From assembly GCF_009765975.1 (NCBI RefSeq), contig NZ_LMUJ01000032.1, forward strand, positions 139,182-203,181: a DNA stretch of 64,000 nt. Reading direction: 5' to 3'. Every line of letters begins with the position of its first letter. Position 1 is the stretch's first letter. Source of the stretch: Acidisphaera sp. S103. Its GTDB lineage: Bacteria; Pseudomonadota; Alphaproteobacteria; Acetobacterales; Acetobacteraceae. Below, piece after piece: positions 1-64,000 of the stretch. The translations under genes were made by a program, and so were the position numbers. The notes beneath the pieces were generated by a model. That model had not been told where the DNA came from. It was given only the letters and a program-made list of their open reading frames with translations, and ran no database searches.

Positions 1-1001
1 CTGAACAAAGCAGTCTTCTCCCCAGCCGAGGCGCCCTTCGCCAATATCTTGCACGCGTTCCAGAACGCCGCGTAACCGTACGATCCCTTATCCACCGGGA
101 AGTTGCTCTCGAACATGCACCGCTCCGCCCCGAACGCCTCGATGCAGGTCTCCACATAAGGCTTCCAAGCAGCAGCCAGTTCTCCCGACGACGGCGGTTC
201 CGCCTTGGTATGGAAATCCCATCCGTTGATCCGCATCGCCATGCCGCCCAGCTTCACCACCACGTTCGGGCAGGCTGCCAGCGCTTTGATCGACTTCGAC
301 CAGTCAGCAAACACCTCGGCGCGCTTGCCGTCATACGACCCGATCGCCAGCGGGCCGCCGACATGGTTCAGGCAGATCGCGGTCCCGGGAAACGCCTGCG
401 CCAGTGCAGTCACATCGCCGATCTGCGGATGATACAGCCACGCATCGAACGACAAGTTCAGCGGCGCCAGGCAGGCAAACCCTTTTCGAAATGTCTCATC
501 AAACATCAACCGGGGCGGAGGCGCATAAGCCGGATTCATCAAGCTCGGATCGGGGTCATACGCTGTGATATGCCGGATACCCCTGAACCGCCCGCCGCCG
601 GCTCGGATGTGCGCTTCCAGCACCGCGCGGGCCTTCTCACCCTCGCGCAGATCGACGTGCCCCACGATACCGGCGCAGATCTTCGTCGCACCATAACCAC
701 CGGACGCGCTCATCGCCGCGACGCCGTTGACGAATTCCGTCTCTCCCACCGGCTTGAACGCCTCAGGTCCCGACGCCCGATGCATCGACCGGCACTGCAC
801 GAACACGGTGCCGACGATGTTGTGCCCGCTATTGGTATCCGCCAGCAGGTCGTCGAGCATATACAGCCAGTCCGGCCGCTCCCACAGATGGTGGTGCGGA
901 TCGACGATCGGCAGTTCCGGCTCCAGGATCGTCTCTTTGCGGCGTGCCAGCCAGTCATTCCGGACCGGCAGATACGGGCTGTGGGTCGTGGTGGTGCTCA
1001 T
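1..1001 (-). CDS. Amidohydrolase family protein (Amidohydro_2 type), C-terminus beyond window
   Basis: Partial gene: 333 codons are visible from an ATG at 1001, and the stop lies left of the window. The N-terminus carries the metal-binding HxH of the TIM-barrel hydrolases (PHHHLW, residues 35-40). Later segments (LNHVGGP, then MFESNFPVDK) fit the Amidohydro_2 family of lactonases and 2-pyrone-4,6-dicarboxylate-lactonase-like enzymes. AAGGA lies 9 nt before the ATG. It is the last visible gene of a minus-strand operon, 65 bp after the flavoprotein gene, so it probably hydrolyses a lactone or cyclic intermediate of the same pathway. The substrate cannot be read from sequence. The family call is firm and the function is inferred. 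Confidence 0.85.
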   Translation of the reverse strand, partial: MSTTTTHSPYLPVRNDWLARRKETILEPELPIVDPHHHLWERPDWLYMLDDLLADTNSGHNIVGTVFVQCRSMHRASGPEAFKPVGETEFVNGVAAMSASGGYGATKICAGIVGHVDLREGEKARAVLEAHIRAGGGRFRGIRHITAYDPDPSLMNPAYAPPPRLMFDETFRKGFACLAPLNLSFDAWLYHPQIGDVTALAQAFPGTAICLNHVGGPLAIGSYDGKRAEVFADWSKSIKALAACPNVVVKLGGMAMRINGWDFHTKAEPPSSGELAAAWKPYVETCIEAFGAERCMFESNFPVDKGSYGYAAFWNACKILAKGASAGEKTALF

Positions 1002-1066
1002 GCGGGCGTTTCCTTATGCAGTCCCGGCATTGTTTCCCGCCGCCGGCCGAATGCCAAGACCCGCGG

Positions 1067-2371
1067 CTACAGACTGGTCAATGCGCCCACGTTGACAGGC
1101 TTGGTTGGAAACCGCGTGCGTAACGGCTCAACTGCCGAAACCGGGACGCCTCGAGCCTCTGCCAGCACTTCGATGCCGATGGGACCGCACATGCGGCCCT
1201 GGCACGGCCCCATGCCGCACCGCGTATAGGCCTTCAACTGGTTCATCCCCTGGCACCCGGTCCGAACCGCCTGCCGCACGGCACCGGCGGTCACTTCCTC
1301 GCACCGGCAGACCAAGGTCGTATCATCCAGCCGCATCGGCAGAGGCGCGAACAGCGTGTCCAACAACGGCCGAACCGCCAAATACCGAGCGCGTTCGGCG
1401 CGCAGGGGCGATGCGTCGCCACCAACCAGGCCCAGCGCCGCGATTCGTCCCGACAGTACGGCCGCCGCCGCACCGCCGATCCCGGCCCCATCGCCCGCGA
1501 TCAGGATTCCGGGCACCGATGTCCGCCCCCATTCGTCCACCACCGGCTGCCAGCAGCGTTGCGTATCGCTCCACGTATGCACACAGCCAACCGCCCGCGA
1601 CATCTGCACTGACGGAATGACGCCGTCATGCAGAAGCAGCAAGTTCGCGGCCTCGGTCTTCCAATTTTGCGAAACACGGAACGAAACCGATCGCAGCACC
1701 GTCTCACCGTCCGCCCGCACCGCCGACGCCGCGATCCACCGCACCCCCGCGTTCGACAATTGCCGCCGCCACGCCAGGCCGCGACTGATCTCCGGCCAGG
1801 CCGATACCGAAACGTGCCGCAGCGCCCGCATGGGCGCAAACCCATCCGACAGATCGATCACGCCGGCGATCGTGCCGCCCGCATCCAATACCTGGGTCGC
1901 ATACAGCAGCAGCAATGGGCCTTGCCCGGCCAGCCACGTACCCTTGTCCGGCAGCAGACCACCCGTCTTCAGCGCGATCTGCGCGGCCCCAACCGTCATC
2001 ACGCCAGGCAACGTCCAGCCCGGAACGGGCAACGGCCGTTCCGTGGTTCCGGTCGCCAGTAACACGTTACGGGCAAAAACCAAGTGCGCGCCGTCCGCGT
2101 CCGACCAGAACACCTGTCCATCTGGCTCGATCGCCCAGACCGTGGCGTTCCAATGCACCTGCGCCGAACCGCCGCGAAAGCGTTGGATCAGCCCCAAGGC
2201 TGCCGCGTCGTCGGCATCTTTCGCGCCACGCGTCTCCAGCGCCTGCCAGATCCGGCCGCCCGGCGCGCTGTTTTCATCCAGCACCATCACCGACAGGCCG
2301 TGACGGACCGCCTCGACCGCCGCCCCGATCCCAGCCGGTCCGGCGCCAACGATCAGAAGATCAAGGCTCAC
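1067..2371 (-). CDS. NAD(P)/FAD-dependent oxidoreductase with BFD-like [2Fe-2S] domain (HcnB / opine oxidase A subunit type)
   Basis: This 434-residue flavoprotein opens with a Rossmann FAD motif (IVGAGPAGIGAA, residues 7-18). Near the C-terminus is a BFD-like [2Fe-2S] cysteine set: C355 and C357 in CRCEE, then C385 and C390 in RCGMGPC. This arrangement is typical of HcnB, octopine/nopaline oxidase subunit A and related amine dehydrogenases. Those enzymes usually work with a small ferredoxin-like subunit and a DAO-type FAD subunit, neither of which is seen here, so partners may lie left of the window. The start is GTG at 2371, overlapping the upstream stop as GTGA, so translation is probably coupled to the cyclic amidohydrolase. 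Oxidation of an imino or amino acid is a plausible but unproven role. Confidence 0.85.
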   Translation of the reverse strand: MSLDLLIVGAGPAGIGAAVEAVRHGLSVMVLDENSAPGGRIWQALETRGAKDADDAAALGLIQRFRGGSAQVHWNATVWAIEPDGQVFWSDADGAHLVFARNVLLATGTTERPLPVPGWTLPGVMTVGAAQIALKTGGLLPDKGTWLAGQGPLLLLYATQVLDAGGTIAGVIDLSDGFAPMRALRHVSVSAWPEISRGLAWRRQLSNAGVRWIAASAVRADGETVLRSVSFRVSQNWKTEAANLLLLHDGVIPSVQMSRAVGCVHTWSDTQRCWQPVVDEWGRTSVPGILIAGDGAGIGGAAAAVLSGRIAALGLVGGDASPLRAERARYLAVRPLLDTLFAPLPMRLDDTTLVCRCEEVTAGAVRQAVRTGCQGMNQLKAYTRCGMGPCQGRMCGPIGIEVLAEARGVPVSAVEPLRTRFPTKPVNVGALTSL

Positions 2372-3693
2372 CCGATGAACTTCACCAGCTTGCCGGACGG
2401 CGCCCCCAATACCTCATCATCACGCATCACGATCTGGCCGCGGATGATCGTGGCCACCGGCCAGCCGGTGATCTGCATCCCGGCGAACGGAGTCCATCCG
2501 CAGGGCGCGGCGATCCATGATTCCTCGATCCGCCGCTGCCGCTTCATATCCACCAGCGTGAAGTCGCCATCATACCCCGCGGCCAGCCGTCCCTTGCCCA
2601 CCACGCCGTAAACCCGAGCGGGACCGGCGCACATGAGATCGACCATGCGGGCCAGGGAAACACGGCCGGCGTTCACATGATCCAGCATGATCGGCACCAG
2701 CGTCTGCACACCGGTCAGGCCGGCGGGGCAATCCGGCCACGGCAACAGCTTCTTGTCGCGCGGATGCGGCGCGTGATCCGACCCGATCGTATCCACGGTG
2801 CCGTCGTTGATCGCCTTCCAAGCCGCGTCCATGTGCTCTTGCCCACGGATCGGCGGGTTCATGACGCCAAACCCCTCCAACCGCTCGTAGCAATCGGGCG
2901 CGACCTGGGTCAGGTGATTGACCAGCACCTCACACGTCGCGATGTCGCGGAAATCCTTCAGGTAATCCAGTTCCTGTAAGGTCGAGACGTGCAGGATATG
3001 CGCCGTCCGCCCAGTCTTACGAGCCAGTGCCATCAGCCGGCGCGTGCCGAGGAACGCACATTCCTCATCGCGCCAGACCATGTGGTTGGAATACGGATCG
3101 CCCGACTTGAACAGTGGCTTGCGCGCCTGCAGCCGGTATTCGTCCTCGCTGTGGAAGGCGATGCGCCGGCGGCCGGAGCGCATGGCTTTTTCCAGGTGCT
3201 CGTCGTCCTCGATCATCAGGTCGCCGGTTGAACTGCCGGCGAAGATCTTGATCCCACAGACCCCGCGGCCGAGTTCCAGCGAGGGCAGGGTGGGGATGTT
3301 GGTCTTCGTTCCGCCGACGTAGAGACCCATGTCGCACCACGCGACGTTCTCCGCGTAGTCCTGCTTCCAGGCCAGTTGTTCGGGGTCAGTGATGGACGGG
3401 CTGGTGTTCGGCATGTCGAACACCGTCGTCAGGCCGCCAAGGATCGCGCCTCTGGTGCCTGTGGGGATGGTCTCGACCGCCTTGTCACCGGGATCGCGCA
3501 GATGGACGTGCGGATCGATCAGGCCGGGCAGCACGTGCAGGCCGGTCGCGTCGATCACCTTGTCGGCGGACGCATCCGCACCCACGCCCAGCGCGGCAAT
3601 CCGGCCGTCGCGCACACCGACATCGGTGTCCTCCGAACCCCACGGCAGCACGCAGGTGCCGTTGCGTATCAGAAGATCGAAATGCGCGGCCAT
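2368..3693 (-). CDS. Dihydroorotase-like cyclic amidohydrolase
   Basis: The 441-residue protein has the full metal centre of the dihydroorotase/hydantoinase/allantoinase superfamily. By my count these are H62 and H64 in DPHVHLRDPG, the likely carboxylated K149 in GIKIFAG, H181, H235 in HILHVS and D306 in GSDHAPHP. The ATG at 3693 was chosen because AAAGGA sits just upstream and homology begins there; the open frame further upstream runs into the divergent gene's promoter. It is the first gene of the minus-strand operon and its stop overlaps the next gene's GTG. No pyr genes are adjacent, so a catabolic cyclic amide or ureide substrate seems more likely than pyrimidine synthesis. Confidence 0.88.
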   Translation of the reverse strand: MAAHFDLLIRNGTCVLPWGSEDTDVGVRDGRIAALGVGADASADKVIDATGLHVLPGLIDPHVHLRDPGDKAVETIPTGTRGAILGGLTTVFDMPNTSPSITDPEQLAWKQDYAENVAWCDMGLYVGGTKTNIPTLPSLELGRGVCGIKIFAGSSTGDLMIEDDEHLEKAMRSGRRRIAFHSEDEYRLQARKPLFKSGDPYSNHMVWRDEECAFLGTRRLMALARKTGRTAHILHVSTLQELDYLKDFRDIATCEVLVNHLTQVAPDCYERLEGFGVMNPPIRGQEHMDAAWKAINDGTVDTIGSDHAPHPRDKKLLPWPDCPAGLTGVQTLVPIMLDHVNAGRVSLARMVDLMCAGPARVYGVVGKGRLAAGYDGDFTLVDMKRQRRIEESWIAAPCGWTPFAGMQITGWPVATIIRGQIVMRDDEVLGAPSGKLVKFIG

Positions 3694-3834
3694 GGGTGGT
3701 CCTTTCCCGGTTTGGCGCGACCCTATCACCCTTTGGTGCTGGCGGTCACCGGTTCGGGCCAACCAATGTCTTCCCCTTATCTCGACCGGAGCCCAACCCC
3801 GGTATATCGTCCCCCACAAAGCTCGGAGGACACC

Positions 3835-4707
3835 ATGCTCACCCAGGCCCAGATCAATGAATACAACGACGTCGGCGCCATCGTGGTCCCCGACGTCCTG
3901 ACCCCGGACGAGGTCCGCACTCTCAGCGACGTCACCGACGGCTTCATCGACCGCGCCCGCGGCCTGACCGCCCACAACAACATCTACGACCTGGAAGACA
4001 GCCACACCGCGGAAAATCCCAGGGTCCGCCGGATCAAGGCGGCACATGCGCAGCACCCTGCCTACGCTGCTCTCACCAAGCACCCGAAGATCGTCGCGGT
4101 CCTACAGTCGCTGTGGGGTCCCAACATCCGCTTCGATTCCGCTAAGCTCAACATGAAATGCGCCGGCTTCGGCGCGCCGGTGGAGTGGCATCAGGACTGG
4201 GCATTCTACCCCCACACCAACGACGACCTCGCCGCGGTCGGCGTCATGTTCGACGACATGGCGATGGAAAACGGCCCGCTGATGATCATTCCCGGCAGCC
4301 ATAAAGGCCCGACCTTCGACCACCACACCGACGGCATCTTCTGCGGCGCGATGAACCCGGCGAACCGTGACGTCGACTTCAGCAAGGCCATCGCCCTGAC
4401 CGGCAAGGCCGGCTCCATCACGGTGCATCACGTCAGGGCGATACATGGTTCGGCGCCGAACGTCTCCGACCGGGATCGCCGGCTGCTGCTGTTCCAGTTC
4501 CGCACGGCCGATGCCTGGCCGATCCTCGGCTTCCCCAACGGCATCGAAGCCTTCGACAAGCTGATGGTTGCCGGTGAGACCCAGCAGCCCAGGCTGGCCC
4601 CCGCGCCGATCCGCCTGCCACTGCCGCCGGCCACGCTGCAAGGGTCGTTGTATGAGAACCAGAAGGGCATGAAGACCCGCTTCTTCGACATGGTCCCCGC
4701 CGAATGA
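3835..4707 (+). CDS. Phytanoyl-CoA dioxygenase (PhyH) family protein
   Basis: This 290-residue Fe(II)/2-oxoglutarate dioxygenase has its metal triad visible: H119 and D121 in WHQDW, and H204 in HHVRAIHGSAPN. An arginine in RRLLLFQFR about a dozen residues later should bind 2-oxoglutarate. The ATG at 3835 follows GGAGG closely; the longer open frame from 3376 is antisense to the amidohydrolase gene and was discarded. The 3' end overlaps the next ORF as ATGA, which suggests coupled translation. The gene is transcribed divergently from the catabolic operon across about 140 bp. Substrates of bacterial PhyH proteins vary widely, so none is proposed. Confidence 0.88.
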   Translation: MLTQAQINEYNDVGAIVVPDVLTPDEVRTLSDVTDGFIDRARGLTAHNNIYDLEDSHTAENPRVRRIKAAHAQHPAYAALTKHPKIVAVLQSLWGPNIRFDSAKLNMKCAGFGAPVEWHQDWAFYPHTNDDLAAVGVMFDDMAMENGPLMIIPGSHKGPTFDHHTDGIFCGAMNPANRDVDFSKAIALTGKAGSITVHHVRAIHGSAPNVSDRDRRLLLFQFRTADAWPILGFPNGIEAFDKLMVAGETQQPRLAPAPIRLPLPPATLQGSLYENQKGMKTRFFDMVPAE

Positions 4708-6149
4708 CCCAGCCTGCCTGGATGGAGACGATCTTCGACCGCACCCCGCATCTGTCCGGGACCGGACCGGTCGACCCGATCGTCTACGATGCCTCAGCCG
4801 CCGCCCTGCGCCAGCGAACAGTGAATTTCGCCGCCAAACGCTACGCCGACATGATGTTCGTCAGCGGCCTGGATCGCGCCACCGCCGACCGCCATTTCCG
4901 CCTGCGTGTCGCGCAGGTACCGTCCGGCCTCAGCGCTCACGCACCGGAAGCCTCGATCCAGGCAGAGGCCGACGCCGCCTTCGCCGCCGGCCGCATCATC
5001 GTCGAGACCGATCCCGCCGCCCGTCAGGCCACCGTCCGTTGGGACAACACCGTCGGCCACGCACTGACCCGCCCCGGCTACGGCAGCATCCTGCTCGGGC
5101 CGCACACCGCCCCCGCCTTCGACCCCCAACCCATCCAACGCCACCGCCCCGCCCCCAATCAGCCCTGGCCACTCGGTGATGCCGTCGAGCCCGCCAAAGC
5201 CCCACCTGCGCCGTTCGCCGCCGCGCTGGATGCGTTCTTCGCCGGCTCTCCCGGCGCCTACGGCGTCCTGATCGCGACCCCGGACCGTGTGCTGGCCGAA
5301 CGCTACAGCCCATTCGGTGCCCCGGATCGCGCGACCCCAAGCTGGTCGATGACCAAGGCCATCACCTGCACCGTCATCGGCCGCCTGATCCATGACGGCT
5401 GGCTGGCATCGATGCACGATCCGGCCCCGGCGCCACTTTGGTCCGATCCCCGCGACATACATCGCCTGATCACGCTGGACCATTTGGTCCGGATGCGCTC
5501 CGGCCTCGGCTTCCCGGTGCGGCACGGCGACGGCCGGACCACCATCGGGTTCGAGAACAGTGCCGTCTACCAGGAAGCCGGCAACGCGTTCGAATCCGCC
5601 CAACGATCCCTCGTCGCCACGATCCCCGGATCGGTGTTCCGCTACGTGAACAGCGGCATGAACGTCCTCGGCGCCATCATCCGCGACCAGATCGAGCGCC
5701 GCGGCCTGCCCTACTACCAGACCGCCTACGGCCTGTTGGTCGATCGGCTGGGCATGGGCAGCTACCAGCACTCGGCTGACATGGCCGGGAACCTGATCGC
5801 CTCCGGCGCCGGCTACGCGACATTGCGCGACTACGCCAAGCTGGGTGTGCTGTATCTGAACGACGGTGTCTGGAACCGCGAGCGCCTGCTGCCGGAGGGC
5901 TGGGTCGACTATGCCCTGACCCCGACCCACACCGGCACCAGCTACGCCGCCTGCTTCCGCAGCAACGTCAATGGCGCGTTCCCCGACCTGCCGGCGGACA
6001 CAGCCTGGGCCGCCGGCGCCTCCGACCAGAAGATCTTCATCCTGCTCCGCCATCGCCTGACCGTCGCGGTGTCGAACGAAACCGATCATCCCATGGATAT
6101 GCCGGCGCTGAACCGGCTGATTGCCACTGCGATCGCGTGTTTTGCGTGA
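4704..6149 (+). CDS. Serine hydrolase, beta-lactamase/CubicO-type domain
   Basis: The 481-residue protein has a C-terminal beta-lactamase-related domain. The nucleophile motif SMTK is at residues 215-218 and the Tyr-x-Asn motif YVN at 314-316, both typical of class C/esterase EstB-like serine hydrolases. The first ~170 residues resemble no family I can name. No signal peptide is visible, so it is probably cytoplasmic and more likely an esterase or amidase than an antibiotic-resistance enzyme. Its ATG overlaps the PhyH stop (ATGA), so the two products are made together and may act in sequence. The 453-codon antisense frame is a codon-bias shadow. Confidence 0.82.
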   Translation: MTQPAWMETIFDRTPHLSGTGPVDPIVYDASAAALRQRTVNFAAKRYADMMFVSGLDRATADRHFRLRVAQVPSGLSAHAPEASIQAEADAAFAAGRIIVETDPAARQATVRWDNTVGHALTRPGYGSILLGPHTAPAFDPQPIQRHRPAPNQPWPLGDAVEPAKAPPAPFAAALDAFFAGSPGAYGVLIATPDRVLAERYSPFGAPDRATPSWSMTKAITCTVIGRLIHDGWLASMHDPAPAPLWSDPRDIHRLITLDHLVRMRSGLGFPVRHGDGRTTIGFENSAVYQEAGNAFESAQRSLVATIPGSVFRYVNSGMNVLGAIIRDQIERRGLPYYQTAYGLLVDRLGMGSYQHSADMAGNLIASGAGYATLRDYAKLGVLYLNDGVWNRERLLPEGWVDYALTPTHTGTSYAACFRSNVNGAFPDLPADTAWAAGASDQKIFILLRHRLTVAVSNETDHPMDMPALNRLIATAIACFA

Positions 6150-6192
6150 TACCAATCTGATGTTGGTGCGGGCCTGGCGGTCGGCTCCCGTC

Positions 6193-6274
6193 CGTCATGC
6201 CGATGCAGATCGGCATCCACGCCTTTTGCAGGCAAAACAAAGGCGTGGATGGCGGCCATCCGCCCGCCATGACG
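6193..6274. repeat. Intergenic palindromic repeat, CGTCATG...CATGACG type
   Basis: The element starts CGTCATG and ends CATGACG. Internally the left arm has ATCCACGCCTTT and the right arm AAAGGCGTGGAT, giving a long imperfect hairpin. It fills most of the gap between the serine hydrolase and lpxB. Related sequence recurs at 23467-23558 and, in a more perfect form, at 31164-31244, so this is a dispersed repeat family. It may be a REP-like element or transcript-end stem. Confidence 0.75.
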
Positions 6275-6353
6275 AGTGCGCGACGGTGCCGAAGGATCTA
6301 TGGTAACATCGATTAATTTAACACCGCCCCTCCCGCAGCGGCCGTCCTGACGC

Positions 6354-7490
6354 ATGCCGCTCATCTACCTGATCGCCGGCGAACAAAGCGGTGACATCCT
6401 GGGCGCGCGCCTGATGCACGCGATCAAGGCACGGCGCCCCGACATCGCGTTCGCCGGCGTCGGTGGCAGCGCCATGGCGGCACAGGGCCTCGACAGCCTG
6501 TTCCCGATCCGAACCGTGGCACTGATGGGGTTGCTCGAAGTCCTGCCAAAGATTTTCCAGCTTAAAACACTGCTGAAACAGACCGTCGCCGACATCAAGC
6601 ACCGAACCCCTGATCTACTGGTGACGATCGATTCGCCGGGGTTCACGTTGCGCGTGCTACGGGCCTTGCAGCCCACCACCATCAAGCGGGCGCATTATGT
6701 CGCCCCCCAGGCCTGGGCCTGGCGGGAAGGCCGCGTAAAGCACTACCCCGGCCTATGGGACGAACTCCTGTGCCTGTTGCCGTTTGAGCCGGCCTTCTTC
6801 GCCGGCCACGGCCTGTCCGCCCGCTTCGTCGGCCATCCGGTGCTGGAGAGCGGCGCCGAAACCGGCAACGCCGAACGCTTCCGCACCCGCCACGCCATCC
6901 CAGCCGGTGCCAAAATCCTCACCGTCATGCCCGGCAGCCGCCAAACCGAGGTATCTCGTCTGCTGCCGATCCTGGAGGCAACGATCCGCCTCCTCCCCGA
7001 ACCCGTCATCCCGGTCGTGCCGTTGGCCGGCCCGGTCGAGGCCGTCGTGCGGCAGCGAACCACATCCTGGCCGATCAAGCCGATCCTGGTCGCCGACACG
7101 CAGGGCAAGCATGATGCCTTTGCCGCTTCCGACGCCGCGCTGACCAAGTCCGGCACGTCGACGCTGGAACTGGCGGTGGCCAATGTGCCGATGCTGGTCA
7201 CCTACCGGATCAATCCTATCTCGCACCAGATCGTGAAACGGGTAGTGAAGGTGAAATACGCCTCGATCGTCAATCTTCTGCTGAACCGGCAAGTGGTGCC
7301 GGAACTGCTGCAGTACGAAAGCCGGCCGGACCGCCTCGCCGCCGAACTGCACCGCCTGCTGACCGACCCGGACGCCGCCGCGGCCCAGCGTCAGGGATTC
7401 GCCGAGGCCCTGACACTGCTGCGGCCCGCGTCAGGCACACCCTCGGAGGCCGCGGCCGAAGCCGTGCTGTCGATGCTGCCGTCTCCGTAA
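6354..7490 (+). CDS. lpxB: Lipid-A-disaccharide synthase
   Basis: LpxB joins UDP-2,3-diacylglucosamine and lipid X to form the lipid A disaccharide at the inner membrane. The 378-residue length is normal for this GT19 enzyme. Hallmarks are the N-terminal IAGEQSGDILGA, the segment YVAPQAWAWREGR, PGSRQTEVSRLLP, and SGTSTLELAVANVPMLVTYR near the C-terminus. The usual neighbours lpxA, lpxD, fabZ and lpxI are absent here, so the gene stands alone. Its 3' end overlaps a convergent sterol-desaturase gene by 100 bp. Identification is secure. Confidence 0.96.
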   Translation: MPLIYLIAGEQSGDILGARLMHAIKARRPDIAFAGVGGSAMAAQGLDSLFPIRTVALMGLLEVLPKIFQLKTLLKQTVADIKHRTPDLLVTIDSPGFTLRVLRALQPTTIKRAHYVAPQAWAWREGRVKHYPGLWDELLCLLPFEPAFFAGHGLSARFVGHPVLESGAETGNAERFRTRHAIPAGAKILTVMPGSRQTEVSRLLPILEATIRLLPEPVIPVVPLAGPVEAVVRQRTTSWPIKPILVADTQGKHDAFAASDAALTKSGTSTLELAVANVPMLVTYRINPISHQIVKRVVKVKYASIVNLLLNRQVVPELLQYESRPDRLAAELHRLLTDPDAAAAQRQGFAEALTLLRPASGTPSEAAAEAVLSMLPSP

Positions 7491-8311
7491 CGCGGGACCG
7501 GCGCGAACGGGTCCAGCAACTGCCCAACCAGGCCGGGCGGAACCGCGGTGTGGGTGCCGTAAACCGACGGTTGCCGATCTTTCGGCAGATAGTAGGACCC
7601 GAACAGCCGATCGACCCAGGGCAACATCGGCGCATAGTTCTTGTTGATCAGCGCCGGCCCGTCGTTCGTATGGTGCCAATGGTGAAAGGCCGGTGTCGCC
7701 ACCAGCCACTCTAACGGGCCGAAGCGCCACCGCACGTTGGCATGAATGAAGAAGCCCCAGACCGGACCCAGCAGCATTACGATCAAGGGGATGGATGCGG
7801 CATCGCCGCCCATGGGATTGCCCAGACCCAGCACGAACAGCGGCATCAACCCGCAAAGCCGGGTGAAGATGAAGTCCACCGGGTGCCCGCGCGAGTTGAC
7901 CAGCCAATCGACATGGGTGGGGCTGTGATGGACCGCGTGGAACCGCCACAGGAACGGAATTTCGTGGCACCAGCGGTGGCCCCAGTAAAACCCGACCTCC
8001 ATCACCACAAGGGCAACGACCAAGCGGGCCGCCAGCGGTGCATGGAGGAATGCAGCCGTCGCGCTGGCCGGTACCCAGCGATGCGCGACCCATGCCGCGG
8101 CGCCGAGCGGAATGCCCAGCGCCAACGCCGGCAAGATGCCGTTGATGAAATAATACCCCAGATCGGTCAGAAATCCGGCTCGAAAGAATCGTGCCCGCCG
8201 CAGGGAGAACAGCCGCTCCAGCGGCAGGAATACCAATGCCAGGACAACCAGCCAGACCGACAGGCTGGCCGTCATTTTCGCGATTGCAAGCAGATGCTGT
8301 CCGATAAACAT
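7391..8311 (-). CDS. Sterol desaturase / fatty acid hydroxylase family membrane protein
   Basis: This 306-residue membrane di-iron oxidase has the histidine clusters of the family: HRWCH (112-116), HAVHH plus H133 (125-133) and HHWHH (210-214). Hydrophobic segments lie near residues 15-35, 50-75, 93-110 and 150-190. The family hydroxylates or desaturates lipids such as sterols, carotenoids or fatty acids. The last ~33 codons overlap the 3' end of lpxB on the opposite strand and encode a low-complexity Ala/Ser/Gly tail, so the natural C-terminus extends through lpxB. The exact substrate is unknown; a membrane-lipid role fits the neighbourhood. Confidence 0.85.
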   Translation of the reverse strand: MFIGQHLLAIAKMTASLSVWLVVLALVFLPLERLFSLRRARFFRAGFLTDLGYYFINGILPALALGIPLGAAAWVAHRWVPASATAAFLHAPLAARLVVALVVMEVGFYWGHRWCHEIPFLWRFHAVHHSPTHVDWLVNSRGHPVDFIFTRLCGLMPLFVLGLGNPMGGDAASIPLIVMLLGPVWGFFIHANVRWRFGPLEWLVATPAFHHWHHTNDGPALINKNYAPMLPWVDRLFGSYYLPKDRQPSVYGTHTAVPPGLVGQLLDPFAPVPRYGDGSIDSTASAAASEGVPDAGRSSVRASANP

Positions 8312-8372
8312 GTCGCAACGGCCTATACGCGGTTCCCTCGGCGCATGGGCACCGGATTCGCGTGTGCCTCGA

Positions 8373-9158
8373 TCAGGCGCGGGTTAGGCTGCCTCCGTCC
8401 GTCGAACGGCGTCGCCGTGCCAGGCCGATCAGCCCCACGACGCCGGTCAGCACCATCGCCACGCTTGCCGGTTCAGGCACCTGCGTCACCGACACGTTGG
8501 TCAGCAGCGCGAAAGGCGGGCTGCCGCCAGGAGACATCGACGTAAACGACAGCAACTCACTGCTGCTCGTCGCGATGAAATCGAACGTTTGGTTCATCCA
8601 TCCCGAGAAGGATTGCGTTGCGATCGTTTTCCCCGTCGTGTCCTGGGTTGTCGCGCTGTTGGGACCAAGGTTGACCGCCCAATAATCGTTCACCGTACCG
8701 GTGAACCCGGTCTGCTGTGCTTCCGCCCATGCGAATGACACGGCATAGGTTTGTCCGATCGTCAGTCCGTTGATCGTCTGGGTAATGGGTCCTTGTTCGT
8801 AGATGGGATCCGCCGCGGCGTAATTTTCGCCGGCGATGGGGGGCGCGGGGCTGGTGCCCAGGCTGAGCGAGCCCCCTGACCCCTGAGCCGTCGTCGAGCC
8901 TGGCAGGAAGACAAAATTGTAGCCGGCGGTCGTCCAGTCCGCCACGGATTCGCCCAGGCTATTGCTGTAGCCGGTGCCGAATTGGATCGACGTCGTTCCG
9001 CCGGTCACGGCGAAGCTGCCGTTTTGAACAAGGTTCTGGGCCATCGCCGAACCGGAGAAGGCGGCGATCAGCAGCGCGGCGGATGCACCGCGAATGGCTC
9101 GGGCGCCGAATGCCTGTGAACCCCTGACGATACAAAGGCCTGATCGCCGTGTGTCCAT
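8373..9158 (-). CDS. PEP-CTERM sorting domain-containing secreted protein (paralog A)
   Basis: The protein begins with an unusually long N-region followed by a hydrophobic signal segment ending SAMAQ. A beta-rich domain follows (NLVQNGSF...ITQTINGLTIGQTYAVSFAW), then the sorting tail VPEPAS, a transmembrane stretch and ARRRR. Such proteins are exported and processed by exosortase, typically in EPS or biofilm producers. No exosortase gene is in the window. The ATG at 9158 has GAAGGA 9 nt upstream and is preferred over the one at 9185. The domain resembles DUF642/galactose-binding folds. A close paralog follows upstream at 9361-10233, so the pair looks like a tandem duplication. Confidence 0.85.
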   Translation of the reverse strand: MDTRRSGLCIVRGSQAFGARAIRGASAALLIAAFSGSAMAQNLVQNGSFAVTGGTTSIQFGTGYSNSLGESVADWTTAGYNFVFLPGSTTAQGSGGSLSLGTSPAPPIAGENYAAADPIYEQGPITQTINGLTIGQTYAVSFAWAEAQQTGFTGTVNDYWAVNLGPNSATTQDTTGKTIATQSFSGWMNQTFDFIATSSSELLSFTSMSPGGSPPFALLTNVSVTQVPEPASVAMVLTGVVGLIGLARRRRSTDGGSLTRA

Positions 9159-9360
9159 AATTGGACGTCCTTCAAAATATCTCATTTCGATAGTGATTTA
9201 CCACCGATTGGGTGATCATTGTCAACAAAATCTGGGAATGGGAAAACAAAATCAATATTTAGATGACAAACATAAATACTACAATTTCGTCTCGTGATGG
9301 GATGCACTCACAAGCTGGTCGTGCGCCCGATGTCCCCACGGATCCTGGCGCAAACGGCGA

Positions 9361-10233
9361 TCAAACCGTCGTGCGCCCTCTCATACGATGGCGCCGGGCG
9401 GCGGCAACCAGACCCACCAGTCCGGTGGCCATCAGCGCCAGGCTCGCGGGTTCCGGCACTTGCGTCATCGACACGTTGGCGAGCAACGCGAATGGCGGCT
9501 GGCCGGTGGGTGTTCCGGTCGCCAGGAACGAGAGCAGTTCGCTGGGACCGGTCGCGATGAAATCGAATGTCTGGTTCACCCAGGCCGAGGCGCCTTCGGT
9601 TGGAAGCGACACAAGGCTGGTTGTTTGGCTTGGGTTGGACACGGAAACCGTGCCCAGGCTGACGGTCCATTCATCGGTCGTTGCGCCGCTGAAGCCGGAT
9701 TGCTGCGCCCCGGCCCAGGCAAACGACACAGCGTAAGATTTCCCCGCGGTCAGGCCGTTGATGGTCTGCGTGATGGCCGAGACCTCATACGCCCCGTCGG
9801 CGCCGATGTAATTCCCGCTGCCCGCGGTGCAGGCGCCGCTCGTTGGGGCGCACAGTGGCAGAAGCGCCGCGTTCGTCCCGCCATTGGCCGGCCCCCATAG
9901 CCTCACCGTCGCCTGGCCCGTCGCGCCGGTCGTGTCGGCGGTGTTCGGCAGGTAGACGAAATTGTAACCGGCGGTCGACCATCCGACCAGCGTCTGGGCG
10001 GGTGTGAAGCCGTTGTTCGTCGAGCCGAATTCGGCTGCCTCGGCGGCCTGGGTCACGCCACCGATCACGGCCTGGGAAAAAGTGCCGTTCACCACAAGAT
10101 TCTGGGCCTGCGCGGTGGCGGCAAACATGCCCGATACCAGGACGGTCAACGCCAGGATCGACGTGCCGCGCAAGGCGGAACGCATGGCCGCCGGCCGGTC
10201 ATCGCCACGATAGGTCGTCCGGCCGCAATCCAC
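9361..10233 (-). CDS. PEP-CTERM sorting domain-containing secreted protein (paralog B)
   Basis: This 290-residue paralog of the adjacent PEP-CTERM protein shares NLVVNGTFS, TAGYNFVYLP, ITQTINGLTAGKSYAVSFAW, WVNQTFDFIAT and the PPFALL-N-S-TQVPEPAS tail. The start is probably GTG at 10233: AGGA lies 9 nt upstream and the resulting N-terminus (MDCGRT) matches paralog A (MDTRRS). An ATG at 10185 would give a tidier signal peptide and cannot be excluded. Paralog B has an insert of about 20 residues with two cysteines (CAPTSGAC) that paralog A lacks. It is probably exported and exosortase-processed; its partner is unknown. Confidence 0.85.
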   Translation of the reverse strand: MDCGRTTYRGDDRPAAMRSALRGTSILALTVLVSGMFAATAQAQNLVVNGTFSQAVIGGVTQAAEAAEFGSTNNGFTPAQTLVGWSTAGYNFVYLPNTADTTGATGQATVRLWGPANGGTNAALLPLCAPTSGACTAGSGNYIGADGAYEVSAITQTINGLTAGKSYAVSFAWAGAQQSGFSGATTDEWTVSLGTVSVSNPSQTTSLVSLPTEGASAWVNQTFDFIATGPSELLSFLATGTPTGQPPFALLANVSMTQVPEPASLALMATGLVGLVAAARRHRMRGRTTV

Positions 10234-10530
10234 AAATAGGGATCCTGGAACACAGTGAGATGCCAGTTACAGCGGAATACGATATAGTCTGTCAATCGTA
10301 ATGTGTTTGAGGAGGCTCCGCAGCCGGGCGCGATTGGGCGATCGCCCTTTGGATTCGCGCGCCACCGCCACGCTGCGACGGGATCGGGACCGCGCAGCAA
10401 ATCCCGCGGTCAAGGGGGGCCACGCCGGCTTTGCCTCGGCGTGTTCCTTGACAGTCCTGACACCCGCCGCTACGCCCCCGCGCCAATCCTACACGTCTGT
10501 AACCTGACATCCTCCGAGGGTCTCCGCATC
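10234..10530. other. Intergenic region upstream of fabD and paralog B
   Basis: This 297-bp divergent spacer must hold promoters for both the PEP-CTERM gene and the fab cluster. I see no convincing small gene. The open frame that runs through it into fabD lacks family similarity and good initiation signals. Confidence 0.5.
10448..10476 (+). promoter_or_regulatory. Candidate sigma70-type promoter for fabD
   Basis: A perfect TTGACA (10448-10453) is followed after 17 nt by TACGCC, a weak -10. It lies about 55 bp upstream of the fabD ATG. The -35 is good and the -10 poor, so this is tentative. Confidence 0.35.
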
Positions 10531-11493
10531 ATGCCGGTTCATGCCTTCATCTTCCCGGGCCAGGGCAGCCAGGCCGTCGGCATGGGCCGCGACCTCGCCG
10601 CCGCCTTCGCCGCCGCGCGGGAGGTGTTCGAGGAAGTCGACGAAACCCTGAAGCAAAAGCTGTCCAAGCTGATGTTCGAGGGGCCGCACGAAGAGCTCAC
10701 GCTGACCGAAAACACCCAGCCGGCACTGATGGCGCACTCGCTGGCTGTGCTGCGGGTGCTGGAACGGGAAGGCGGGACCAGCCTGCAACGCAAGGCGCTG
10801 GTCGTCGCGGGCCACTCGCTGGGGGAATACAGCGCGCTCGCCGCCGCCGGGGCCTTTTCGGTTACCGCCGCCGCGCGCCTGTTGAAGCTGCGCGGCCAGT
10901 CCATGCAGAAGGCGGTGCCGGCCGGCATAGGCGCGATGGCCGCCCTGCTGGGTGCCGACATGGATCAGGCACGGGCGATCTGCGCCGAGGCGGGACCGGT
11001 GCCGGAAACCGGCGTGCTGGAAGTCGTCCAACCCGCCAACGACAACGGCGGCGGCCAGGTGGTGATCTCCGGCCATCGCACGGCGATCGAACGGGCCATC
11101 GAGATCGCCAAGTCCAAGGGCGTCCGCCGGGCGATGCTGCTGCCGGTGTCCGCGCCATTCCACTGCGCGCTGATGGCCCCGGCGGCGGATGTGATGGCGG
11201 AAGCGCTTGAAACGACGATGCCCAAGGCGCCTTGTGTGCCGCTGGTGGCGAATGTCTCGGCCAAACGCGAATCCGATCCTGGGCAAATCCGCGACCTGCT
11301 GATACAGCAGGTGACCGCCACCGTGCGCTGGCGCGAATGCGTCACGGCGATGACGGACATGGGCGTCGACAGTTTTATAGAACTCGGTGCCGGCAAGGTG
11401 CTGACGGGACTGATCAAGCGAATCGCACCGGACGCGTCCGGAGCCGCCGCCGGCACGCCGGCGGAGATCGAAGCGGTGCTGAAAAGTCTCTGA
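10531..11493 (+). CDS. fabD: Malonyl-CoA:ACP transacylase
   Basis: FabD loads malonyl groups from CoA onto acyl carrier protein, the first committed step supplying fatty acid elongation. The 320-residue protein has the oxyanion motif FPGQGSQ at residues 8-14, the nucleophile in GHSLGEY (S96) and the catalytic histidine in APFHCALM (H211). The ATG at 10531 was chosen because FabD homology starts at MPVHAFIFPGQGSQ; the 396-codon frame from 10303 adds unrelated residues. fabG follows 20 bp later, then acpP and fabF, the classical cluster order. Confidence 0.96.
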   Translation: MPVHAFIFPGQGSQAVGMGRDLAAAFAAAREVFEEVDETLKQKLSKLMFEGPHEELTLTENTQPALMAHSLAVLRVLEREGGTSLQRKALVVAGHSLGEYSALAAAGAFSVTAAARLLKLRGQSMQKAVPAGIGAMAALLGADMDQARAICAEAGPVPETGVLEVVQPANDNGGGQVVISGHRTAIERAIEIAKSKGVRRAMLLPVSAPFHCALMAPAADVMAEALETTMPKAPCVPLVANVSAKRESDPGQIRDLLIQQVTATVRWRECVTAMTDMGVDSFIELGAGKVLTGLIKRIAPDASGAAAGTPAEIEAVLKSL

Positions 11494-11513
11494 GCGAGGA
11501 GGGAGAAGCGGCG

Positions 11514-12251
11514 ATGTTCCGATTGGATGGCAAGGCCGCCCTGGTGACCGGCGCCTCCGGTGGCATCGGAGCGGCAATCGCTCGTGCCCTGCATGCCCAG
11601 GGCGCCAATGTTGCCCTGTCCGGCACAAGGCGTGAGGCGCTGGAGGCATTGGCAGCCGAACTCGGTGAGCGCGCCCATGTTTGCCCCGCCGACCTGCGTG
11701 ACGCGTCGGAACCCGACGCCCTGGTCGAGATGGCGGAAAAAGCCACCGGCCCACTGCATATATTGGTGAATAACGCGGGAATGACTCGCGACATGCTGGC
11801 CCTGCGGATGTCCGACCAGGACTGGCAGTCGGTTTTGGATGTCGATTTGTCCGCGCCGTTCCGCCTGATCAGGGCCACGCTGCGCGGCATGCTGCGGCGG
11901 CGTGCCGGCCGGATCATCAACATCTCATCCATCGTCGGCGCGACCGGGAATGCCGGACAGGCCAATTATGCCGCGGCCAAGGCCGGCTTGGTCGGCATGA
12001 GCAAGGCGCTGGCGCAGGAAGTCGCTTCCCGCGGGATCACCATCAACGTGGTGGCACCGGGCTTCGTGGTCACCGCGATGACCGACGTGCTGGGCGAAGC
12101 ACAGAAGACCAAACTATCCGAATCCATTCCGCTCCGGCGACTCGGTCAGCCGGATGACATCGCGGGTGCCGTTGCCTATCTGGCTTCGGATGAAGCGGGG
12201 TGGGTCACCGGCGCCACACTGCACGTTAATGGCGGAATGGCGATGATCTAG
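11514..12251 (+). CDS. fabG: 3-oxoacyl-ACP reductase
   Basis: FabG reduces 3-oxoacyl-ACP with NADPH in each elongation cycle. This 245-residue short-chain dehydrogenase has the cofactor motif TGASGGIG (residues 12-19), NNAG at 86-89, the catalytic Ser in NISS (138-139) and Tyr152-xxx-Lys156 in NYAAAK. GAGGAGGGAG lies just before the ATG at 11514. The gene follows fabD directly and precedes acpP, which favours FabG over a generic SDR. A short TTTCCCG/CGGGAAA hairpin follows the stop. Confidence 0.95.
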
Positions 12252-12276
12252 GGAGATGCGTAACCAGCCGGCAACC

Positions 12277-12294
12277 TTTCCCGTCCGCGGGAAA
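12277..12294 (+). terminator. Short hairpin after fabG
   Basis: TTTCCCG and CGGGAAA form a 7-bp stem around a 4-nt loop. No T-run follows, so it may be an attenuator or processing stem that lets acpP be expressed at a different level from fabDG. Confidence 0.4.
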
Positions 12295-12415
12295 CCATGC
12301 TAAGCGCCCGGTGCCATGTCTGGCGCGGCTCGCTTCATGGACCGGGACAAGGCCCGGCCGCGGAAAAGCCGGACAACGACGACAACCCAACGACAGTTCA
12401 GGAGTAGCGGAGCCG

Positions 12416-12652
12416 ATGAGCGACATTGCCGACAAGATCAAGCGGATCGTGGTGGAACACCTCGGCGTGGACGAAGCCAAGGTGACGCCGGAAGCGTCAT
12501 TCATCGACGACCTGGGCGCCGACAGCCTGGACACGGTCGAGCTGGTGATGGCATTCGAAGAAGAATTCGACGTCGAGATCCCCGAGGACGCGGCCGAGAA
12601 GATCGCGACCGTCAAGGACGCGATCGACTATATCGAAAAGCAGAAGCAGTAA
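12416..12652 (+). CDS. acpP: Acyl carrier protein
   Basis: AcpP carries growing acyl chains on a phosphopantetheine arm. The 78-residue acidic protein has the modification site GADSLD with Ser37, followed by the usual helix ([17 protein letters not shown]). CAGGAG lies upstream of the ATG at 12416. A spacer of about 165 bp separates it from fabG, wider than elsewhere in the cluster, so it may have its own promoter. Identification is certain from length, motif and neighbours. Confidence 0.97.
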
Positions 12653-12688
12653 GAACTGCCCTGGGATGAGCGTGAAAGGCCTGCTGTG

Positions 12689-13948
12689 ATGCGGCGAGTG
12701 GTGGTGACGGGCATGGGCATCGCCTGTCCCCTGGGTGTGGGCGTGGAGCATGTCTGGCGCCGGTTGATCAATGCCGAGTCGGGCATCGGCGCCATCACGG
12801 CGTTCGACGCCAAGGATTCGCCCTGCAAGGTGGCTGGCCAGGTGCCCGCCGGAACCAGGGCCGACGGCGGGCTCGACATCAATGAGTGGATTCCGGTCAA
12901 GGACCAGAAAAAGATGGATCGCTTCATCCATCTGGCGATGGTCGCCGGTTCCGAGGCGGTCGAGGATTCCGGCTGGGTGCCGCAAACCGAGGATGATCAC
13001 TGCGCCACCGGCGTGATGATCGGGTCCGGAATCGGTGGGCTGGAGACGATTTATCAGGCCTCCATCCAGGTCCATGAAGGCAAGGCTCGGCGGTTGTCGC
13101 CGTTCTTCATTCCTTCGGCGCTCAGTAATCTTGCGTCCGGCCATTTGTCGATCAAATACGGATTCAAGGGGCCGAACCACTCGGTGGTGACGGCTTGTGC
13201 GACAGGCGTGCATGCGATCGGCGATGCGTCGCGGCTGATCGGGCTGGGCGACGCCGATGTCATGCTGGCCGGCGGGGCGGAAGCCACGGTGTGCGAGCTT
13301 GGAATCGCCGGGTTCTGCGCCTCCCGCGCCTTGTCCACCGGGTTCAACGACCGGCCCACCGCCGCCTCGCGCCCCTGGGACAAGGATCGCGACGGGTTCG
13401 TGATGGGCGAAGGGTCCGGCTGCGTCGTGCTGGAGGAATATGAGCACGCGAGGAAGCGCGGCGCGAAGATTTACGCCGAGGTATCCGGTTATGGCATGTC
13501 CGGCGACGCGTATCACATCCCCGCCCCGGCGGAAGGCCACGACGGCGCGTTCCGGTCGATGCGCAACGCGATGAAAAGCGGCGGCTACAGCCCCGCCGAC
13601 ATCCAGTATGTCAACGCCCACGGCACTTCGACGCCACTGGGCGACGATCTGGAACTGGAAGCGGTCGAACGGCTGTTCGGCGACGCGGCCCGCGGTATCG
13701 CCATGTCGTCCACCAAGTCGGCCACCGGTCACCTGCTGGGTGCCGCGGGCGCGATCGAGGCGGTGTTCTCGATCCTCGCTATCCGCGACGGGGTAGCGCC
13801 GCCGACGCTGAACCTGGACGAACCGAGCCGGGAAAGCGTGATCGATCGGGTGGCGAAGGCGGCGCAGCAGCGGCGGATCAAGGTGGCCTTGTCCAACAGC
13901 TTCGGGTTTGGTGGGACCAACGCCTCTGTCATCTTCCGCGCCGCCTGA
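12689..13948 (+). CDS. fabF: 3-oxoacyl-ACP synthase II
   Basis: FabF condenses malonyl-ACP with acyl-ACP. The 419-residue KAS II has the catalytic triad C170 (in VVTACATG), H311 (NAHGTSTPLGD) and H348 (KSATGHLLG), and ends with the NSFGFGGTN loop. GTG at 12686 and ATG at 12689 are adjacent possible starts, with GAAAGG 6 and 9 nt upstream respectively. The ATG gives the standard MRRVVVTG N-terminus. The 3' end overlaps mltG by about 40 bp. Confidence 0.96.
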   Translation: MRRVVVTGMGIACPLGVGVEHVWRRLINAESGIGAITAFDAKDSPCKVAGQVPAGTRADGGLDINEWIPVKDQKKMDRFIHLAMVAGSEAVEDSGWVPQTEDDHCATGVMIGSGIGGLETIYQASIQVHEGKARRLSPFFIPSALSNLASGHLSIKYGFKGPNHSVVTACATGVHAIGDASRLIGLGDADVMLAGGAEATVCELGIAGFCASRALSTGFNDRPTAASRPWDKDRDGFVMGEGSGCVVLEEYEHARKRGAKIYAEVSGYGMSGDAYHIPAPAEGHDGAFRSMRNAMKSGGYSPADIQYVNAHGTSTPLGDDLELEAVERLFGDAARGIAMSSTKSATGHLLGAAGAIEAVFSILAIRDGVAPPTLNLDEPSRESVIDRVAKAAQQRRIKVALSNSFGFGGTNASVIFRAA

Positions 13949-14957
13949 TCCGGCACCGTCGTCGCGGCGGCGATGGGCGCTACTCACCGGCCTCCTGACG
14001 GTTGCCGTTTTGGGTGGCACCGCGGTGGGCGGTATTCACTGGTGGCGTGGCGCCCTGGTGCGACCCGGCCCGCTGGCGGCCTCGCGCGACATCCTGGTGC
14101 CGCACGGTGGAACGGCTCAGCTTGCTCAGGCGCTGGCGGCGGATGATCTGGTGGACCAGCCGCGTCTGTTTCGTGCGGCGGCCTGGCTGACCCGGGGTGA
14201 GGGAACACTGCATGCCGCCGAATTCGCCTTCCCCGCGCATGCATCGATCCGCCAGGTGCTGGCGATTTTGCGTTCGGCACATCCGGTCGAACACCGTCTG
14301 ACGATCGCCGAGGGGCTGACCGCGCAGCAGATCGTCGGTGTGCTGGCACATGCCGACGCGATGACCGGTGAGGTGCGGACGATCGCGGAAGGGTCGGTTC
14401 TGCCGCAGACCTATGATTACGAATACGGCGCCGATCGCACGGCAATCGTGGCTCGGGCGCAGGCGGCGATGCACAAGGACCTCGCCGAGGCTTGGGCCGA
14501 CCGGGCGCCCGGATTGCCGCTATCCAGTCCCCACGACGCGCTGATTCTGGCCAGTATCGTGGAGCGGGAGACAGCGAAACCGGAGGAACGGCCGCATGTC
14601 GCCGCCGTCTATCTCAATCGCCTGCGGCTGGGGATGCGGCTGCAAGCCGATCCCACCGTGATCTATTCGGCCAGCAATGGCGCCGGGGTACTGGATCACC
14701 CGCTTACCCACGCGGAGTTGGTCCGGGACGATCCCTTCAACACGTACCGCAGTGCGGGATTGCCTCCGTCGCCGATCTGCTCCCCGAGCCCCGACAGTCT
14801 GCATGCGGTGCTGCACCCGGCGGCCAGCGACGACCTGTATTTCGTCGCGGACGGAACGGGTGGACATGTGTTCTCCCGCAGCTATGCGGCGCATGACACC
14901 GCCGTGGCAAAATGGCGGGCGCTGGCCCCGTCCACGTCACACGGCAACCCGGATTGA
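13911..14957 (+). CDS. mltG: Endolytic murein transglycosylase MltG
   Basis: MltG cleaves nascent glycan strands at the inner membrane and sets glycan length. This roughly 348-residue protein has one N-terminal transmembrane helix (about residues 23-42), a LysM-like region with IAEGLT, and the catalytic segment ASIVERET. The glutamate there falls at residue 218 by my count, the number of the known catalytic residue in E. coli. The YceG signature AAVYLNRL and LQADPTVIY follow. The start lies inside fabF; adjacent TTG (13908) and GTG (13911) codons are the only plausible ones, since no ATG precedes the TM segment. fabF-mltG order is common in proteobacteria. Confidence 0.92.
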   Translation: MGPTPLSSSAPPDPAPSSRRRWALLTGLLTVAVLGGTAVGGIHWWRGALVRPGPLAASRDILVPHGGTAQLAQALAADDLVDQPRLFRAAAWLTRGEGTLHAAEFAFPAHASIRQVLAILRSAHPVEHRLTIAEGLTAQQIVGVLAHADAMTGEVRTIAEGSVLPQTYDYEYGADRTAIVARAQAAMHKDLAEAWADRAPGLPLSSPHDALILASIVERETAKPEERPHVAAVYLNRLRLGMRLQADPTVIYSASNGAGVLDHPLTHAELVRDDPFNTYRSAGLPPSPICSPSPDSLHAVLHPAASDDLYFVADGTGGHVFSRSYAAHDTAVAKWRALAPSTSHGNPD

Positions 14958-15056
14958 TACGCGGTCGCGCTGCACCGCGTGTTGGCACAATTCAATTCAC
15001 CGCTTTTCGTCTCGCCGAACGCATGCTTCGATGGCCGCGGCAGGTAGGGGCGGCAC

Positions 15057-16343
15057 ATGTCGGTATCAGCATCGGGCTTGGCGGCCGTACGGCCGACCGC
15101 GGAACAAAGTCGTAAAGCGATCTATGCCGCGACGATCGGCAACGTCATGGAATGGTACGATTTCGGCGTGTTCGGCTACCTCGCCGGATCGTTGGCACTG
15201 AATTTCTTTCCAAAAGGCGATCCGGCCTCGGCGCTGTTGAATACCTTCCTGGTGTTCGGAGTCGGCCTGGTGTTCCGGCCGCTGGGCGGGATTGTGATCG
15301 GCCGCATGGGCGACACACGCGGCCGCAAGCCCGCTTTGGTGCTGACCATTCTACTCATGGCGTTGGGAACGGTCATCATCGGCGTGCTGCCCACCTACTC
15401 CTCGATCGGCGTCATGGCGCCGGTGCTGTTGCTGGTGGCGCGTCTGTTGCAAGGGTTTTCCACTGGTGGCGAATGGGGCGGGGCGACGGCGTTCATGGCC
15501 GAATGGTCGATGGAGGGTAAGCGCGGGCTCTACACCAGTTTCCAGCAGATGTCCGTCGCCGGCGGCGGCTTACTTGGGGTGGGCCTCGCCGCGCTGCTGA
15601 CCTCATGGATCGGATCGGATGCGATCAACGATTGGGGCTGGCGGATCCCGTTCCTCCTCGGCGGATTGTTCGGGCCGATTGGCCTGTGGCTGCGGCGAAA
15701 CGTCGATGAGACCCCACCCTACCGGGCGACGGTAGCCGAAGGCGAGACAGCGGAGGCGTCAACCCTCGGCCACGCCGTGCAGGCGTTCGGCTTCACCATC
15801 CTGTGGACCGTATCGTTCTACGTGTTTTTGACGTATATGCCAACGTATACACGAACGCAATTGCACCTGACCGCGGCCCAGTCGCTGTGGGCATCGACGG
15901 CCAGTTTGTTCACGCTGGTGGTCCTGGTCCCGTTGATGGGTGCGCTGTCGGATCGGATCGGGCGAAAGCGGCTGCTGCTGGCGTCGTGCGCGTTGTGCTT
16001 CATCATTCCGATTCCAGCGTTCTTAGTGCTGACGGGGGGATATGGCTTTGTCAGCGTCGTTTTGATTCAGGTTGTTTTTGCTTTTTCGATCTCGCTGTTC
16101 TCCGGTCCCGGACCGGCGGCGATTTCGGAGATCTTTCCGACGCGCGGCCGTTCCACCTGGATGTCGTCTTCCTACGCGCTGGCGGTTGCCATATTCGGCG
16201 GTTTCGCTCCGTTCATTTCGCAATGGCTGATCGACGAAACGGGGTCGAAAATGGCACCGACCGCCTATGTTATGGCGGCGGCGGCGATCAGCTTCATAAC
16301 GATCGCGGGCCTGCGTGAAACGGCGCACGAACCGTTACGATAA
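15057..16343 (+). CDS. MFS transporter, metabolite:H+ symporter (MHS) family
   Basis: The 428-residue protein has 12 predicted membrane segments. Near the N-terminus is the MHS signature NVMEWYDFGVFGYLAG; the intracellular loop motif GRMGDTRGRKPAL and STGGEWGGA in the fourth helix region place it with ProP/ShiA/KgtP-like symporters of carboxylates or betaines. LSDRIGRKRLLL marks the central loop of the second half. It is not in an obvious operon. A long stem-loop begins right after its stop. The substrate is unresolved. Confidence 0.87.
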   Translation: MSVSASGLAAVRPTAEQSRKAIYAATIGNVMEWYDFGVFGYLAGSLALNFFPKGDPASALLNTFLVFGVGLVFRPLGGIVIGRMGDTRGRKPALVLTILLMALGTVIIGVLPTYSSIGVMAPVLLLVARLLQGFSTGGEWGGATAFMAEWSMEGKRGLYTSFQQMSVAGGGLLGVGLAALLTSWIGSDAINDWGWRIPFLLGGLFGPIGLWLRRNVDETPPYRATVAEGETAEASTLGHAVQAFGFTILWTVSFYVFLTYMPTYTRTQLHLTAAQSLWASTASLFTLVVLVPLMGALSDRIGRKRLLLASCALCFIIPIPAFLVLTGGYGFVSVVLIQVVFAFSISLFSGPGPAAISEIFPTRGRSTWMSSSYALAVAIFGGFAPFISQWLIDETGSKMAPTAYVMAAAAISFITIAGLRETAHEPLR

Positions 16344-16344
16344 G

Positions 16345-16413
16345 GCAGATCGCCGGGCGGCAAAAACGTGACGTGACGATGGGGGAAGAAGGCGTTTTTG
16401 TCCGGCGATCTGC
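16345..16413 (+). terminator. Long stem-loop at the 3' end of the MHS transporter gene
   Basis: GCAGATCGCCGG (16345-16356) pairs with CCGGCGATCTGC (16402-16413), and inside it CAAAAACG pairs with CGTTTTTG. The 20-bp interrupted stem starts 2 nt after the stop codon and can act as a terminator or mRNA-stabilising structure. Confidence 0.6.
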
Positions 16414-16482
16414 TGCGATACGGAATGGTTCACGCGCAGGGCAAGAAAGGGGGCGCTCCGGTCGGGCGGCACCGGATACCAG

Positions 16483-16516
16483 CCTCGTCATGGCGCGATG
16501 CCGGGTCATGACGAGG
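16483..16516. repeat. Inverted repeat CCTCGTCATG / CATGACGAGG
   Basis: A perfect 10-bp inverted repeat with a 14-nt spacer sits in the convergent gap before the PEP-CTERM gene. It carries the same GTCATG/CATGAC ends as the palindromes at 6193, 23467 and 31164, so it may be a short relative or a bidirectional terminator. Confidence 0.5.
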
Positions 16517-16528
16517 CCGGTACGCCAG

Positions 16529-17074
16529 TTAGCCACGACGGCGGCGGGCAGTCGCCAAACCTACAAGGCCGGTGCCGAGCAATGCCATCGACACGGGCTC
16601 GGGCACCGGAAGGCTGCCGCCGTTGGCTCCACCACCGGTCAAATCTTCATCCGCGGCTATACCGGCGTCGGATTCGAAACTGGTGCCGTTGCTCGCGAAC
16701 AACACCGGGCCGGGGCTGCTGGCAACCGAAAAATCGCCTGATTGGGCGGTCAAAATCAGATTCTCCTCACCATCGTCGGAGTCGATTTCGAAATTGGAAG
16801 CGTTGTCGCTCACAATCGTGCTGCCCGTCGCGCTGTCGAAGGTTTCCGCGCGCAGCACGCTGCCCGCCGTCGTCGTGATGTCGAAGGATGTCAGAATGCC
16901 TGCGTCGTTGGTGACGAAAGATCCCGCGGCGGTTCCACCGTCGGCGAACGCCACCCCCGACAGGGTCCAGGTCACGTCGGCATGGGCCGTCCGTGGGGCG
17001 CCGGAAACCGCCAGGGCAGTTATTCCAGCAACGATGGCCGATAGAGAGAACTTGTTTGTGGAGCGCATTTTCAT
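16529..17074 (-). CDS. PEP-CTERM sorting domain-containing protein
   Basis: This secreted protein of about 181 residues has a signal peptide (MKMRSTNKF... ending RTAHA), a 120-residue acidic beta-rich domain beginning DVTWTLSGVAF, and a C-terminal VPEPVS, transmembrane helix and ARRRRG anchor. The mature domain differs from the two paralogs at 8.4-10.2 kb, so it is an independent exosortase substrate. The ATG at 17074 is preferred; a TTG at 17098 would add eight residues. AT-rich upstream DNA probably holds its promoter. Its function beyond surface localisation is unknown. Confidence 0.82.
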   Translation of the reverse strand: MKMRSTNKFSLSAIVAGITALAVSGAPRTAHADVTWTLSGVAFADGGTAAGSFVTNDAGILTSFDITTTAGSVLRAETFDSATGSTIVSDNASNFEIDSDDGEENLILTAQSGDFSVASSPGPVLFASNGTSFESDAGIAADEDLTGGGANGGSLPVPEPVSMALLGTGLVGLATARRRRG

Positions 17075-17566
17075 CGTCCGATTTCTGGCAGGAGCCAAGT
17101 CATTGCACGCCCGTTCCGGGCAGGAAATCTGAAGGCAAATCGCGGGTCAGTCACGGCATTCGTAGTCCTCCGGCAAGAAATACACGCCTGTACAAATATG
17201 CACGCCAAAAGGTATGAAATATCGCGATATTACGAATCTGGTGTCTCCGGATGAGGCAGTCTGAGATTTTACTTTCGATCGAAACCATGGTGATCGGCGT
17301 CACGTGATGGTGGCCCCCGCCATAGCCCAGCGATGTCGGCTTTGCCACCGCAACGGGGCAGGCCGATCGGCTGTTCATCAAAAATTCACCAAGAACAGTT
17401 ACGGAAAAGCCAAAATCGCAACATATTGTTTGTTTTTATTACTTTGATTGTCCCGCTGGACGTGTAACGCAGAACCTGGCGGCGTCACTAATGGTTTCGA
17501 TCGTTATGAAATTCCGAACGCAGCCGGGTGGCAACCGACCTGCGTGCCAATGACGCGAAACGGAGC
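17075..17566. other. AT-rich intergenic region, no gene seen
   Basis: About 490 bp between the PEP-CTERM gene and the 3' end of the epimerase gene is clearly richer in A and T than its surroundings. The short open frames here have no start signals or recognisable products. It probably contains the PEP-CTERM promoter; an acquired or decayed segment is also possible. Confidence 0.5.
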
Positions 17567-18541
17567 CTACGTCCTCCAGGCCAGCAAATGCTCCGCTGCA
17601 CGCTCTATATCGAACGCCGGCCGATACGGCGTGTCGGCGATGATCCTGGCGATATCCATCGCCCCCCGGTCGTAGCCCGTGTGGCTTTCGACGTTCCACG
17701 CCTCCCCATCCCTGGCGCGACGCCACCGGAAACCGGGCAGGCGGGCCGCGACGGCCCGGCACCAATCCTCCGCCGTGGTACCTTGGCCGGTCGCCAGGTT
17801 GTAGATCGTCCGCGGCGTGGACTTCATCTCCGCCAGTGCCACCAACCCGGCGGCGATGTCGCGCGACAGCGTGTAATCCCCACGCCAGGGCGGACCCAGC
17901 ACCGCCTGGATCCCCGCCGCCGCTAAATCCAGGGTCTGCAGCATTGGCGACAGCGTATCCCGTACCCCCGTGGCGTATTCCCACGGCCCATACACCACCC
18001 CGAGACGAGCAACCGTCAGCGCTACACCCTGTGTTTCGGCGATACGAGGAAGGATCGATTCCGCTGCGAATTTTGTCAGTCCATACAGGTTCACCGGCGC
18101 CGGGCGCAGTGTATCTTCGTCCATCAGATCAACCGTCGCCGCCGAGGCGCCGTAAACCGCCCCCGAACTGGGATAGACAAACCGCTTCACGCCACAACGT
18201 GCGGCGGCCATCAGCGTTGTCACCGCGCCCTGGACATTGACCGCGACGACGGACTCCGGGTCCGCGATCTCCCGCTCGGATCCGGCGGTGATGACAGCGC
18301 AATGAATGACCGCCTCGACCGGCATTGCCGTCAGGGCGCGTGACAGATCGGCGTTCGATAATATGGTCCCGTCGATCATCGTCAGCCGCCCCGGCAACGA
18401 GGCAAAATCGCGCGCCGCGCGTTCCGGCAGCTTGATGCGGTCTAGACCGACGACATCCCGACCCGCCGCAAGCAGATGTTCCACGACGTTCAAGGCGACG
18501 AACCCCGCCGCACCGGTTACCAGTATTGCCATGCGGCCCAT
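17567..18541 (-). CDS. NAD-dependent epimerase/dehydratase family protein
   Basis: The roughly 324-residue extended SDR begins with an NAD-binding motif (ILVTGAAGFVALNV). It has the SSGAVYG serine region and the catalytic Tyr-xxx-Lys in YGLTKFAAES. Members interconvert or dehydrate nucleotide sugars, or reduce small carbonyl compounds; the specificity is unclear. ATGs at 18541 (MGRM) and 18532 are both possible and neither has a good ribosome site. The open frame continues about 380 codons upstream antisense to the next gene and is not coding there. It is divergent from the Gfo/Idh/MocA gene across 250 bp. Confidence 0.82.
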   Translation of the reverse strand: MGRMAILVTGAAGFVALNVVEHLLAAGRDVVGLDRIKLPERAARDFASLPGRLTMIDGTILSNADLSRALTAMPVEAVIHCAVITAGSEREIADPESVVAVNVQGAVTTLMAAARCGVKRFVYPSSGAVYGASAATVDLMDEDTLRPAPVNLYGLTKFAAESILPRIAETQGVALTVARLGVVYGPWEYATGVRDTLSPMLQTLDLAAAGIQAVLGPPWRGDYTLSRDIAAGLVALAEMKSTPRTIYNLATGQGTTAEDWCRAVAARLPGFRWRRARDGEAWNVESHTGYDRGAMDIARIIADTPYRPAFDIERAAEHLLAWRT

Positions 18542-18790
18542 TACACCGCCGAGCGATTGACCGTGCAAGCCAACGACCGGAGATGGTCTGCATTCAGCCG
18601 ATGAGGGTCGACGACGAGGAATTCCGCTATACCAAACAGGGTGATATCGGAACGGTTTATCGGGCGGAACATCGGCCGGCATCCGCCGTAACCGGCCGGG
18701 CGGCGAATGAAAAATTGTGGCCTTAGACCGGAGCAGATGGACCTTTCCGAACAGAAGTGACCCAGTTCGGTGGACTGGGGAGAAACTCGC

Positions 18791-19801
18791 ATGTCGCGCT
18801 TCGCTGTTGTCGGTTTGGACCATCGCCACGTCTACGATTTGACGGCCGGTTTGCTCGCCGCCGGCGCGGTCTGTGTCGGCCATGATCCGGAGACGTCGGA
18901 TCCGCGCGTGCTGGCGGGGTTTCGCAAGCGGTTTCCGGATGTCCCGGCGGTGTCGCGGGATCGGTTGCTCGATGATCCGTCGATCGACTTCATCGTGCTG
19001 GGTTCGGTGCCGCGCGATCGGGCCGCGGTGGCGATCGCTGCGATGCGCCGTGGCAAGGACGTGATGGTCGACAAGCCCGGTGTGACGACACCGGAGCAAC
19101 TCGCCGCTGTTGAGGCCGTGGTGGGTGAAACCGGGCGGATCTGGTCGGTTTCCCTGGGACGGCTGACGTCGCCTTCGATCCAGGCGGCGCTGGATGTGGC
19201 GCGATCGGGTGAACTCGGCCGGTTGGTCAGCCTGAACAGTCTGGCGCCGCATCGGTTGAACCGGGCGCTGCGTCCGGCCTGGTTCTTCGAACGTGAGGCG
19301 TACGGCGGGATCATCAACGATATCGGTGTCCACTCGATCGACCAGTTCCTGGCGTTCGCCGGCGCGTCCGAGGCGACGATCTCGGCCAGCACGATCGGGT
19401 GTTTTGGCACGCCGCCACAGGGGTTCGAGGATTTTGCCGAGATCACGCTGCGCAGCGAGACGATGACGGGAACGATGCGGTTGGATTGGTTCACGCCGGA
19501 TGGATTGCCGGACTGGGGCGATGGGCGGTTGTTCCTGGTCGGGACCGAGGGCACGCTGGAACTGCGGAAAAACCTGGACCTCGAGGGCAGGGCAGGCGGT
19601 GACCACATGTTCGTATCGAACCGGCAGCGGACACGCTATCAGAATTGCGGTGGGCTGCCGGTGACGTACTACCGTCATTTTCTTGAGGACGTCCGGGACC
19701 GCACGGGACGGATGCTGGACGGCGGACAGGTGTTCTCGGTCTGCCGGCTGGCGTTGCAGTGCCAGGCGCAGGCGGTGCGATTCGCGCCTACGCCGGCCTG
19801 A
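18791..19801 (+). CDS. Gfo/Idh/MocA family oxidoreductase
   Basis: The 336-residue NAD(P)-dependent oxidoreductase has an N-terminal Rossmann fold (FAVVGLDHRHVYDL) rather than the canonical GxGxxG. It has the family cofactor/lysine motif DKPGVTTPEQL near residues 95-105 and INDIGVHSIDQ, matching the substrate-site DxxxH helix. Members act on sugars, inositols or their derivatives. The ATG at 18791 follows GGGGAGA. The 3' end overlaps the convergent L,D-transpeptidase gene by 14 bp. The divergent epimerase may act on a related sugar, but that is only context. Confidence 0.85.
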   Translation: MSRFAVVGLDHRHVYDLTAGLLAAGAVCVGHDPETSDPRVLAGFRKRFPDVPAVSRDRLLDDPSIDFIVLGSVPRDRAAVAIAAMRRGKDVMVDKPGVTTPEQLAAVEAVVGETGRIWSVSLGRLTSPSIQAALDVARSGELGRLVSLNSLAPHRLNRALRPAWFFEREAYGGIINDIGVHSIDQFLAFAGASEATISASTIGCFGTPPQGFEDFAEITLRSETMTGTMRLDWFTPDGLPDWGDGRLFLVGTEGTLELRKNLDLEGRAGGDHMFVSNRQRTRYQNCGGLPVTYYRHFLEDVRDRTGRMLDGGQVFSVCRLALQCQAQAVRFAPTPA

Positions 19802-20282
19802 CCACCAGTTCGGTCAGTCCCATCGCCAGGACCCGTCGCAGATGATCGGGGGCGAGGGCGACGCAGCCGTCCGTGGGCGCGTAGTCGGGCCGGGCGATAT
19901 GCAGGAAGATCGCCGAACCGCGACCCGGCACGACGGGTGAGTCGTTCCACCCCAATATGCCGATGATGTCGTAAACGGTGTCGTCCCGCCACAACACTTC
20001 GGCGCTGGCGGGGAACGGCAGACGCACCGCCTGATTGTAGGACGGGTTGGACGGGTCGTCGCACCAACCGTCGTCGGGTGCGAGTGCTCGTTCGGCGACC
20101 GCGCAGATGGGCGCGGTGCCGCGATCCGGCCGGTACAGCACGTTTCGCAGCGGCAATATCCCGACAGGTGTGGCGCCGTCGCCTTCCCGCTTGTCCGCTC
20201 GGACACCGCCACGTCCCAGGGCGGCGCGGAACGTTTCGTTGTTCACGGTCAGGGTGCCGTTGGCCGTAACGATCGCACGCAT
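19788..20282 (-). CDS. L,D-transpeptidase family (YkuD domain) protein
   Basis: This compact 164-residue protein has the YkuD catalytic signature: H128 in LHIARPDYAPTDGC and the nucleophile C140 in TDGCVAL, with G replaced by D in the usual SxGC. No signal peptide or membrane segment is visible at the N-terminus (MRAIVTANGTLTVNN), unusual for an enzyme of the periplasmic wall. Short YkuD proteins of this type are common in alphaproteobacteria. They may cross-link peptidoglycan or attach proteins to it, but this one's location needs checking. Confidence 0.82.
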   Translation of the reverse strand: MRAIVTANGTLTVNNETFRAALGRGGVRADKREGDGATPVGILPLRNVLYRPDRGTAPICAVAERALAPDDGWCDDPSNPSYNQAVRLPFPASAEVLWRDDTVYDIIGILGWNDSPVVPGRGSAIFLHIARPDYAPTDGCVALAPDHLRRVLAMGLTELVVRPA

Positions 20283-20360
20283 GGCTCAGGGGTCCTCCGG
20301 TCACGATTTTCATATCCGACGGAGTGGTTCTACGCTCAATCCATTCAATGGAGGAAACCA

Positions 20361-20909
20361 ATGGCTCGCGTTCCGTATCTCGAACCGTCCGACCTCGCGC
20401 CCGAGGACCAGGATCTGCTGAAGCGCCCGATCTGGCTGTTCAAGGCCTTGGTCAATTCGCCCAAGGCGGCTCGGGCGTTCTCCGGGCTGGGTGGCTATAT
20501 CCGGTATGGCAGCAAGCTGGACCCGAGGCTGCGCGAACTGGCGATCCTGCAGGTCGGCTGGCTGGCTCGGTCGCCGTATGAGTGGTCGCATCACGTCAAG
20601 CTGGGGCATGATTTCGGTGTCAGCGATGACGATGTGCAGGCGTTGATCGACGATACGGCCGGGAAGGCGACCAGCCTCGATCCGCTGTCGAAACTGGTGC
20701 TGAAGGCGGCGCGGGAGATGACGAAGGACGGCGCGATGGCCGAGGCGACGTTCGCGGCGCTGCAAACCGAGCTGGGCAACGAACTGGTGGTGGATCTGAC
20801 GCTGACGATCGGGTTCTACAACGCCGTGGTGCGCGTGCTGGGGACGTTGCAGATCGATGTGGAGCCGGATTATCAGCCGTATCTGGACCGGTTTCCGTTG
20901 CCGGTGTGA
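20361..20909 (+). CDS. Carboxymuconolactone decarboxylase (AhpD-like) family protein
   Basis: The 182-residue helical protein matches the CMD/AhpD-like fold, with LRELAILQVGWLARSPYEWSHH carrying the conserved Glu and His pair. The redox CxxC of AhpD is absent; no cysteine is present at all, so it cannot be a thiol peroxidase and is closer to the gamma-CMD-like group. GGAGGAAA precedes the ATG at 20361. It is divergent from the L,D-transpeptidase gene with a 78-bp spacer. Substrate unknown. Confidence 0.85.
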   Translation: MARVPYLEPSDLAPEDQDLLKRPIWLFKALVNSPKAARAFSGLGGYIRYGSKLDPRLRELAILQVGWLARSPYEWSHHVKLGHDFGVSDDDVQALIDDTAGKATSLDPLSKLVLKAAREMTKDGAMAEATFAALQTELGNELVVDLTLTIGFYNAVVRVLGTLQIDVEPDYQPYLDRFPLPV

Positions 20910-21142
20910 CCGGTCGGCTGCGGGAGGGGCGTCGGCTGACTCGCTTGTTGTTGGACTTCGCCCAAGCTTCTCGGAATGGCAGGTTCGGGGCGCCAGACCG
21001 GGATATTTGGGCGCGGTCTCTCCCATCGATATGGCCGGCTAAATAGAAACGCTCCATTGGTTGTCCGCGTTCGGAGGGATTCATGGTTCGTTAATATCCG
21101 CAGCGTAAGACCTTTCGGCGTCGGCGCGGACGCTTAGGCAGG

Positions 21143-21185
21143 TTTTATAAGGCGGATTAGCGGGATGAAGGTGGATGAAGGGGAT
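21143..21185 (+). repeat. Left terminal inverted repeat of the GxxExxY module
   Basis: The arm begins TTTTATAAGGCGGATTAG and continues as iterated GGNGGATGAA-like units. It matches the reverse complement of 21569-21611 over almost its full length with a few substitutions and short gaps. The GxxExxY start codon at 21165 lies inside it. Confidence 0.85.
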
Positions 21186-21557
21186 TTGCGGTTTTGGGCG
21201 CCGGTGACCGAGCGGGTTATTGGGTGTGCTTTTCGGGTTGCCAATGCGCTCGGTCATGGGTTCGTTGAGAAGGTTTATGAGAATGCCCTGGCGCATGAGA
21301 TGCGAAAAGCCGGGCTTGGTGTGGTGCAGCAGCGGGGGATCGTGGTCTTTTATGACGACGTGATTGTTGGCGAATATACCGCCGACTTGCTGGTCGAGGA
21401 TCAGGTTATCGTTGAACTCAAAGTTGTGGGCGCGCTGAGCGATGTGCATGTCCCGCAATGCCGGAATTATTTGCGGGCGACCGGCAAGCCGTTGTGTCTG
21501 CTGATCAATTTTGGCCAGCCCAAAGTCGAAATTCGCCGCATCACCGCCGGGGCCTGA
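21165..21557 (+). CDS. GxxExxY protein (PDDEXK-fold nuclease-like)
   Basis: The 130-residue protein has the family-defining G32-F-V-E35-K-V-Y38. It also has a PD-(D/E)xK-like core: E70-YTAD74 and, ten residues later, E84-L-K86. The C-terminal part (VPQCRNYLRATGKPLCLLINFG) is typical of the family (TIGR04256/PDDEXK_3). The biological role of the family is unknown. The first residues (MKVDEGD) are encoded by the left inverted repeat and the right repeat begins 11 bp after the stop. A second, core-deleted copy lies at 43427-43687. Confidence 0.9.
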   Translation: MKVDEGDLRFWAPVTERVIGCAFRVANALGHGFVEKVYENALAHEMRKAGLGVVQQRGIVVFYDDVIVGEYTADLLVEDQVIVELKVVGALSDVHVPQCRNYLRATGKPLCLLINFGQPKVEIRRITAGA

Positions 21558-21568
21558 TTGCGAGCGTC

Positions 21569-21611
21569 ATCCCTTTCATCCCCCCCTTATCCCGCTTAAT
21601 CCGCCTTAAAA
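21569..21611 (-). repeat. Right terminal inverted repeat of the GxxExxY module
   Basis: On the minus strand it reads TTTTAAGGCGGATTAAGCG followed by GGATAAGG and GGATGAAAGG units, mirroring 21143-21185. It begins 11 bp after the GxxExxY stop codon. Confidence 0.85.
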
Positions 21612-21692
21612 GAGAGGTGCCTTGGCCGGGCACACTGCTTCGGGCGTCCCGGTCGTGACGGTATCGGAGAGTCGGTGTCACGGGGCTTGGTG

Positions 21693-22397
21693 TTAGCCCG
21701 GTCTGGCGGGGCTTGCGCGGCTGTTTGTGGGCAATTCGTGGCTGGCCAAACTCGATCTGGCTATGGCTTCGTGGACGGTTTGGCCTGTTTCATCGGATCG
21801 CTGGTTCCAGGGTTGGTTGCTCAGCCAGGTCTCAAAAGCCGCGTCCTGAGAATTTAGGTCGTCTTCTGAGACGTGGTGTTCAATCCTGGGGTCCGGGTTC
21901 GTTGTTAGTGCCGGTTCGGGCCACGCCGCCTGATGGGGTCCAGCATCCGGATTCACCACCCCCAGCATTGAGCGTTCGGCGATATGCTGGGCCCATGCGT
22001 CCTGGTTGGCCGCGCCCTCGATCGCCTCCCGCTTCTGGCGCACCGCCTGGACCCGCATCAGGCGTGCGTGCGCGGACAGCGATGTCCGCACCATTGATCC
22101 GTATTGGGCGTTCAGGCGCATCACCAATTGGATGTCATCGGCGTTCTGACGGATCAGGCGCAACATCTCCTCGGCCTGGGCACGAGCGGCGATGCATTGG
22201 GCGGCGAGATCGGCTTCGTTCGCGTTGACCGGCAGCAGCGCCGCCACCTTGGCGATGGCGGCGTGGTTTCTGGTGCGCAGCGCTGCGGGCGTGTCATCGA
22301 GCGGCGGCGGCAACAAGTCGGTGAGGGTATAGACAAGCTGGTAATACAGGTGCGTGGCGAGATCGATGGTCTGAGGCGGCTGGGAAAAGGTTTCCAT
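21693..22397 (-). CDS. Hypothetical protein, helical, 234 residues
   Basis: I do not recognise a named family. The protein starts METFSQPPQTIDLATHLYYQL, with a mainly helical, charged first 130 residues rich in Ala, Arg, Gln and Glu that contain a possible coiled coil (residues 65-125). A low-complexity, Pro/Ser/Asn-rich C-terminus follows. No signal peptide or membrane segment is seen. The ATG at 22397 is preceded by AT-rich DNA. Codon usage looks like a real gene: the frame is long and the other frames are broken. It lies between the GxxExxY module and a membrane-protein gene facing the other way. Confidence 0.65.
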   Translation of the reverse strand: METFSQPPQTIDLATHLYYQLVYTLTDLLPPPLDDTPAALRTRNHAAIAKVAALLPVNANEADLAAQCIAARAQAEEMLRLIRQNADDIQLVMRLNAQYGSMVRTSLSAHARLMRVQAVRQKREAIEGAANQDAWAQHIAERSMLGVVNPDAGPHQAAWPEPALTTNPDPRIEHHVSEDDLNSQDAAFETWLSNQPWNQRSDETGQTVHEAIARSSLASHELPTNSRASPARPG

Positions 22398-22612
22398 TCC
22401 TTAGTGATAGATTAATATAGGAAATAAGTCAAGATTTGTTGATGCTGTTCTGGTCCGGTTCATCGAGTGAATATGGGCTGCGCCAGTTTTCCGTGGCTTG
22501 TCGCGGGCCGAAGCCTCCTCGTACAACGCTAGTAAAAACGGGAGGGCACGGTGATTGGTTGATCTGCAGCGAACGGATTGCGATCATCCCTCCTCCACTA
22601 CCGGTCTTCGTT

Positions 22613-23407
22613 ATGCTCGACCAAGTTCTGAACTCGTTGACTGACTTCAGCCTGGTGCTTTTCGGTGCGCTGGTTGCCGCGGCTCTGTTTGTCTCCAACG
22701 AGATCGGATACCGGATTGGCATGCATCGCGCGCAGCGCCGGCCCGCCGGGGAACAAGAGCACATCGGAATCGGCACGATTACCGCCGGCATGTTGGGGCT
22801 GCTGGCATTCACCCTCAGCCTGACGATCAATATCGCGCAAAACCGCTACGAGGCCCGACGGAGTCTTGTCCTGCAGGAAGCCAATTCCGTGCAGACAGCC
22901 TGGCTGCGATCGAAGCTGATCGGGGGTGAACGAGGTCCACCGATCACGGCGATGATCGAAGAGTTTGCCAAAGTGCAACTGGCCTATGTCAGCACGAACC
23001 GGTTTGAGGACGAAGCGGGGCTGATCGCCCGCAAGACAGCGTTAGAGGCGCAGATCTGGCACGCAATGCAGGTCCTGAGCCATGAGCAGCCGACCACCAC
23101 GTCGGGCCTGGCCTTGGCACTGACCGAGATGTTCAGTGCCGCGCGGGCGGAGCGGTTTGCTTTTGCCAGCCAGGTGCCGGCCGACCTGACATGGATGTTG
23201 ATGGGCGGGTCGATGTTGGCGATCGGCGCACTGGGCTACCATCTGAGGGCGTCGGGGAGCCGGCATATCGTGCTGACATCGCTCCTGCTGGTCATGTGGG
23301 CGGGCGGTATCGTGCTGATTGCCGACCTCAACCGCCCGCGGATCGGGGCGATCAGAGTGGATCCTGCCCCGCTGAGATGGACCGTTGAAGATTTTTCCGC
23401 ACTGTAG
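22613..23407 (+). CDS. DUF4239-like (bestrophin-like) membrane protein
   Basis: The 264-residue protein has an N-terminal membrane helix (LVLFGALVAAALFVSNEIGY), a second at about 60-80 (GTITAGMLGLLAFTLSLTIN), a soluble helical middle (85-185), and two C-terminal helices (WMLMGGSMLAIGALGYHL and HIVLTSLLLVMWAGGIVLIA). The sequence FTLSLTINIAQNRYEARR just after helix 2 is typical of the bestrophin-like DUF4239 group, whose function is unknown. The ATG at 22613 was chosen because the open frame upstream (from 22436) encodes no recognisable extension. Confidence 0.78.
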   Translation: MLDQVLNSLTDFSLVLFGALVAAALFVSNEIGYRIGMHRAQRRPAGEQEHIGIGTITAGMLGLLAFTLSLTINIAQNRYEARRSLVLQEANSVQTAWLRSKLIGGERGPPITAMIEEFAKVQLAYVSTNRFEDEAGLIARKTALEAQIWHAMQVLSHEQPTTTSGLALALTEMFSAARAERFAFASQVPADLTWMLMGGSMLAIGALGYHLRASGSRHIVLTSLLLVMWAGGIVLIADLNRPRIGAIRVDPAPLRWTVEDFSAL

Positions 23408-23466
23408 GGCGGGCTCCGTGAGCCGACGCGAATGGAAACCACTCTAACTGCCGCGGCCGGCTACCC

Positions 23467-23558
23467 CGTCATGCCGACGGGGCGGCATCTAGGCCTTTTG
23501 CCCTCCTAACTAAAGGCGTGGATGGTGGGCCTTCGCCCACCATGACGGCGGGAGAGAC
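23467..23558. repeat. Intergenic palindromic repeat, second copy of the 6193-type element
   Basis: It begins CGTCATGCCG, contains AGGCCTTTTG, TAAAGGCGTGGATGG and the arm GGTGGGC/GCCCACC, and ends in CATGACGG. This is the same order as 6193-6274. Its right arm is the first unit of the tandem array that follows. Confidence 0.65.
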
Positions 23559-23709
23559 GGTGGGCCTTCGCCCACCATGACGGCGCGAGAGACGGTGGGC
23601 CTTCGCCCACCATGACGGCGAGAGAGACGATGGGCCTTCGCTCACCATGACCGCGCGAGAGACGATGGGCCTTCGCTCACCATGACCGCGCGAGAGACGA
23701 TGGGCCTTC
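23524..23709. repeat. Tandem array of a 35-bp hairpin unit, about 5.3 copies
   Basis: Units start at 23524, 23559, 23594, 23629 and 23664, with a partial at 23699. Each holds a perfect or near-perfect stem (GGTGGGC-CTTC-GCCCACC in the first three, GATGGGC with GCTCACC in the last two), then ATGACGGCG and GAGAGAC. The last partial unit abuts the stop codon of the minus-strand amidohydrolase gene. No unique spacers exist, so it is not a CRISPR array. Confidence 0.92.
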
Positions 23710-23710
23710 C

Positions 23711-24955
23711 TCACAGACTCCGATTTGCCCGAGCGACCACGGCCTCGAACAATACCTGGCAGCCTGCTTCGGCTTCCTCTGGTTCGATGCTCTCGGCTTC
23801 GTTGTGTGACAGGCCGTCCTTGCAGGGGGTGAAGATCATCGCCGTCGGGACGTGGCGCGCGACGTAGACTGCGTCGTGGCCGGCGCCGGAGACGATCTCG
23901 CGGGTGCTGTAGCCGAGCCTGGCGGCGCCTTGGCGGACCAGGTCGACGCAGGACGGGTCGAAGGGTTGGGCGGGAATCTTGAACAGTGTGGTCAGTTCCA
24001 GCTTTATCCCGCAGGCGTCGGCGATGGCCTGCGCGGCCGGCGGGAACTCGGCGTCAAGAACATCGACTTCCGCATCCGAGGGGTGGCGGAATTCGATCGA
24101 GAAACGGACCTCGCCCGGCACTACGTTGCGGCTGTTGGGGGAGACGAGCAATTGGCCGACGGTTCCGCGGCCATCTTCGCCGCGTGCGCGCATCATGCGG
24201 TCGACGAGGTCGATGATGCGGGCGGCGCAGACCAGGGCGTCCTTGCGGGTGGAGGGGGGCGTGGTTCCGGCGTGGCTGTCTTGTCCGATCGTCACCGCAT
24301 CGTACCAGACCTGGGACTGGGCGCCGGTCACGATACCGATCTGCCTAGCCTCGCGTTCCAGGATCGGTCCTTGCTCGATGTGGAGTTCGAAATAGGCATC
24401 GGCCTTGAAGGGGGAGGCCGGCTCCGGTCCCCGGTAGCCGATTCCGTCCAATGCAGTGGCCACAGATACGCCTTCGGTGTCGGTCAGCCCGTAGGCTTTT
24501 TCCAGTCCGAACACGCCGGCCCAGACGCCGGAGCCCATCAGGCTGTGGCCGAAGCGGCTGCCTTCCTCATCCGTCCAGTTGATCAGTTCCAGGGGGGCTT
24601 CGGTGACGACGTCCAGGTCGTTCAGGCTGCGCATGACCTCCAGACCCGCCAGCACGCCCAGCGCGCCGTCGAATTTGCCGCCGCTTGGCTGGCTGTCCAG
24701 GTGGCTGCCGAACAGCACCGGCGCCCGCGACGGGTCGCGTCCTGGCCGGCGGGCGAACATGTTGCCGATCGCGTCCACCCGGACGGTCAGGCCTAGTGCC
24801 CGACATTCGGTGCGGAATTTGTCGCGTCCGCGTTTGTCGACGTCAGTCAGGGTCAGCCGGCGCACGCCGCCTTTCGCTGTTGCGCCGATCTCGGCGTATC
24901 CCATCAGGGTGTCCCAGAGGCGCTTGCCGTCAATTCGCAGGTTTGTTTGTGTCAT
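23711..24955 (-). CDS. Zn-dependent M20-family hydrolase (allantoate amidohydrolase / N-carbamoyl-L-amino acid hydrolase type)
   Basis: The 414-residue protein has the M20 di-zinc ligands and signatures of the carbamoylase/ureidase subfamily: FGSHLDSQPSGGKFDGALG, NWTDEEGSRFG, ELHIEQGP, GQDSHAGTTP in the dimerisation domain, and SGAGHDAVYVA near the C-terminus. It probably opens an N-carbamoyl or ureido compound. The ATG at 24955 (MTQTNLRIDG) is where homology starts; the longer frame is antisense to the aldolase gene. It is divergent from the class II aldolase gene with only 45 bp between starts. The 35-bp hairpin array begins right at its stop. Confidence 0.9.
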   Translation of the reverse strand: MTQTNLRIDGKRLWDTLMGYAEIGATAKGGVRRLTLTDVDKRGRDKFRTECRALGLTVRVDAIGNMFARRPGRDPSRAPVLFGSHLDSQPSGGKFDGALGVLAGLEVMRSLNDLDVVTEAPLELINWTDEEGSRFGHSLMGSGVWAGVFGLEKAYGLTDTEGVSVATALDGIGYRGPEPASPFKADAYFELHIEQGPILEREARQIGIVTGAQSQVWYDAVTIGQDSHAGTTPPSTRKDALVCAARIIDLVDRMMRARGEDGRGTVGQLLVSPNSRNVVPGEVRFSIEFRHPSDAEVDVLDAEFPPAAQAIADACGIKLELTTLFKIPAQPFDPSCVDLVRQGAARLGYSTREIVSGAGHDAVYVARHVPTAMIFTPCKDGLSHNEAESIEPEEAEAGCQVLFEAVVARANRSL

Positions 24956-25000
24956 CGCGGCATCTTGCTCAGTGGCCGGCTTCCTGCAAGCCTGCATGTC

Positions 25001-25771
25001 ATGAACACACCTTCGATCATGCGAAATGGCGACCTGGACAGCCCCGATGTCTGGCAGGCGCGTGTCGATCTTGCCGCCTGTTTCCGAGCGGCTGCGCGGA
25101 TGGGGCTTAGCGAGGGCATCTGCAACCATTTGTCCTTCATGGTGCCCGGCCGGGACGATTTGTTCCTGGTCAACCCCGATGGCTGGTCGTTCGCGGAGAT
25201 CACCGCCTCCCGCCTGTTGGTCTGCGATTTTCATCGCAATGTCATTGCCGGGGACGGGGTGCCGGAGGACACCGCTTTCTACATCCACGCCCGCCTGCAT
25301 GCGCGTTTGCCGCGCGCCCGCGCCGCGTTCCACACCCACATGCCGAACGCCACGGCGCTGACGATGGTGGAGGGCGATCCGCTGATCTGGGCCGGGCAGA
25401 GTGCGCTGAAATTCTACGGCCGCACGGTGGTGGACGACGCCTATAACGGCCTGGCGCTGGACGAATCGGAGGGTGATCGTATCGCTGCCAGCGTCGGCGA
25501 CGCCGACATCGTGTTCATGAAGCACCACGGTGTGCTGGTCCTGGCGCCCAGCATCGCCAAGGCCTGGGACGATTTGTATTATCTCGAACGTGCCTGTGAG
25601 GTGCAGCGGCTGGCGCAATCCACCGGCCGGCTGGTCGTGCCGGTTCCGGTTCACATCGCCGAGGCGACGGCGGAGCAGATGCGGCATGAAGGCGGACGGG
25701 ATTCGCCGAAACTGCATTTGGACAGTATCAAGCGGCAACTCGATCGCGACGCGCCGGAGTATCGCCAGTGA
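25001..25771 (+). CDS. Class II aldolase/adducin family protein
   Basis: This 256-residue protein has the zinc-binding histidines of the FucA/AraD/adducin fold: H111 and H113 in FHTHMPNATA, and H175/H176 in KHHGVLVL. The usual CNHLS and NPDGWSFAEI motifs of adducin-type members are present. Members are aldolases, epimerases or decarboxylases of sugar phosphates and hydroxy acids; this one is uncharacterised. The ATG at 25001 is preferred to 24947, which would overlap the divergent start. Its stop overlaps the following lipoprotein GTG as GTGA, so at least three genes appear to be co-transcribed. Confidence 0.87.
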   Translation: MNTPSIMRNGDLDSPDVWQARVDLAACFRAAARMGLSEGICNHLSFMVPGRDDLFLVNPDGWSFAEITASRLLVCDFHRNVIAGDGVPEDTAFYIHARLHARLPRARAAFHTHMPNATALTMVEGDPLIWAGQSALKFYGRTVVDDAYNGLALDESEGDRIAASVGDADIVFMKHHGVLVLAPSIAKAWDDLYYLERACEVQRLAQSTGRLVVPVPVHIAEATAEQMRHEGGRDSPKLHLDSIKRQLDRDAPEYRQ

Positions 25772-26184
25772 CCCGACTTGTGCCTGTTGTACTGGCGCTG
25801 CTCAGCTTCACCGGCTGTACGCTGATCGACCAGACGACTTTCGCGCCGGCGCCGGAGGCCAAGGCGCAGCCGGCTCCGCCGCAGGCTCCCGTCACGCTGG
25901 ATGCGCGCACACCGCTGGTGACCATCGACTACACGGTGCCGTCGCCGGATTATGCTGAGCTGCTGCATGACGCCGTGTCCGCGGCGAGGGCCAGGTATGC
26001 GGACGTGCAATTCGACGTCGTGGCGGTCCTGAAGGACACATCGGAGATCGCTGCCGGGCAGGCACACGCCACCGGGGTGATGCGCTCGATCATGCGGGAC
26101 CAGGTGCCGGCGGACCGCATCCATCTGGGCGTGCGCACCGACCCGGCCCTGGCCGCGAGCCAGGTCCGTGTCTACATCCGCTGA
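25768..26184 (+). CDS. Small lipoprotein of unknown function
   Basis: The 138-residue protein has a lipoprotein signal: a hydrophobic stretch (LVPVVLALLS) followed by the lipobox FTGC with C17. The Ala/Pro-rich linker gives way to a domain (residues 45-138) with LVTIDYTVPSPDYAELL and RIHLGVRTDPALAASQVRVYIR. This resembles the periplasmic domain of type IV secretion/conjugation CpaD-like or OmpA-like accessory proteins, but I cannot assign it. The GTG start overlaps the aldolase stop, and its own end overlaps the EamA gene by 17 bp. Confidence 0.7.
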   Translation: MTRLVPVVLALLSFTGCTLIDQTTFAPAPEAKAQPAPPQAPVTLDARTPLVTIDYTVPSPDYAELLHDAVSAARARYADVQFDVVAVLKDTSEIAAGQAHATGVMRSIMRDQVPADRIHLGVRTDPALAASQVRVYIR

Positions 26185-27070
26185 GTTTCGCCCAGGGCGG
26201 ATCATCAGCGCACGCACCGAGGGTATTGCCCTGGTGCTGTTCACCGCCTGTAGCTGGGGACTCACCTGGCCGCAGTCGAAGTTTCTGCTGACGATGCTGC
26301 CGCCGTTCACGATGCGCGCGTCCTGCGGCGTCGCCGGGTTCAGTTTCGCGTTCCTGGTGGCTTTCATCCGGGGGGAGCGGATTTGGCCGCCGCGTGACCA
26401 GTGGCCGCGGCTGATTTTGTTCGCGATGCTGAACTATGGGCTGTTCATCGTGCTGACGACCGAGTCGCTGGTATGGCTGAAGGCGTCCGAGGCGGTGGTG
26501 ATCACCTACACCCTGCCGGTCTGGGCCTCCCTGCTGGCCTGGCCGATGCTGGGGGAGCGGCCGACGGTTCGGAAAATCGTGGCGCTGGTATTGGCGCTGG
26601 GTGGCGTCGTGCTGTTGGTCGGTGCCGATACGGCCGGGGCGACCTGGCAGACGCTGCCTGCCGCGGGGATGAGCCTGGCCGCGGCGATTCTGTTCGGTCT
26701 CGGGACGGTGCTGGCGAAGAAGAAGCCGCTGCGGCTGCCGCCGACGGCCTCGGTCGCGTGGCAGGCGATGCTGGGGATGATGCTGGTTATCGCGTTGGCC
26801 TGCTTCGAGCATCCGCACTGGGGGAATGTCACCGCCGGTGGGTGGGTCTCGATCGCCTATATTTCCACGATTCCGCTGACGATCGGCTATCTGGCTTGGT
26901 TCCGGGCGTTGCGGATGGTGCCCGCTTCTACGGCGGCGACGACGGTGCTGGTGTCGCCGCTGGTGGGGGTGATCGGGTCGGGCGTGCTGTTGGGCGAGAC
27001 ATTCGGTCCACGCCAGATCGTGGCGTTGGCCATGACTTTGGGTGGGGTGGCGCTGGCGGCGCGAGGGTAG
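26168..27070 (+). CDS. EamA/DMT-family transporter
   Basis: The 300-residue protein has about ten hydrophobic helices in two homologous EamA repeats. The first ends near WASLLAWPMLGERPTVRKIV and the second at VLLGETFGPRQIVALAMTLGG, both carrying the GE-R motif of the fold. These proteins export amino acids, nucleosides or drugs across the inner membrane. The GTG start at 26168 lies within the end of the lipoprotein gene, indicating operon coupling with it and the aldolase. The transported compound is unknown. Confidence 0.87.
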   Translation: MSTSAEFRPGRIISARTEGIALVLFTACSWGLTWPQSKFLLTMLPPFTMRASCGVAGFSFAFLVAFIRGERIWPPRDQWPRLILFAMLNYGLFIVLTTESLVWLKASEAVVITYTLPVWASLLAWPMLGERPTVRKIVALVLALGGVVLLVGADTAGATWQTLPAAGMSLAAAILFGLGTVLAKKKPLRLPPTASVAWQAMLGMMLVIALACFEHPHWGNVTAGGWVSIAYISTIPLTIGYLAWFRALRMVPASTAATTVLVSPLVGVIGSGVLLGETFGPRQIVALAMTLGGVALAARG

Positions 27071-27256
27071 GGCGCGCCACGGAGATTTTGATGGGTTGTG
27101 GGGTGGTCCTTCTTGTCAGGATTGTCGGTCGGTCGGGAGGCGACTCTGAACAATGGCTGGTTTCGACCCACCTCGGCCGCCAGACTGCCGATCAGGTGAT
27201 CTAGGAACCGGACATTCACCGCAGCAGGCGCGAATTTTTCATTGGAGCAAACCAAT

Positions 27257-28678
27257 TCAACGCGAAATTGCCTCCAGCCGTAGGCCAGTGGTGCGCGGGC
27301 CCAGAAGCGCGATGATCAGAAACACCATGAACATGGCGCCGGCGACAAAAGTGAAGACACCGATTGTCCCGTAGTTTCTCAGGCACCAGGCGATCATGAA
27401 ACCGACGAACACGGTGCTGACGCGGCTCCAGGAGTATGTGAAACCGACCGCGCGCGCACGAATCCGGGTCGGATACAGCTCCGACTGATAAGCATGGAAC
27501 GAGTACGCCATCACGGTGTTTGAAAACGCGATCAACGCGCCGGTGACCATAATGCCTGCCGCACTGGTCTGCTGCGAAAACGCCAGGCCGAAGATCCCGA
27601 TCGAAAGCGCGGACAACGCGAGCTGCCATTTTCGCTCGCAGCGATCGGCGAATTGTGTCGCGCACAGAGCGCCGAACGGATTGGCGGCCACGATAATAAC
27701 CGTGTAGGCCAGCGATCGTGTGACCGTAATTCCTTGCGCCAACAGTAGCGTCGGTACCCAACTGGTAAATCCATAATAGCCGACCACCTGCAACACCTGA
27801 AACACAATCAGCATCAGGGTGCGTTGCAGATAAGGCGGGCGAAAAATTTCCGCGTAAGAACCGATACTGTGCTCAATCTCGTTGTCGAGCGTTTGTGGTG
27901 GCGGCAGCCTGCGGCCGACCTGGGTCTCGACCCGTGTCTCGATCATCCGCGTGACGCGTTCGGCTTCTGCGGCGCGGCCTTTCTGCGCGAGCCAGCGTGG
28001 CGACTCGGGTAGGGCCAGGCGCAGGAACCAGGCAATGATGGCGCCGCTCGCGCCGATGATGGCGACGCAGCGCCAACCGTCGAGACCAAAGACGGTGGTT
28101 GGAACCAGTGCCCAGGCAAGAAATGCCGTGATTGGATAGGCCGTTGTACCGATCAGGGACACGGACGCGAATGCTTTGCCGCGCCTTTCCCTGGGCACCA
28201 GTTCAGACAGATAAGTGTCAATGGTGACGAATTCGACGCCAATGCCGATGCCGGCGAGGAAGCGCCAGACGACAAGACCGACATCGCTTGTCTGCAGTGC
28301 CATGAAGAAGGTGGCCACGCTGTACCAGACCAGCGCGTAGGTGAAAACTGTCCGCCTACCGAAATAATCCGAGAGCGGAGCCAGCCACTGCGTGCCGATG
28401 AACATACCGACGAACGTCGCGGCGATCAGGCTCGCATAGCCGTGGATGTCGAAGAATCCGGCGGTCGTCGGCACCATGATGCCGGCTTTGTACAGGCCGG
28501 GCGCGATAAACGAGATCAGGCCGTTGTCGAAAACGTCGAAGAACGCGCCGAGCGCCAACAGCACGATGAAACGGCGCACATAGGGCGATGGCGGTAACCG
28601 GTCCATGCGAGCGGCGATCGTTACCCTGGGCGGCATGAGCCGCGGATCCCCGATCGGTATGGCGATGTTCTCGGCCAT
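27257..28678 (-). CDS. MFS transporter (sugar-porter/aromatic acid:H+ symporter-like)
   Basis: The 473-residue protein has 12 predicted helices. Motifs include [19 protein letters not shown] in the 2-3 loop, [20 protein letters not shown] (helix 4-5), [20 protein letters not shown] before the central loop, and [17 protein letters not shown] between helices 10 and 11. This resembles the SP/SV2-like and AAHS groups that carry sugars or aromatic acids. The ATG at 28678 has AAGGAAGGGG upstream; the 93-codon upstream extension is antisense noise. It stands alone on the minus strand with a 337-bp upstream region. Confidence 0.87.
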
Positions 28679-29015
28679 GGTGTTACCACCCCTTCCTTGC
28701 GTAGTTCGGGGGCGCGAGACAACTACGCTGACGTTTCCCCTATGCACGCCAATCCGGACATCATGGATGAACGATAACCGTCGGTTCGGCGGACAAGCAA
28801 GATCAACCGTAACACGACCGCGGCATATGCCATGCGTGCGCCGCTCGGGCGCGAACTGCACCCTCTCAACGCACGTCTCAGGTCGCCGGTGTGGGCCTCC
28901 ATCACTGGCGCCGTCCCTCAACGTCGGACGAGCGGCAGGCCCCATGATCGCCAACAAGACGGGTTACTGAACAGACCACTTTCTGCCTGATCGACACGGC
29001 GCCAAAAGGCGCAGT
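28679..29015. other. Intergenic region, no gene seen
   Basis: This 337-bp gap between the MFS start and the ABC exporter stop shows no convincing coding frame. It should hold the MFS promoter and the ABC transcript end. I did not recognise a hairpin terminator or repeat in it. Confidence 0.45.
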
Positions 29016-30818
29016 CTACGCATCCATCAGCCCGGCCGCCTGGTGGGTGAAGAGATCCCGGTAAGCTCCGCCGCGCTGCATCAGTTCGACGTGCGTGCCT
29101 TCCTCGGCGATGTCGCCGCGATCGAACACCAGGATGCGGTCCAGGGCGCGGACGGTGGACAGCCGATGGGCGACCACGATGCAGGTGCGGCCCAGCATCA
29201 GGCGCTGCATCGCGTCCTGGATCAGGCCCTCGGAATGGCTGTCCAGGCTGGATGTGGCTTCGTCGAGGATCAGGATCGGCGCGTTGGCGAGGAACGCGCG
29301 TGCCAGGGCCACGCGCTGGCGTTCACCGCCGGACAGTTTTACGCCGCGTTCGCCGACCAATGTTGCGTAGCCGCGGGGCAGGCGGACGATGAAGTCGTGG
29401 GCGTTGGCGAGGTGGGCGGCGCGTTCGATCTCGGCCCGCGTGGCCGCCGGGTTGGCGTAGGCGATGTTCTCGGCCAGGGTGCGGTGGAACAGCACCGGTT
29501 CCTGGGCAACGACGGCGATCTGGTGGCGCAGGCTGGCTTGCGTTGCCTCGGCGATGTCCTGGCCGTCGATGGTGATGCGGCCGTCCGTCACGTCGTACAG
29601 CCGCTGGATCAGCTTCACGAACGTGGATTTGCCCGACCCGGAGTGGCCGACCAGGCCGACCCGTTCGCCGGCGCGGATGGTCAGCGTCAGGCGGTCGTAC
29701 AGCGCCGTGGTGTGGCCGCCGTAGCGGAAGGTGACGTCCTCGAAGCCGATGCGGCCGGCGGTGATGCTGAGGTCGCGGGCGGCGGGGCGATCGGCGATGC
29801 CGATTGGTTCGGCATCGAGGGCGACCATCTCCTCCATGTCGTTCACACAGCGTTGCAGGTTGGCGATGTGGTGGCCCAGGTCGCGCAGATAGCCGTGCAC
29901 GACGAAATACGCCGTCAGCACATACGTTACGTCACCCGGCGTTGCTCGGCCTTGCCACCAGAACATCAGCGCGGTGCCGACGACCGTGGTGCGCAGGATC
30001 AGCAGGGCGGTGTTCTGCGCGGTGCTGCTGTTGGTGCCACGGATCCAGGTGCGGCGGGTGCGGCGCTGCCACTTGGCGAGGATGCCGGCGAGGACCGCGT
30101 CCTCGCGCGGTTCGGCAGCGAAACCCTTGACCACGGCGTTGCAGCCGATGGCGTCGGCCAGGGCACCGCCGATGCGCGTGTCCCATCGGTTGGACAGGCG
30201 CGCGGCGGGGGCGACGTAGCGCAGGGTCGCGACGATGGACAGCACGAGAAAAACCATCGCCCCGCCGAAGACAAGTCCGCCCATCGCCGGCCAGCGCAGC
30301 CCCAGCAAAAGGGCTGATCCGAACAGGACCAGGATGGACGGGACGAAGGCCAGCACGACGGTGTCGTTCAGCAGGTCGATCGCCCACATGCCTCGGGTGA
30401 CCCGGCGCACGATGGAGCCGGCGAAGCTGTTGGCGTGCCAGTCGGTGGCGAAGCGCTGGACTCGCCAGAAGGCGTCCTGTGCCGCGTCTCGCATCATGCG
30501 GGTGGTGACCCGGATGATGCCGAGGAATGAGAGGTGGCGGCCGACGATCTGCAGCGAACCAAGCGCGGCCATCGCCACCAGGGCGGCGATGGCCGCGGTC
30601 CGGCCGGTGATGCGGTCCGGTTCGGCCACTGCGTCGATGAGGCGACCGGCGTAGATGGGCATCGCCAGGTCGGCCACGGTGGCCATCAGGATGGCGGCGA
30701 TGGTGGCGGCGACGGCGGCGGGCTGGCGCAACCAGCGGACGGCGGTGTAGCCAAGAACGGCCTGAAAAGACCTTCCGGAAGCGTGGGTCACGATATGGGC
30801 GGCTGCCGTTGCCGGCAT
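29016..30818 (-). CDS. ABC transporter, fused permease and ATP-binding protein
   Basis: This 600-residue half-transporter has an N-terminal six-helix exporter domain (residues ~25-320) and a C-terminal nucleotide-binding domain (~350-590). Walker A is GHSGSGKST, the signature LSGGERQRVALARA, Walker B with D-loop ILDEATSSLD, and the H-loop VAHRLSTV. The architecture is that of type IV exporters (MsbA/lipid or multidrug type), working as a homodimer or with a partner not seen here. It has the ATG at 30818 and no operon neighbours. Cargo unknown. Confidence 0.93.
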   Translation of the reverse strand: MPATAAAHIVTHASGRSFQAVLGYTAVRWLRQPAAVAATIAAILMATVADLAMPIYAGRLIDAVAEPDRITGRTAAIAALVAMAALGSLQIVGRHLSFLGIIRVTTRMMRDAAQDAFWRVQRFATDWHANSFAGSIVRRVTRGMWAIDLLNDTVVLAFVPSILVLFGSALLLGLRWPAMGGLVFGGAMVFLVLSIVATLRYVAPAARLSNRWDTRIGGALADAIGCNAVVKGFAAEPREDAVLAGILAKWQRRTRRTWIRGTNSSTAQNTALLILRTTVVGTALMFWWQGRATPGDVTYVLTAYFVVHGYLRDLGHHIANLQRCVNDMEEMVALDAEPIGIADRPAARDLSITAGRIGFEDVTFRYGGHTTALYDRLTLTIRAGERVGLVGHSGSGKSTFVKLIQRLYDVTDGRITIDGQDIAEATQASLRHQIAVVAQEPVLFHRTLAENIAYANPAATRAEIERAAHLANAHDFIVRLPRGYATLVGERGVKLSGGERQRVALARAFLANAPILILDEATSSLDSHSEGLIQDAMQRLMLGRTCIVVAHRLSTVRALDRILVFDRGDIAEEGTHVELMQRGGAYRDLFTHQAAGLMDA

Positions 30819-31163
30819 ACCGATCCTCTGGGGTGCCGCTGATGAGGCGGCGGCGGGGGGAAGTTAGGAGAGATGGCGCCTGGGGCGCCGCGGGCTTCGA
30901 TCTAGGATCGCGAGAGCGATACGGTCGTAAGGACGCCCGAGAACCCGGCTGGGGAGGAGAAAACGCGCATAATCGTCATTCACGGCCTCCCTGGTTGCGG
31001 GTTGAGGTGCGATGTTTCCCATAGGGATCGGTGAAAAAGCAAGTACTGATTTGTGTTACTGTGTGACCGGTATGTTTCGGTGACGCCGATATGGGCGTGG
31101 CCTTATAGGCGTCAGGATAATGGATGGGTGCAGAATCGTTGGGGCGGATTGGTGGCGCCCCTT
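30819..31163. other. Intergenic region upstream of the ABC exporter, no gene seen
   Basis: About 345 bp precede the palindrome at 31164. Short open frames exist in several frames but lack ribosome sites and similarity. The AT-rich patch near 31010-31075 may hold promoters. Confidence 0.45.
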
Positions 31164-31244
31164 CCGTCATGGCCGGGCGTGTCCCGGCCATCCGCGCTTC
31201 ATCCGCCGATGCGAAGATGGCCGGGACACGCCCGGCCATGACGG
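31164..31244. repeat. Near-perfect 81-bp palindrome with CCGTCATGGCC arms
   Basis: The arms are 29 bp long: the left arm runs CCGTCATGGCCGGGCG to CCGGCCATC, and the right arm is its mirror from 31216 to 31244. They flank a 23-bp centre that itself contains CGCTTCATC / GATGCGAAG complementarity. It lies 24 bp beyond the 3' end of the LLM oxidoreductase gene, where it could terminate transcription. It shares GTCATG/CATGAC ends with the repeats at 6193 and 23467. Confidence 0.9.
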
Positions 31245-31267
31245 GGAGAGGGTGTCGGCCGTCCAAA

Positions 31268-32431
31268 TCACCCAAACCGAGGCATCACCTCCGTGTAGAA
31301 CCGTTCGATTGACTTCATCAGTTTCGCGTGCTGGATCAGTGAATTGTAAGTATAGCAGAATATCCAATCGACATTCTGCCGCTTCATGTTTGCCTCAACC
31401 CCGCGAATCACCGTGTCGACGGTCCCGGCCAGGATGTAGCCTTCGCGAACGGCTTCCTCCGGCGTCAGGAACGACCCGGTCTTCGGGTCCTGCATCCCGC
31501 GCCGGAAGCCGAACGGTTCGAACCAGGCGCGGCCGGAGAACTGGCCGGAATCCCGCCATAGTGCCATCGCCTCCTCATCCGTATCGGCGATGATCACGTC
31601 GCGCAGCAGCCCCGTTCCATGCCCGCGAGGACGCCCGGAGACCTCGGCGTAGACGTCGTACAGGTGGTTTTCATATACCGGCAGCATGGCAGGCAGGATT
31701 GCGGTCACGCCTTCTTTCGCGGCCCAGCGAATCGAGTTTTCCGATGACGCGAAGGGTAGGAAGACCGGGGGGTGCGGTTTCTGCAACGGCTTCGGTACCA
31801 CGCCGACCGCCTTCAGGATTCCGTTCTCGACGCCCTTGCCATATTTCGCGGTCGTATCCAGAGTCCATGGAGTCTCTCCCGCCGGCACCTTCCAGAACTG
31901 ACCGTCGTGGGTCAGCATCTCCTGCGTCCAGCATTTCTTGATGATCTGGAAATTCTCCTCGAATGCCGCGCGGTTGGCGGCATCGATCGCGTCGTGCTGA
32001 TGCGGCAGCGCCCCGCTCACGCCGTGGGTCTGCTGCGCCATGATGTCCACCCAGCGCCGCTGATACCCCCTGGCGAACCCGGCGTTCGCACGGCCGCCGG
32101 TCATGTGATCGAGCATTGCGATATCCTCGGCGACGCGGATCGGGTTGGCCGCCGGCAATACGATGCCCAACTGTCCGACCCTGATCCGTTTCGTCTGCAT
32201 CGCGAAATACAAATCGAGCAGCACCGGATTGTTGGAGACCTCGAACCCCTCGATATGGAAATGATGTTCGGTGAAGCTGACCGAGTCATACCCCAGATCG
32301 TCTGCCATCCGGATCTGTTCGGACAATTCCGCCAGCATCCGCTGATAAAGCTCGGGCCGCATGCCCGCCATACCGGCCTCGATCTCCGTTCGGCTGCCGG
32401 CGCTCGGCAGATAAAACAGCGATGCTTTCAC
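31268..32431 (-). CDS. LLM class flavin-dependent oxidoreductase (bacterial luciferase-like)
   Basis: The 387-residue TIM-barrel protein has LLM hallmarks: DDLGYDSVSFTEHHFHIEGF near residue 45, RIRVGQLGIVLPAANPIRVAEDIAMLD, and GRANAGFARGYQRRW in the flavin-binding region. Such enzymes take reduced FMN from a partner reductase and mono-oxygenate a substrate, or use F420. A flavin reductase gene lies two genes upstream on the same strand, so this looks like the oxygenase half of a two-component system. Substrate unknown; the ACMSD-like gene between them suggests an aromatic or ring-cleavage compound. Confidence 0.9.
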   Translation of the reverse strand: MKASLFYLPSAGSRTEIEAGMAGMRPELYQRMLAELSEQIRMADDLGYDSVSFTEHHFHIEGFEVSNNPVLLDLYFAMQTKRIRVGQLGIVLPAANPIRVAEDIAMLDHMTGGRANAGFARGYQRRWVDIMAQQTHGVSGALPHQHDAIDAANRAAFEENFQIIKKCWTQEMLTHDGQFWKVPAGETPWTLDTTAKYGKGVENGILKAVGVVPKPLQKPHPPVFLPFASSENSIRWAAKEGVTAILPAMLPVYENHLYDVYAEVSGRPRGHGTGLLRDVIIADTDEEAMALWRDSGQFSGRAWFEPFGFRRGMQDPKTGSFLTPEEAVREGYILAGTVDTVIRGVEANMKRQNVDWIFCYTYNSLIQHAKLMKSIERFYTEVMPRFG

Positions 32432-32469
32432 GGCTTAATCTCCTGGTATGTTTGACTGGCGGCGTGTCC

Positions 32470-33522
32470 TCAAACGTGCCGCACCGCTGGCAAAATCCTG
32501 GCCGCGTTATCGCGCCCGATCCCGCGCAACACCTTGCCTTTGAACCGCTGCGCCAGCCCCGCCGCGGTCTCCGCCGATGTCCGGTAGGGGAAATCCGACC
32601 CGAACACGATCTGCGACGTCGGCACCAGTTTCGCCAGTGCCTCGATGGTGACCGCGTTCGCGACCTGGGCCGTGTCGTAGAAGAACCGGTTCAACTCATG
32701 CTGCACCTGATCGTGGGTGATCTTCCCTTTATAGGGCGGCATTCTTTCCATCTGGATCTGCAACCGCTCCGCCACTGCCGTCAGCACGCCACCACCATGG
32801 GAGAAGATGAAGCTGATGTCCTGATACCGCTGCGACGCGCCCGAGAAGATCAGGTTGACGATGGTCCGGGTGGTATCCGCGCCATACTCCACTGCCACGT
32901 CGGGCACGTCCTTAGCGAGGTTCACGCAGCAGTTCGGCGTGGTTGGGTGGGTATAGACGACGGCCTTGCGGCGGTTCAGTTCGTCGAATACCGGCTGGAA
33001 TTCGGGGTAGCCGAGCCATTTGTCGCCGTAGTCGGTCATCATGCCGATGCCGTCCGCGTGCAGCGTATCCAGGGCGTAGGCGAGTTCCTTCAGGCTTTCG
33101 TCGATATGCGGCATCGGCAGCATCGCGAAGACACCGAAGCGGCCCGGATGGTCGTCGGCCAGTTTGCGGGCGTATTCGTTCGACTCGCGGGCGACCCGAG
33201 CGGCGTCGGCGGCACCCAGGAAACTGACCTGCGGCAGGGTCGGGCTGGTCATGGCGATGGCGACGCCGCCTTTGTCCATATCTTCCAGCGACTGTTCGGG
33301 CCGCCAGTTGTTCATCGGCGGCGAATCGAGCTTCGCGGCTTTCAACGCCGCCACCCAGGCCGGTGGCGCGATGTGATGGTGCACGTCGATCCGAAACGGC
33401 TTTTCGGCCGCGGAAGCCGATCCGAAAAGTCCGGCCGCACCCAGAGCCGAAGCCCCCGTCAGCAGTCCACGCCGCCCCAGGACGCCGACATCGCAGCAGG
33501 CGCAGCCGTTCATCATCCCCAT
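32470..33522 (-). CDS. Amidohydrolase family protein, ACMSD-like, with N-terminal export-type signal
   Basis: The 350-residue Amidohydro_2 protein has HxH at 48-50 (DVHHHIAPP), and downstream FIFSHGGG and FGSDFPYRT, which carry the metal His and the catalytic Asp. The arrangement is close to 2-amino-3-carboxymuconate-6-semialdehyde decarboxylases and related nonoxidative decarboxylases. Its N-terminus (LGRRGLLTGASALGAAGLFG...ASA, residues 15-39) looks like a Tat signal peptide, odd for this family and suggesting a periplasmic enzyme. It lies 38 bp upstream of the LLM gene. Confidence 0.86.
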   Translation of the reverse strand: MGMMNGCACCDVGVLGRRGLLTGASALGAAGLFGSASAAEKPFRIDVHHHIAPPAWVAALKAAKLDSPPMNNWRPEQSLEDMDKGGVAIAMTSPTLPQVSFLGAADAARVARESNEYARKLADDHPGRFGVFAMLPMPHIDESLKELAYALDTLHADGIGMMTDYGDKWLGYPEFQPVFDELNRRKAVVYTHPTTPNCCVNLAKDVPDVAVEYGADTTRTIVNLIFSGASQRYQDISFIFSHGGGVLTAVAERLQIQMERMPPYKGKITHDQVQHELNRFFYDTAQVANAVTIEALAKLVPTSQIVFGSDFPYRTSAETAAGLAQRFKGKVLRGIGRDNAARILPAVRHV

Positions 33523-33559
33523 CGGTTTCCCCCGTCGTCGCCAGCGGCTGATCCGCCAG

Positions 33560-34054
33560 TCAGTTTTGTCCCGCCACCTTGTGGTAGCCGCGCCCGTAGT
33601 AGATCAAGCCCTCATGCGCGGACCCGGTTCGCACCGCTTCAACCGAGCAGATGAATATATCGTGGGTACCGACCTCAACCACCTGAGTGATGCGGCAGTC
33701 GAACACCACCACCGCCTGGTCCAGCACCGGCGCGCCGGTTTGCAGCCGATGCCAGGCATAGCCATCGAAACGCTCATTCATCGTGTGCTGGGTCATGCCG
33801 GCGAACACAGGCGAAAGACCCTCCTGAGCCGGCGTCAGCGTGTTCACGCACAGCACGGCATTTTGCCGCATCGCCGGATACGAATCATTCGAGCGATTGG
33901 CACACACCAGAAGGGTTGGCGGCGTGTCCGTCACGCTGGTGACGGCGCTCGCGGTAAAGCCGGCACGGCCGCCTGGCCCGTCGGTGGTGATCACATTCAC
34001 CGCGGCACCCAGCCGGGCCATCGCCTCGCGGTAGGCTTGCTTTTCCACCGGCAC
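33560..34054 (-). CDS. Flavin reductase family protein
   Basis: The roughly 164-residue FMN-binding split-barrel protein has the family pattern [34 protein letters not shown]-type AVLCVNTL, and the C-terminal YYGRGYHKV. It is the short-form reductase that supplies reduced flavin to a monooxygenase. The start is probably GTG at 34054: GCGGAGG ends immediately before an ATG at 34063, which is too close, and lies 9 nt before the GTG. The ACMSD-like and LLM genes follow on the same strand within 40 bp each, forming a probable three-gene operon. Confidence 0.88.
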
Positions 34055-34171
34055 GTCTCGCATCCTCCGCTTATTCCTGTGAACGAGTATGGCGCACGTT
34101 CGTCGCGGTGGCCAGATGAGCGGCTCCGGCGATCCATGCCACGGTAATGCCACGAAAATCCATCTATACGC

Positions 34172-34717
34172 ATGGACATGCGGTTGGTGCTGTCATTTCT
34201 GTCCTTGCTTCTTGTGGCTGGGCTTCTTGTGGCTGGTCCGGCGTGGCCCGACCAGGCTGGATTGCGGCCACCCGAAAGTGCTGTCGAATTGCGGTCCTAT
34301 GGATTTGGTCTGATCCCGCTGGATGGAAAATTCACCCGTTTTCACGGCTGGATACGCTACGATCCCGCCAACACTGGCGCATGCCAGGTTATGCTGGACA
34401 TCGACGCGGGGAGCCTGACGATGGCGAGCGAAACGATCCGCGATCGGATCACCGGACCGGGGATGATGGATGTGGCACGCTTCCCAGCCCTGACGTTCGA
34501 CGGCAGGTGCCAGGGTGAAACGGTCACCGGCGACCTTACGTTGCACGGCGAAACACACCCGCTCGTCCTGGATACCGTTCGGTCGCGGGGAACGATCGTG
34601 GCGACTGGCCAGATCCGGCGCGCCGAGTGGGGCATCACCGGCAGCGCGCTGATCGGCGGACCGACCATTCGGATCCGGGTCACAGTGCCCGATCCCGCCA
34701 GTGGAGCGCACATCTGA
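34172..34717 (+). CDS. YceI family protein
   Basis: The 181-residue protein has a cleavable signal peptide ([22 protein letters not shown]) and a YceI lipocalin-like beta-barrel with [25 protein letters not shown] and [16 protein letters not shown], all typical of the family. Members bind polyisoprenoids or other hydrophobic ligands in the periplasm. The stop overlaps the following MFS ATG (TGATG), so this binding protein and the exporter are probably co-translated. It is divergent from the flavin reductase. Confidence 0.9.
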
Positions 34718-36390
34718 TGCGCGTTCCCTCCGCCCTGATACCGCTGCGAAACGGAACCTTCCGCCATCTGTGGCTTGCCAGCGTCGTCGGCTGGCTTGGC
34801 ACATGGTTGCAGAACACCGGTGCCGGGTGGCTGATGACGTCACTGGACCCGCAGCCGCTGGTCGTCGCCATGGTGCAGGCCGCGACGATCATGCCCGTCT
34901 TCCTGTTGGCGCTGCCCGGCGGTGCGCTCGCCGACATCGTCGATCGCCGGGTGTTTCTGCTGGGTGCGCAGACATGGACGATCCTGGCCGCCAGCCTGCT
35001 CGCCATCCTGACCCTGTGCCACGTCATGACGGCGTTCTGGCTGCTGGCGCTGACATTCGCGATCGGCATCGGCTCCGCGCTGACCGCCCCCGCCTGGAGT
35101 GCCATCGTCCCCGAACTGGTCCCGCGTGAGGACATGGTTCAGGCCATCGCGCTGAACGGGATCGGCTACAACCTGACCCGAGCGGTGGGACCTGCGATCG
35201 CGGGGTTTCTGATTTTGCTGGGTGGGTCGAGCCTGGCTTTTTCGATGTATGCGATCTCGATCCTGGCGGTGATCAGCGCGCTGTTCGTCTGGCGCCGGGA
35301 GCGTCGGTTCACGGGTCTGCCACGGGAACATCTTGTCTCCGCCATGCGCGCCGGCATGCGGTTCGTGCGCAACACGCCGGCGATCCAGGCGGCGATGATC
35401 CGCACCGCGTCCTATTCGATCCCCGCGTCCGCCCCATGGGCGCTGCTGCCGCTGTTCGTGCGGCGCGACCTCGACCTGGGTCCCGGCATGTATGGCGTCA
35501 TCCTGGGGATGATGGGCGTCGGGGGAGTCACGTCCGGCATGCTGTTGCCGATGGTGCGCGGCAAGCTGTCACGCGGCGGAACCGTGGTGGGTTGCACGCT
35601 GCTGTCCTGTGTCGGCATGGCGATTGTCGGGGTGTCCCGGCACTGGATACCAGCTTCGTTCGGCATGCTGCTGTTCGGTCTGGGATGGACCTCCGCCTTC
35701 GCCACCATCCAGGCCGCGGCGCAACTCGTCTGCCCGCCCTGGGTCCGGGCGCGCGCCTTGTCGATCTACCAGTTGGCGCAGAACGGGGCGTTGACGGTCG
35801 GATCGTTCGGCTGGGGCTGGCTCGGTGGCGCGATCGGCATTCCGTACACCTTCCTGACCGCGTCCGTCGTTGGCTTGCTCTTGATGGTTGTGGCCCGCAC
35901 GTTCAGCATCGAGGCGATCGTTCGCGCGAAATCACTCACCGTCGAGCCGCCCGCACCGCTACCCGAGGCCGCCGCGCCGGAATTCGTCCCGCTGCTGCGG
36001 AACGCGCGCGGGCGGATCATGGAAATGGCCTACTACCGCGTTGAGCCGTTGCAGCGGGTCGAGTTCCTGAAGCTTATGGACGAACTGCATCACGTCCGTG
36101 GCCGCACCGGGGCGGTGTTCTGGCAGGTGTATGAGGATGTCGCCCACCCGGAAGGCTGGGTCGAGGTCTGGTCCATGGAAAGCTGGACCGAACATTTGCG
36201 GGAGACGATTCGTCTGTCGGAGGATGACAGGCGGTTGCTGGCCGCGGTCGCCGTGTTTCAGCACGAAGCTCACCGGCCGTCCCGCTACCTGGCGGTGGAC
36301 CCGCACGAGTATCTCCACGCCCATCCATCCGGTCATCCCGAACGGGAGAAACTGTCGATCACCGGGCCGCCGAAGCCGGCACTTGGTTGA
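34717..36390 (+). CDS. MFS transporter with C-terminal domain (MFS_3 / EntS-like)
   Basis: The 557-residue protein starts PLRNGTFRHLWLASVVGWLGTWLQNTG, the hallmark of the MFS_3 (TMEM effector) group. It has 12 helices to about residue 405 and then a soluble domain of ~130 residues (YYRVEPLQRVEFLKLMDELH...) resembling an antibiotic-monooxygenase-like ferredoxin fold often fused in this group. Members export siderophores or drugs. It overlaps YceI by one base. A piece of helix-coding DNA near 35637 resembles the intergenic sequence at 16467 (see findings). Confidence 0.87.
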   Translation: MRVPSALIPLRNGTFRHLWLASVVGWLGTWLQNTGAGWLMTSLDPQPLVVAMVQAATIMPVFLLALPGGALADIVDRRVFLLGAQTWTILAASLLAILTLCHVMTAFWLLALTFAIGIGSALTAPAWSAIVPELVPREDMVQAIALNGIGYNLTRAVGPAIAGFLILLGGSSLAFSMYAISILAVISALFVWRRERRFTGLPREHLVSAMRAGMRFVRNTPAIQAAMIRTASYSIPASAPWALLPLFVRRDLDLGPGMYGVILGMMGVGGVTSGMLLPMVRGKLSRGGTVVGCTLLSCVGMAIVGVSRHWIPASFGMLLFGLGWTSAFATIQAAAQLVCPPWVRARALSIYQLAQNGALTVGSFGWGWLGGAIGIPYTFLTASVVGLLLMVVARTFSIEAIVRAKSLTVEPPAPLPEAAAPEFVPLLRNARGRIMEMAYYRVEPLQRVEFLKLMDELHHVRGRTGAVFWQVYEDVAHPEGWVEVWSMESWTEHLRETIRLSEDDRRLLAAVAVFQHEAHRPSRYLAVDPHEYLHAHPSGHPEREKLSITGPPKPALG

Positions 36391-36603
36391 ACGCATCGTG
36401 GCGTGCACGCCGTTGCCCGCGATATCGAGGGGGGCGTCGCACAGCGAAGCGAGGCGGATGAAGAAGCCAGTCCGCACGAAGCCGTGATGATGCATTAGCG
36501 AAATCACGCCAGTGTTGAACAAACCCGGGCGCCGCATGGTCCGTTCGAACCGTATCGGGTCCAACGATCCGAGACTTTCGGCGACTCATCAAAGGTAGTC
36601 ACC

Positions 36604-37119
36604 ATGAATGATCAAGCAGACACCGGCGCGTCACTGCGGGAGCTGCGGGCGACATTCGCCAATGCCGACCAGATGCAGGCAGCGGTCAGCAAGTTGTCGA
36701 TGTCCGGTTTCGATCGTGCCGATCTCAGTCTTCCCTCACCCGGGCTGATTAAGGGGACGGAAACGCCAGAAGCAGGAACCAAGCCGGCCGCCACCGATGC
36801 GGATGCCCGTCAGGCTCGCACGTTGGGGGCCAGCACGGCGGCAACGGCGGCGGCCCTGGCCGCGGCCGGCATCACCGTTGCGACTGGAGGGGCCGCAGCG
36901 CCTGCTATCGCGGCGGCGGTTGTCGCCGGCGGGGCTGCCGGCGGGTCGGTTTTTGTGGCCCATGACATCGCCGATCACATGGAACAAGACGATCGCGACA
37001 CCCGCGCGGCCCACGGCGATCTGGTCCTGGCGGTGCGCATCACATCCGCTGCGAAGCGATCCAAGGCAGAGGCGATCCTGCAGGCAGCCGGCGCGACCGG
37101 CATCGAAGCCGTGACTTAA
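36604..37119 (+). CDS. Hypothetical protein with glycine-zipper membrane segment
   Basis: The 171-residue protein has a small alpha/beta half at residues 8-45 (LRATFANADQMQAAVSKLSMSGFDRADLS). Next comes a long Ala/Gly-rich hydrophobic stretch at 75-125 with regularly spaced glycines (possible double helix hairpin), then an acidic DHMEQDDRD link and a closing beta-alpha unit (GDLVLAVRI...AEAILQAAGATGIEAV). The layout resembles general-stress YflT/DUF1269-like proteins, with ferredoxin-like halves flanking a membrane hairpin. No firm family. The ATG at 36604 follows a weak site (AAAGGTAGTCACC). Confidence 0.72.
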   Translation: MNDQADTGASLRELRATFANADQMQAAVSKLSMSGFDRADLSLPSPGLIKGTETPEAGTKPAATDADARQARTLGASTAATAAALAAAGITVATGGAAAPAIAAAVVAGGAAGGSVFVAHDIADHMEQDDRDTRAAHGDLVLAVRITSAAKRSKAEAILQAAGATGIEAVT

Positions 37120-37152
37120 GGTATCCGGCCTTAGGCGATCACGCTCAAGGCC

Positions 37153-38754
37153 TCACCTCGCGGCTGCGTGATCCTCCCGGATCATTGCGGCACCCTTCTC
37201 ACCGATCATGATCGTGGGCGCGTTGGTGTTGCCGGTGGTCAAGGTCGGCATCACCGATGCGTCGATGACGCGCAGGCCCTGCAGGCCATGCACGCGCAGC
37301 CGCGAGTCCACCACCGCGGACGGCCCGTCGCCCATCCGGCAGGTTCCAACCGGGTGATAGATCGTGGTGCCGTAGTGCCGCGCATAGTCCAGCAGCCCGT
37401 CATCGGTGGTAATATCCGGTCCCGGCAGTGTCTCCACCACACTGTGTTGAGCGATCGCCGGTGCTGCGAAAATCCCGCGGGTAAACCCGATCCCTGCCTT
37501 CAGAACCTGGAAATCCGCCGGATCGGACAGGTAGTTGGGTGTGATCACCGGCTTCTGGGTCGCATCGGCACTTGCGGCCATGATCGTGCCGCGGCTGTCA
37601 GGGCGAACCGGACACACCGCAACCGTCATGCCGTCCTGGCGCTCCAGCGTCCCGAACTTGCTGGGATCGTAGCTGGCGGGCGTAAACAGAAGCTGCAGGT
37701 CGGGGCTGGCTTTTTCGGGTGTGGACCGGCAGAAGACCTGGGCTGTCGTTACGCCGAAGGTCAGGGCGCCCCGGCCTTCCAGTGCAAACCGCAATACTTC
37801 GCGTGCCAGCCTGATCCCGCGCGCTAGTTTGTTGATGGAGATCGAGCCTTTCACGCGATGCGATACGCGTGCAACGTAATGATCTTGCAGGTTGCCGCCA
37901 ACGCCGCGCAGGTCGTGCACCACCGGTACGCCGATGGATTGAAGATGCTCCGCCGGTCCCACGCCGGACACCTGCAGCAAATGCGGTGAGTTCACCGCAC
38001 CACCGCACAGAATGACCTCTTTATGCGCGCGGGCTTCCACGATCTGGCCGCGTTGGCGGAAGGCCACACCGACGCATCGTTTGCCCTCGAACAGCAGTTT
38101 CGTGGCCAGTGCTTCGGTCTCGACGCGCAGGTTGGGGCGGCCCTGCGCTTCCTTCAGGAATGTTTGCGCGGTCGACCCACGCCACTTTCCCTTGCGGGTC
38201 ATCTGTGAGTAGCCGACGCCCTCCTGCTGCCGTCCGTTCAGGTCCTTGCTGAATTTGTAGCCGGCCTGTTGGGCGCCTTCGATGAACTTGTGGGTCAACG
38301 GCAGGATCGTGCGGTAGTCTTCGACCTTCAGTGGTCCATCCTTGCCGCGGTATTCCGGATCGTCGCCTTGCTTATAGGTCTCCGACTTGCGGAAATAGGG
38401 CAGCACATCGTCGAAGCTCCAGCCGCGGCAGCCCATCTGCGCCCAACCGTCGAAGTCGGCCGGATTGCCGCGCACGTACAGCATCCCGTTGATGGAACTT
38501 GATCCGCCCAGCGTCTTTCCGCGCGGCCAGTGGATGCGGCGTCCGCTGCTGCCTTCGCCGGCCTCGGCGCTGTAGTTCCAGTTCACCACAGGATTGTACA
38601 GCAGCTTTAGGGTGCCGGCGGGGATGTGGATCCATAGCAGCGAGTCCTTCGGACCAGCCTCGAGCAGGATGACATTCGCGCCGGTCTCGGAAAGCCTGGC
38701 GGCGACGACGCAACCGGCAGAGCCGGCGCCGACGACGATGTAGTCAGCGTCCAT
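37153..38754 (-). CDS. GMC-family FAD oxidoreductase
   Basis: The 533-residue protein has the FAD motif [15 protein letters not shown] at the N-terminus, GMC signature 1 ([17 protein letters not shown]...), signature 2 ([16 protein letters not shown]) and the catalytic region near HPVGTCRMG and [13 protein letters not shown]. The family oxidises alcohols, including choline, alkanols and PEG. The ATG at 38754 is chosen for the GAGGG about 9 nt upstream; an ATG at 38769 lies inside the upstream gene. The gene follows the phosphotriesterase-like gene with 4 bp between, so it is in the same operon. Confidence 0.9.
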
Positions 38755-38758
38755 CGAT

Positions 38759-39763
38759 TCAACCCTCATTCCGGAGCGGTAGCGTTTCACCGGCGAAGAA
38801 GCGTCGGGGATTGTCCTCCAGGATGGAATAAATCTCCTGCTCGGTCATACCGCGGGCTTTCAGCATCGGAACGAAATCGGTGAACAGGTAGGTATAGGGC
38901 GGCGGCCATTGTCCTTCCGCGCGCAGGGCATCCATCCTGGCCTGTTCCTGCGGGCTGACCTGACGGGCGAGCTTGCCCAGCCACCCACAGTGCCGATCCT
39001 GGCTCATCATGATCTGCGCCCGATGACCGCCCTTCACCAACCGCACCAAATTATCCGCTCGTAATTCGTCTGGTTGGAAACGTAACAACCCAATGCGGTC
39101 GAATCCGATATATGATCCGCCGTCGACGACACGCTGGTGATAAGCCGGATCGGCGTTGCCGCAACAATGTCCGATCAGGCAACGATGTGCCGGAACTCCG
39201 CCCTTGGCGAACGCTGCCTGCTGCTCCGGGCCGGCATATCCGTCCTGGGTGTGGGTGATGATTGGAACACCTGTCGCATGCTGCGCCATGCACGCTGCTT
39301 CCAGGAATTTGTGTTCCAGCGCGGTAATAGCAGGCGCGCCGGTCGCCACCTTGATCGCCCCTGCTTTTACTCCGGTTTTTCCAATTCCGTAGGTGATTTC
39401 GCGGATATACAGACCGGCGATTTCCTCCACCGTCCTCGCCCGCCAATAGACTGGCAGGCCCATTTCCTCGAAATAGAAGCCGGTGGTGCAGACGACGTTC
39501 ATTTCGGATTTCTCCGCGATCTCCCGCATCAAGGCCGCATCGCGGCCGAGTTCGATGGGGCAGGGATCGACGAAGCTGCGCACGCCGTGCTCAACCCGCA
39601 ACTGACGCAGCCGGCGAACTGCTTCGGCGACAAATCCCGAACGGTCGAACGTTGCGGATGGGTCGAATTCGGCACCTGCGAAGGCGATGAACAGATGCTC
39701 GTGCATCAAGGTGCGGCCGAGCTGATCCAGCCCGATCGGGCCGGTGACCGTTTGGACGTACAT
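38759..39763 (-). CDS. Phosphotriesterase-family (PTE-like) metal hydrolase
   Basis: The 334-residue TIM-barrel hydrolase has the binuclear metal site of the family: H21 and H23 in LMHEHLF, the carboxylatable K138 in AGAIKVAT, H171 in IITHTQDG, H199 in LIGHCCG and D256 in MSQDRH. The GFY segment after CTT and the PTE-like ending (NPRRFFAG) agree. Most members are lactonases or carboxylic esterases rather than true phosphotriesterases. It sits between a carboxylesterase and a GMC oxidoreductase, all on the minus strand, hinting at stepwise ester or lactone breakdown. Confidence 0.88.
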
Positions 39764-39775
39764 GGATCGTTTCCC

Positions 39776-41317
39776 CTATACGGTACCGGTGATATCCTGC
39801 CACAACCGGCGTGCTTCGCCACGCGGATCGTTCTCTATCCGGCATACCTTGTCCAGAACCAGGGTCGCGCGGGCCGCGGTATCATAGACAGGCCACGCGG
39901 GGATGGACGCATGATCCGGCCGGCCATTCCGAGCGAATGCCGCCCATACCGATGACATCGTGTCGGACAGCGCCTGCGCATCCGGGCTGCCACCCGTCGC
40001 GTTGGTCAGGTCCAGCGTGTTGAAGGCAAATGGCACGTCCATCGCATGCGGCGCCTTCAGCTTGCCGCCCAGCACCGGCGTTTCCCACTCGAACGAATAC
40101 ATCCAGACTGGACCACGATTGAGTGCCACCCGCCGTTGCGCGAGCGTCAGCGACCGGATCCGGAAATTGCTGTCAGTCGTGATCGCGATCAGCCGTTCGG
40201 CGGGGTTCAGCTTGGGATACAACTGCCCATACAGTTCGATCACCCGGCCGGCATGCGCGCCTGCGATCGCCGCGACCCGCTGTTGCATCTCGGTCTCGGT
40301 CAGCGATCGATCCCAGACCTTGTCGACAACCGCGAGGAAGCTCGTGGTCTCGGTCTTCATGTCGCCGATGATCAGCGGAATATCGGCCATGATATCGGAT
40401 GCGGCGGGATCGAACGGATGTGCCGGAAGGACGTCGCCGTCGATCACCGGACCGAACGGGTAGCGATCGAACAGCGGCGCCGGCGACGGACCAAGCGCTT
40501 TCTGTGCCGGCTCGACGGCGGCCAGCAGGTCGGCGACCGGAACGGTCTGGATTGACGCCGCGGTCGCTCCGAGATGGCGCAACACGCACTCGGTCAGCGC
40601 CTGCGCCCGTTCCTGGGTGCGCAGACGGACGACGGCGCCGCTCTGGATGATGGCGCGATGGAAGAGGCCTTTTGCGCGCGGCATCGACAGCAGCGTGCTG
40701 ACTTTCGCTCCGCCGCCGGATTCGCCGAAGATGGTGACGTTGCCGGGATCGCCGCCGAACGCCGCGATATTGTCGCGCACCCATTCCAGCGCGGCGACCA
40801 TGTCGAGCGTCCCGGCGTTGCCCGACAGCCGGAACCGGTCATCGCCGGACGCGGACAGGTCGAGGTGGCCGAAAATGTTCAGTCGCTGATTGACCGTGAC
40901 CACCACCACATCGTTGCGCGCCGCCAGGCGGCTGCCCCGCGTCCGCGGGGTGTTGGCGTTCCCGTAGGCGAAGGCGCCGCCGTGGAACCACATCATGACC
41001 GGGCGTTTCGCCGCCGCGTCGCAGCCAGGGGTCCAGACGTTCACCGTCAGGCAATCCTCGGTCTCCGGTGACGGATCGGCTGCGCCGGAAAAATTCTCCA
41101 GCTCCGGCCGCGTTGCCGGCCGCAACCCGGCCTGGGGTGCCTTGCCGGAGAAGTCCGAACAATCGTGGATGCCCGTCCACGCCGTGGCCGGACGGGGTGG
41201 CAGGAACCGGTTCGCACCCGCCGTCGAAGCGCCGTACGGGATCGTCCTGAAGGCGAGAATCCCCTCCTCGACCGTGCCTTGCACCTTGCCGGACGCTGTC
41301 TCGACCACGTTGTTCAT
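39776..41317 (-). CDS. Type B carboxylesterase/lipase family protein
   Basis: The 513-residue alpha/beta hydrolase has the oxyanion-hole HGG (112-114 in WFHGGAFAYGN), the nucleophile S200 in IFGESGGGAK, and the disulfide-associated EDCLTVNVW typical of p-nitrobenzyl esterase-like enzymes. The ATG at 41317 has GGGAGTGG upstream. No signal peptide is evident. It is 12 bp upstream of the phosphotriesterase-like gene and heads a probable three-gene operon with it and the GMC oxidoreductase. Its natural ester is unknown. Confidence 0.9.
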   Translation of the reverse strand: MNNVVETASGKVQGTVEEGILAFRTIPYGASTAGANRFLPPRPATAWTGIHDCSDFSGKAPQAGLRPATRPELENFSGAADPSPETEDCLTVNVWTPGCDAAAKRPVMMWFHGGAFAYGNANTPRTRGSRLAARNDVVVVTVNQRLNIFGHLDLSASGDDRFRLSGNAGTLDMVAALEWVRDNIAAFGGDPGNVTIFGESGGGAKVSTLLSMPRAKGLFHRAIIQSGAVVRLRTQERAQALTECVLRHLGATAASIQTVPVADLLAAVEPAQKALGPSPAPLFDRYPFGPVIDGDVLPAHPFDPAASDIMADIPLIIGDMKTETTSFLAVVDKVWDRSLTETEMQQRVAAIAGAHAGRVIELYGQLYPKLNPAERLIAITTDSNFRIRSLTLAQRRVALNRGPVWMYSFEWETPVLGGKLKAPHAMDVPFAFNTLDLTNATGGSPDAQALSDTMSSVWAAFARNGRPDHASIPAWPVYDTAARATLVLDKVCRIENDPRGEARRLWQDITGTV

Positions 41318-41384
41318 TGTCGCCCACTCCCTTGTTCCAAAACGAGCATGCCGGAGGATCGGAAGAGAAGGGAAGGGCGCGCGG

Positions 41385-42236
41385 TCAGTCGAAGTCGAAC
41401 GCGGTCTCTTTTCGGCCGGAAAAGCGCCGGATGGCCGCATGCACGGCGGCCAGTTCACCGGCGTCCAGATCAAGCCCGAAATGGTCGTGCAATGCGTCGC
41501 GCAACGCCGTTTCCGTCTTCAGTATCAACCGTTCCGGCCGGTTGTCCGGGTCGCGGATCGTCACCGTGCCATTCAACAATGTCTTGCGGCATCGCGTCCC
41601 GGGACGCGCGGCGATCACGTTGCTGGTGAATATCCCGTCCGGCCTGGTCGAGGTGAACCAGTTGCCGACCTCATGGTCGACGGGGTGCGATGGCAGGCCG
41701 GAAAACCGGTAGACGTTTTTCCACTCCGTCCCCAGACGAGCCTGCAACAGCGTTTCGCCGTCCAACGGTCGCAACAGGTAGTCCTCATGTCCTGTGGGTT
41801 GTGGTTGATCCCGAGCCAACATCAGCGGGGCGGTGGGCGTCAGGTTGCCGAACCCGACATCGGCCAGGCAGGCCCCATCCGGCAGGTCGACCTGCAGCAG
41901 CATATGGGTGCGCGGCGTGATGGCATCTGCGGTGGCGCCCAGGACGACTCGGGCCATAAGGCTGGTCACGGTAAATCCCAGCCGTTCCAGCGCCGCTCGC
42001 AGCAACGTGTTCTGCTCAAAGCAGTAGCCGCCGCGCCTGGCGTGAACCAGTTTGGCCTGGATCGACCCGATATCCAATCGGATCGGCCTGCCAAGGATAA
42101 TATCCAGATTTTCGAACGGGATCGTGGCCGCCTGCGCGGCGACGATCGTCTGCAACAGCGTCAGGGTTGGCGGACCGGCCGCCGGCAGGCCGATCCGAGC
42201 GAGATAGGCGTCCAGGTCCAATTCAGAGGGTGGCAT
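41385..42236 (-). CDS. nat: Arylamine N-acetyltransferase
   Basis: The 283-residue protein has the NAT catalytic triad: C72 in RRGGYCFEQN, H111 in TPRTHMLLQV and D126 in LADVGFG, at the expected spacing. It transfers acetyl from acetyl-CoA to aromatic amines or hydrazines. The ATG at 42236 (MPPSELDLDAYLARIGL) matches the usual NAT start; further ATGs at 42272 and 42275 would add about a dozen residues. It is divergent from the ureohydrolase gene with 72 bp between the starts. The gene symbol is generic. Confidence 0.9.
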   Translation of the reverse strand: MPPSELDLDAYLARIGLPAAGPPTLTLLQTIVAAQAATIPFENLDIILGRPIRLDIGSIQAKLVHARRGGYCFEQNTLLRAALERLGFTVTSLMARVVLGATADAITPRTHMLLQVDLPDGACLADVGFGNLTPTAPLMLARDQPQPTGHEDYLLRPLDGETLLQARLGTEWKNVYRFSGLPSHPVDHEVGNWFTSTRPDGIFTSNVIAARPGTRCRKTLLNGTVTIRDPDNRPERLILKTETALRDALHDHFGLDLDAGELAAVHAAIRRFSGRKETAFDFD

Positions 42237-42308
42237 CGAAAACAACCTGAAAAAGCTGATGAGGCGAGGCATCATGCCTACAATGCCAGCAACGGAAGAA
42301 CCAGACGG

Positions 42309-43286
42309 ATGATCAAGCAGCCGGAGAAGTACCAGGACTTTCAGGACCCGCAGGCGCATCCCCGTTATACCGGCATCGCGACTTTTTTCCGAACACCTGC
42401 CTCGCAACAGACCGATGACGTGGATATCGGCATTGTCGGCGTGCCCTTCGATGGCGGAGTCACCAACCGCTCCGGCACGCGTCATGGCCCACGTGCGGTG
42501 CGTGAACAATCGACATTGCTTCGGCGTATCAACGCCATCACCCGGATCACGCCGTTCGCCAACGCCCGTGTCCGCGACCTGGGCGATTGCTGGATCGAGC
42601 AACCGTACGAGCTGCAGGCCGCGCTGAAAGAGATCGAGGCATTCTATCGCATCCTGATCACCGCCGGCATCGTGCCGCTGTCGGTGGGCGGCGACCACGC
42701 TATCAGCCTGCCGATCCTGCGGGCGGTGGCGGCCCGTGGTCCGGTGGGGATGATCCACATCGACGCCCACTGCGACACCGGCGACGACTATATGGGCTCG
42801 CGTTTCCATCACGGGGCGCCCTTTCGGCGGGCGGTGGAGGAAGGCCTGCTGGACCCGAACCGGGTCACCCAGATCGGCATACGCGGCACCACCAACGACC
42901 CGGACATGTGGGGGTTCAGCCAGCGCAGCGGCATGCGCGTCCTGCCGATGGAGGAATTCGACGACAAAGGCTGGCGCTACGCCGCCGAGGAAGCCCGCCG
43001 CATCGCCGGCGATGGGCCCACGTATTTGACGTTCGACATCGATAGCCTGGATCCAAGCCAGGCACCCGGCACCGGCACCCCGGAGGCTGGCGGCATCACC
43101 GCCCTGCAGGCATTGCGCCTGCTGCGCGAACTACGCGGCATCGACTTCGTGGGTGGGGATCTGGTGGAGGTCTCGCCGCCATTCGACGTCGGTTCGCTGA
43201 CCGCTTTCAACGGCGCTTCGATGCTGTTCGAAATCCTGTGCCTGCTGACCGAGGCCTGGGAGGCACGTCGCGGCAAGCGTACGTGA
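42309..43286 (+). CDS. Agmatinase/ureohydrolase family protein
   Basis: The 325-residue protein has the binuclear manganese site of ureohydrolases: H130 in VGGDHAISLP, D152-x-H154-x-D156 in HIDAHCDTGD, and D243/D245 in TFDIDSLDPSQAPGTG. The final motif is that of agmatinase-type SpeB rather than arginase, but guanidinobutyrase or guanidinase activities are also possible. GGAAG precedes the ATG at 42309. No polyamine genes are adjacent. The decayed GxxExxY module begins 7 bp after its stop. Confidence 0.9.
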   Translation: MIKQPEKYQDFQDPQAHPRYTGIATFFRTPASQQTDDVDIGIVGVPFDGGVTNRSGTRHGPRAVREQSTLLRRINAITRITPFANARVRDLGDCWIEQPYELQAALKEIEAFYRILITAGIVPLSVGGDHAISLPILRAVAARGPVGMIHIDAHCDTGDDYMGSRFHHGAPFRRAVEEGLLDPNRVTQIGIRGTTNDPDMWGFSQRSGMRVLPMEEFDDKGWRYAAEEARRIAGDGPTYLTFDIDSLDPSQAPGTGTPEAGGITALQALRLLRELRGIDFVGGDLVEVSPPFDVGSLTAFNGASMLFEILCLLTEAWEARRGKRT

Positions 43287-43405
43287 GACTCGATAGAAAC
43301 CGCCCATGGGTTGTCCGCCGTTCCGGGAGATGCATGGTTCATTGGCGCCCGCAGCTTAAGGTCTTCGCGCCCCCTTCAGGCGTCGGCACGGACGTCAAGG
43401 TAGGT

Positions 43406-43446
43406 TTGTTAAGGCGGATTAGCGGGATGAAGATGGATAAAGGAGA
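43406..43446 (+). repeat. Left inverted repeat of the degenerate GxxExxY module
   Basis: It reads TTGTTAAGGCGGATTAGCGG then GATGAAG and GATAAAGG units, matching 21143-21185 with few changes. The former start codon at 43427 lies inside it. Confidence 0.8.
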
Positions 43447-43687
43447 TGCGCGGTTGCTGGGGCCGGTGACCGAGCGGATCATTGGGTGTGCTTTTCGGGT
43501 TGCCACTGCGCTCGGTCGTGGGTTCGTTGAAAAGGTTTCCGAGTCGAACCCGCGGTGGTCGGCGCTGAGCGACGTCCATCTCCCGCAATGCCGAAACGAC
43601 TTGCGGGTGACGGGCTAACCCCTATGCCTGTTGATTAACTTCGGCCAATCCAAAGTCGAAATCCGCTACATCACCGCCCAAGCCTGA
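43427..43687 (+). pseudogene. GxxExxY gene remnant with internal deletion
   Basis: It aligns with 21165-21557 from its start through the family motif region and again from CGCTGAGCGA to the end. About 130 bp between are missing, removing the D/E-x-K nuclease core. The motif Tyr codon is changed (GTTTCC instead of GTTTAT) and an in-frame TAA appears near 43616. It is therefore no longer functional. Confidence 0.85.
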
Positions 43688-43699
43688 TCGCGAAGGCAA

Positions 43700-43740
43700 C
43701 CCCCTTCATCCGCCCTTATCCTGCTTCATCCGCCTGAAAA
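43700..43740 (-). repeat. Right inverted repeat of the degenerate GxxExxY module
   Basis: The minus strand reads TTTTCAGGCGGATGAAGCAG followed by GGATAAGG and GGATGAAGG units, a diverged mirror of 43406-43446. Confidence 0.75.
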
Positions 43741-43865
43741 AAGAGAAGCCGTGGCTTTCGCAGGCCGCGTTTCGTTCACGGCGGGTCGGGCTGCCTGTGG
43801 AAACTCATACCGGCCGATGTTGACCGGAGAAGGCCAGGTCAACGGCGGCCGGCATGGACATCAAC

Positions 43866-44021
43866 TCAGCAAGGACCCGGCTGACCGTTCGAGCAGCTTA
43901 CGGTCGACCCCGGCGGCACGACGACCGTCGTGTGCGTCGGCGGTGGTGAGGAGGTGTCACTGAAACTCAGACAGCCTCCGAGGCTCAGGGGTATCAGCAC
44001 AGCCAACAATAATTTCTTCAT
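43866..44021 (-). CDS. Small lipoprotein
   Basis: The 51-residue product MKKLLLAVLIPLSLGGC... has a textbook lipoprotein signal with LGGC as lipobox (C17). A short Ser/Pro/Thr-rich tail with two cysteines (VSCSNGQPGPC) follows. AAAGGA lies 10 nt before the ATG at 44021, and this is why the start is preferred to 44051. It is minus-strand, downstream of the hpnN-linked secreted protein. Small entericidin-like or YlaC-like lipoproteins look like this; no family is claimed. Confidence 0.68.
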   Translation of the reverse strand: MKKLLLAVLIPLSLGGCLSFSDTSSPPPTHTTVVVPPGSTVSCSNGQPGPC

Positions 44022-44113
44022 GCGATGATTCCTTTCAGGACGACACCGCATCTAAGTGGGCATTCGCAGAGGCATTCGGCCCGCAAATGCCTGGTTTCAC
44101 CGGATTGTGCGCG

Positions 44114-44437
44114 TTATTGGAAGTCCGGCGCCCGTTTCGGTTGGTCGATCGGCCGCAGGGCGTCCGGCATGGGCAGGCCGTGCAGCGCATCGCTCGAGTC
44201 ATTTCGCAGCGTCGAGGATTGCGCATTGGACGCGAGCGGGCCGCGGCAGCCATTGTTACCCGGCAGCTCCGCGAATGTCTGATCGGTCAGTCCGGACTGG
44301 GCGTTCGGCCGCCCTGCCAGATCAAGCGGGACCGGCATGGCCTGTCCGCTTGTCGCGTCCGGTTGGCAGTCCGGCGGGGGGGCCGCGGCGGCGCCCAGAA
44401 ACAGCAATGAAAGCACGGCCGGCGTTTTCCAGTCCAT
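44114..44437 (-). CDS. Small secreted hypothetical protein
   Basis: The 107-residue protein has a signal peptide (MDWKTPAVLSLLFLGAAAAP) and a mature part with two cysteines (PDCQPD and NNGCRG) and many Pro, Asp and Asn residues. No recognised family. GAGAGGC precedes the ATG, which lies 9 bp after the hpnN stop, so it is probably expressed with hpnN as an envelope protein. The other-strand frames here are shadows. Confidence 0.62.
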   Translation of the reverse strand: MDWKTPAVLSLLFLGAAAAPPPDCQPDATSGQAMPVPLDLAGRPNAQSGLTDQTFAELPGNNGCRGPLASNAQSSTLRNDSSDALHGLPMPDALRPIDQPKRAPDFQ

Positions 44438-44446
44438 GACAGCCTC

Positions 44447-47041
44447 TCAGGTCCGATCACGCGCGGGCGGCCGCAGGCTTGCGAGCAGCGCCGGGATGAA
44501 TACCAGACTTGCCAGCAACGTACAACCCAGGCTGATCAGGAGCAATTTTCCCATGCTCGACGTGCCCGGATGCGCCGACAGCGCCAGCGATCCAAACGCC
44601 GTGCCGGTGGTCAGGGCCGAAAACAGGATCGCCCGAGCGGTTGCGCTTCCAAGCGGCCGTTGCTGCCCGGCACGCCAGTTCATTACGAAATAGATATTGA
44701 ATGACACGCCGACGCCAAGCAACAACGGCAGCGCGATGATATTGGCGAAGTTGAGCGGTAGCGGCAGCCCCACGGCGACCAGCAGCGTCAGCAACGCCGA
44801 CAGCAGCAGCGGGGCCATCACCAGCGCCGCATCCAGCACCCGGCGCAACAGGCCGAACAGGATCAGCGCAATCGCGATCACGGCGTAGATCGCCGCATCA
44901 CGGAACGCACCGACGATCGTCTCCGCCGTGGCGGCGATCGTCACCGCGGACCCGCCTGCGTTGGGTGCGACGGCGGTAACCTGCCGCACGAACGCCTTGA
45001 GCCCCGCCGGGGTCTGCGCATCGGGTTTCGGATTGACTTGTACCCGGGCCTGGCCGTCCGGAAGCACCCAGTCCCGCGCCATATAGTCCGGGATCGAGGC
45101 CAGCGTGACCGGTTCCGCGCTCAGGGCCAGCCGCAGTCGGACAAGCTGTGTGGGCAGGAAGCGGGTCAGCGCGGCATCGGTCGCCATCAGCACCGCGTCG
45201 GGCGCTGTCTGCATCCGATGTAGATCGTCGGCGATCAACGCCAGCGGATGACCCTTGGGCAGCTTCGGCAGGGCCGGGTCGATCTGTGCCAGGGCTGCCT
45301 GGGCGGCCATCCGGATCTGGTTCGCGGTAACCGGCGCAGCCGCTCCATGCGGCGTCAGGGTGGGGGCCAGGATGGTGTTGGCGTCGGCGATCACCGCCAG
45401 CTTCTGCTGCTGATCGTCGGGAACGAAGCTGTTGATACTGATTGCCCCGGACACCGTGGGCAATTTCTCCAGTTTGCCTCCCAGCGCCTGTGCGGCCTGG
45501 GCGTTCGGTGTCAGCACGTCGATCGTGTACGGATTGGTGAGCGGATTGTCGATCAGGTCGCGCAACGTGCGCATCGCCTCGGTGTTGGGATTCTTGGTGT
45601 CCAGCGGATCGGAATCGAACACCAGCCAGGGTGAGACCGCGACCGCGGTCACCGCCAGTATGCCGAACACCAGCAGAATCCCTCGCCGGCGGTAGACGAC
45701 GACCGGATCGATGTCCGCCGCGAACGTGAATCCGACCTCGGCTGCCTCGCCGGGGGGGCGGAACAGGGTGATGGCGGCCGGCAGGAAGCCCAGCGTGCAG
45801 ATAAACGCCATGATCATGCCGGCACCGGCGATCAGGCCCAATTCGGCCACGCCGGAGAAGGCGGTGGGCACGAACGCCAGGAAGCCGGCGGCGGTCGCAA
45901 GCGCGGCGATCAGGATCTGCAACCCGACACGTCGTGCGGTCTCCGTCATCGCGGCGGCGGAGTCGCCGGTCTCGAACCGGAACTCGCGATAGCGAACCGA
46001 GAACTGGATGGCGAAATCGACGGCGATGCCGACGAACAGGACCCCGAATCCGACCGAAACCAGGTTCAGCGTGCCCACGGCGACGGTGGCGAACAGCACC
46101 GTCAGCATCAGTCCCAATATCAGCGTCATCAGGATCGGCACGATCAGCCGCCATGACCGGACGGCCAGGAACAGCCACAGCGTGATCAGCACCAGACTGC
46201 CGATCAGGCCCTTGACGGCGCCCTGGGCGACGCTGGCGAATTCCTCATCGGCAAGCGCCACCTGTCCGGTGATCCGCACATGCGCGTCGCCGGATTTCAC
46301 GAACGGCAGTTCGGCGATGATGGCACGCATCGCCTTGGTGGCGGCGCCGCCTGGTTCCAGTGCACCGTAATCCTGGTGGGGCTGCGCCAGCACGAAACGA
46401 TACGGTCCCGCCAGTTTGCTGAGGCCGCCGCCCAACAGCGTTTCCCAGGACAAGGGCTTCGGATGCCCCGCCAACGCATCGGAGAGTGCCTGATGGAAGG
46501 CCCCAATGGGCGCGATGTAGGGTGACAGGTCCGCATCGCCCTGGGTAACGCCCATCCCCAACAGGGACAGCGCGGCGAACAGGCCGCGTGCCGACGGGTC
46601 GGCGACAAGCTGGCCGAGGAACGGCTGCGCGTCGATCGTCCGGTCCATCAGGTCGGATAGCTGCTTCGGTTGCAGGAAGAGCAGCCCCTCTTTCTCCAGG
46701 AACGGGTTGGAATCGGGCCGGCGCACGGTCCGGAAATGCGCCGGATCGGCGCCAAGCCTGGCCGCGAGTTCAGCCGCGGTTGCGTCGGCTTCCTCGGGGA
46801 TGCGCGCGTCCACCACGGCGACCAGCAGGTCGTGGAACTGCGGGAAATCCTTGTTCATCTCCATCGCCCGCTGGCGCCAGGGCAGGGAGTCCTTGAACAG
46901 CAGGTCGGTGTCTGTGCTGACCCCCAGATGGCGGGACGCGATCCAGCCGGCGAACACGGCCAGCAGCAGGCCGCCAAGGACGACTGGTAGCGAATGGCGG
47001 CGGCTGAAATCGACCAGACGGACGAGCAAGCGGATCAGCAT
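44447..47041 (-). CDS. hpnN: RND/MMPL-family transporter, HpnN type (hopanoid export)
   Basis: The 864-residue protein has two sets of RND helices (about residues 20-40 and 270-440; then 455-475 and 720-860) separated by two periplasmic domains. The motif FVGIAVDFAIQFSVRYREFR and LGVGVSFNIYFVMNWRAGQQ are the paired TM4/TM10 segments. HpnN in Rhodopseudomonas moves hopanoids to the outer membrane. The length, the N-terminal FLEKEGLLFLQP segment and the taxon support that label, but no other hpn gene is in the window. A small secreted protein gene follows. Confidence 0.82.
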   Translation of the reverse strand: MLIRLLVRLVDFSRRHSLPVVLGGLLLAVFAGWIASRHLGVSTDTDLLFKDSLPWRQRAMEMNKDFPQFHDLLVAVVDARIPEEADATAAELAARLGADPAHFRTVRRPDSNPFLEKEGLLFLQPKQLSDLMDRTIDAQPFLGQLVADPSARGLFAALSLLGMGVTQGDADLSPYIAPIGAFHQALSDALAGHPKPLSWETLLGGGLSKLAGPYRFVLAQPHQDYGALEPGGAATKAMRAIIAELPFVKSGDAHVRITGQVALADEEFASVAQGAVKGLIGSLVLITLWLFLAVRSWRLIVPILMTLILGLMLTVLFATVAVGTLNLVSVGFGVLFVGIAVDFAIQFSVRYREFRFETGDSAAAMTETARRVGLQILIAALATAAGFLAFVPTAFSGVAELGLIAGAGMIMAFICTLGFLPAAITLFRPPGEAAEVGFTFAADIDPVVVYRRRGILLVFGILAVTAVAVSPWLVFDSDPLDTKNPNTEAMRTLRDLIDNPLTNPYTIDVLTPNAQAAQALGGKLEKLPTVSGAISINSFVPDDQQQKLAVIADANTILAPTLTPHGAAAPVTANQIRMAAQAALAQIDPALPKLPKGHPLALIADDLHRMQTAPDAVLMATDAALTRFLPTQLVRLRLALSAEPVTLASIPDYMARDWVLPDGQARVQVNPKPDAQTPAGLKAFVRQVTAVAPNAGGSAVTIAATAETIVGAFRDAAIYAVIAIALILFGLLRRVLDAALVMAPLLLSALLTLLVAVGLPLPLNFANIIALPLLLGVGVSFNIYFVMNWRAGQQRPLGSATARAILFSALTTGTAFGSLALSAHPGTSSMGKLLLISLGCTLLASLVFIPALLASLRPPARDRT

Positions 47042-47130
47042 ACGGGAAAATGGCCCAAGGACGTGAAGGCCGCACCTGATAGTCGGTCCATCCGGGCGGG
47101 TCCATCGCTGTCGCGATCAAACTTAATGCC

Positions 47131-47159
47131 TTGAGCCGGCGGCGCTGCCCCGCTATAGC
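47131..47159 (+). promoter_or_regulatory. Candidate promoter of rpmE
   Basis: TTGAGC (47131-47136) and TATAGC (47154-47159) are separated by exactly 17 nt and lie about 55 bp upstream of the rpmE start. The pair resembles the TTGCCG/TATAGC pair before tkt. Confidence 0.55.
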
Positions 47160-47211
47160 CCCGCGTTCGCGCGGCCGGTCGGGATCGGCGGCGCCAGCAA
47201 GGAACCAGACC

Positions 47212-47436
47212 ATGAAGCCGGGCATTCACCCCGAATACCACGAGATCAACATCATCATGACCGATGGGACGCAGTATAAAACGCGTTCCTGCATGGGCAA
47301 GGCAGGCGACACGCTGCGCCTGGACATCGATCCGAAGTCCCACCCGGCCTGGACCGGCGTGCAGCGCATGATGGACACCGGCGGTCAGATCGCGAAGTTC
47401 AACAAGAAGTTCGCCGGGCTTGGCAGCAAGAAATAA
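47212..47436 (+). CDS. rpmE: 50S ribosomal protein L31
   Basis: The 74-residue L31 begins [20 protein letters not shown], as in alphaproteobacteria, and contains KSHPAWTG. Only one cysteine is present (C27), so it is the zinc-free form. The ATG at 47212 was chosen on family length; the upstream in-frame codons belong to the leader. It is divergent from hpnN. A hairpin terminator-like structure follows. Confidence 0.96.
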
Positions 47437-47437
47437 G

Positions 47438-47479
47438 CTTCGGCGTGCGGGCTAAACGCCCGCTCGGCTTCTGCGAAGC
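47438..47479 (+). terminator. Hairpin downstream of rpmE
   Basis: GCGGGC-TAAAC-GCCCGC forms a perfect 6-bp stem, enclosed by GCTTCG...CGAAGC. There is only a short T-rich tail. It probably ends the rpmE transcript. Confidence 0.6.
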
Positions 47480-47511
47480 CTCTTGAACGGTCAATCGCTG
47501 GTGCCTAATTC

Positions 47512-47616
47512 TGTCGGGGTCGGGAATGCCCATCGGGGTTCCCGACACCCACAGAAAGGGCTGGCCCCTCATGGGCGGCCCGCAACCAGTGACCTTGCTT
47601 TGCAGGAGGTTTTCTC
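47512..47616 (+). promoter_or_regulatory. Candidate ROSE-like RNA thermometer in the hsp20 leader
   Basis: The leader has a strong stem (GGGTCGGGAA with TTCCCGACACCC), a second stem around CTCAT, and a short hairpin CCTTGCTTTGCAGGAGG (47593-47609) that buries the Shine-Dalgarno. A TTGCT opposite AGGAG is the ROSE hallmark, found before small heat shock genes in alphaproteobacteria. The identification is by sequence pattern only. Confidence 0.55.
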
Positions 47617-48102
47617 ATGTCTACCGTTGATTTTGCGCCCCTTTTCCGTACCGCCATCGGTTTTGACCGGCTGGCCCGGCTTGTGGATACCGCCGCTTCC
47701 GGTCAGGAAGCACAGGGCTATCCGCCCTACAATATCGAGAAGATCGGTGATGACTCCTACCGCCTGACCGTGGCGGTGGCGGGCTTCCGTCCCGAGGACC
47801 TGGATATCACGGTCAAGGACAACACCCTGTTTGTCTCCGGCCGCGTCGCCAATGAAGGGCAGCGGGCCGAGATCCTACATCGCGGTATCGCCGGCCGAGC
47901 GTTTGAACGTCGCTTCGTGCTCGCCGACCATATCGTGGTCGAGGGCGCCGACGTCCAACTCGGATTGCTGCATGTCGGCCTGAAACGTGTGGTGCCCGAG
48001 GCGCTGAAGCCCCGCAAGATCGCGATCGGCAACGGCGCGCCAGCGGCGACCACGCCGACGCCGATTGCCAACGACTCGCAGGAAGCCGCGAAGGCGGCGT
48101 AA
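47617..48102 (+). CDS. Hsp20-family small heat shock protein
   Basis: The 161-residue chaperone has an alpha-crystallin domain (residues ~35-125) with YNIEKIGDDSYRLTVAVAGF, the typical IbpA/HspA form, and AFERRFVLADHI. It holds unfolding proteins for Hsp70/ClpB. AGGAGG is 8 nt before the ATG but is sequestered in the leader hairpin described above. The C-terminal Ala/Pro-rich tail follows PRKIAIG. A strong intrinsic terminator follows the stop. Confidence 0.93.
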   Translation: MSTVDFAPLFRTAIGFDRLARLVDTAASGQEAQGYPPYNIEKIGDDSYRLTVAVAGFRPEDLDITVKDNTLFVSGRVANEGQRAEILHRGIAGRAFERRFVLADHIVVEGADVQLGLLHVGLKRVVPEALKPRKIAIGNGAPAATTPTPIANDSQEAAKAA

Positions 48103-48116
48103 CGCGGAAGCGTTCG

Positions 48117-48145
48117 CGGGGACCGGGCAACCGGTCCCCGTTTTT
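48117..48145 (+). terminator. Rho-independent terminator of hsp20
   Basis: CGGGGACCGG and CCGGTCCCCG form a perfect 10-bp stem with a GCAA tetraloop, followed directly by TTTTT. Confidence 0.93.
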
Positions 48146-48336
48146 CATGGCCGCTTGAAGAATGCGTCCGCGGCGCTGCGATGGCTGTTCTTCCGGCCGA
48201 TATCCGCCTCGACCCGAGCGATCTCGGTTTTCAGTTCATCGATGTAGCTGCGCAATTCCTCGATCCCCAGACTATCGAGCAGCAGCGGCTCCAGCCGGCG
48301 CCGTTTCGTCAGGGGTTCGTCTTCTTCCCGGGCCAT
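48145..48336 (-). CDS. DUF1192 domain-containing protein
   Basis: The 63-residue protein has the alphaproteobacterial DUF1192 pattern: MAREEDEPLTKRRR at the start, then LLLDSLGIEELRSYIDELKTEIARVE, a coiled-coil helix, and RSAADAFFKR at the end. Function unknown. The ATG at 48336 follows AAGGGAGA. It is convergent with hsp20 and ends at that gene's terminator. Confidence 0.9.
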   Translation of the reverse strand: MAREEDEPLTKRRRLEPLLLDSLGIEELRSYIDELKTEIARVEADIGRKNSHRSAADAFFKRP

Positions 48337-48550
48337 TTCGTTCTCCCTTGGACCACATCCGGCGACGCGGCGTTTCTGCCATGCGCGTCGGATCGAACAT
48401 AATACCGCCAAAGTCGCTTGACCCACCCCCCTCGGCTTGTCATATCCGGCATTCGGCCGCGGCTACGATCCGTCACTTGCGCTGGATGGCCCGCAAGCGA
48501 CATCGTCAGAATGAAAAACATCCGCCGGCGACCCTGAGAGTGTGAAAGCC

Positions 48551-49129
48551 ATGACCCTTCCGTTGATGCCAAAGGCCACCGCCGTGTGGCTGATCGAGAA
48601 AACCGCCCTGACCTTCACGCAGATCGCCGACTTCTGCGGCATGCATCCGCTGGAGGTCCAAGCCATCGCCGATGGTGAGGTCGCGCAGGGCATTGTCGGC
48701 TACGATCCGGTTGCCAACGTCCAGACCACGCTGGCGAATATCCGCCAGTGTGAGGCCGATCCGCACGCGAGATTGAAGCTGATCGTCAACACCCTGCCGA
48801 TGCCGAAGCGCCTGAAAGGATCGCGCTATACCCCCGTGGCGAAGCGCAATGACCGCCCGGATGCCATCGCTTTCCTGCTGCGCAATTTCCCCCAGCTTTC
48901 AGAAGCCCAGGTCGGCAAGCTGTTGGGCACCACCAAGGACACCATCCAGAAAGTGCGGGAACGCACCCATTGGAACAGCGCGAATATCAAGCCGCGCGAT
49001 CCTGTCATCCTGGGTTTGTGCAGCCAGACCGACCTGAATGCCGCGGTTTCCCAGGCCAATGAGCGGTTGGAGCGGGAAGGGCGGACCGTTCCTGTACCGC
49101 CACCGCCGGAGGCGGACGAGGCCGCCTGA
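48551..49129 (+). CDS. trcR: Cell cycle transcriptional regulator TrcR (DUF1013)
   Basis: The 192-residue protein matches the DUF1013 family, named TrcR in alphaproteobacteria. Motifs include MPKATAVWLIEKTALTFTQIA (a helix-turn-helix-like start), HPLEVQAIADGEVAQGIVGYDP, YTPVAKRNDRPDAI and GTTKDTIQKVRERTHWN, a second DNA-binding-like segment. GTG at 48542 is an alternative start; the ATG gives MTLPLMPKATAV. It probably binds DNA and supports cell-cycle gene expression, by family knowledge. The DUF1192 gene is divergent upstream. Confidence 0.92.
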   Translation: MTLPLMPKATAVWLIEKTALTFTQIADFCGMHPLEVQAIADGEVAQGIVGYDPVANVQTTLANIRQCEADPHARLKLIVNTLPMPKRLKGSRYTPVAKRNDRPDAIAFLLRNFPQLSEAQVGKLLGTTKDTIQKVRERTHWNSANIKPRDPVILGLCSQTDLNAAVSQANERLEREGRTVPVPPPPEADEAA

Positions 49130-49160
49130 CCGGCGTGACGGGGGGATTAACCGTGTCTCC

Positions 49161-49334
49161 TCAGTTGACCAGAGTTCGTAGCCTCTCCATTTCCTCCTTC
49201 AACCGCAGTTTTTCGACTTTAAGTCGCATGAGGGTCTCAGCGTCGGGTTGCGGTCGATGGTCCTCATCGAAAATTCGGGTTTCGAGGGACGCATGCCGTT
49301 CCTTTAAAGCGTCGAGACGGGTATTCAGACTCAT
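49161..49334 (-). CDS. YdcH family (DUF465) protein
   Basis: The 57-residue helical protein has the DUF465 pattern RLDALKERHASLETRI then LMRLKVEKLRLKEEMERL, an antiparallel helical hairpin. GGAGG lies upstream of the ATG at 49334. Function of the family is unknown. A second DUF465 gene is divergently transcribed 147 bp away. Confidence 0.88.
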   Translation of the reverse strand: MSLNTRLDALKERHASLETRIFDEDHRPQPDAETLMRLKVEKLRLKEEMERLRTLVN

Positions 49335-49480
49335 GGACTGGGTACCTCCGCGTTTGACCGGTTGGCTGCCAGCGACCACCGCAATGGCCGCGGCAAGGGA
49401 CCGTAACGCGTTTGCCATCGATCTGGCCAGACGCTATTCGCGTGTAGGAACGTTAAAAATTTCTATCGTGGGTTGCAATC

Positions 49481-49684
49481 ATGCTGAGCGATAGAGATTC
49501 GTTATTGCGCAAACTCCACGGGCTGCGCAGCGAGCATCGGGACCTCGACACGGTCATCGCCCGATTGGCCGATCAGGGTGCGTCCGACCAATTGCACCTG
49601 CAACGCCTGAAAAAGCGCAAGCTGATGCTGCGCGATGAGATCGCCTGGCTGGAAAGCCGGCTGATCCCGGATAGCATCGCCTGA
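49481..49684 (+). CDS. YdcH family (DUF465) protein
   Basis: This 67-residue homologue of the divergent neighbour has [22 protein letters not shown] followed by [22 protein letters not shown]. The start ATG lies in an AT-rich leader. purE begins 1 bp after the stop, so it is probably co-transcribed with purE-purK. Confidence 0.88.
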
Positions 49685-49685
49685 G

Positions 49686-50204
49686 ATGTCCCCGTCCGTT
49701 GAAGCAATGCCTGTCGTCGGCATCATCATGGGTAGCCAGTCGGATTGGCCGACGCTGGCCCATGCCGCCGAGATACTGACCCGCCTTGGGGTACATCACG
49801 AAGTGAAGATCGTCTCCGCGCACCGGACGCCGGATCGCTTGCGGGATTACGCACTCACCGCTCGGGATCGCGGACTGAAGGTCGTCATTGCCGGTGCGGG
49901 CGGGGCGGCGCATCTGCCCGGCATGTGCGCATCCTGGACGTCGCTTCCGGTGCTGGGTGTTCCGGTTGAATCGCATGCGCTGAAAGGGATGGATAGCCTG
50001 CTGTCCATCGTCCAGATGCCCGCCGGCATCCCCGTTGGTACACTGGCGATCGGCCGGGCCGGGGCGGTGAACGCGGCACTGCTGGCGGCGGCCATTCTCG
50101 CGACGCATGACGATACGCTTGCCGCCCGGCTGGATGCGCTGCGGGCGGAACAGACCGCGGGGGTGGCGGACGCGCCGCAACAGGCGCCAGCCGACCCGTC
50201 ATGA
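49686..50204 (+). CDS. purE: N5-carboxyaminoimidazole ribonucleotide mutase
   Basis: PurE converts N5-CAIR to CAIR in purine synthesis. The 172-residue class I protein shows [12 protein letters not shown] (active-site loop), the HRTPDR motif with KIVSAHR, and the [12 protein letters not shown] glycine loop. ATGA overlap with purK couples the pair. The extension after residue ~155 is Ala/Pro rich and variable in the family. The start ATG at 49686 is close to the YdcH stop; an ATG at 49707 ([13 protein letters not shown]) would give the classic N-terminus. Confidence 0.95.
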
Positions 50205-51361
50205 CGCGTTTTCCGACAGATTTCCCGACTCATTTCCCTTTGGCGCCCAACGCGACCATCGGACTTGTCGGGGGCGGGCAACTTGGCCGGATGTCAGCGC
50301 TGGCTGCCGCGCGCCTGGGTTACCGCTGCCACATCCTGACGCGCGAAACCGACAGTCCCGCCGCGCAGGTGTCCCATGCCGTCACCATCAGCGACTACAG
50401 CGATCCGGTGTCGCTGCGGGCGTTCGCCGATGCCGTGGACGTGATCAGCTTCGAATTCGAGAATGTCAGCGCCGAGGGGTTGGACTTGCTCGACTCCATC
50501 CGTCCTGTCCGCCCGGCACCGTCGGTGCTGCGGATCAGCCAGGACCGGGTGAATGAAAAGACGTTCCTCAACGGCGCCGGCGTCGCGACAGCGCCGTGGG
50601 CCCGTGTTGATTCGCGCCAGGAACTTGACGAAGCGGTTCAGCGCCTGGGACTTCCCGCTGTGCTGAAGACCACCCGCCTCGGGTATGATGGCAAGGGTCA
50701 GGCTATGCTGCGGACGCCGGCGGACCTGGACGCAGCCTGGGACCGGCTCAGTCCGAAGCCCCTCGTCCTGGAAGGCTTCATCGATTTCGACCGGGAAATC
50801 AGCGTGGTCGTGGCGCGCGGCGCCGATGGCAGCCTGTCGTCGTTCGACACCGTGGAGAACCGCCATCGCGACCACATCCTCGACCTGACCCTGGCCCCCG
50901 CTCGGATTTCCGAAGCAACCGATCAGGCTGCGCAGGCGATCGGCCGTCGCGTGGCGGAGGCACTGGACCTGATCGGCCTGCTGGCGGTGGAGATGTTTGT
51001 CGACAGCGCCGGCACGGTGCTGGTGAACGAGATCGCGCCGCGTCCGCACAACTCCGGCCACTGGACCATCGACGCCTGTCCCGCGAGCCAGTTCGAACTG
51101 CATATACGGGCTATTGCCGGGTTGCCCTTGCCGCCGGCGACACGGCATTCGGACGCCGTCATGAAGAACCTGATCGGGCCGGACGGCATGGCGCTCTGGC
51201 CGGCGGCCCTGGTCGAGCCGGGTGTGATCCCGCATTTGTATGGCAAGGCCGAGGCGTTGCCGGGCCGCAAGATGGGGCATGTGACGAAGCTGTTCCCGCG
51301 CGGCGCCCTGCCTGGGGATTTCGGCATCGAGGCTGCCTTGGGCAGGCTGTCGCAAACCTGA
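50201..51361 (+). CDS. purK: N5-carboxyaminoimidazole ribonucleotide synthase
   Basis: PurK uses ATP and bicarbonate to carboxylate AIR. The 386-residue ATP-grasp protein opens with [17 protein letters not shown], has [12 protein letters not shown] in the ATP loop, [15 protein letters not shown], and [18 protein letters not shown] for metal ligands. The ATG overlaps the purE stop, consistent with substrate hand-over. Housekeeping gene; certain. Confidence 0.96.
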
Positions 51362-51401
51362 CCGCCCCGGGTTCTCCGGCCCGGAAATAAGACCTGCCGG
51401 G

Positions 51402-51430
51402 TTGCCGGACCACGCCTTGCCGCCTATAGC
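51402..51430 (+). promoter_or_regulatory. Candidate promoter of tkt
   Basis: TTGCCG (51402-51407) and TATAGC (51425-51430) have a 17-nt spacer. They are about 20 bp upstream of the tkt ATG, giving a very short leader with AAGGAG. Confidence 0.5.
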
Positions 51431-51449
51431 GCCGGCCCAAGGAGTTCGC

Positions 51450-53486
51450 ATGGCTGTTGCAGCCGAGTCATCGCCCAATTATCCAACCCTGGCTATTCAG
51501 GCGGGAATTTTGGCCCGCCCCGTGACTCCGGAGCGGCGCATGGCGGATGCGATCCGGGCTTTGGTGATCGATGCCACGGAACAGGCGAAGTCCGGGCATC
51601 CTGGCCTGCCAATGGGCATGGCCGATGTCGCGACCGCGTTATGGACCCGCTTTCATAAATTTGATGCCGCCGATCCACGCTGGCCTGACCGCGACCGTTT
51701 CATCCTGTCCGCCGGTCATGGGTCGCTGTTGCTGTACGCGCTGATCCATCTGACCGGACATGCAGGCATGTCCGTCGACGACATCAGGGGATTCCGGACG
51801 TTACACTCGCCTGCCGCCGGCCATCCCGAGTATGGCGCGCACCCGGCGATCGAGGCCACGACCGGTCCGTTGGGCCAGGGCCTGGCGACCGCGGTGGGCA
51901 TGGCGATCGCCGAACGCAACATGGCGGCGCGTTTCGGTAAATCGCTGGTGGATCACCGGACCTGGGTGATCGCGTCGGACGGCGACATGATGCAGGGGAT
52001 CAGCCATGAGGCCGCGGCGCTGGCCGGACACCTGGCACTGTCGAAGCTGACCGTCATGTACGACGACAATCAGGTATCGATTGATGGCGATGCGGCGCCG
52101 ACTTACTCGGATGACGTGCTGAAGCGCTTTTCCGCCTGTGGCTGGGCGACCAAGCAGGTGGACGGCCACGACCCGAACCAGATCAATGCGGCGTTGTCAT
52201 TTGCCGTGCGTTCGAAGAAGCCAACCCTGATCGCGTGCAGCACCATCATCGGTGCGGATGCGCCGGCCAAGGCGGTGATCAATGGCGTTGACGGCTTATC
52301 CTCGACGCCGCGGGAGGTCGCTGAGGCGAAGGGGCGTCTGGGCTGGCACGGATTACCCTTCGACACACCGGGCGACCTGCTGGATCGGTGGCAGGCGGCC
52401 GGCACAAGGGGCGCCACATCCCGCCGGTCCTGGTTGAAGCGCCTCGCCCGGCATCACCAGCGCGGCGAGTTCGAGCGGGTCATGGCCGGCCGCCTGCCGG
52501 ACAACTGGCATGAGGCCGTGGCCGAACTGAAACAGGACATCGCCGACGGCCGGCCCAATCGCGCCAGCCGAACATCCAGTCAGGCGTGTCTGGAAACCCT
52601 GGTCCCCGCGACACCCGAACTGCTTGGCGGGTCCGCCGGCCTGACCGGATCCAACCTGGCTCCAGTCAGGGGCATGGCCTCGATTTCCGCCGGCAACTAC
52701 GGTGGCCGTCACATCCATTTCGGCATTCGCGAGCACGGCATGGCCGCCGCCGCCGCCGGCATGGCGCTGCATGGCGGGATCATCCCCTATATCGGCACGC
52801 TCTTCGTGTTCAGCGACTACCTGCGGCCGGCGTTGCGCCTGTGCGCGATCATGCGCCAGCGGGTTGTGTACGTGCTGACCCACGACTCCATCGGTCTCGG
52901 CGAGGACGGTCCGACGCATCAGCCGATCGAGCATCTTGCCAGCCTGCGCGCTATGCCCAACCTTCACGTCTTCCGTCCGGCCGATGCGATGGAGACGGCT
53001 GAGTGCTGGGAGCTCGCGGTGCGTCGTTCGGATGGACCGAGCCTATTGGTGCTGTCGCGGCAGGAGTTGCCGGCATGGCGGACGGATATAACCGAGAATC
53101 GCAGTGCGCGCGGTGGCTACGTCCTCGCGGAAGCCGACGGTGCGCGCCAGGCCACCCTTATCGCCACCGGGTCGGAAGTGCCGATCGCGATGGCCGCGCG
53201 GGAGAAGCTGGCCGGGGACAACATCGCGGTCGCGGTCGTCTCGCTGCCCTGCTGGGAACTGTTCGCGCAGCAGGACGCGGCTTATCGTGCCCAGGTGCTG
53301 GGTGGCGCGCCACGTGTCGGGATCGAAGCCGCAAGCGGCTTTGGTTGGGATCAGTGGCTGGGGCCCGACGGCACGTTCATCGGCATGACCGGCTTCGGCG
53401 CGTCGGCTGGATACGAGGACCTGTATACGCATTTCGGCATCACGCCGGAGGCCGTGATCGCGGCGGTGATACGCCGTCTTGGGTAA
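51450..53486 (+). CDS. tkt: Transketolase
   Basis: The 678-residue thiamine-diphosphate enzyme moves two-carbon units in the pentose phosphate or Calvin pathway. Motifs: KSGHPGLPMGMADVA, GPLGQGLATAVGMAIAE, the ThDP motif start SDGDMMQGISHEA, and DSIGLGEDGPTHQPIEHL in the pyrimidine domain. The ATG at 51450 follows AAGGAG; the open frame starts 16 codons earlier in the promoter. It is followed by gap and, beyond the Hint-protein gene, pgk. Confidence 0.96.
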   Translation: MAVAAESSPNYPTLAIQAGILARPVTPERRMADAIRALVIDATEQAKSGHPGLPMGMADVATALWTRFHKFDAADPRWPDRDRFILSAGHGSLLLYALIHLTGHAGMSVDDIRGFRTLHSPAAGHPEYGAHPAIEATTGPLGQGLATAVGMAIAERNMAARFGKSLVDHRTWVIASDGDMMQGISHEAAALAGHLALSKLTVMYDDNQVSIDGDAAPTYSDDVLKRFSACGWATKQVDGHDPNQINAALSFAVRSKKPTLIACSTIIGADAPAKAVINGVDGLSSTPREVAEAKGRLGWHGLPFDTPGDLLDRWQAAGTRGATSRRSWLKRLARHHQRGEFERVMAGRLPDNWHEAVAELKQDIADGRPNRASRTSSQACLETLVPATPELLGGSAGLTGSNLAPVRGMASISAGNYGGRHIHFGIREHGMAAAAAGMALHGGIIPYIGTLFVFSDYLRPALRLCAIMRQRVVYVLTHDSIGLGEDGPTHQPIEHLASLRAMPNLHVFRPADAMETAECWELAVRRSDGPSLLVLSRQELPAWRTDITENRSARGGYVLAEADGARQATLIATGSEVPIAMAAREKLAGDNIAVAVVSLPCWELFAQQDAAYRAQVLGGAPRVGIEAASGFGWDQWLGPDGTFIGMTGFGASAGYEDLYTHFGITPEAVIAAVIRRLG

Positions 53487-53507
53487 AACGCGCGTCAAAT
53501 CCGCGAT

Positions 53508-53537
53508 TTGCGCAGAGCCCGACCGTTGATTTATCTT
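53508..53537 (+). promoter_or_regulatory. Possible promoter of gap
   Basis: TTGCGC and TATCTT are 18 nt apart, about 60 bp before the gap ATG. The match is modest. Confidence 0.35.
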
Positions 53538-53595
53538 AATGATGTGCCAATAAGCAGATGTGAGTTACCGGCAAGTAGCGGAAAGGAAGCAAATC

Positions 53596-54609
53596 ATGGC
53601 CGTCAAGGTCGCGATCAACGGGTTTGGACGCATCGGGCGCCTCGTACTGCGCGCCATTATCGAAAGCGGCCGGGATGACGTGGTCCCCGTCGCCATCAAC
53701 GACCTCGGCAGCGTCGAGACCAACGCCCATCTTTTTGCCTACGACAGCGTGCATGGCCGCTTTCCCGGCCAGGTCGAGGTGTCGGGCGACACCATCACCA
53801 TCCGCCACAACGGCAAGGTCTATGGGCCGCTGAAGGTGTCGGCCGAACGCGATCCGACCAAGGTGCCTTACCAGGGCGTCGATGTGGCGCTGGAATGCAC
53901 CGGAATCTTTACCAGCAAAGCCAAGGCATCGGCACTGATTACGGCGGGCGCGCGCAAGGTGCTGATCTCCGCCCCGGCGGATGAGGTCGATGCGACGATC
54001 GTTTATGGCGTCAATCACAAGACGATCACCAAGGATATGACGGTGATCTCCAACGCCTCCTGTACCACCAACTGCCTGGCGCCGATGGCGAAGGTGCTGC
54101 ACGAGCGGTTCGGCATCCTGCGCGGCTACATGGTCACCATCCATGCCTATACCGGCGACCAGAACCTGCAGGACTCGCTGCATAAGGACCCGCATCGCGC
54201 CCGAGCGGCGGCGGTTTCCGCGATCCCGACCTCGACTGGTGCGGCTCGCGCGGTGGGTTTGGTATTGCCGGAGTTGAAGGGCAAGCTGGACGGCACGGCC
54301 ATCCGCATTCCGACGCCGAATGTTTCGCTGGTGTCGCTGGACGTGAACCTGTCGAAGCCGGCGACCAAGGACGAGATCAACGCGGCGATGCAGGACGCCT
54401 CCAAAGGCGAACTGGCCGGCATCATGGATTACAACAAGGTGCCGCTGGTCAGCATCGACTTCAACCACAATCCGGCGTCTTGCACGTTCGATGCGACCCA
54501 GACCTCGGTGGTCGATGGCGCGCTGGCGCGGGTCATGGGGTGGTACGACAACGAGTGGGGTTTCTCCAACCGTATGTCCGACACCGCCGCGTTGTTCGGA
54601 AGCATTTAG
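53596..54609 (+). CDS. gap: Glyceraldehyde-3-phosphate dehydrogenase, type I
   Basis: The 337-residue enzyme oxidises glyceraldehyde 3-phosphate with NAD(P) and phosphate. It has INGFGRIGRLVLRA at the start, the nucleophile C156 in SNASCTTNCLAP, and WYDNEWGFSNRM at the end. AAAGGAAG lies just before the ATG at 53596. A perfect 17-bp stem follows the stop. tkt is 109 bp upstream, so they may be co-transcribed as well as separately initiated. Confidence 0.97.
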   Translation: MAVKVAINGFGRIGRLVLRAIIESGRDDVVPVAINDLGSVETNAHLFAYDSVHGRFPGQVEVSGDTITIRHNGKVYGPLKVSAERDPTKVPYQGVDVALECTGIFTSKAKASALITAGARKVLISAPADEVDATIVYGVNHKTITKDMTVISNASCTTNCLAPMAKVLHERFGILRGYMVTIHAYTGDQNLQDSLHKDPHRARAAAVSAIPTSTGAARAVGLVLPELKGKLDGTAIRIPTPNVSLVSLDVNLSKPATKDEINAAMQDASKGELAGIMDYNKVPLVSIDFNHNPASCTFDATQTSVVDGALARVMGWYDNEWGFSNRMSDTAALFGSI

Positions 54610-54613
54610 AAGC

Positions 54614-54652
54614 GGTCGGTTCCGGAGCGCTGACGGCGCTCCGGAACCGACC
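54614..54652. terminator. Bidirectional terminator between gap and the Hint-domain gene
   Basis: GGTCGGTTCCGGAGCGC and GCGCTCCGGAACCGACC make a perfect 17-bp stem with a 5-nt loop, sited 4 bp after the gap stop and 16 bp before the stop of the convergent gene. It serves both strands by position. Confidence 0.85.
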
Positions 54653-54668
54653 TTCATGCGGTGGTCTT

Positions 54669-57600
54669 TCAGGCGACCGCTGCAACTTCCCCGTCATCGA
54701 CGTACCTGGTGGTGCCGCCGATATGCACCACCAATTCGCACGGGCCGGAAAAGTCGGCGAACAGCGCCCCCGGCAGCGCTGCGTTGCCGTCCGTCCAGCG
54801 TAGTCCGGAGCCGGCCTCGAGCGGGTGCCAGCCCGCCTCCAGCCGCGCATCGTCGCCACGAGCGACCCGGAACCGCGTGCCCTGTCGCACCACCACCTGC
54901 CGCACTGTGACACCCAGGCAGCGTGGGTCCCGAGCCACCCCGAGTTCCTGAGGCACCGCCGCGCGCGACACCAGCCGCACCGTCGAAGCCGTGGCGTCTA
55001 CCGCGAACACGTGGGTGTCCCCTGTCCGGTGGGATGCCTCCACCCGCGCCCCGTCCACCAGCAGGTGCAGATCCGGATCCTCCGTCAGCGGCACCGATGG
55101 CCTCGGGCCGCACGCGTCCAGCAGCCGCCGCCACACCGCATCCACCACCGGGCCGCCGGTCAGCACCGGCGCGCACGGCGTTTTCGCCGGCTGGTCCCAC
55201 CCGCTGTTGGCGTTGTGGAACAACCACCGGTTGCCGTCGTCGCGGTAGCTTTCCGCCGCCGCGCCGTTGGCCACCAGCACGTCGTGCGTCTCCAGTTCCA
55301 CGTGGAAGACCGACACCTCCTGCGCTCGGTCGTCCCACAGGATCGAGCGGTGATTGACCAGGAACTCCACCGGGATCAGCACGCCGTCGAACCACAGCGC
55401 GTGCCCCTTGGTCACGCGCAGGCCCCGCGACGGCACGTTCGGCCCCAGCGCGCCCTTTCGCACGATCACCGGGGTGGCGGCACTGCGCCGCCCACGCGTC
55501 GCCAGCACCCGGCCGTGGCCCACCCACATCACCGGCCGCACCGCACCGCTCGCCATTCGCACGCGATCGCCGGCCGCCAGCCGCTCCACCGCCACCGGTC
55601 CGTCCGGCGTGTCGATCAGCGTGCCGGCCAGGAAGCACAGCGCGTTGTCCACCAGCGCATCCGCCGTCACGAACGCCGCCTGCGCCATCTGCGGCGTGGC
55701 GAAGTCCAGCGTGCCCAGGGTCGTGCCGTTCTGCACCACCGACACCACCGAACCGTTCTGGGTGAACGTCGCCGGCGTCGGCGTGTCCACGACGATCGTG
55801 TCGCCCGCCACGAAGTTGGTGATGACGGCCTGGAACCCGCCGATGTCGCCCACCACCAGCGCGCCGCTGTTGGCACCGAACACCACCGATTGCGAGCCGT
55901 CCACCGGCCCGCCGGTCAGCTCCAGGGTCGAGCCGGCGTTGATCAGCAACTCACCCGAACCGGATAGCCCGTCGAAGGTGCCGACGATCGTGCCGATCAC
56001 GGTTTCGACTTTCTGCGACGGCTTGGTGCCGGCCGCGGCCTCGATCAGGCCGTCGTTGACGATGACCGCGCCGATGGCGCCCTCGGTGCCGAAGCCGACG
56101 ATCGACTGGCCCTGGGTGATGTCGATCTCGGTCGGGTCGAGCAGGCCGCCTTCGTTGACCACGGCGCCTTGCAGCACGATTTTCGAGGCGAATACCGAGG
56201 CGTTTGGGCCGAGCGTCAGTTCGCCCACGCCAAGGGCGGTGCCGACGTTGAGGGTGCCGGCGATGTCGAGCGCACTGCCCGCATCGGACAGGAAGACCGC
56301 GCCGCTACCGGTGCCCTGCGACCCGATGGTCAGGTTGCCGGCGGCGAAGGTGGCGCCGTCGAGGATCGACAGATTGGCTGAACCGGCGTCGCCGATGGTG
56401 GCGCCTCCGCTGATGTCGAGGTTGCTGCCGGCCCCCGAGAGGCTGATCTGGCCGGTGCCTTCGGTGGTGCCCGAGGTTTGCACCCCGGCATCCAGCGCGG
56501 CAGCGGTGACGGTGGCGTCGTTGGTGATGGATAGAACCCCGGCGCCGGCCATGCCGACGTCCAGGCTGCCGGTGATCCGCCAGCCGGAGCCGCCGCCGGT
56601 GACGGTGACCGAAGAGCCGGCGGCCGAGGACTGCGCCGCGATGACGGCGCCGGCAAGGTCCGCGACTGTGCCGGGGGAGGTGATGACCGTGCCGCCGGAC
56701 TGGATCGACAGGCTGCCCAGGCCGGCGTCGCCCACGATGAACGCACCGGTGTTGGAGAGGAGGGACGCAGGGCCGGTGATGGTGGCGGCGCCGGAGGCAC
56801 CAGCGTCCGTTCCGACGTCAAGGCCCTGCGCCGGATCGTTGACGTAGCCGCCGGTGAACGCACTCGCCTGATTCTGAATCAGCAGGCTTCCGATTCCGGA
56901 CCAGCCAACGTTCAACTGGCCGAGCGCGGTGAGACCGGAACCCAGGTCGGTGACGGTCACTGCACCGGTGCCGCTGATCGTGCCGGTGTCCGTCGCGCCG
57001 ATATACATGGCCGGGCTGCCGACGCCAGCGCTTTCGGCAAACGCCGATCCACCTTGACTGATGAGCAGGCTGCCCTCGCTGTCGTCGCCGACACCCAGGC
57101 GGTTGTTCCCGGCCGACAGCAGCGCGCCGGCGCCGTGTACCGTGACGCCGGCGACGACACCGACACCCCCGCCGATGACGATGCTGGAGGTTCCGGAGGC
57201 GGCGATGCTCAGCGCCGCGCTGGTCGAGATCAACGTCCCGCCGGGGCCGATATCCACTGAACCATTGCCCGCTTCCAGTGTGGGAGCGGTCACAGCCGTC
57301 GTGCCGGCCGCGGTGATGATCGTATCGCCGACCGCGGCTGTCGTGCTGATGCCGATATGGATTAATTGGCTGGTTTCGACAATGCCGTGGTTGATCGACA
57401 GGGTGCCATTCGAGCCGTCGTAGCCGACATCGATGTTGAGTTGGCTGCTGACGATCCCGCCGCTTTCAACCTCCATGCTTCCGGTGCCGCCGACGTAGAG
57501 CAGCGTGCCGGCTGTGTAGCCGGCGCCGCCGACCTGGAGAGCGCCGTCGGTCGTGCTGCCGGTGCCGTCCAGGCCGACATGCACACTGCCGTTGTTTTCG

Positions 57601-59597
57601 ACCAGCAGATCTCCGCTTCCAGCTCGCCCGAGAAAGGCTTCGCCGTTTGCCAGAAGAGTGCCGCTGTCGACGATCACATTTCCGACGCCCTGTCGTCCGA
57701 TACCGAGCGCGGCGAGGATGCTCGAATTCGCGGTTCCGGAGACGACTGTGCCGCCTTGGGAGACCGTTAGAGTGCCCGAACCGTATTGGCCGACAGCGAT
57801 GCCGTTGCCGTTGGCGTTCAGCAGCGCACCGGTGCCGCTGACAGTCGCGACCCCGCTTTCCGAGGGATTGGTGCCATTGTTGGATGAAGCGATGTAGACG
57901 CCATAGCTGCTGGTTTGCGCCGTCCCGGTCAGTTCCACGGTGCCGCCGGTGCCAATGCTGAGCGTGCCGTTACCGGATTCGGTGGTATCGTTGGCGATCA
58001 CTCCGCCGGTCCCCGTGATCGTCCCACCGGTTCCCACGGCAAGGGTGGTGCCGACCTGCACCGTACCGCCATTGACTGTGAGTTGGCCGGCGGTTCCCCG
58101 CAGGCCGACGATCACATAACCCTGACTGAGCAGGTCGCCGCCGGTCGTGACATCAGCGATACCGGTGCCACCGACGCCGTTATCATTCCCCTCACCGATG
58201 ATGACCCCTGCGACCCCGGTTGCGTCGGGCGTCGCCAGGAACGTGGCAGAATTCTCCACGGTCAGCGTGCCGGTCTCGGTATGGGCGACATAGACGAGAC
58301 CGTTGGCGCTGACCCGTGAACCCGGGTCCGTAACGGTAAGAGTTCCGTTGCCAAGCCGGCCGATGGCGATTGAGTTATAGAGGTTCGAATTGTAGGTGGT
58401 CGCGTTGACGGAACCACCTTGGGAGACTGTCAGTGCGCCGTTTCCACCATCCTCGGCTATAACGATGCCATTGGCACCCATGTCGATGAGAGACCCTGCA
58501 CCCGTTACCGTCACCAAGCCGACCGAGGCCGCCAGAGTCCCCGAGGCCGCGTTGCTGGCGATCTCCATATCGTACCCGTCGGGGTTCGCCGGGCCGTTCT
58601 GTCGCAGCAATCCGCCGCTGCTGACGGTGAGGGTTCCGTTGCCTCCGGGAGCATTGCCAACAAAAATATTGCCGCCACTGATCAAAATACCGCCGGCGCC
58701 GATTGTGAGGCTTCCGGTTGTCCCGCCTCCAACGAACAATCGCTGTGAGGCGAACATTTCTGTTCCGGCCCCGATGGACCAGGTGCCGGCATTGTTAAAA
58801 AAGAGCATCTCCGCTGTTATCGTGCCGATGAGTGCGCCGCCGATGCCGTTACTGAAAGAATCAGTATCGGTCGCGACGGGAGGCGCGAGGGCCGGATCCT
58901 TGCCATCCGTTTCATCGATCCAGTTGGAGGCCGTGGCAAGATTGCCGCCCGATGTGCCGATCCAAGAGAAATCCCGGGTGGGGAAGATGGCCGGATCATC
59001 AGTGGCGGGGTCGTTCTCCCAATTGAATACCGCCACGGTACTCGCCGCGAAGCTTATGTTGGTAAAAGCGTAGCTACTGTTCACACCGCCAGCGTTTTGC
59101 AGGTTTATCGTCAGCGTTTGGCCGTTTGTGAAAATGGGTCCAGAAGAGATCACCATGCCGTTGGCGATCTCGATCTTATCCCCGTCGGCGAAGCCGGTGA
59201 TCGCGTTTGTCGTAGTGGCGGTGGGCGAGCCCAGAATCAGCGTCTCCGGCGCCCCGGGGCTGAAGACAATCGTCTGTCCCGCCCCGAGCGTGCCGTCGAT
59301 CGCCAACGTTGCACCTGGCTCGATGGTTATGGACCCGTTGCCGCTGACCGACCCCTGGATTTCCAGTTCCCCACCGGTGGAGGAACCCGGGACGCTGTTG
59401 TTGGATGCCTCGACGGTGCCGCTATTGATGAGCGAGGCGGCGATCAGCCCGGAACCCACCAAAGTTCCAGTATTGATTGCTGTATCGCCGCTCTCTGGAA
59501 TGTTTGTGGTGTTGCCTGGGCCGGCGGTCAGCTCCCAGTCACTGGGGCTGTCCACATTGATGGTACCGCCAATCCACGTCCAGGTAGATCCCGACAT
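54669..59597 (-). CDS. Giant repeat protein with C-terminal Hint domain
   Basis: The 1642-residue protein has no visible signal peptide (MSGSTWTWIGGTINVDSP). About 1,200 residues follow of beta-helix-like repeats with patterns such as GNGTLTVSQGGSV, GSGTLTVSQGGTV and VSGTGALL, rich in G, T, S, V and nearly free of cysteine. Around residue 1321 the Hint domain begins at CFLAGTLIDTPDGPVAVERL, with VTKGHALWFDG and LVNHRSILWDD later (to ~1460). A further ~180 residues of beta-rich sequence close the protein. Hint_2 domains in Acetobacteraceae surface proteins probably self-process. It resembles an autotransporter-like passenger; GGGAG precedes the ATG. Type I or other export is likely but unproven. 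Confidence 0.85.
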   Translation of the reverse strand: MSGSTWTWIGGTINVDSPSDWELTAGPGNTTNIPESGDTAINTGTLVGSGLIAASLINSGTVEASNNSVPGSSTGGELEIQGSVSGNGSITIEPGATLAIDGTLGAGQTIVFSPGAPETLILGSPTATTTNAITGFADGDKIEIANGMVISSGPIFTNGQTLTINLQNAGGVNSSYAFTNISFAASTVAVFNWENDPATDDPAIFPTRDFSWIGTSGGNLATASNWIDETDGKDPALAPPVATDTDSFSNGIGGALIGTITAEMLFFNNAGTWSIGAGTEMFASQRLFVGGGTTGSLTIGAGGILISGGNIFVGNAPGGNGTLTVSSGGLLRQNGPANPDGYDMEIASNAASGTLAASVGLVTVTGAGSLIDMGANGIVIAEDGGNGALTVSQGGSVNATTYNSNLYNSIAIGRLGNGTLTVTDPGSRVSANGLVYVAHTETGTLTVENSATFLATPDATGVAGVIIGEGNDNGVGGTGIADVTTGGDLLSQGYVIVGLRGTAGQLTVNGGTVQVGTTLAVGTGGTITGTGGVIANDTTESGNGTLSIGTGGTVELTGTAQTSSYGVYIASSNNGTNPSESGVATVSGTGALLNANGNGIAVGQYGSGTLTVSQGGTVVSGTANSSILAALGIGRQGVGNVIVDSGTLLANGEAFLGRAGSGDLLVENNGSVHVGLDGTGSTTDGALQVGGAGYTAGTLLYVGGTGSMEVESGGIVSSQLNIDVGYDGSNGTLSINHGIVETSQLIHIGISTTAAVGDTIITAAGTTAVTAPTLEAGNGSVDIGPGGTLISTSAALSIAASGTSSIVIGGGVGVVAGVTVHGAGALLSAGNNRLGVGDDSEGSLLISQGGSAFAESAGVGSPAMYIGATDTGTISGTGAVTVTDLGSGLTALGQLNVGWSGIGSLLIQNQASAFTGGYVNDPAQGLDVGTDAGASGAATITGPASLLSNTGAFIVGDAGLGSLSIQSGGTVITSPGTVADLAGAVIAAQSSAAGSSVTVTGGGSGWRITGSLDVGMAGAGVLSITNDATVTAAALDAGVQTSGTTEGTGQISLSGAGSNLDISGGATIGDAGSANLSILDGATFAAGNLTIGSQGTGSGAVFLSDAGSALDIAGTLNVGTALGVGELTLGPNASVFASKIVLQGAVVNEGGLLDPTEIDITQGQSIVGFGTEGAIGAVIVNDGLIEAAAGTKPSQKVETVIGTIVGTFDGLSGSGELLINAGSTLELTGGPVDGSQSVVFGANSGALVVGDIGGFQAVITNFVAGDTIVVDTPTPATFTQNGSVVSVVQNGTTLGTLDFATPQMAQAAFVTADALVDNALCFLAGTLIDTPDGPVAVERLAAGDRVRMASGAVRPVMWVGHGRVLATRGRRSAATPVIVRKGALGPNVPSRGLRVTKGHALWFDGVLIPVEFLVNHRSILWDDRAQEVSVFHVELETHDVLVANGAAAESYRDDGNRWLFHNANSGWDQPAKTPCAPVLTGGPVVDAVWRRLLDACGPRPSVPLTEDPDLHLLVDGARVEASHRTGDTHVFAVDATASTVRLVSRAAVPQELGVARDPRCLGVTVRQVVVRQGTRFRVARGDDARLEAGWHPLEAGSGLRWTDGNAALPGALFADFSGPCELVVHIGGTTRYVDDGEVAAVA

Positions 59598-60314
59598 GAG
59601 AAACCACTCCCGGCCAATACGGATGCAATGGAGATATTATTGTTTTTATACTTTTATCGAAACAATTTGGCGTACTCCAAGTCACCCGACACCAGGACTG
59701 ACTGACGATCCCTTAGCATCCGGTTTGTTCATGCTCATTACCGGCTAACTATGACAGCTGAATAGCTTCAATTATGTCTTATGTCAACTGCGCCAACCGA
59801 TTGTCTGGCGCTTTCGCTAGGTAATTTTCTATTTTGTGGTTGGCGACGGACGTACAAGGCAGTCGAAATTACTGCCTTGACGGATAGGTGTAAGTTTTTA
59901 CTTGTATACTACTTTAGTTTGATGTGGTGCCCTGGCATGGCATCTGCCAAGTAATCGTCGTGCGGAACATCCCTGTTCGGGTATCATAGAGGCGTTTGCC
60001 GGAGCATCCGCTTGTCTGGGCATTGCCCTCGACTTGTCACGCACCGCCGTAGCGCTTGAGATCGCGTGGTCGGGGAATTTGAGCCGAGCCTTTTGCACCC
60101 TATGCTCGGGCAATCTTGTTTCCGGCGAGGCGGAATTCACATGATTATTTGGCATTGCCGCGATGACCTACAATTGTCCTCAGGGCCTGACTCGAAACTA
60201 CGTGGCCACCCTGGTCGGGGTTTGGCAAATCGCGGTATTATCGCGGCCGGCCGATCCGGCCATGCCGTCCAACACGCCACGCGCCGCCACGACGATCAAG
60301 GTCGAGAGGCGCCC
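59598..60314. other. Long intergenic region between the Hint-protein gene and pgk
   Basis: This region of about 717 bp is the largest gene-free stretch and is AT-rich for its first 330 bp. It must hold the promoters of both divergent genes. A palindromic GTAAGTTTTTACTTG lies near 59890 and could be an operator. The open frames that enter from pgk and the small minus-strand frame at 59898-60155 have no recognised product or good start signals. No RNA gene was recognised. Confidence 0.5.
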
Positions 60315-61523
60315 ATGCAGGAACCCCGTCTGATGCCTTTCCGTACCCTCGATACCGTTGACGTCTCCGGTAAGCGCGTTCTGTTGCGTGCCGATCTCAA
60401 TGTTCCCATGCGGGACGGCAAAATCTCCGACCTGACCCGGATCGAGCGCCTGTCCCCAACGATTCGCGAATTGTCGGAAAAGGGGGCCAGGGTCATCGTG
60501 TGCAGCCATTTCGATCGTCCCAAGGGCAAGCGCGTGCCGTCCATGTCGCTGGCACCGATGGCCGCGGCGCTGGGGCAGGTCCTGGGCCGGCGGGTCCGCT
60601 TCGTCGAGGATTGCATCGGTCCTGCTGCCGAACAGGCGGTGGAGCTGTTGAATCCGGGCGATGTGCTGGTACTGGAAAACACCCGTTTCCATGCCGGCGA
60701 GGAAAAGAACGATCCCGGTTTCGCCGCGGCGCTGGCCAAGCTGGCCGATATATTCGTCAACGACGCGTTTTCCGCCGCGCACCGGGCCCATGCCAGCACC
60801 GAGGGGGTGGCGCATCTGCTGCCATCCTATGCCGGCCGGCTGATGCAAGCCGAACTGGAGGCGCTGGATGCCGCGCTGGGCAAGCCGGTGCGTCCCGTCG
60901 CGGCGATCGTCGGCGGCGCCAAGGTGTCTACCAAGCTGGAGCTGCTGGGCAATCTCGTAGCCAAGGTCGATGTCCTGATCATCGGCGGTGCGATGGCCAA
61001 CACCTTCCTGGCGGCGCAGGGGAAGGGGGTCGGCAAATCCTTGCAGGAAGCCGAAATGCATGGCACCGCGCTGGATATTCTGGACAAGGCGCGGACGGCC
61101 GGCTGCAGGATCGTTCTGCCCACGGATGCTGTCGTCGCGCGCGAATTCAAGCCCAATCCGCCTACCGAAACAGTATCCATCGATGCCGTTCCGGCCGACA
61201 CGATGATCCTGGACGTCGGACCGGCCTCGGTGGCGGCGCTGGGCCAGTTGCTGCCGTCGTTGAAAACCCTTGTCTGGAACGGCCCGTTCGGGGCGTTCGA
61301 GACGCCGCCGTTTGACGCCGCCACGGTCGCCGTGGCCAAGGCAGTGGCCGCTGCTACTGAAACGGCGGGGTTGCGCAGCGTGGCGGGCGGCGGCGACACG
61401 GTGTCGGCGCTGCGCCATGCCGGGGTCATCGACCGGTTGAGCTATGTGTCCTCGGCGGGCGGTGCGTTCCTGGAGTGGCTGGAAGGCAAGACGCTGCCGG
61501 GCGTCGCCGCATTGGAGGGCTGA
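60315..61523 (+). CDS. pgk: Phosphoglycerate kinase
   Basis: Pgk makes or uses 1,3-bisphosphoglycerate with ADP/ATP. The 402-residue protein has [15 protein letters not shown] (signature), [23 protein letters not shown], and the GGGDTVSAL nucleotide loop near the C-terminus. The ATG at 60315 has GAGAGG upstream; one at 60333 (MPFRTLDT) is an alternative. It forms the third member of the tkt-gap-pgk set, here split by the Hint-protein gene. Confidence 0.96.
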
Positions 61524-61533
61524 AAGACGCCGC

Positions 61534-62121
61534 ATGGCCAGGGTCTACCTCGCCGGCCCCGATGTGTTTCTGCCCGATGCCGTCGCGTGGATGGGGCGGA
61601 AGAAGGCGATCTGCGCCGGCTTTCGCCTGACCGGCGTCTCGCCGCTCGACGACTTGCCGAATGAGCCGCCCGCGTGGGCCGGACTGCCCGAGTGGCGCCG
61701 GATTGCGCGCCGAAACGAGGCGCATATCCGCGGCTGTGCGGCGGTCATCGCCAACCTGACGCCGTTTCGCGGACCCAGTGCCGATGTCGGCACGGTTTTC
61801 GAGATCGGCTTTGCACGCGGTCTCGGGCTGCCGGTGTTCGGTTATGCGACGGTGGCGACGGCGTTTCTCGATCGCACTTTGTCGTCGATCGGCGGTGGAC
61901 GGCAGGCGGCGGACGGGTCTTGGTGGGATCCCGACGGGCTGCTGGTGGAGCAGTTCGGGCTGTTCGACAATCTGATGATCGAGGGTGGTATCACCGAGTC
62001 CGGCGGTACCGTGATTTGCGACGATCAGGATCGCTGGCACGACCTGTCGGTGTTCGAACGCTGTGTCCAGACGGCCGCGGATGCGTTGGGCGCTGCCGCC
62101 TCGCCGGAGGTGCCGTCATGA
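61534..62121 (+). CDS. Nucleoside 2-deoxyribosyltransferase-like protein
   Basis: The 195-residue protein begins MARVYLAGPDVFLPDA, the nucleoside 2-deoxyribosyltransferase (PF05014) pattern. It has the acidic SADVGTVFEIGFARGLGLPVF, in which E and D contact the nucleoside ribose. Members exchange bases on deoxynucleosides or hydrolyse modified nucleotides such as 5-hydroxymethyl-dUMP. It begins 10 bp after pgk and its stop overlaps the DUF3237 start (ATGA). Which substrate it uses cannot be read from sequence. Confidence 0.85.
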   Translation: MARVYLAGPDVFLPDAVAWMGRKKAICAGFRLTGVSPLDDLPNEPPAWAGLPEWRRIARRNEAHIRGCAAVIANLTPFRGPSADVGTVFEIGFARGLGLPVFGYATVATAFLDRTLSSIGGGRQAADGSWWDPDGLLVEQFGLFDNLMIEGGITESGGTVICDDQDRWHDLSVFERCVQTAADALGAAASPEVPS

Positions 62122-62573
62122 CGCCGACATTGGTCCATACAGCCGATCTTCATGTGCTGATCGCGTCGCCGATCGTTGTTGGGGAAACCCCTGAGGGATT
62201 GCGGCGCGTCATCCCGATTGTCGGCGGGACGATCAAGGGGCCGCGGCTGAACGGTGAGGTGCTGTCGGCGGGCGCCGACTTCCAGGTGATCCGTCCGGAC
62301 GGCTACACGACGCTGGAAGCTCGTTATATCGTCCGTCTCGACGATGGTGCGTTGATTTATGTCGTCAATACGGGAGTCCGTTTTGGGCCACCGGAGGTGA
62401 TGGCCCGCATCGCCAACGGCGAGATCGTCGATCCGAACGACGTTTATTTTCGCACGACCCCGCGGTTCGAGACGGCCGCGCCGGACTATCAGTGGTTGAC
62501 CCGCCCGTTGTTCCTCGCGTCCGGCGCCCGCTATCCGGATCATGTCGAGATCAATGTTTTCGAGGTTGGCTAA
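62118..62573 (+). CDS. DUF3237 domain-containing protein
   Basis: The 151-residue beta-barrel-type protein has the DUF3237 pattern: GLRRVIPIVGGTIKGPRLNG, LSAGADFQVIRPDG, LEARYIVRLDDGALIYV, and YQWLTRPLFLASGARYPDHV near the end. Family function is unknown. The ATG overlaps the preceding stop (ATGA), so it is translationally coupled to the deoxyribosyltransferase-like gene. Its last 4 bases overlap the convergent M20 gene. Confidence 0.9.
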   Translation: MTPTLVHTADLHVLIASPIVVGETPEGLRRVIPIVGGTIKGPRLNGEVLSAGADFQVIRPDGYTTLEARYIVRLDDGALIYVVNTGVRFGPPEVMARIANGEIVDPNDVYFRTTPRFETAAPDYQWLTRPLFLASGARYPDHVEINVFEVG

Positions 62574-63700
62574 GCGAGGGTCTCCAGCAGTCCCGCCATC
62601 AGCGCCGCCCGTTGTGCCAGGTGGCCCCACAGGATGTGTTCGTGGCTCGCATGTGCTCCGGCGCCGGGACAGCCCAACCCGTCCAGTGTCGGAACGCCTA
62701 GCGCGGCCGCGAAGTTGCCGTCCGATCCGCCGCCGCGATGCTGCTTTGGCAGCGCTAGCCCGACCTGTTGGGCGATTCCCTGTGCGTGCGTGTACAGCGC
62801 CGAGATCGCCGGCGATTCGGTGTAGGGCGGGCGGTTCATTCCACCCTCGACGATCACCCGGCATCCGGAGGTCTTTGCGGTCAGGCCGAGCAGCTTTTCT
62901 TCCATCAGGACGCCGTCGGCGGCCGAGTTCACGCGCAGGTCGATCTCGCATCCGGCGTCGGGCGCGATCACGTTCGGGCGTGATCCACCCCAGATCGGTG
63001 CGGCGTTCAGTGTGATGCCGCGCTCGACATCCACCATGCGGTGCAATCCGATGATCTGGTGCGACAACTCCACGATCGCCGAGGCGCCGTCGTCGAACGC
63101 GCTGCCGGCATGGGCGCCGCGCCCTTCCACCCGCATCGTGAACCGCCCGACACCCTTGCGGGCGGTCACACAGGCGCCGCCGCCACCGGCTGGTTCCGGG
63201 ATCAGCACGGTCGCCGCCTGGGCCGCTTCCTGCTCGATCAGCCAGCGGCTGGTGGGGCTGCCGACTTCCTCATCCGGGGTCAGCAGCAGCACGATCGGCC
63301 GCGGCGTCGCGATGTTCTGCCGCAGGATCGAGCGCAGGACATGGAACGCCAGGAAACTGCCGGCCTTCATGTCGTAGATGCCGGGGCCGTGCGCCCGGGA
63401 GCCCTCCACCACGTAGGGCATCGAGTTGAGCGTGCCGTGCGACCAGACCGTGTCCAGGTGTCCGGCGACCAGGATCGGCTTTTCAGTTGAGGTGCCGGGT
63501 GTACGGGCGATCAGGTTGTCGCCATACCCGTTCCGCCCGGGGATGCGCGTGATGGCCGCTCCGGCTCGGGACAGTTCGCCCTCGGCCACGTCCATCAGCC
63601 GGTTGACCGCCGAACCGTCGGTCGTCGGGGTTTCTATTTTCACCCATGCCGATAGTTCGGTCAGCAGGTCTTCGGGTGTTCCAACCTCAGTCGCCGGCAT
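62570..63700 (-). CDS. M20-family metallopeptidase (carboxypeptidase G2-like)
   Basis: The 376-residue protein has the M20 zinc site: VAGHLDTVW with the first His/Asp, YDMKAGSFLAF, TPDEEVGSPTS with the general base and metal Glu, and GGGSDGNFAAALGVPTLDG near the C-terminus. A lid dimerisation domain (GRGAHAGSAFDDGASA) fits CPG2/ArgE-type exopeptidases. Substrate likely an N-acylated amino acid or folate-like amide. It is a separate gene from the M20 ureidase at 23.7 kb. The start ATG at 63700 has AAAGGAAC upstream. Confidence 0.9.
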   Translation of the reverse strand: MPATEVGTPEDLLTELSAWVKIETPTTDGSAVNRLMDVAEGELSRAGAAITRIPGRNGYGDNLIARTPGTSTEKPILVAGHLDTVWSHGTLNSMPYVVEGSRAHGPGIYDMKAGSFLAFHVLRSILRQNIATPRPIVLLLTPDEEVGSPTSRWLIEQEAAQAATVLIPEPAGGGGACVTARKGVGRFTMRVEGRGAHAGSAFDDGASAIVELSHQIIGLHRMVDVERGITLNAAPIWGGSRPNVIAPDAGCEIDLRVNSAADGVLMEEKLLGLTAKTSGCRVIVEGGMNRPPYTESPAISALYTHAQGIAQQVGLALPKQHRGGGSDGNFAAALGVPTLDGLGCPGAGAHASHEHILWGHLAQRAALMAGLLETLA

Positions 63701-63821
63701 TGTGTTCCTTTCGTGTGCGGTTCGAGGCTGCGTCCGTGCGTCGCTTATCGCATTCTGCCGTGCTGTGACGCTACCACCGGTAACTTTTTACCTCACACGC
63801 TCAGTTGCCCGCTGCCTGTAT

Positions 63822-64000
63822 CTATGCGGCTTCGCGTTTCTTTTTCCGCCGCATCTCCAAAAGCATCGTAGCACGTAGTGCTCGGTTCATGCGGGTGAGA
63901 TGCCCGGGACCTTGCGCTTCGAACCACGCCAACACATCGGCATCGATTCTCAGGGTTTTTTGCACCTTCTTGGGTTTGTAGAACCGTCCCCGCTGCGCCT
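63822..64000 (-). CDS. brnA: BrnA-family antitoxin, 3' part only
   Basis: Only the last 59 codons are in the window; the start is to the right. The visible part reads RFYKPKKVQKTLRIDADVL, then AWFEAQGPGHLTRMNRALRATML, matching BrnA antitoxins (TLRIDADVLAWF, GPGHLTRMN), a ribbon-helix-helix-like C-terminal dimer. The Lys/Arg-rich end RKKKREAA is variable. In the BrnTA type II system, brnT toxin lies just upstream of brnA, hence outside the window on the right. Confidence 0.82.
   Translation of the reverse strand, partial: AQRGRFYKPKKVQKTLRIDADVLAWFEAQGPGHLTRMNRALRATMLLEMRRKKKREAA

Follow-up and report, generated by a model that had tools for sequence, protein, structure and literature searches.

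The window, that is, the whole 64,000-nucleotide stretch of Acidisphaera sp. S103 DNA analyzed here, contains in its 21044-21625 region a GxxExxY/PDDEXK_3 nuclease gene (21165-21557, plus strand; 130 amino acids [aa]) enclosed by inverted repeats of 41 and 43 bp. The left arm (21145-21185, plus strand), defined by arm alignment and by pattern matches in the genome, consists of approximately 10-bp iterons (GCGGATTA, GCGGGATGAA and GGTGGATGAA) and overlaps the start codon of the gene, while the right arm (21569-21611, minus strand) was placed by arm alignment. Pairing of the two arms gave a local score of 48, compared with a mean of 21 (standard deviation of 5) for 180 mismatched upstream/downstream pairs from the same genome. 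The encoded protein matched PF13366 (E value of 5e-39; 133.7 bits versus a cut-off of 22) as its sole Pfam family and TIGR04256 (E value of 5e-40; 136.4 bits versus a cut-off of 35) as the sole match in its family search. All the motifs of the family are in place, namely, GFVEKVY (GxxExxY), YTADLLV and VELK (the D..ExK site) and H..Q...Y. The arm score and the family matches bear out the first-pass annotation, which had described a PDDEXK-type gene within inverted repeats of about 43 bp. A search of the window against Rfam yielded no match at the gathering threshold.

The arms are preceded by a leader (21040-21144, plus strand) that is common to other copies of the same subfamily, here called subfamily A. 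The leader starts at TAAATAGAAACG, the point at which homology between copies, including a copy in the congener G023, begins. Beyond the right arm lies a stretch (21612-22478) that, past position 21630, resembles only the paralogous locus L008 on contig C92, at 89%; it includes an open reading frame (ORF) of 234 aa without a Pfam match (21693-22397, minus strand). Altogether, the first unit and L008 have 1414 bp in common at 89%, 850 bp of which lie outside the unit.

Subfamily A is represented in the window a second time, by a damaged unit that retains both outer ends; alignments and empty orthologous sites delimit it to positions 43293-43811 (plus strand). Its left arm (43411-43450, plus strand; arm pattern and alignment) and right arm (43700-43743, minus strand; alignment) flank a gene remnant (43420-43687, plus strand; family model and alignment) that retains the N- and C-terminal parts and carries one stop, the D..ExK catalytic core having been lost through an in-frame internal deletion. 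The two window units have in common the leader, the two arms and the two ends of the gene, as had been proposed for a module at 43293-43753; the unit is nevertheless longer than proposed and reaches position 43811. Subfamily A units thus extend from about TAAATAGAAAC (21040 and 43293), and the second copy ends with GTGGAAACTCATACC (43811), a tail that the first unit does not have. Since the arms and flanks belong to the common part, duplication of the gene alone could be ruled out, and the earlier claim that the whole DNA unit had been copied holds.

Copies and vacant sites in the host and its relatives

The GxxExxY family model identified 32 pieces in the 8.37-Mb host genome, and the window arm pattern, with up to 3 mismatches allowed, matched 37 times, compared with no match for the same pattern read backwards. 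Arm pairs were found in 13 of the 15 host gene loci tested (scores of 40 to 64) and were absent from L007 and L010. The seven best of the 180 mismatched pairs (scores of 32 to 51) all fell within subfamily B or C. The arms of the subfamilies differ in sequence, and their grammar looks alike: the window type reads AAGGCGGATTAGCGGGATGAAGG, subfamily B AACGCAGATG...CACGCAGATG, subfamily C CACGGAGAACGACGGAGGATCACGAAG and others AATCTGTG or CTCTGTG.

In subfamily A, of which 28 loci were aligned (two of them may be halves of one element), approximately 105 bp before the arms and 70 bp past them are also copied. Subfamily B copies remain homologous for about 35 bp outside the left arm, so that the element does not always end at its arms. 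For L005 and L009, a subfamily C pair, the similarity is confined to the arms and the segment between them (arms at 1433-1916 and 1435-1916; homology over 1441-1914 and 1441-1915). Apart from the pairing with L008, the other subfamily A copies compared have only the unit, or a part of it, in common. Several of them have lost internal sequence while retaining the two arms; L029 and L045 carry an identical deletion junction at different sites, and folding of L034 gives a near-perfect hairpin (z of −14). Two half copies located 2.3 kb apart, L019 and L051 (C85:230.5k and 233.0k), look like one subfamily A unit split by another insertion. In addition, a repeat of about 70 bp (GTTGACGCTGACACATCAG...) adjoins the tail of some subfamily A units and occurs elsewhere in the genome (right flank of L056; G000:C56:229611, C1:5866, C113:284782, C58:36636, C98:315738 and C15). 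This repeat is possibly a target or a second repeat family.

In the congeners, the window arm matched 0 to 6 times in each of 28 genomes (29 genus genomes were searched), compared with 37 times in the host. Thirty of the 31 congener matches lay at the 3-mismatch limit, where the backwards control also gave 3; the only strong match, with a single mismatch, was that in G023. The G023 copy (L340) occupies a different site from those in the host, and its homology with the host copies is bounded by the same ends, CTAAATAGAAAC and GGTGGAAACTRATACC.

Empty sites were sought with joined-flank queries for the outer ends of four sites over the 29 genus genomes, host included, and the approach worked for one of them, the second window site. 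In five of the eight congener regions fetched (G023, G015, G012, G010 and G002), the orthologous site lacks the element, and the flanks are separated by 4 to 67 bp, compared with about 590 bp in the host. The other three regions (G005, G020 and G018) are uninformative, as their right flank is unrelated. One insertion in the host is a simpler account than five losses in the congeners. An arm-bounded version of the comparison retrieved only orthologous genes without the downstream element, with spacers that could not be aligned. No target-site duplication was evident by eye; the empty sites are diverged (67 to 88% identity in aligned pieces of the window site), and the spacers differ. Of the checks outlined in the first-pass annotation, the comparison of empty loci thus identified orthologues of the second window site that lack the element, with no target-site duplication evident by eye, and the search for further copies returned the 32 family pieces and 37 arm matches. 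Positions are not shared among the relatives either, given the host-specific arm type, the differently placed G023 copy and the five empty congener sites.

Filled and empty sites were also read in two groups outside the genus. A search of 30 Thioalkalivibrio genomes gave a match in 17, and the spacer was empty or short in 8 of these and filled in 7. In the filled spacers there are at least two types of iteron (CACAGAG and CACGAAG), which go with different proteins; no clear array was visible for a third group (L235 and L248) in the part of the alignment read. For Bacteroides, 80 genomes were searched, 30 loci were fetched and the spacer at radA was readable in 27, of which 13 contained a unit-sized insert and 14 were short (2 to 120 bp). 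In 11 of the 13 inserts, CACCACAGA tips lie at or near the radA stop codon; L277 has CGCAGATT units, and L275 has the gene with arms that are not clear. The nearest relative by flanks (93 and 91%), G131, has an empty spacer. All 12 ORFs extracted from 14 Bacteroides loci (none came from L254 or L257) are codirectional with radA. In L276, a palindrome built of short units and lacking a gene occupies the radA spacer. By eye, most empty Bacteroides and Thioalkalivibrio spacers are free of iteron arrays, the exceptions being L268 (Bacteroides), with a left-array remnant, and L237, with a single CACGGAG.

Iteron arrays with and without the gene

To survey the layout more widely, we used the best 80 GxxExxY loci of a scan of named genomes, 79 of which, from about nine phyla, had enough flanking sequence. 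An arm pair scoring at least 36 was present in 47 of the 79 loci, compared with 1 of 65 far-flank control pairs, and the remaining 32 had no strong pair at this score. Inward-facing arrays of at least two C[AG]CN[GA]A[GT] motifs on both sides were likewise found in 47 of these 79 loci (outward-facing arrays in 4 of 79; far flanks, 0 of 65). Among these best 80 loci, the arms are arrays of a CACAGAG-like motif spaced mostly by 8 (30 cases), 9 (20 cases) or 10 bp (10 cases), and the arm-bearing loci include, judging by the titles of their records, Proteobacteria, Bacteroidota, Chloroflexi, Verrucomicrobia, Acidobacteria, Planctomycetes, Spirochaetes, Armatimonadetes and Desulfuromonads. The GxxExxY layout is therefore pan-bacterial, beyond the scope of the first-pass annotation. 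Together with the 37 host matches, the absence of matches in the reversed control and the arm scores, these wider arm and array controls rule out a chance origin of the repeats, one of the three outcomes, none of them borne out, that the earlier reading had named as speaking against mobility.

Arrays of this kind also exist as doublets without a gene, and both the iteron nature of the repeats and the gene-less doublets are additions to the earlier picture. G312, a genome within the phylum sampled, contains 79 exact iteron triples; the seven places fetched comprised four doublets of 71 to 97 bp, one of 220 bp and two without a clear pair, and the L312 doublet folds into a near-perfect hairpin (z of −11). 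The Thioalkalivibrio doublets fetched (L318-L325 and L330) are mostly nested, the CACAGAG arrays being enclosed by CACGAAG arrays. Exact triples occurred in 24 of 299 sampled genomes, 9 of them without a detected GxxExxY gene, including G225 with 12 triples. The corresponding proportions (15 of 58 genomes with the gene and 9 of 241 without; Fisher P = 1.3e-6) were given no weight, as 14 of the 15 genomes with both belong to one family. Matches in the backwards control of the triples were confined to one genome (G436, 5 matches), which also contains a tandem array with an 8-bp unit, CACAGAGA (G436:C52:8661-8723). Doublets were seen in two genomes without a detected GxxExxY gene, G225 (L326 and L327) and G319 (L328).

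Across the 47 loci (of the best 80), protein identity correlated with arm similarity (Mantel r of 0.36; 0 of 2000 permutations), in contrast to the far-upstream control (r of 0.06; P = 0.28). At the Bacteroides site, pairing of a unit's own left and right arms averaged 53.4 over 13 units, compared with 36.7 crosswise (0 of 10000 permutations), and in 8 of them the unit's own right arm was outscored by one or more foreign ones. These tests are uncorrected for descent, and codescent of the unit would explain the coupling as well as recognition would.

A second protein family shares this arrangement. The four-helix-bundle family TIGR02436, which we take to be the S23/intervening sequence (IVS) family, was detected in 25 of 37 GxxExxY genomes taken from the best 80 loci, its model being silent in the control genomes and without a match in the host genome. 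Comparable inverted arrays were present at 16 of 30 of its loci and at 0 of 29 controls; by eye they consist of 7-bp units and contain no nuclease (L169-L198, e.g., L172, L180, L188 and L198). The Nostoc array (L188) is reminiscent of the cyanobacterial STRR heptads. As the four-helix-bundle proteins are not nucleases, a nuclease is not needed for the inverted-array layout.

Cargo of phages or plasmids is unsupported, if weakly so, for a single query protein: with the family member L001 (E value of 1e-5), there was no match among 50,697 phage records, and 8 matches were obtained among the 72,556 records of the host-biased plasmid collection PLSDB. At least one 'plasmid' match, from Bacteroides finegoldii (L249; NZ_OY725952.1), carries housekeeping genes, thrA, thrC and radA among them, and has the look of a chromosomal contig. 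Assignment to a defense or phage family was dropped, as the PADLOC anti-phage defense models gave 0 families at E values up to 1 and the PHROGs phage families gave no match.

The encoded enzyme

Fourteen diverse family members share the invariant residues E23, D63, E73, K75, H84, Q87 and Y91. The comparison of the fold with PDDEXK nucleases, suggested at the outset, was run on the paralogue L001 (structure model with a pLDDT of 91) and placed nuclease folds among the nearest at weak E values: the best match was an R2 retrotransposon structure (E value of 0.03), none reached 0.001, and SSO0001 (4ic1), which we take to be a Cas4, followed with a probability of 0.99 and an E value of 0.06, with other nucleases below. 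I-Bth0305I was also among the weak matches. While the nearest folds thus include Cas4/RecB-type PD-(D/E)XK nucleases, the sequence match, a profile hit to Cas4 4r5q, was below significance (E value of 0.15). According to one published account, a pipeline reported a GxxExxY gene where cas4 was expected (PMC8934634). An HUH tyrosine transposase is not encoded, as judged from PF13366 being the only Pfam match and from PD-(D/E)XK nucleases being among the nearest folds of L001.

Substitution rates indicate that the GxxExxY genes are under purifying selection, with a dN/dS of about 0.045 for a Bacteroides orthologue pair (dN of 0.053, dS of 1.18) and 0.17 for L006/L008 (dN of 0.028, dS of 0.161). 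In three further Bacteroides pairs, the synonymous sites were saturated.

Mobility of the unit and its proposed agent

The evidence that the unit is mobile is good, and we consider mobility very probable. That the unit's own nuclease is the moving agent we favor with moderate confidence at most. On balance, the GxxExxY genes probably constitute the single gene of pan-bacterial minimal mobile elements moved via their own nuclease. Such an element, of approximately 0.45 to 0.7 kb, would comprise one RecB/Cas4-like PD-(D/E)XK nuclease between terminal inverted iterons of 8 to 10 bp (typically ACCACAGAG-n-CACAGAG...). The nuclease would recognize its own iteron array as double-stranded DNA, or an arm-arm hairpin on a single strand during replication, and cut at the element ends, and repair or strand transfer would then put a copy at a new place. 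Gene-less doublets would be mobilized in trans, and the gene could stay at one site long term under purifying selection, as RAYT/TnpA-REP genes do. In its fullest form, which remains tentative and falls somewhat short of probable, this would be a new class of mobile DNA, a pan-bacterial counterpart of RAYT/REPIN systems in which a lone nuclease of about 120 aa suffices for movement by acting on the inverted iteron arrays, and the four-helix/heptad elements would be a sister class built on the same palindrome logic. The iteron triples without a GxxExxY gene, the 32 of 79 loci without strong arms and the armless L007 and L010 count against the explanation by the unit's own nuclease. The strongest counterevidence comes from the four-helix-bundle family, which suggests that the two either are parallel systems or share a third-party mover.

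Such a mover, another host or mobile enzyme (e.g., RAYT or an insertion sequence [IS] transposase), could shift the arrays with the GxxExxY and four-helix genes as cargo that benefits. This reading is unlikely, albeit one to be taken seriously: inverted arrays accompany four-helix-bundle genes without any nuclease, a gene-less palindrome of the four-helix kind (L276) lies in the same Bacteroides spacer, some arrays have no detected gene, and the ends of the window subfamily's unit lie outside the arms. However, arm sequence follows the GxxExxY protein across loci, as expected of recognition or strict codescent, and the difference between 7-bp units (by eye) and 8- to 10-bp units in the two gene families suggests gene-specific recognition. 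It is improbable that the palindrome instead acts at the RNA level, as a long transcribed stem, like that of the 23S rRNA intervening sequences, that protects or processes mRNA, with the protein acting on RNA or being incidental. The strong hairpins of two doublets (z of −11 and −14), the position of the Bacteroides units directly after the radA stop codon between codirectional genes (12 of 12 ORFs) and the S23 proteins of the 23S rRNA IVS, which are four-helix bundles encoded between inverted ends (PMC4990558), would fit such a role, but on its own this role would not account for the dispersal, the empty sites or the conservation of the nuclease's active site.

In a homing-type process, the nuclease would cut gene-less iteron palindromes and gene conversion would copy the gene in, which would account for arms common to gene-less palindromes and gene-bearing units, for the tendency of the arms of one element to match each other and for I-Bth0305I among the weak fold matches. 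Insertion nevertheless seems to be independent of a preexisting array, as most empty spacers are array-free by eye, and we regard homing as distinctly improbable. Ordinary segmental duplication and recombination, without dedicated mobility, would explain the 1414 bp common to L006 and L008, which continue 850 bp past the unit, but is highly improbable for the family: the other subfamily A copies compared have the unit or a part of it only, short doublets are dispersed in G312, and the G023 copy, which shares its ends with the host copies but lies at an unrelated position, largely refutes it.

Among known systems, the GxxExxY element resembles REP/REPIN-RAYT systems (TnpA-REP, REPtrons), for which two papers describe a single gene bordered by palindromic repeats, hairpin-forming dispersed doublets, enzyme-repeat coevolution and host-like gene retention (PMC3116915 and PMC8266576). 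The GxxExxY units are alike in these respects, their arm type going with the protein type, and their dispersed inverted doublets are hairpin capable like those of REPtrons. The enzyme differs, being of the PD-(D/E)XK type rather than HUH, the repeats are arrays of 8- to 10-bp iterons where REP sequences are single short stem-loops bearing GTAG, and the gene-bearing unit is itself multicopy. By analogy, the GxxExxY unit thus resembles REPtrons in function, not by enzyme. Terminal inverted repeats, internally deleted derivatives and lineage-specific bursts are typical of MITEs and small insertion sequences. All three are shared by the GxxExxY units, with the subfamily A unit passing its arms, but the latter have a single PD-(D/E)XK gene of 110 to 130 aa in place of a DDE transposase, and no target-site duplication was seen. 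We know of no PD-(D/E)XK fold that acts alone as a transposase.

The 23S rRNA IVS with its S23 protein is an element of about 0.4 kb with one small ORF and inverted ends (PMC4990558). It is of the same size class as the GxxExxY unit and alike in ORF and ends, but its protein belongs to another family and the orthologous GxxExxY sites read lie between protein genes; the four-helix loci examined have 7-bp units by eye, compared with 8 to 10 bp in GxxExxY arms. The Rpn (YhgA-like) proteins, nucleases that carry a transposase-like annotation (PMC5350276) and are reported to be toxin-antitoxin systems against phage (PMC10327210), belong to PF04754, whereas the window protein matched PF13366 only.

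We found no description of the GxxExxY/iteron-array layout in the open-access literature searched, subscription journals lying outside that scope. In the parts of the open literature consulted, TIGR04256/PF13366 is named in passing; a testable role can now be offered for it, and dispersed CACAGAG-type repeats can be linked to the GxxExxY family. The proteins of the 23S rRNA intervening sequences may belong to the wider context of these elements. If the nuclease is indeed the agent, it would represent a new enzyme class among lone DNA movers, operating with a very small program of one short gene and iteron ends.
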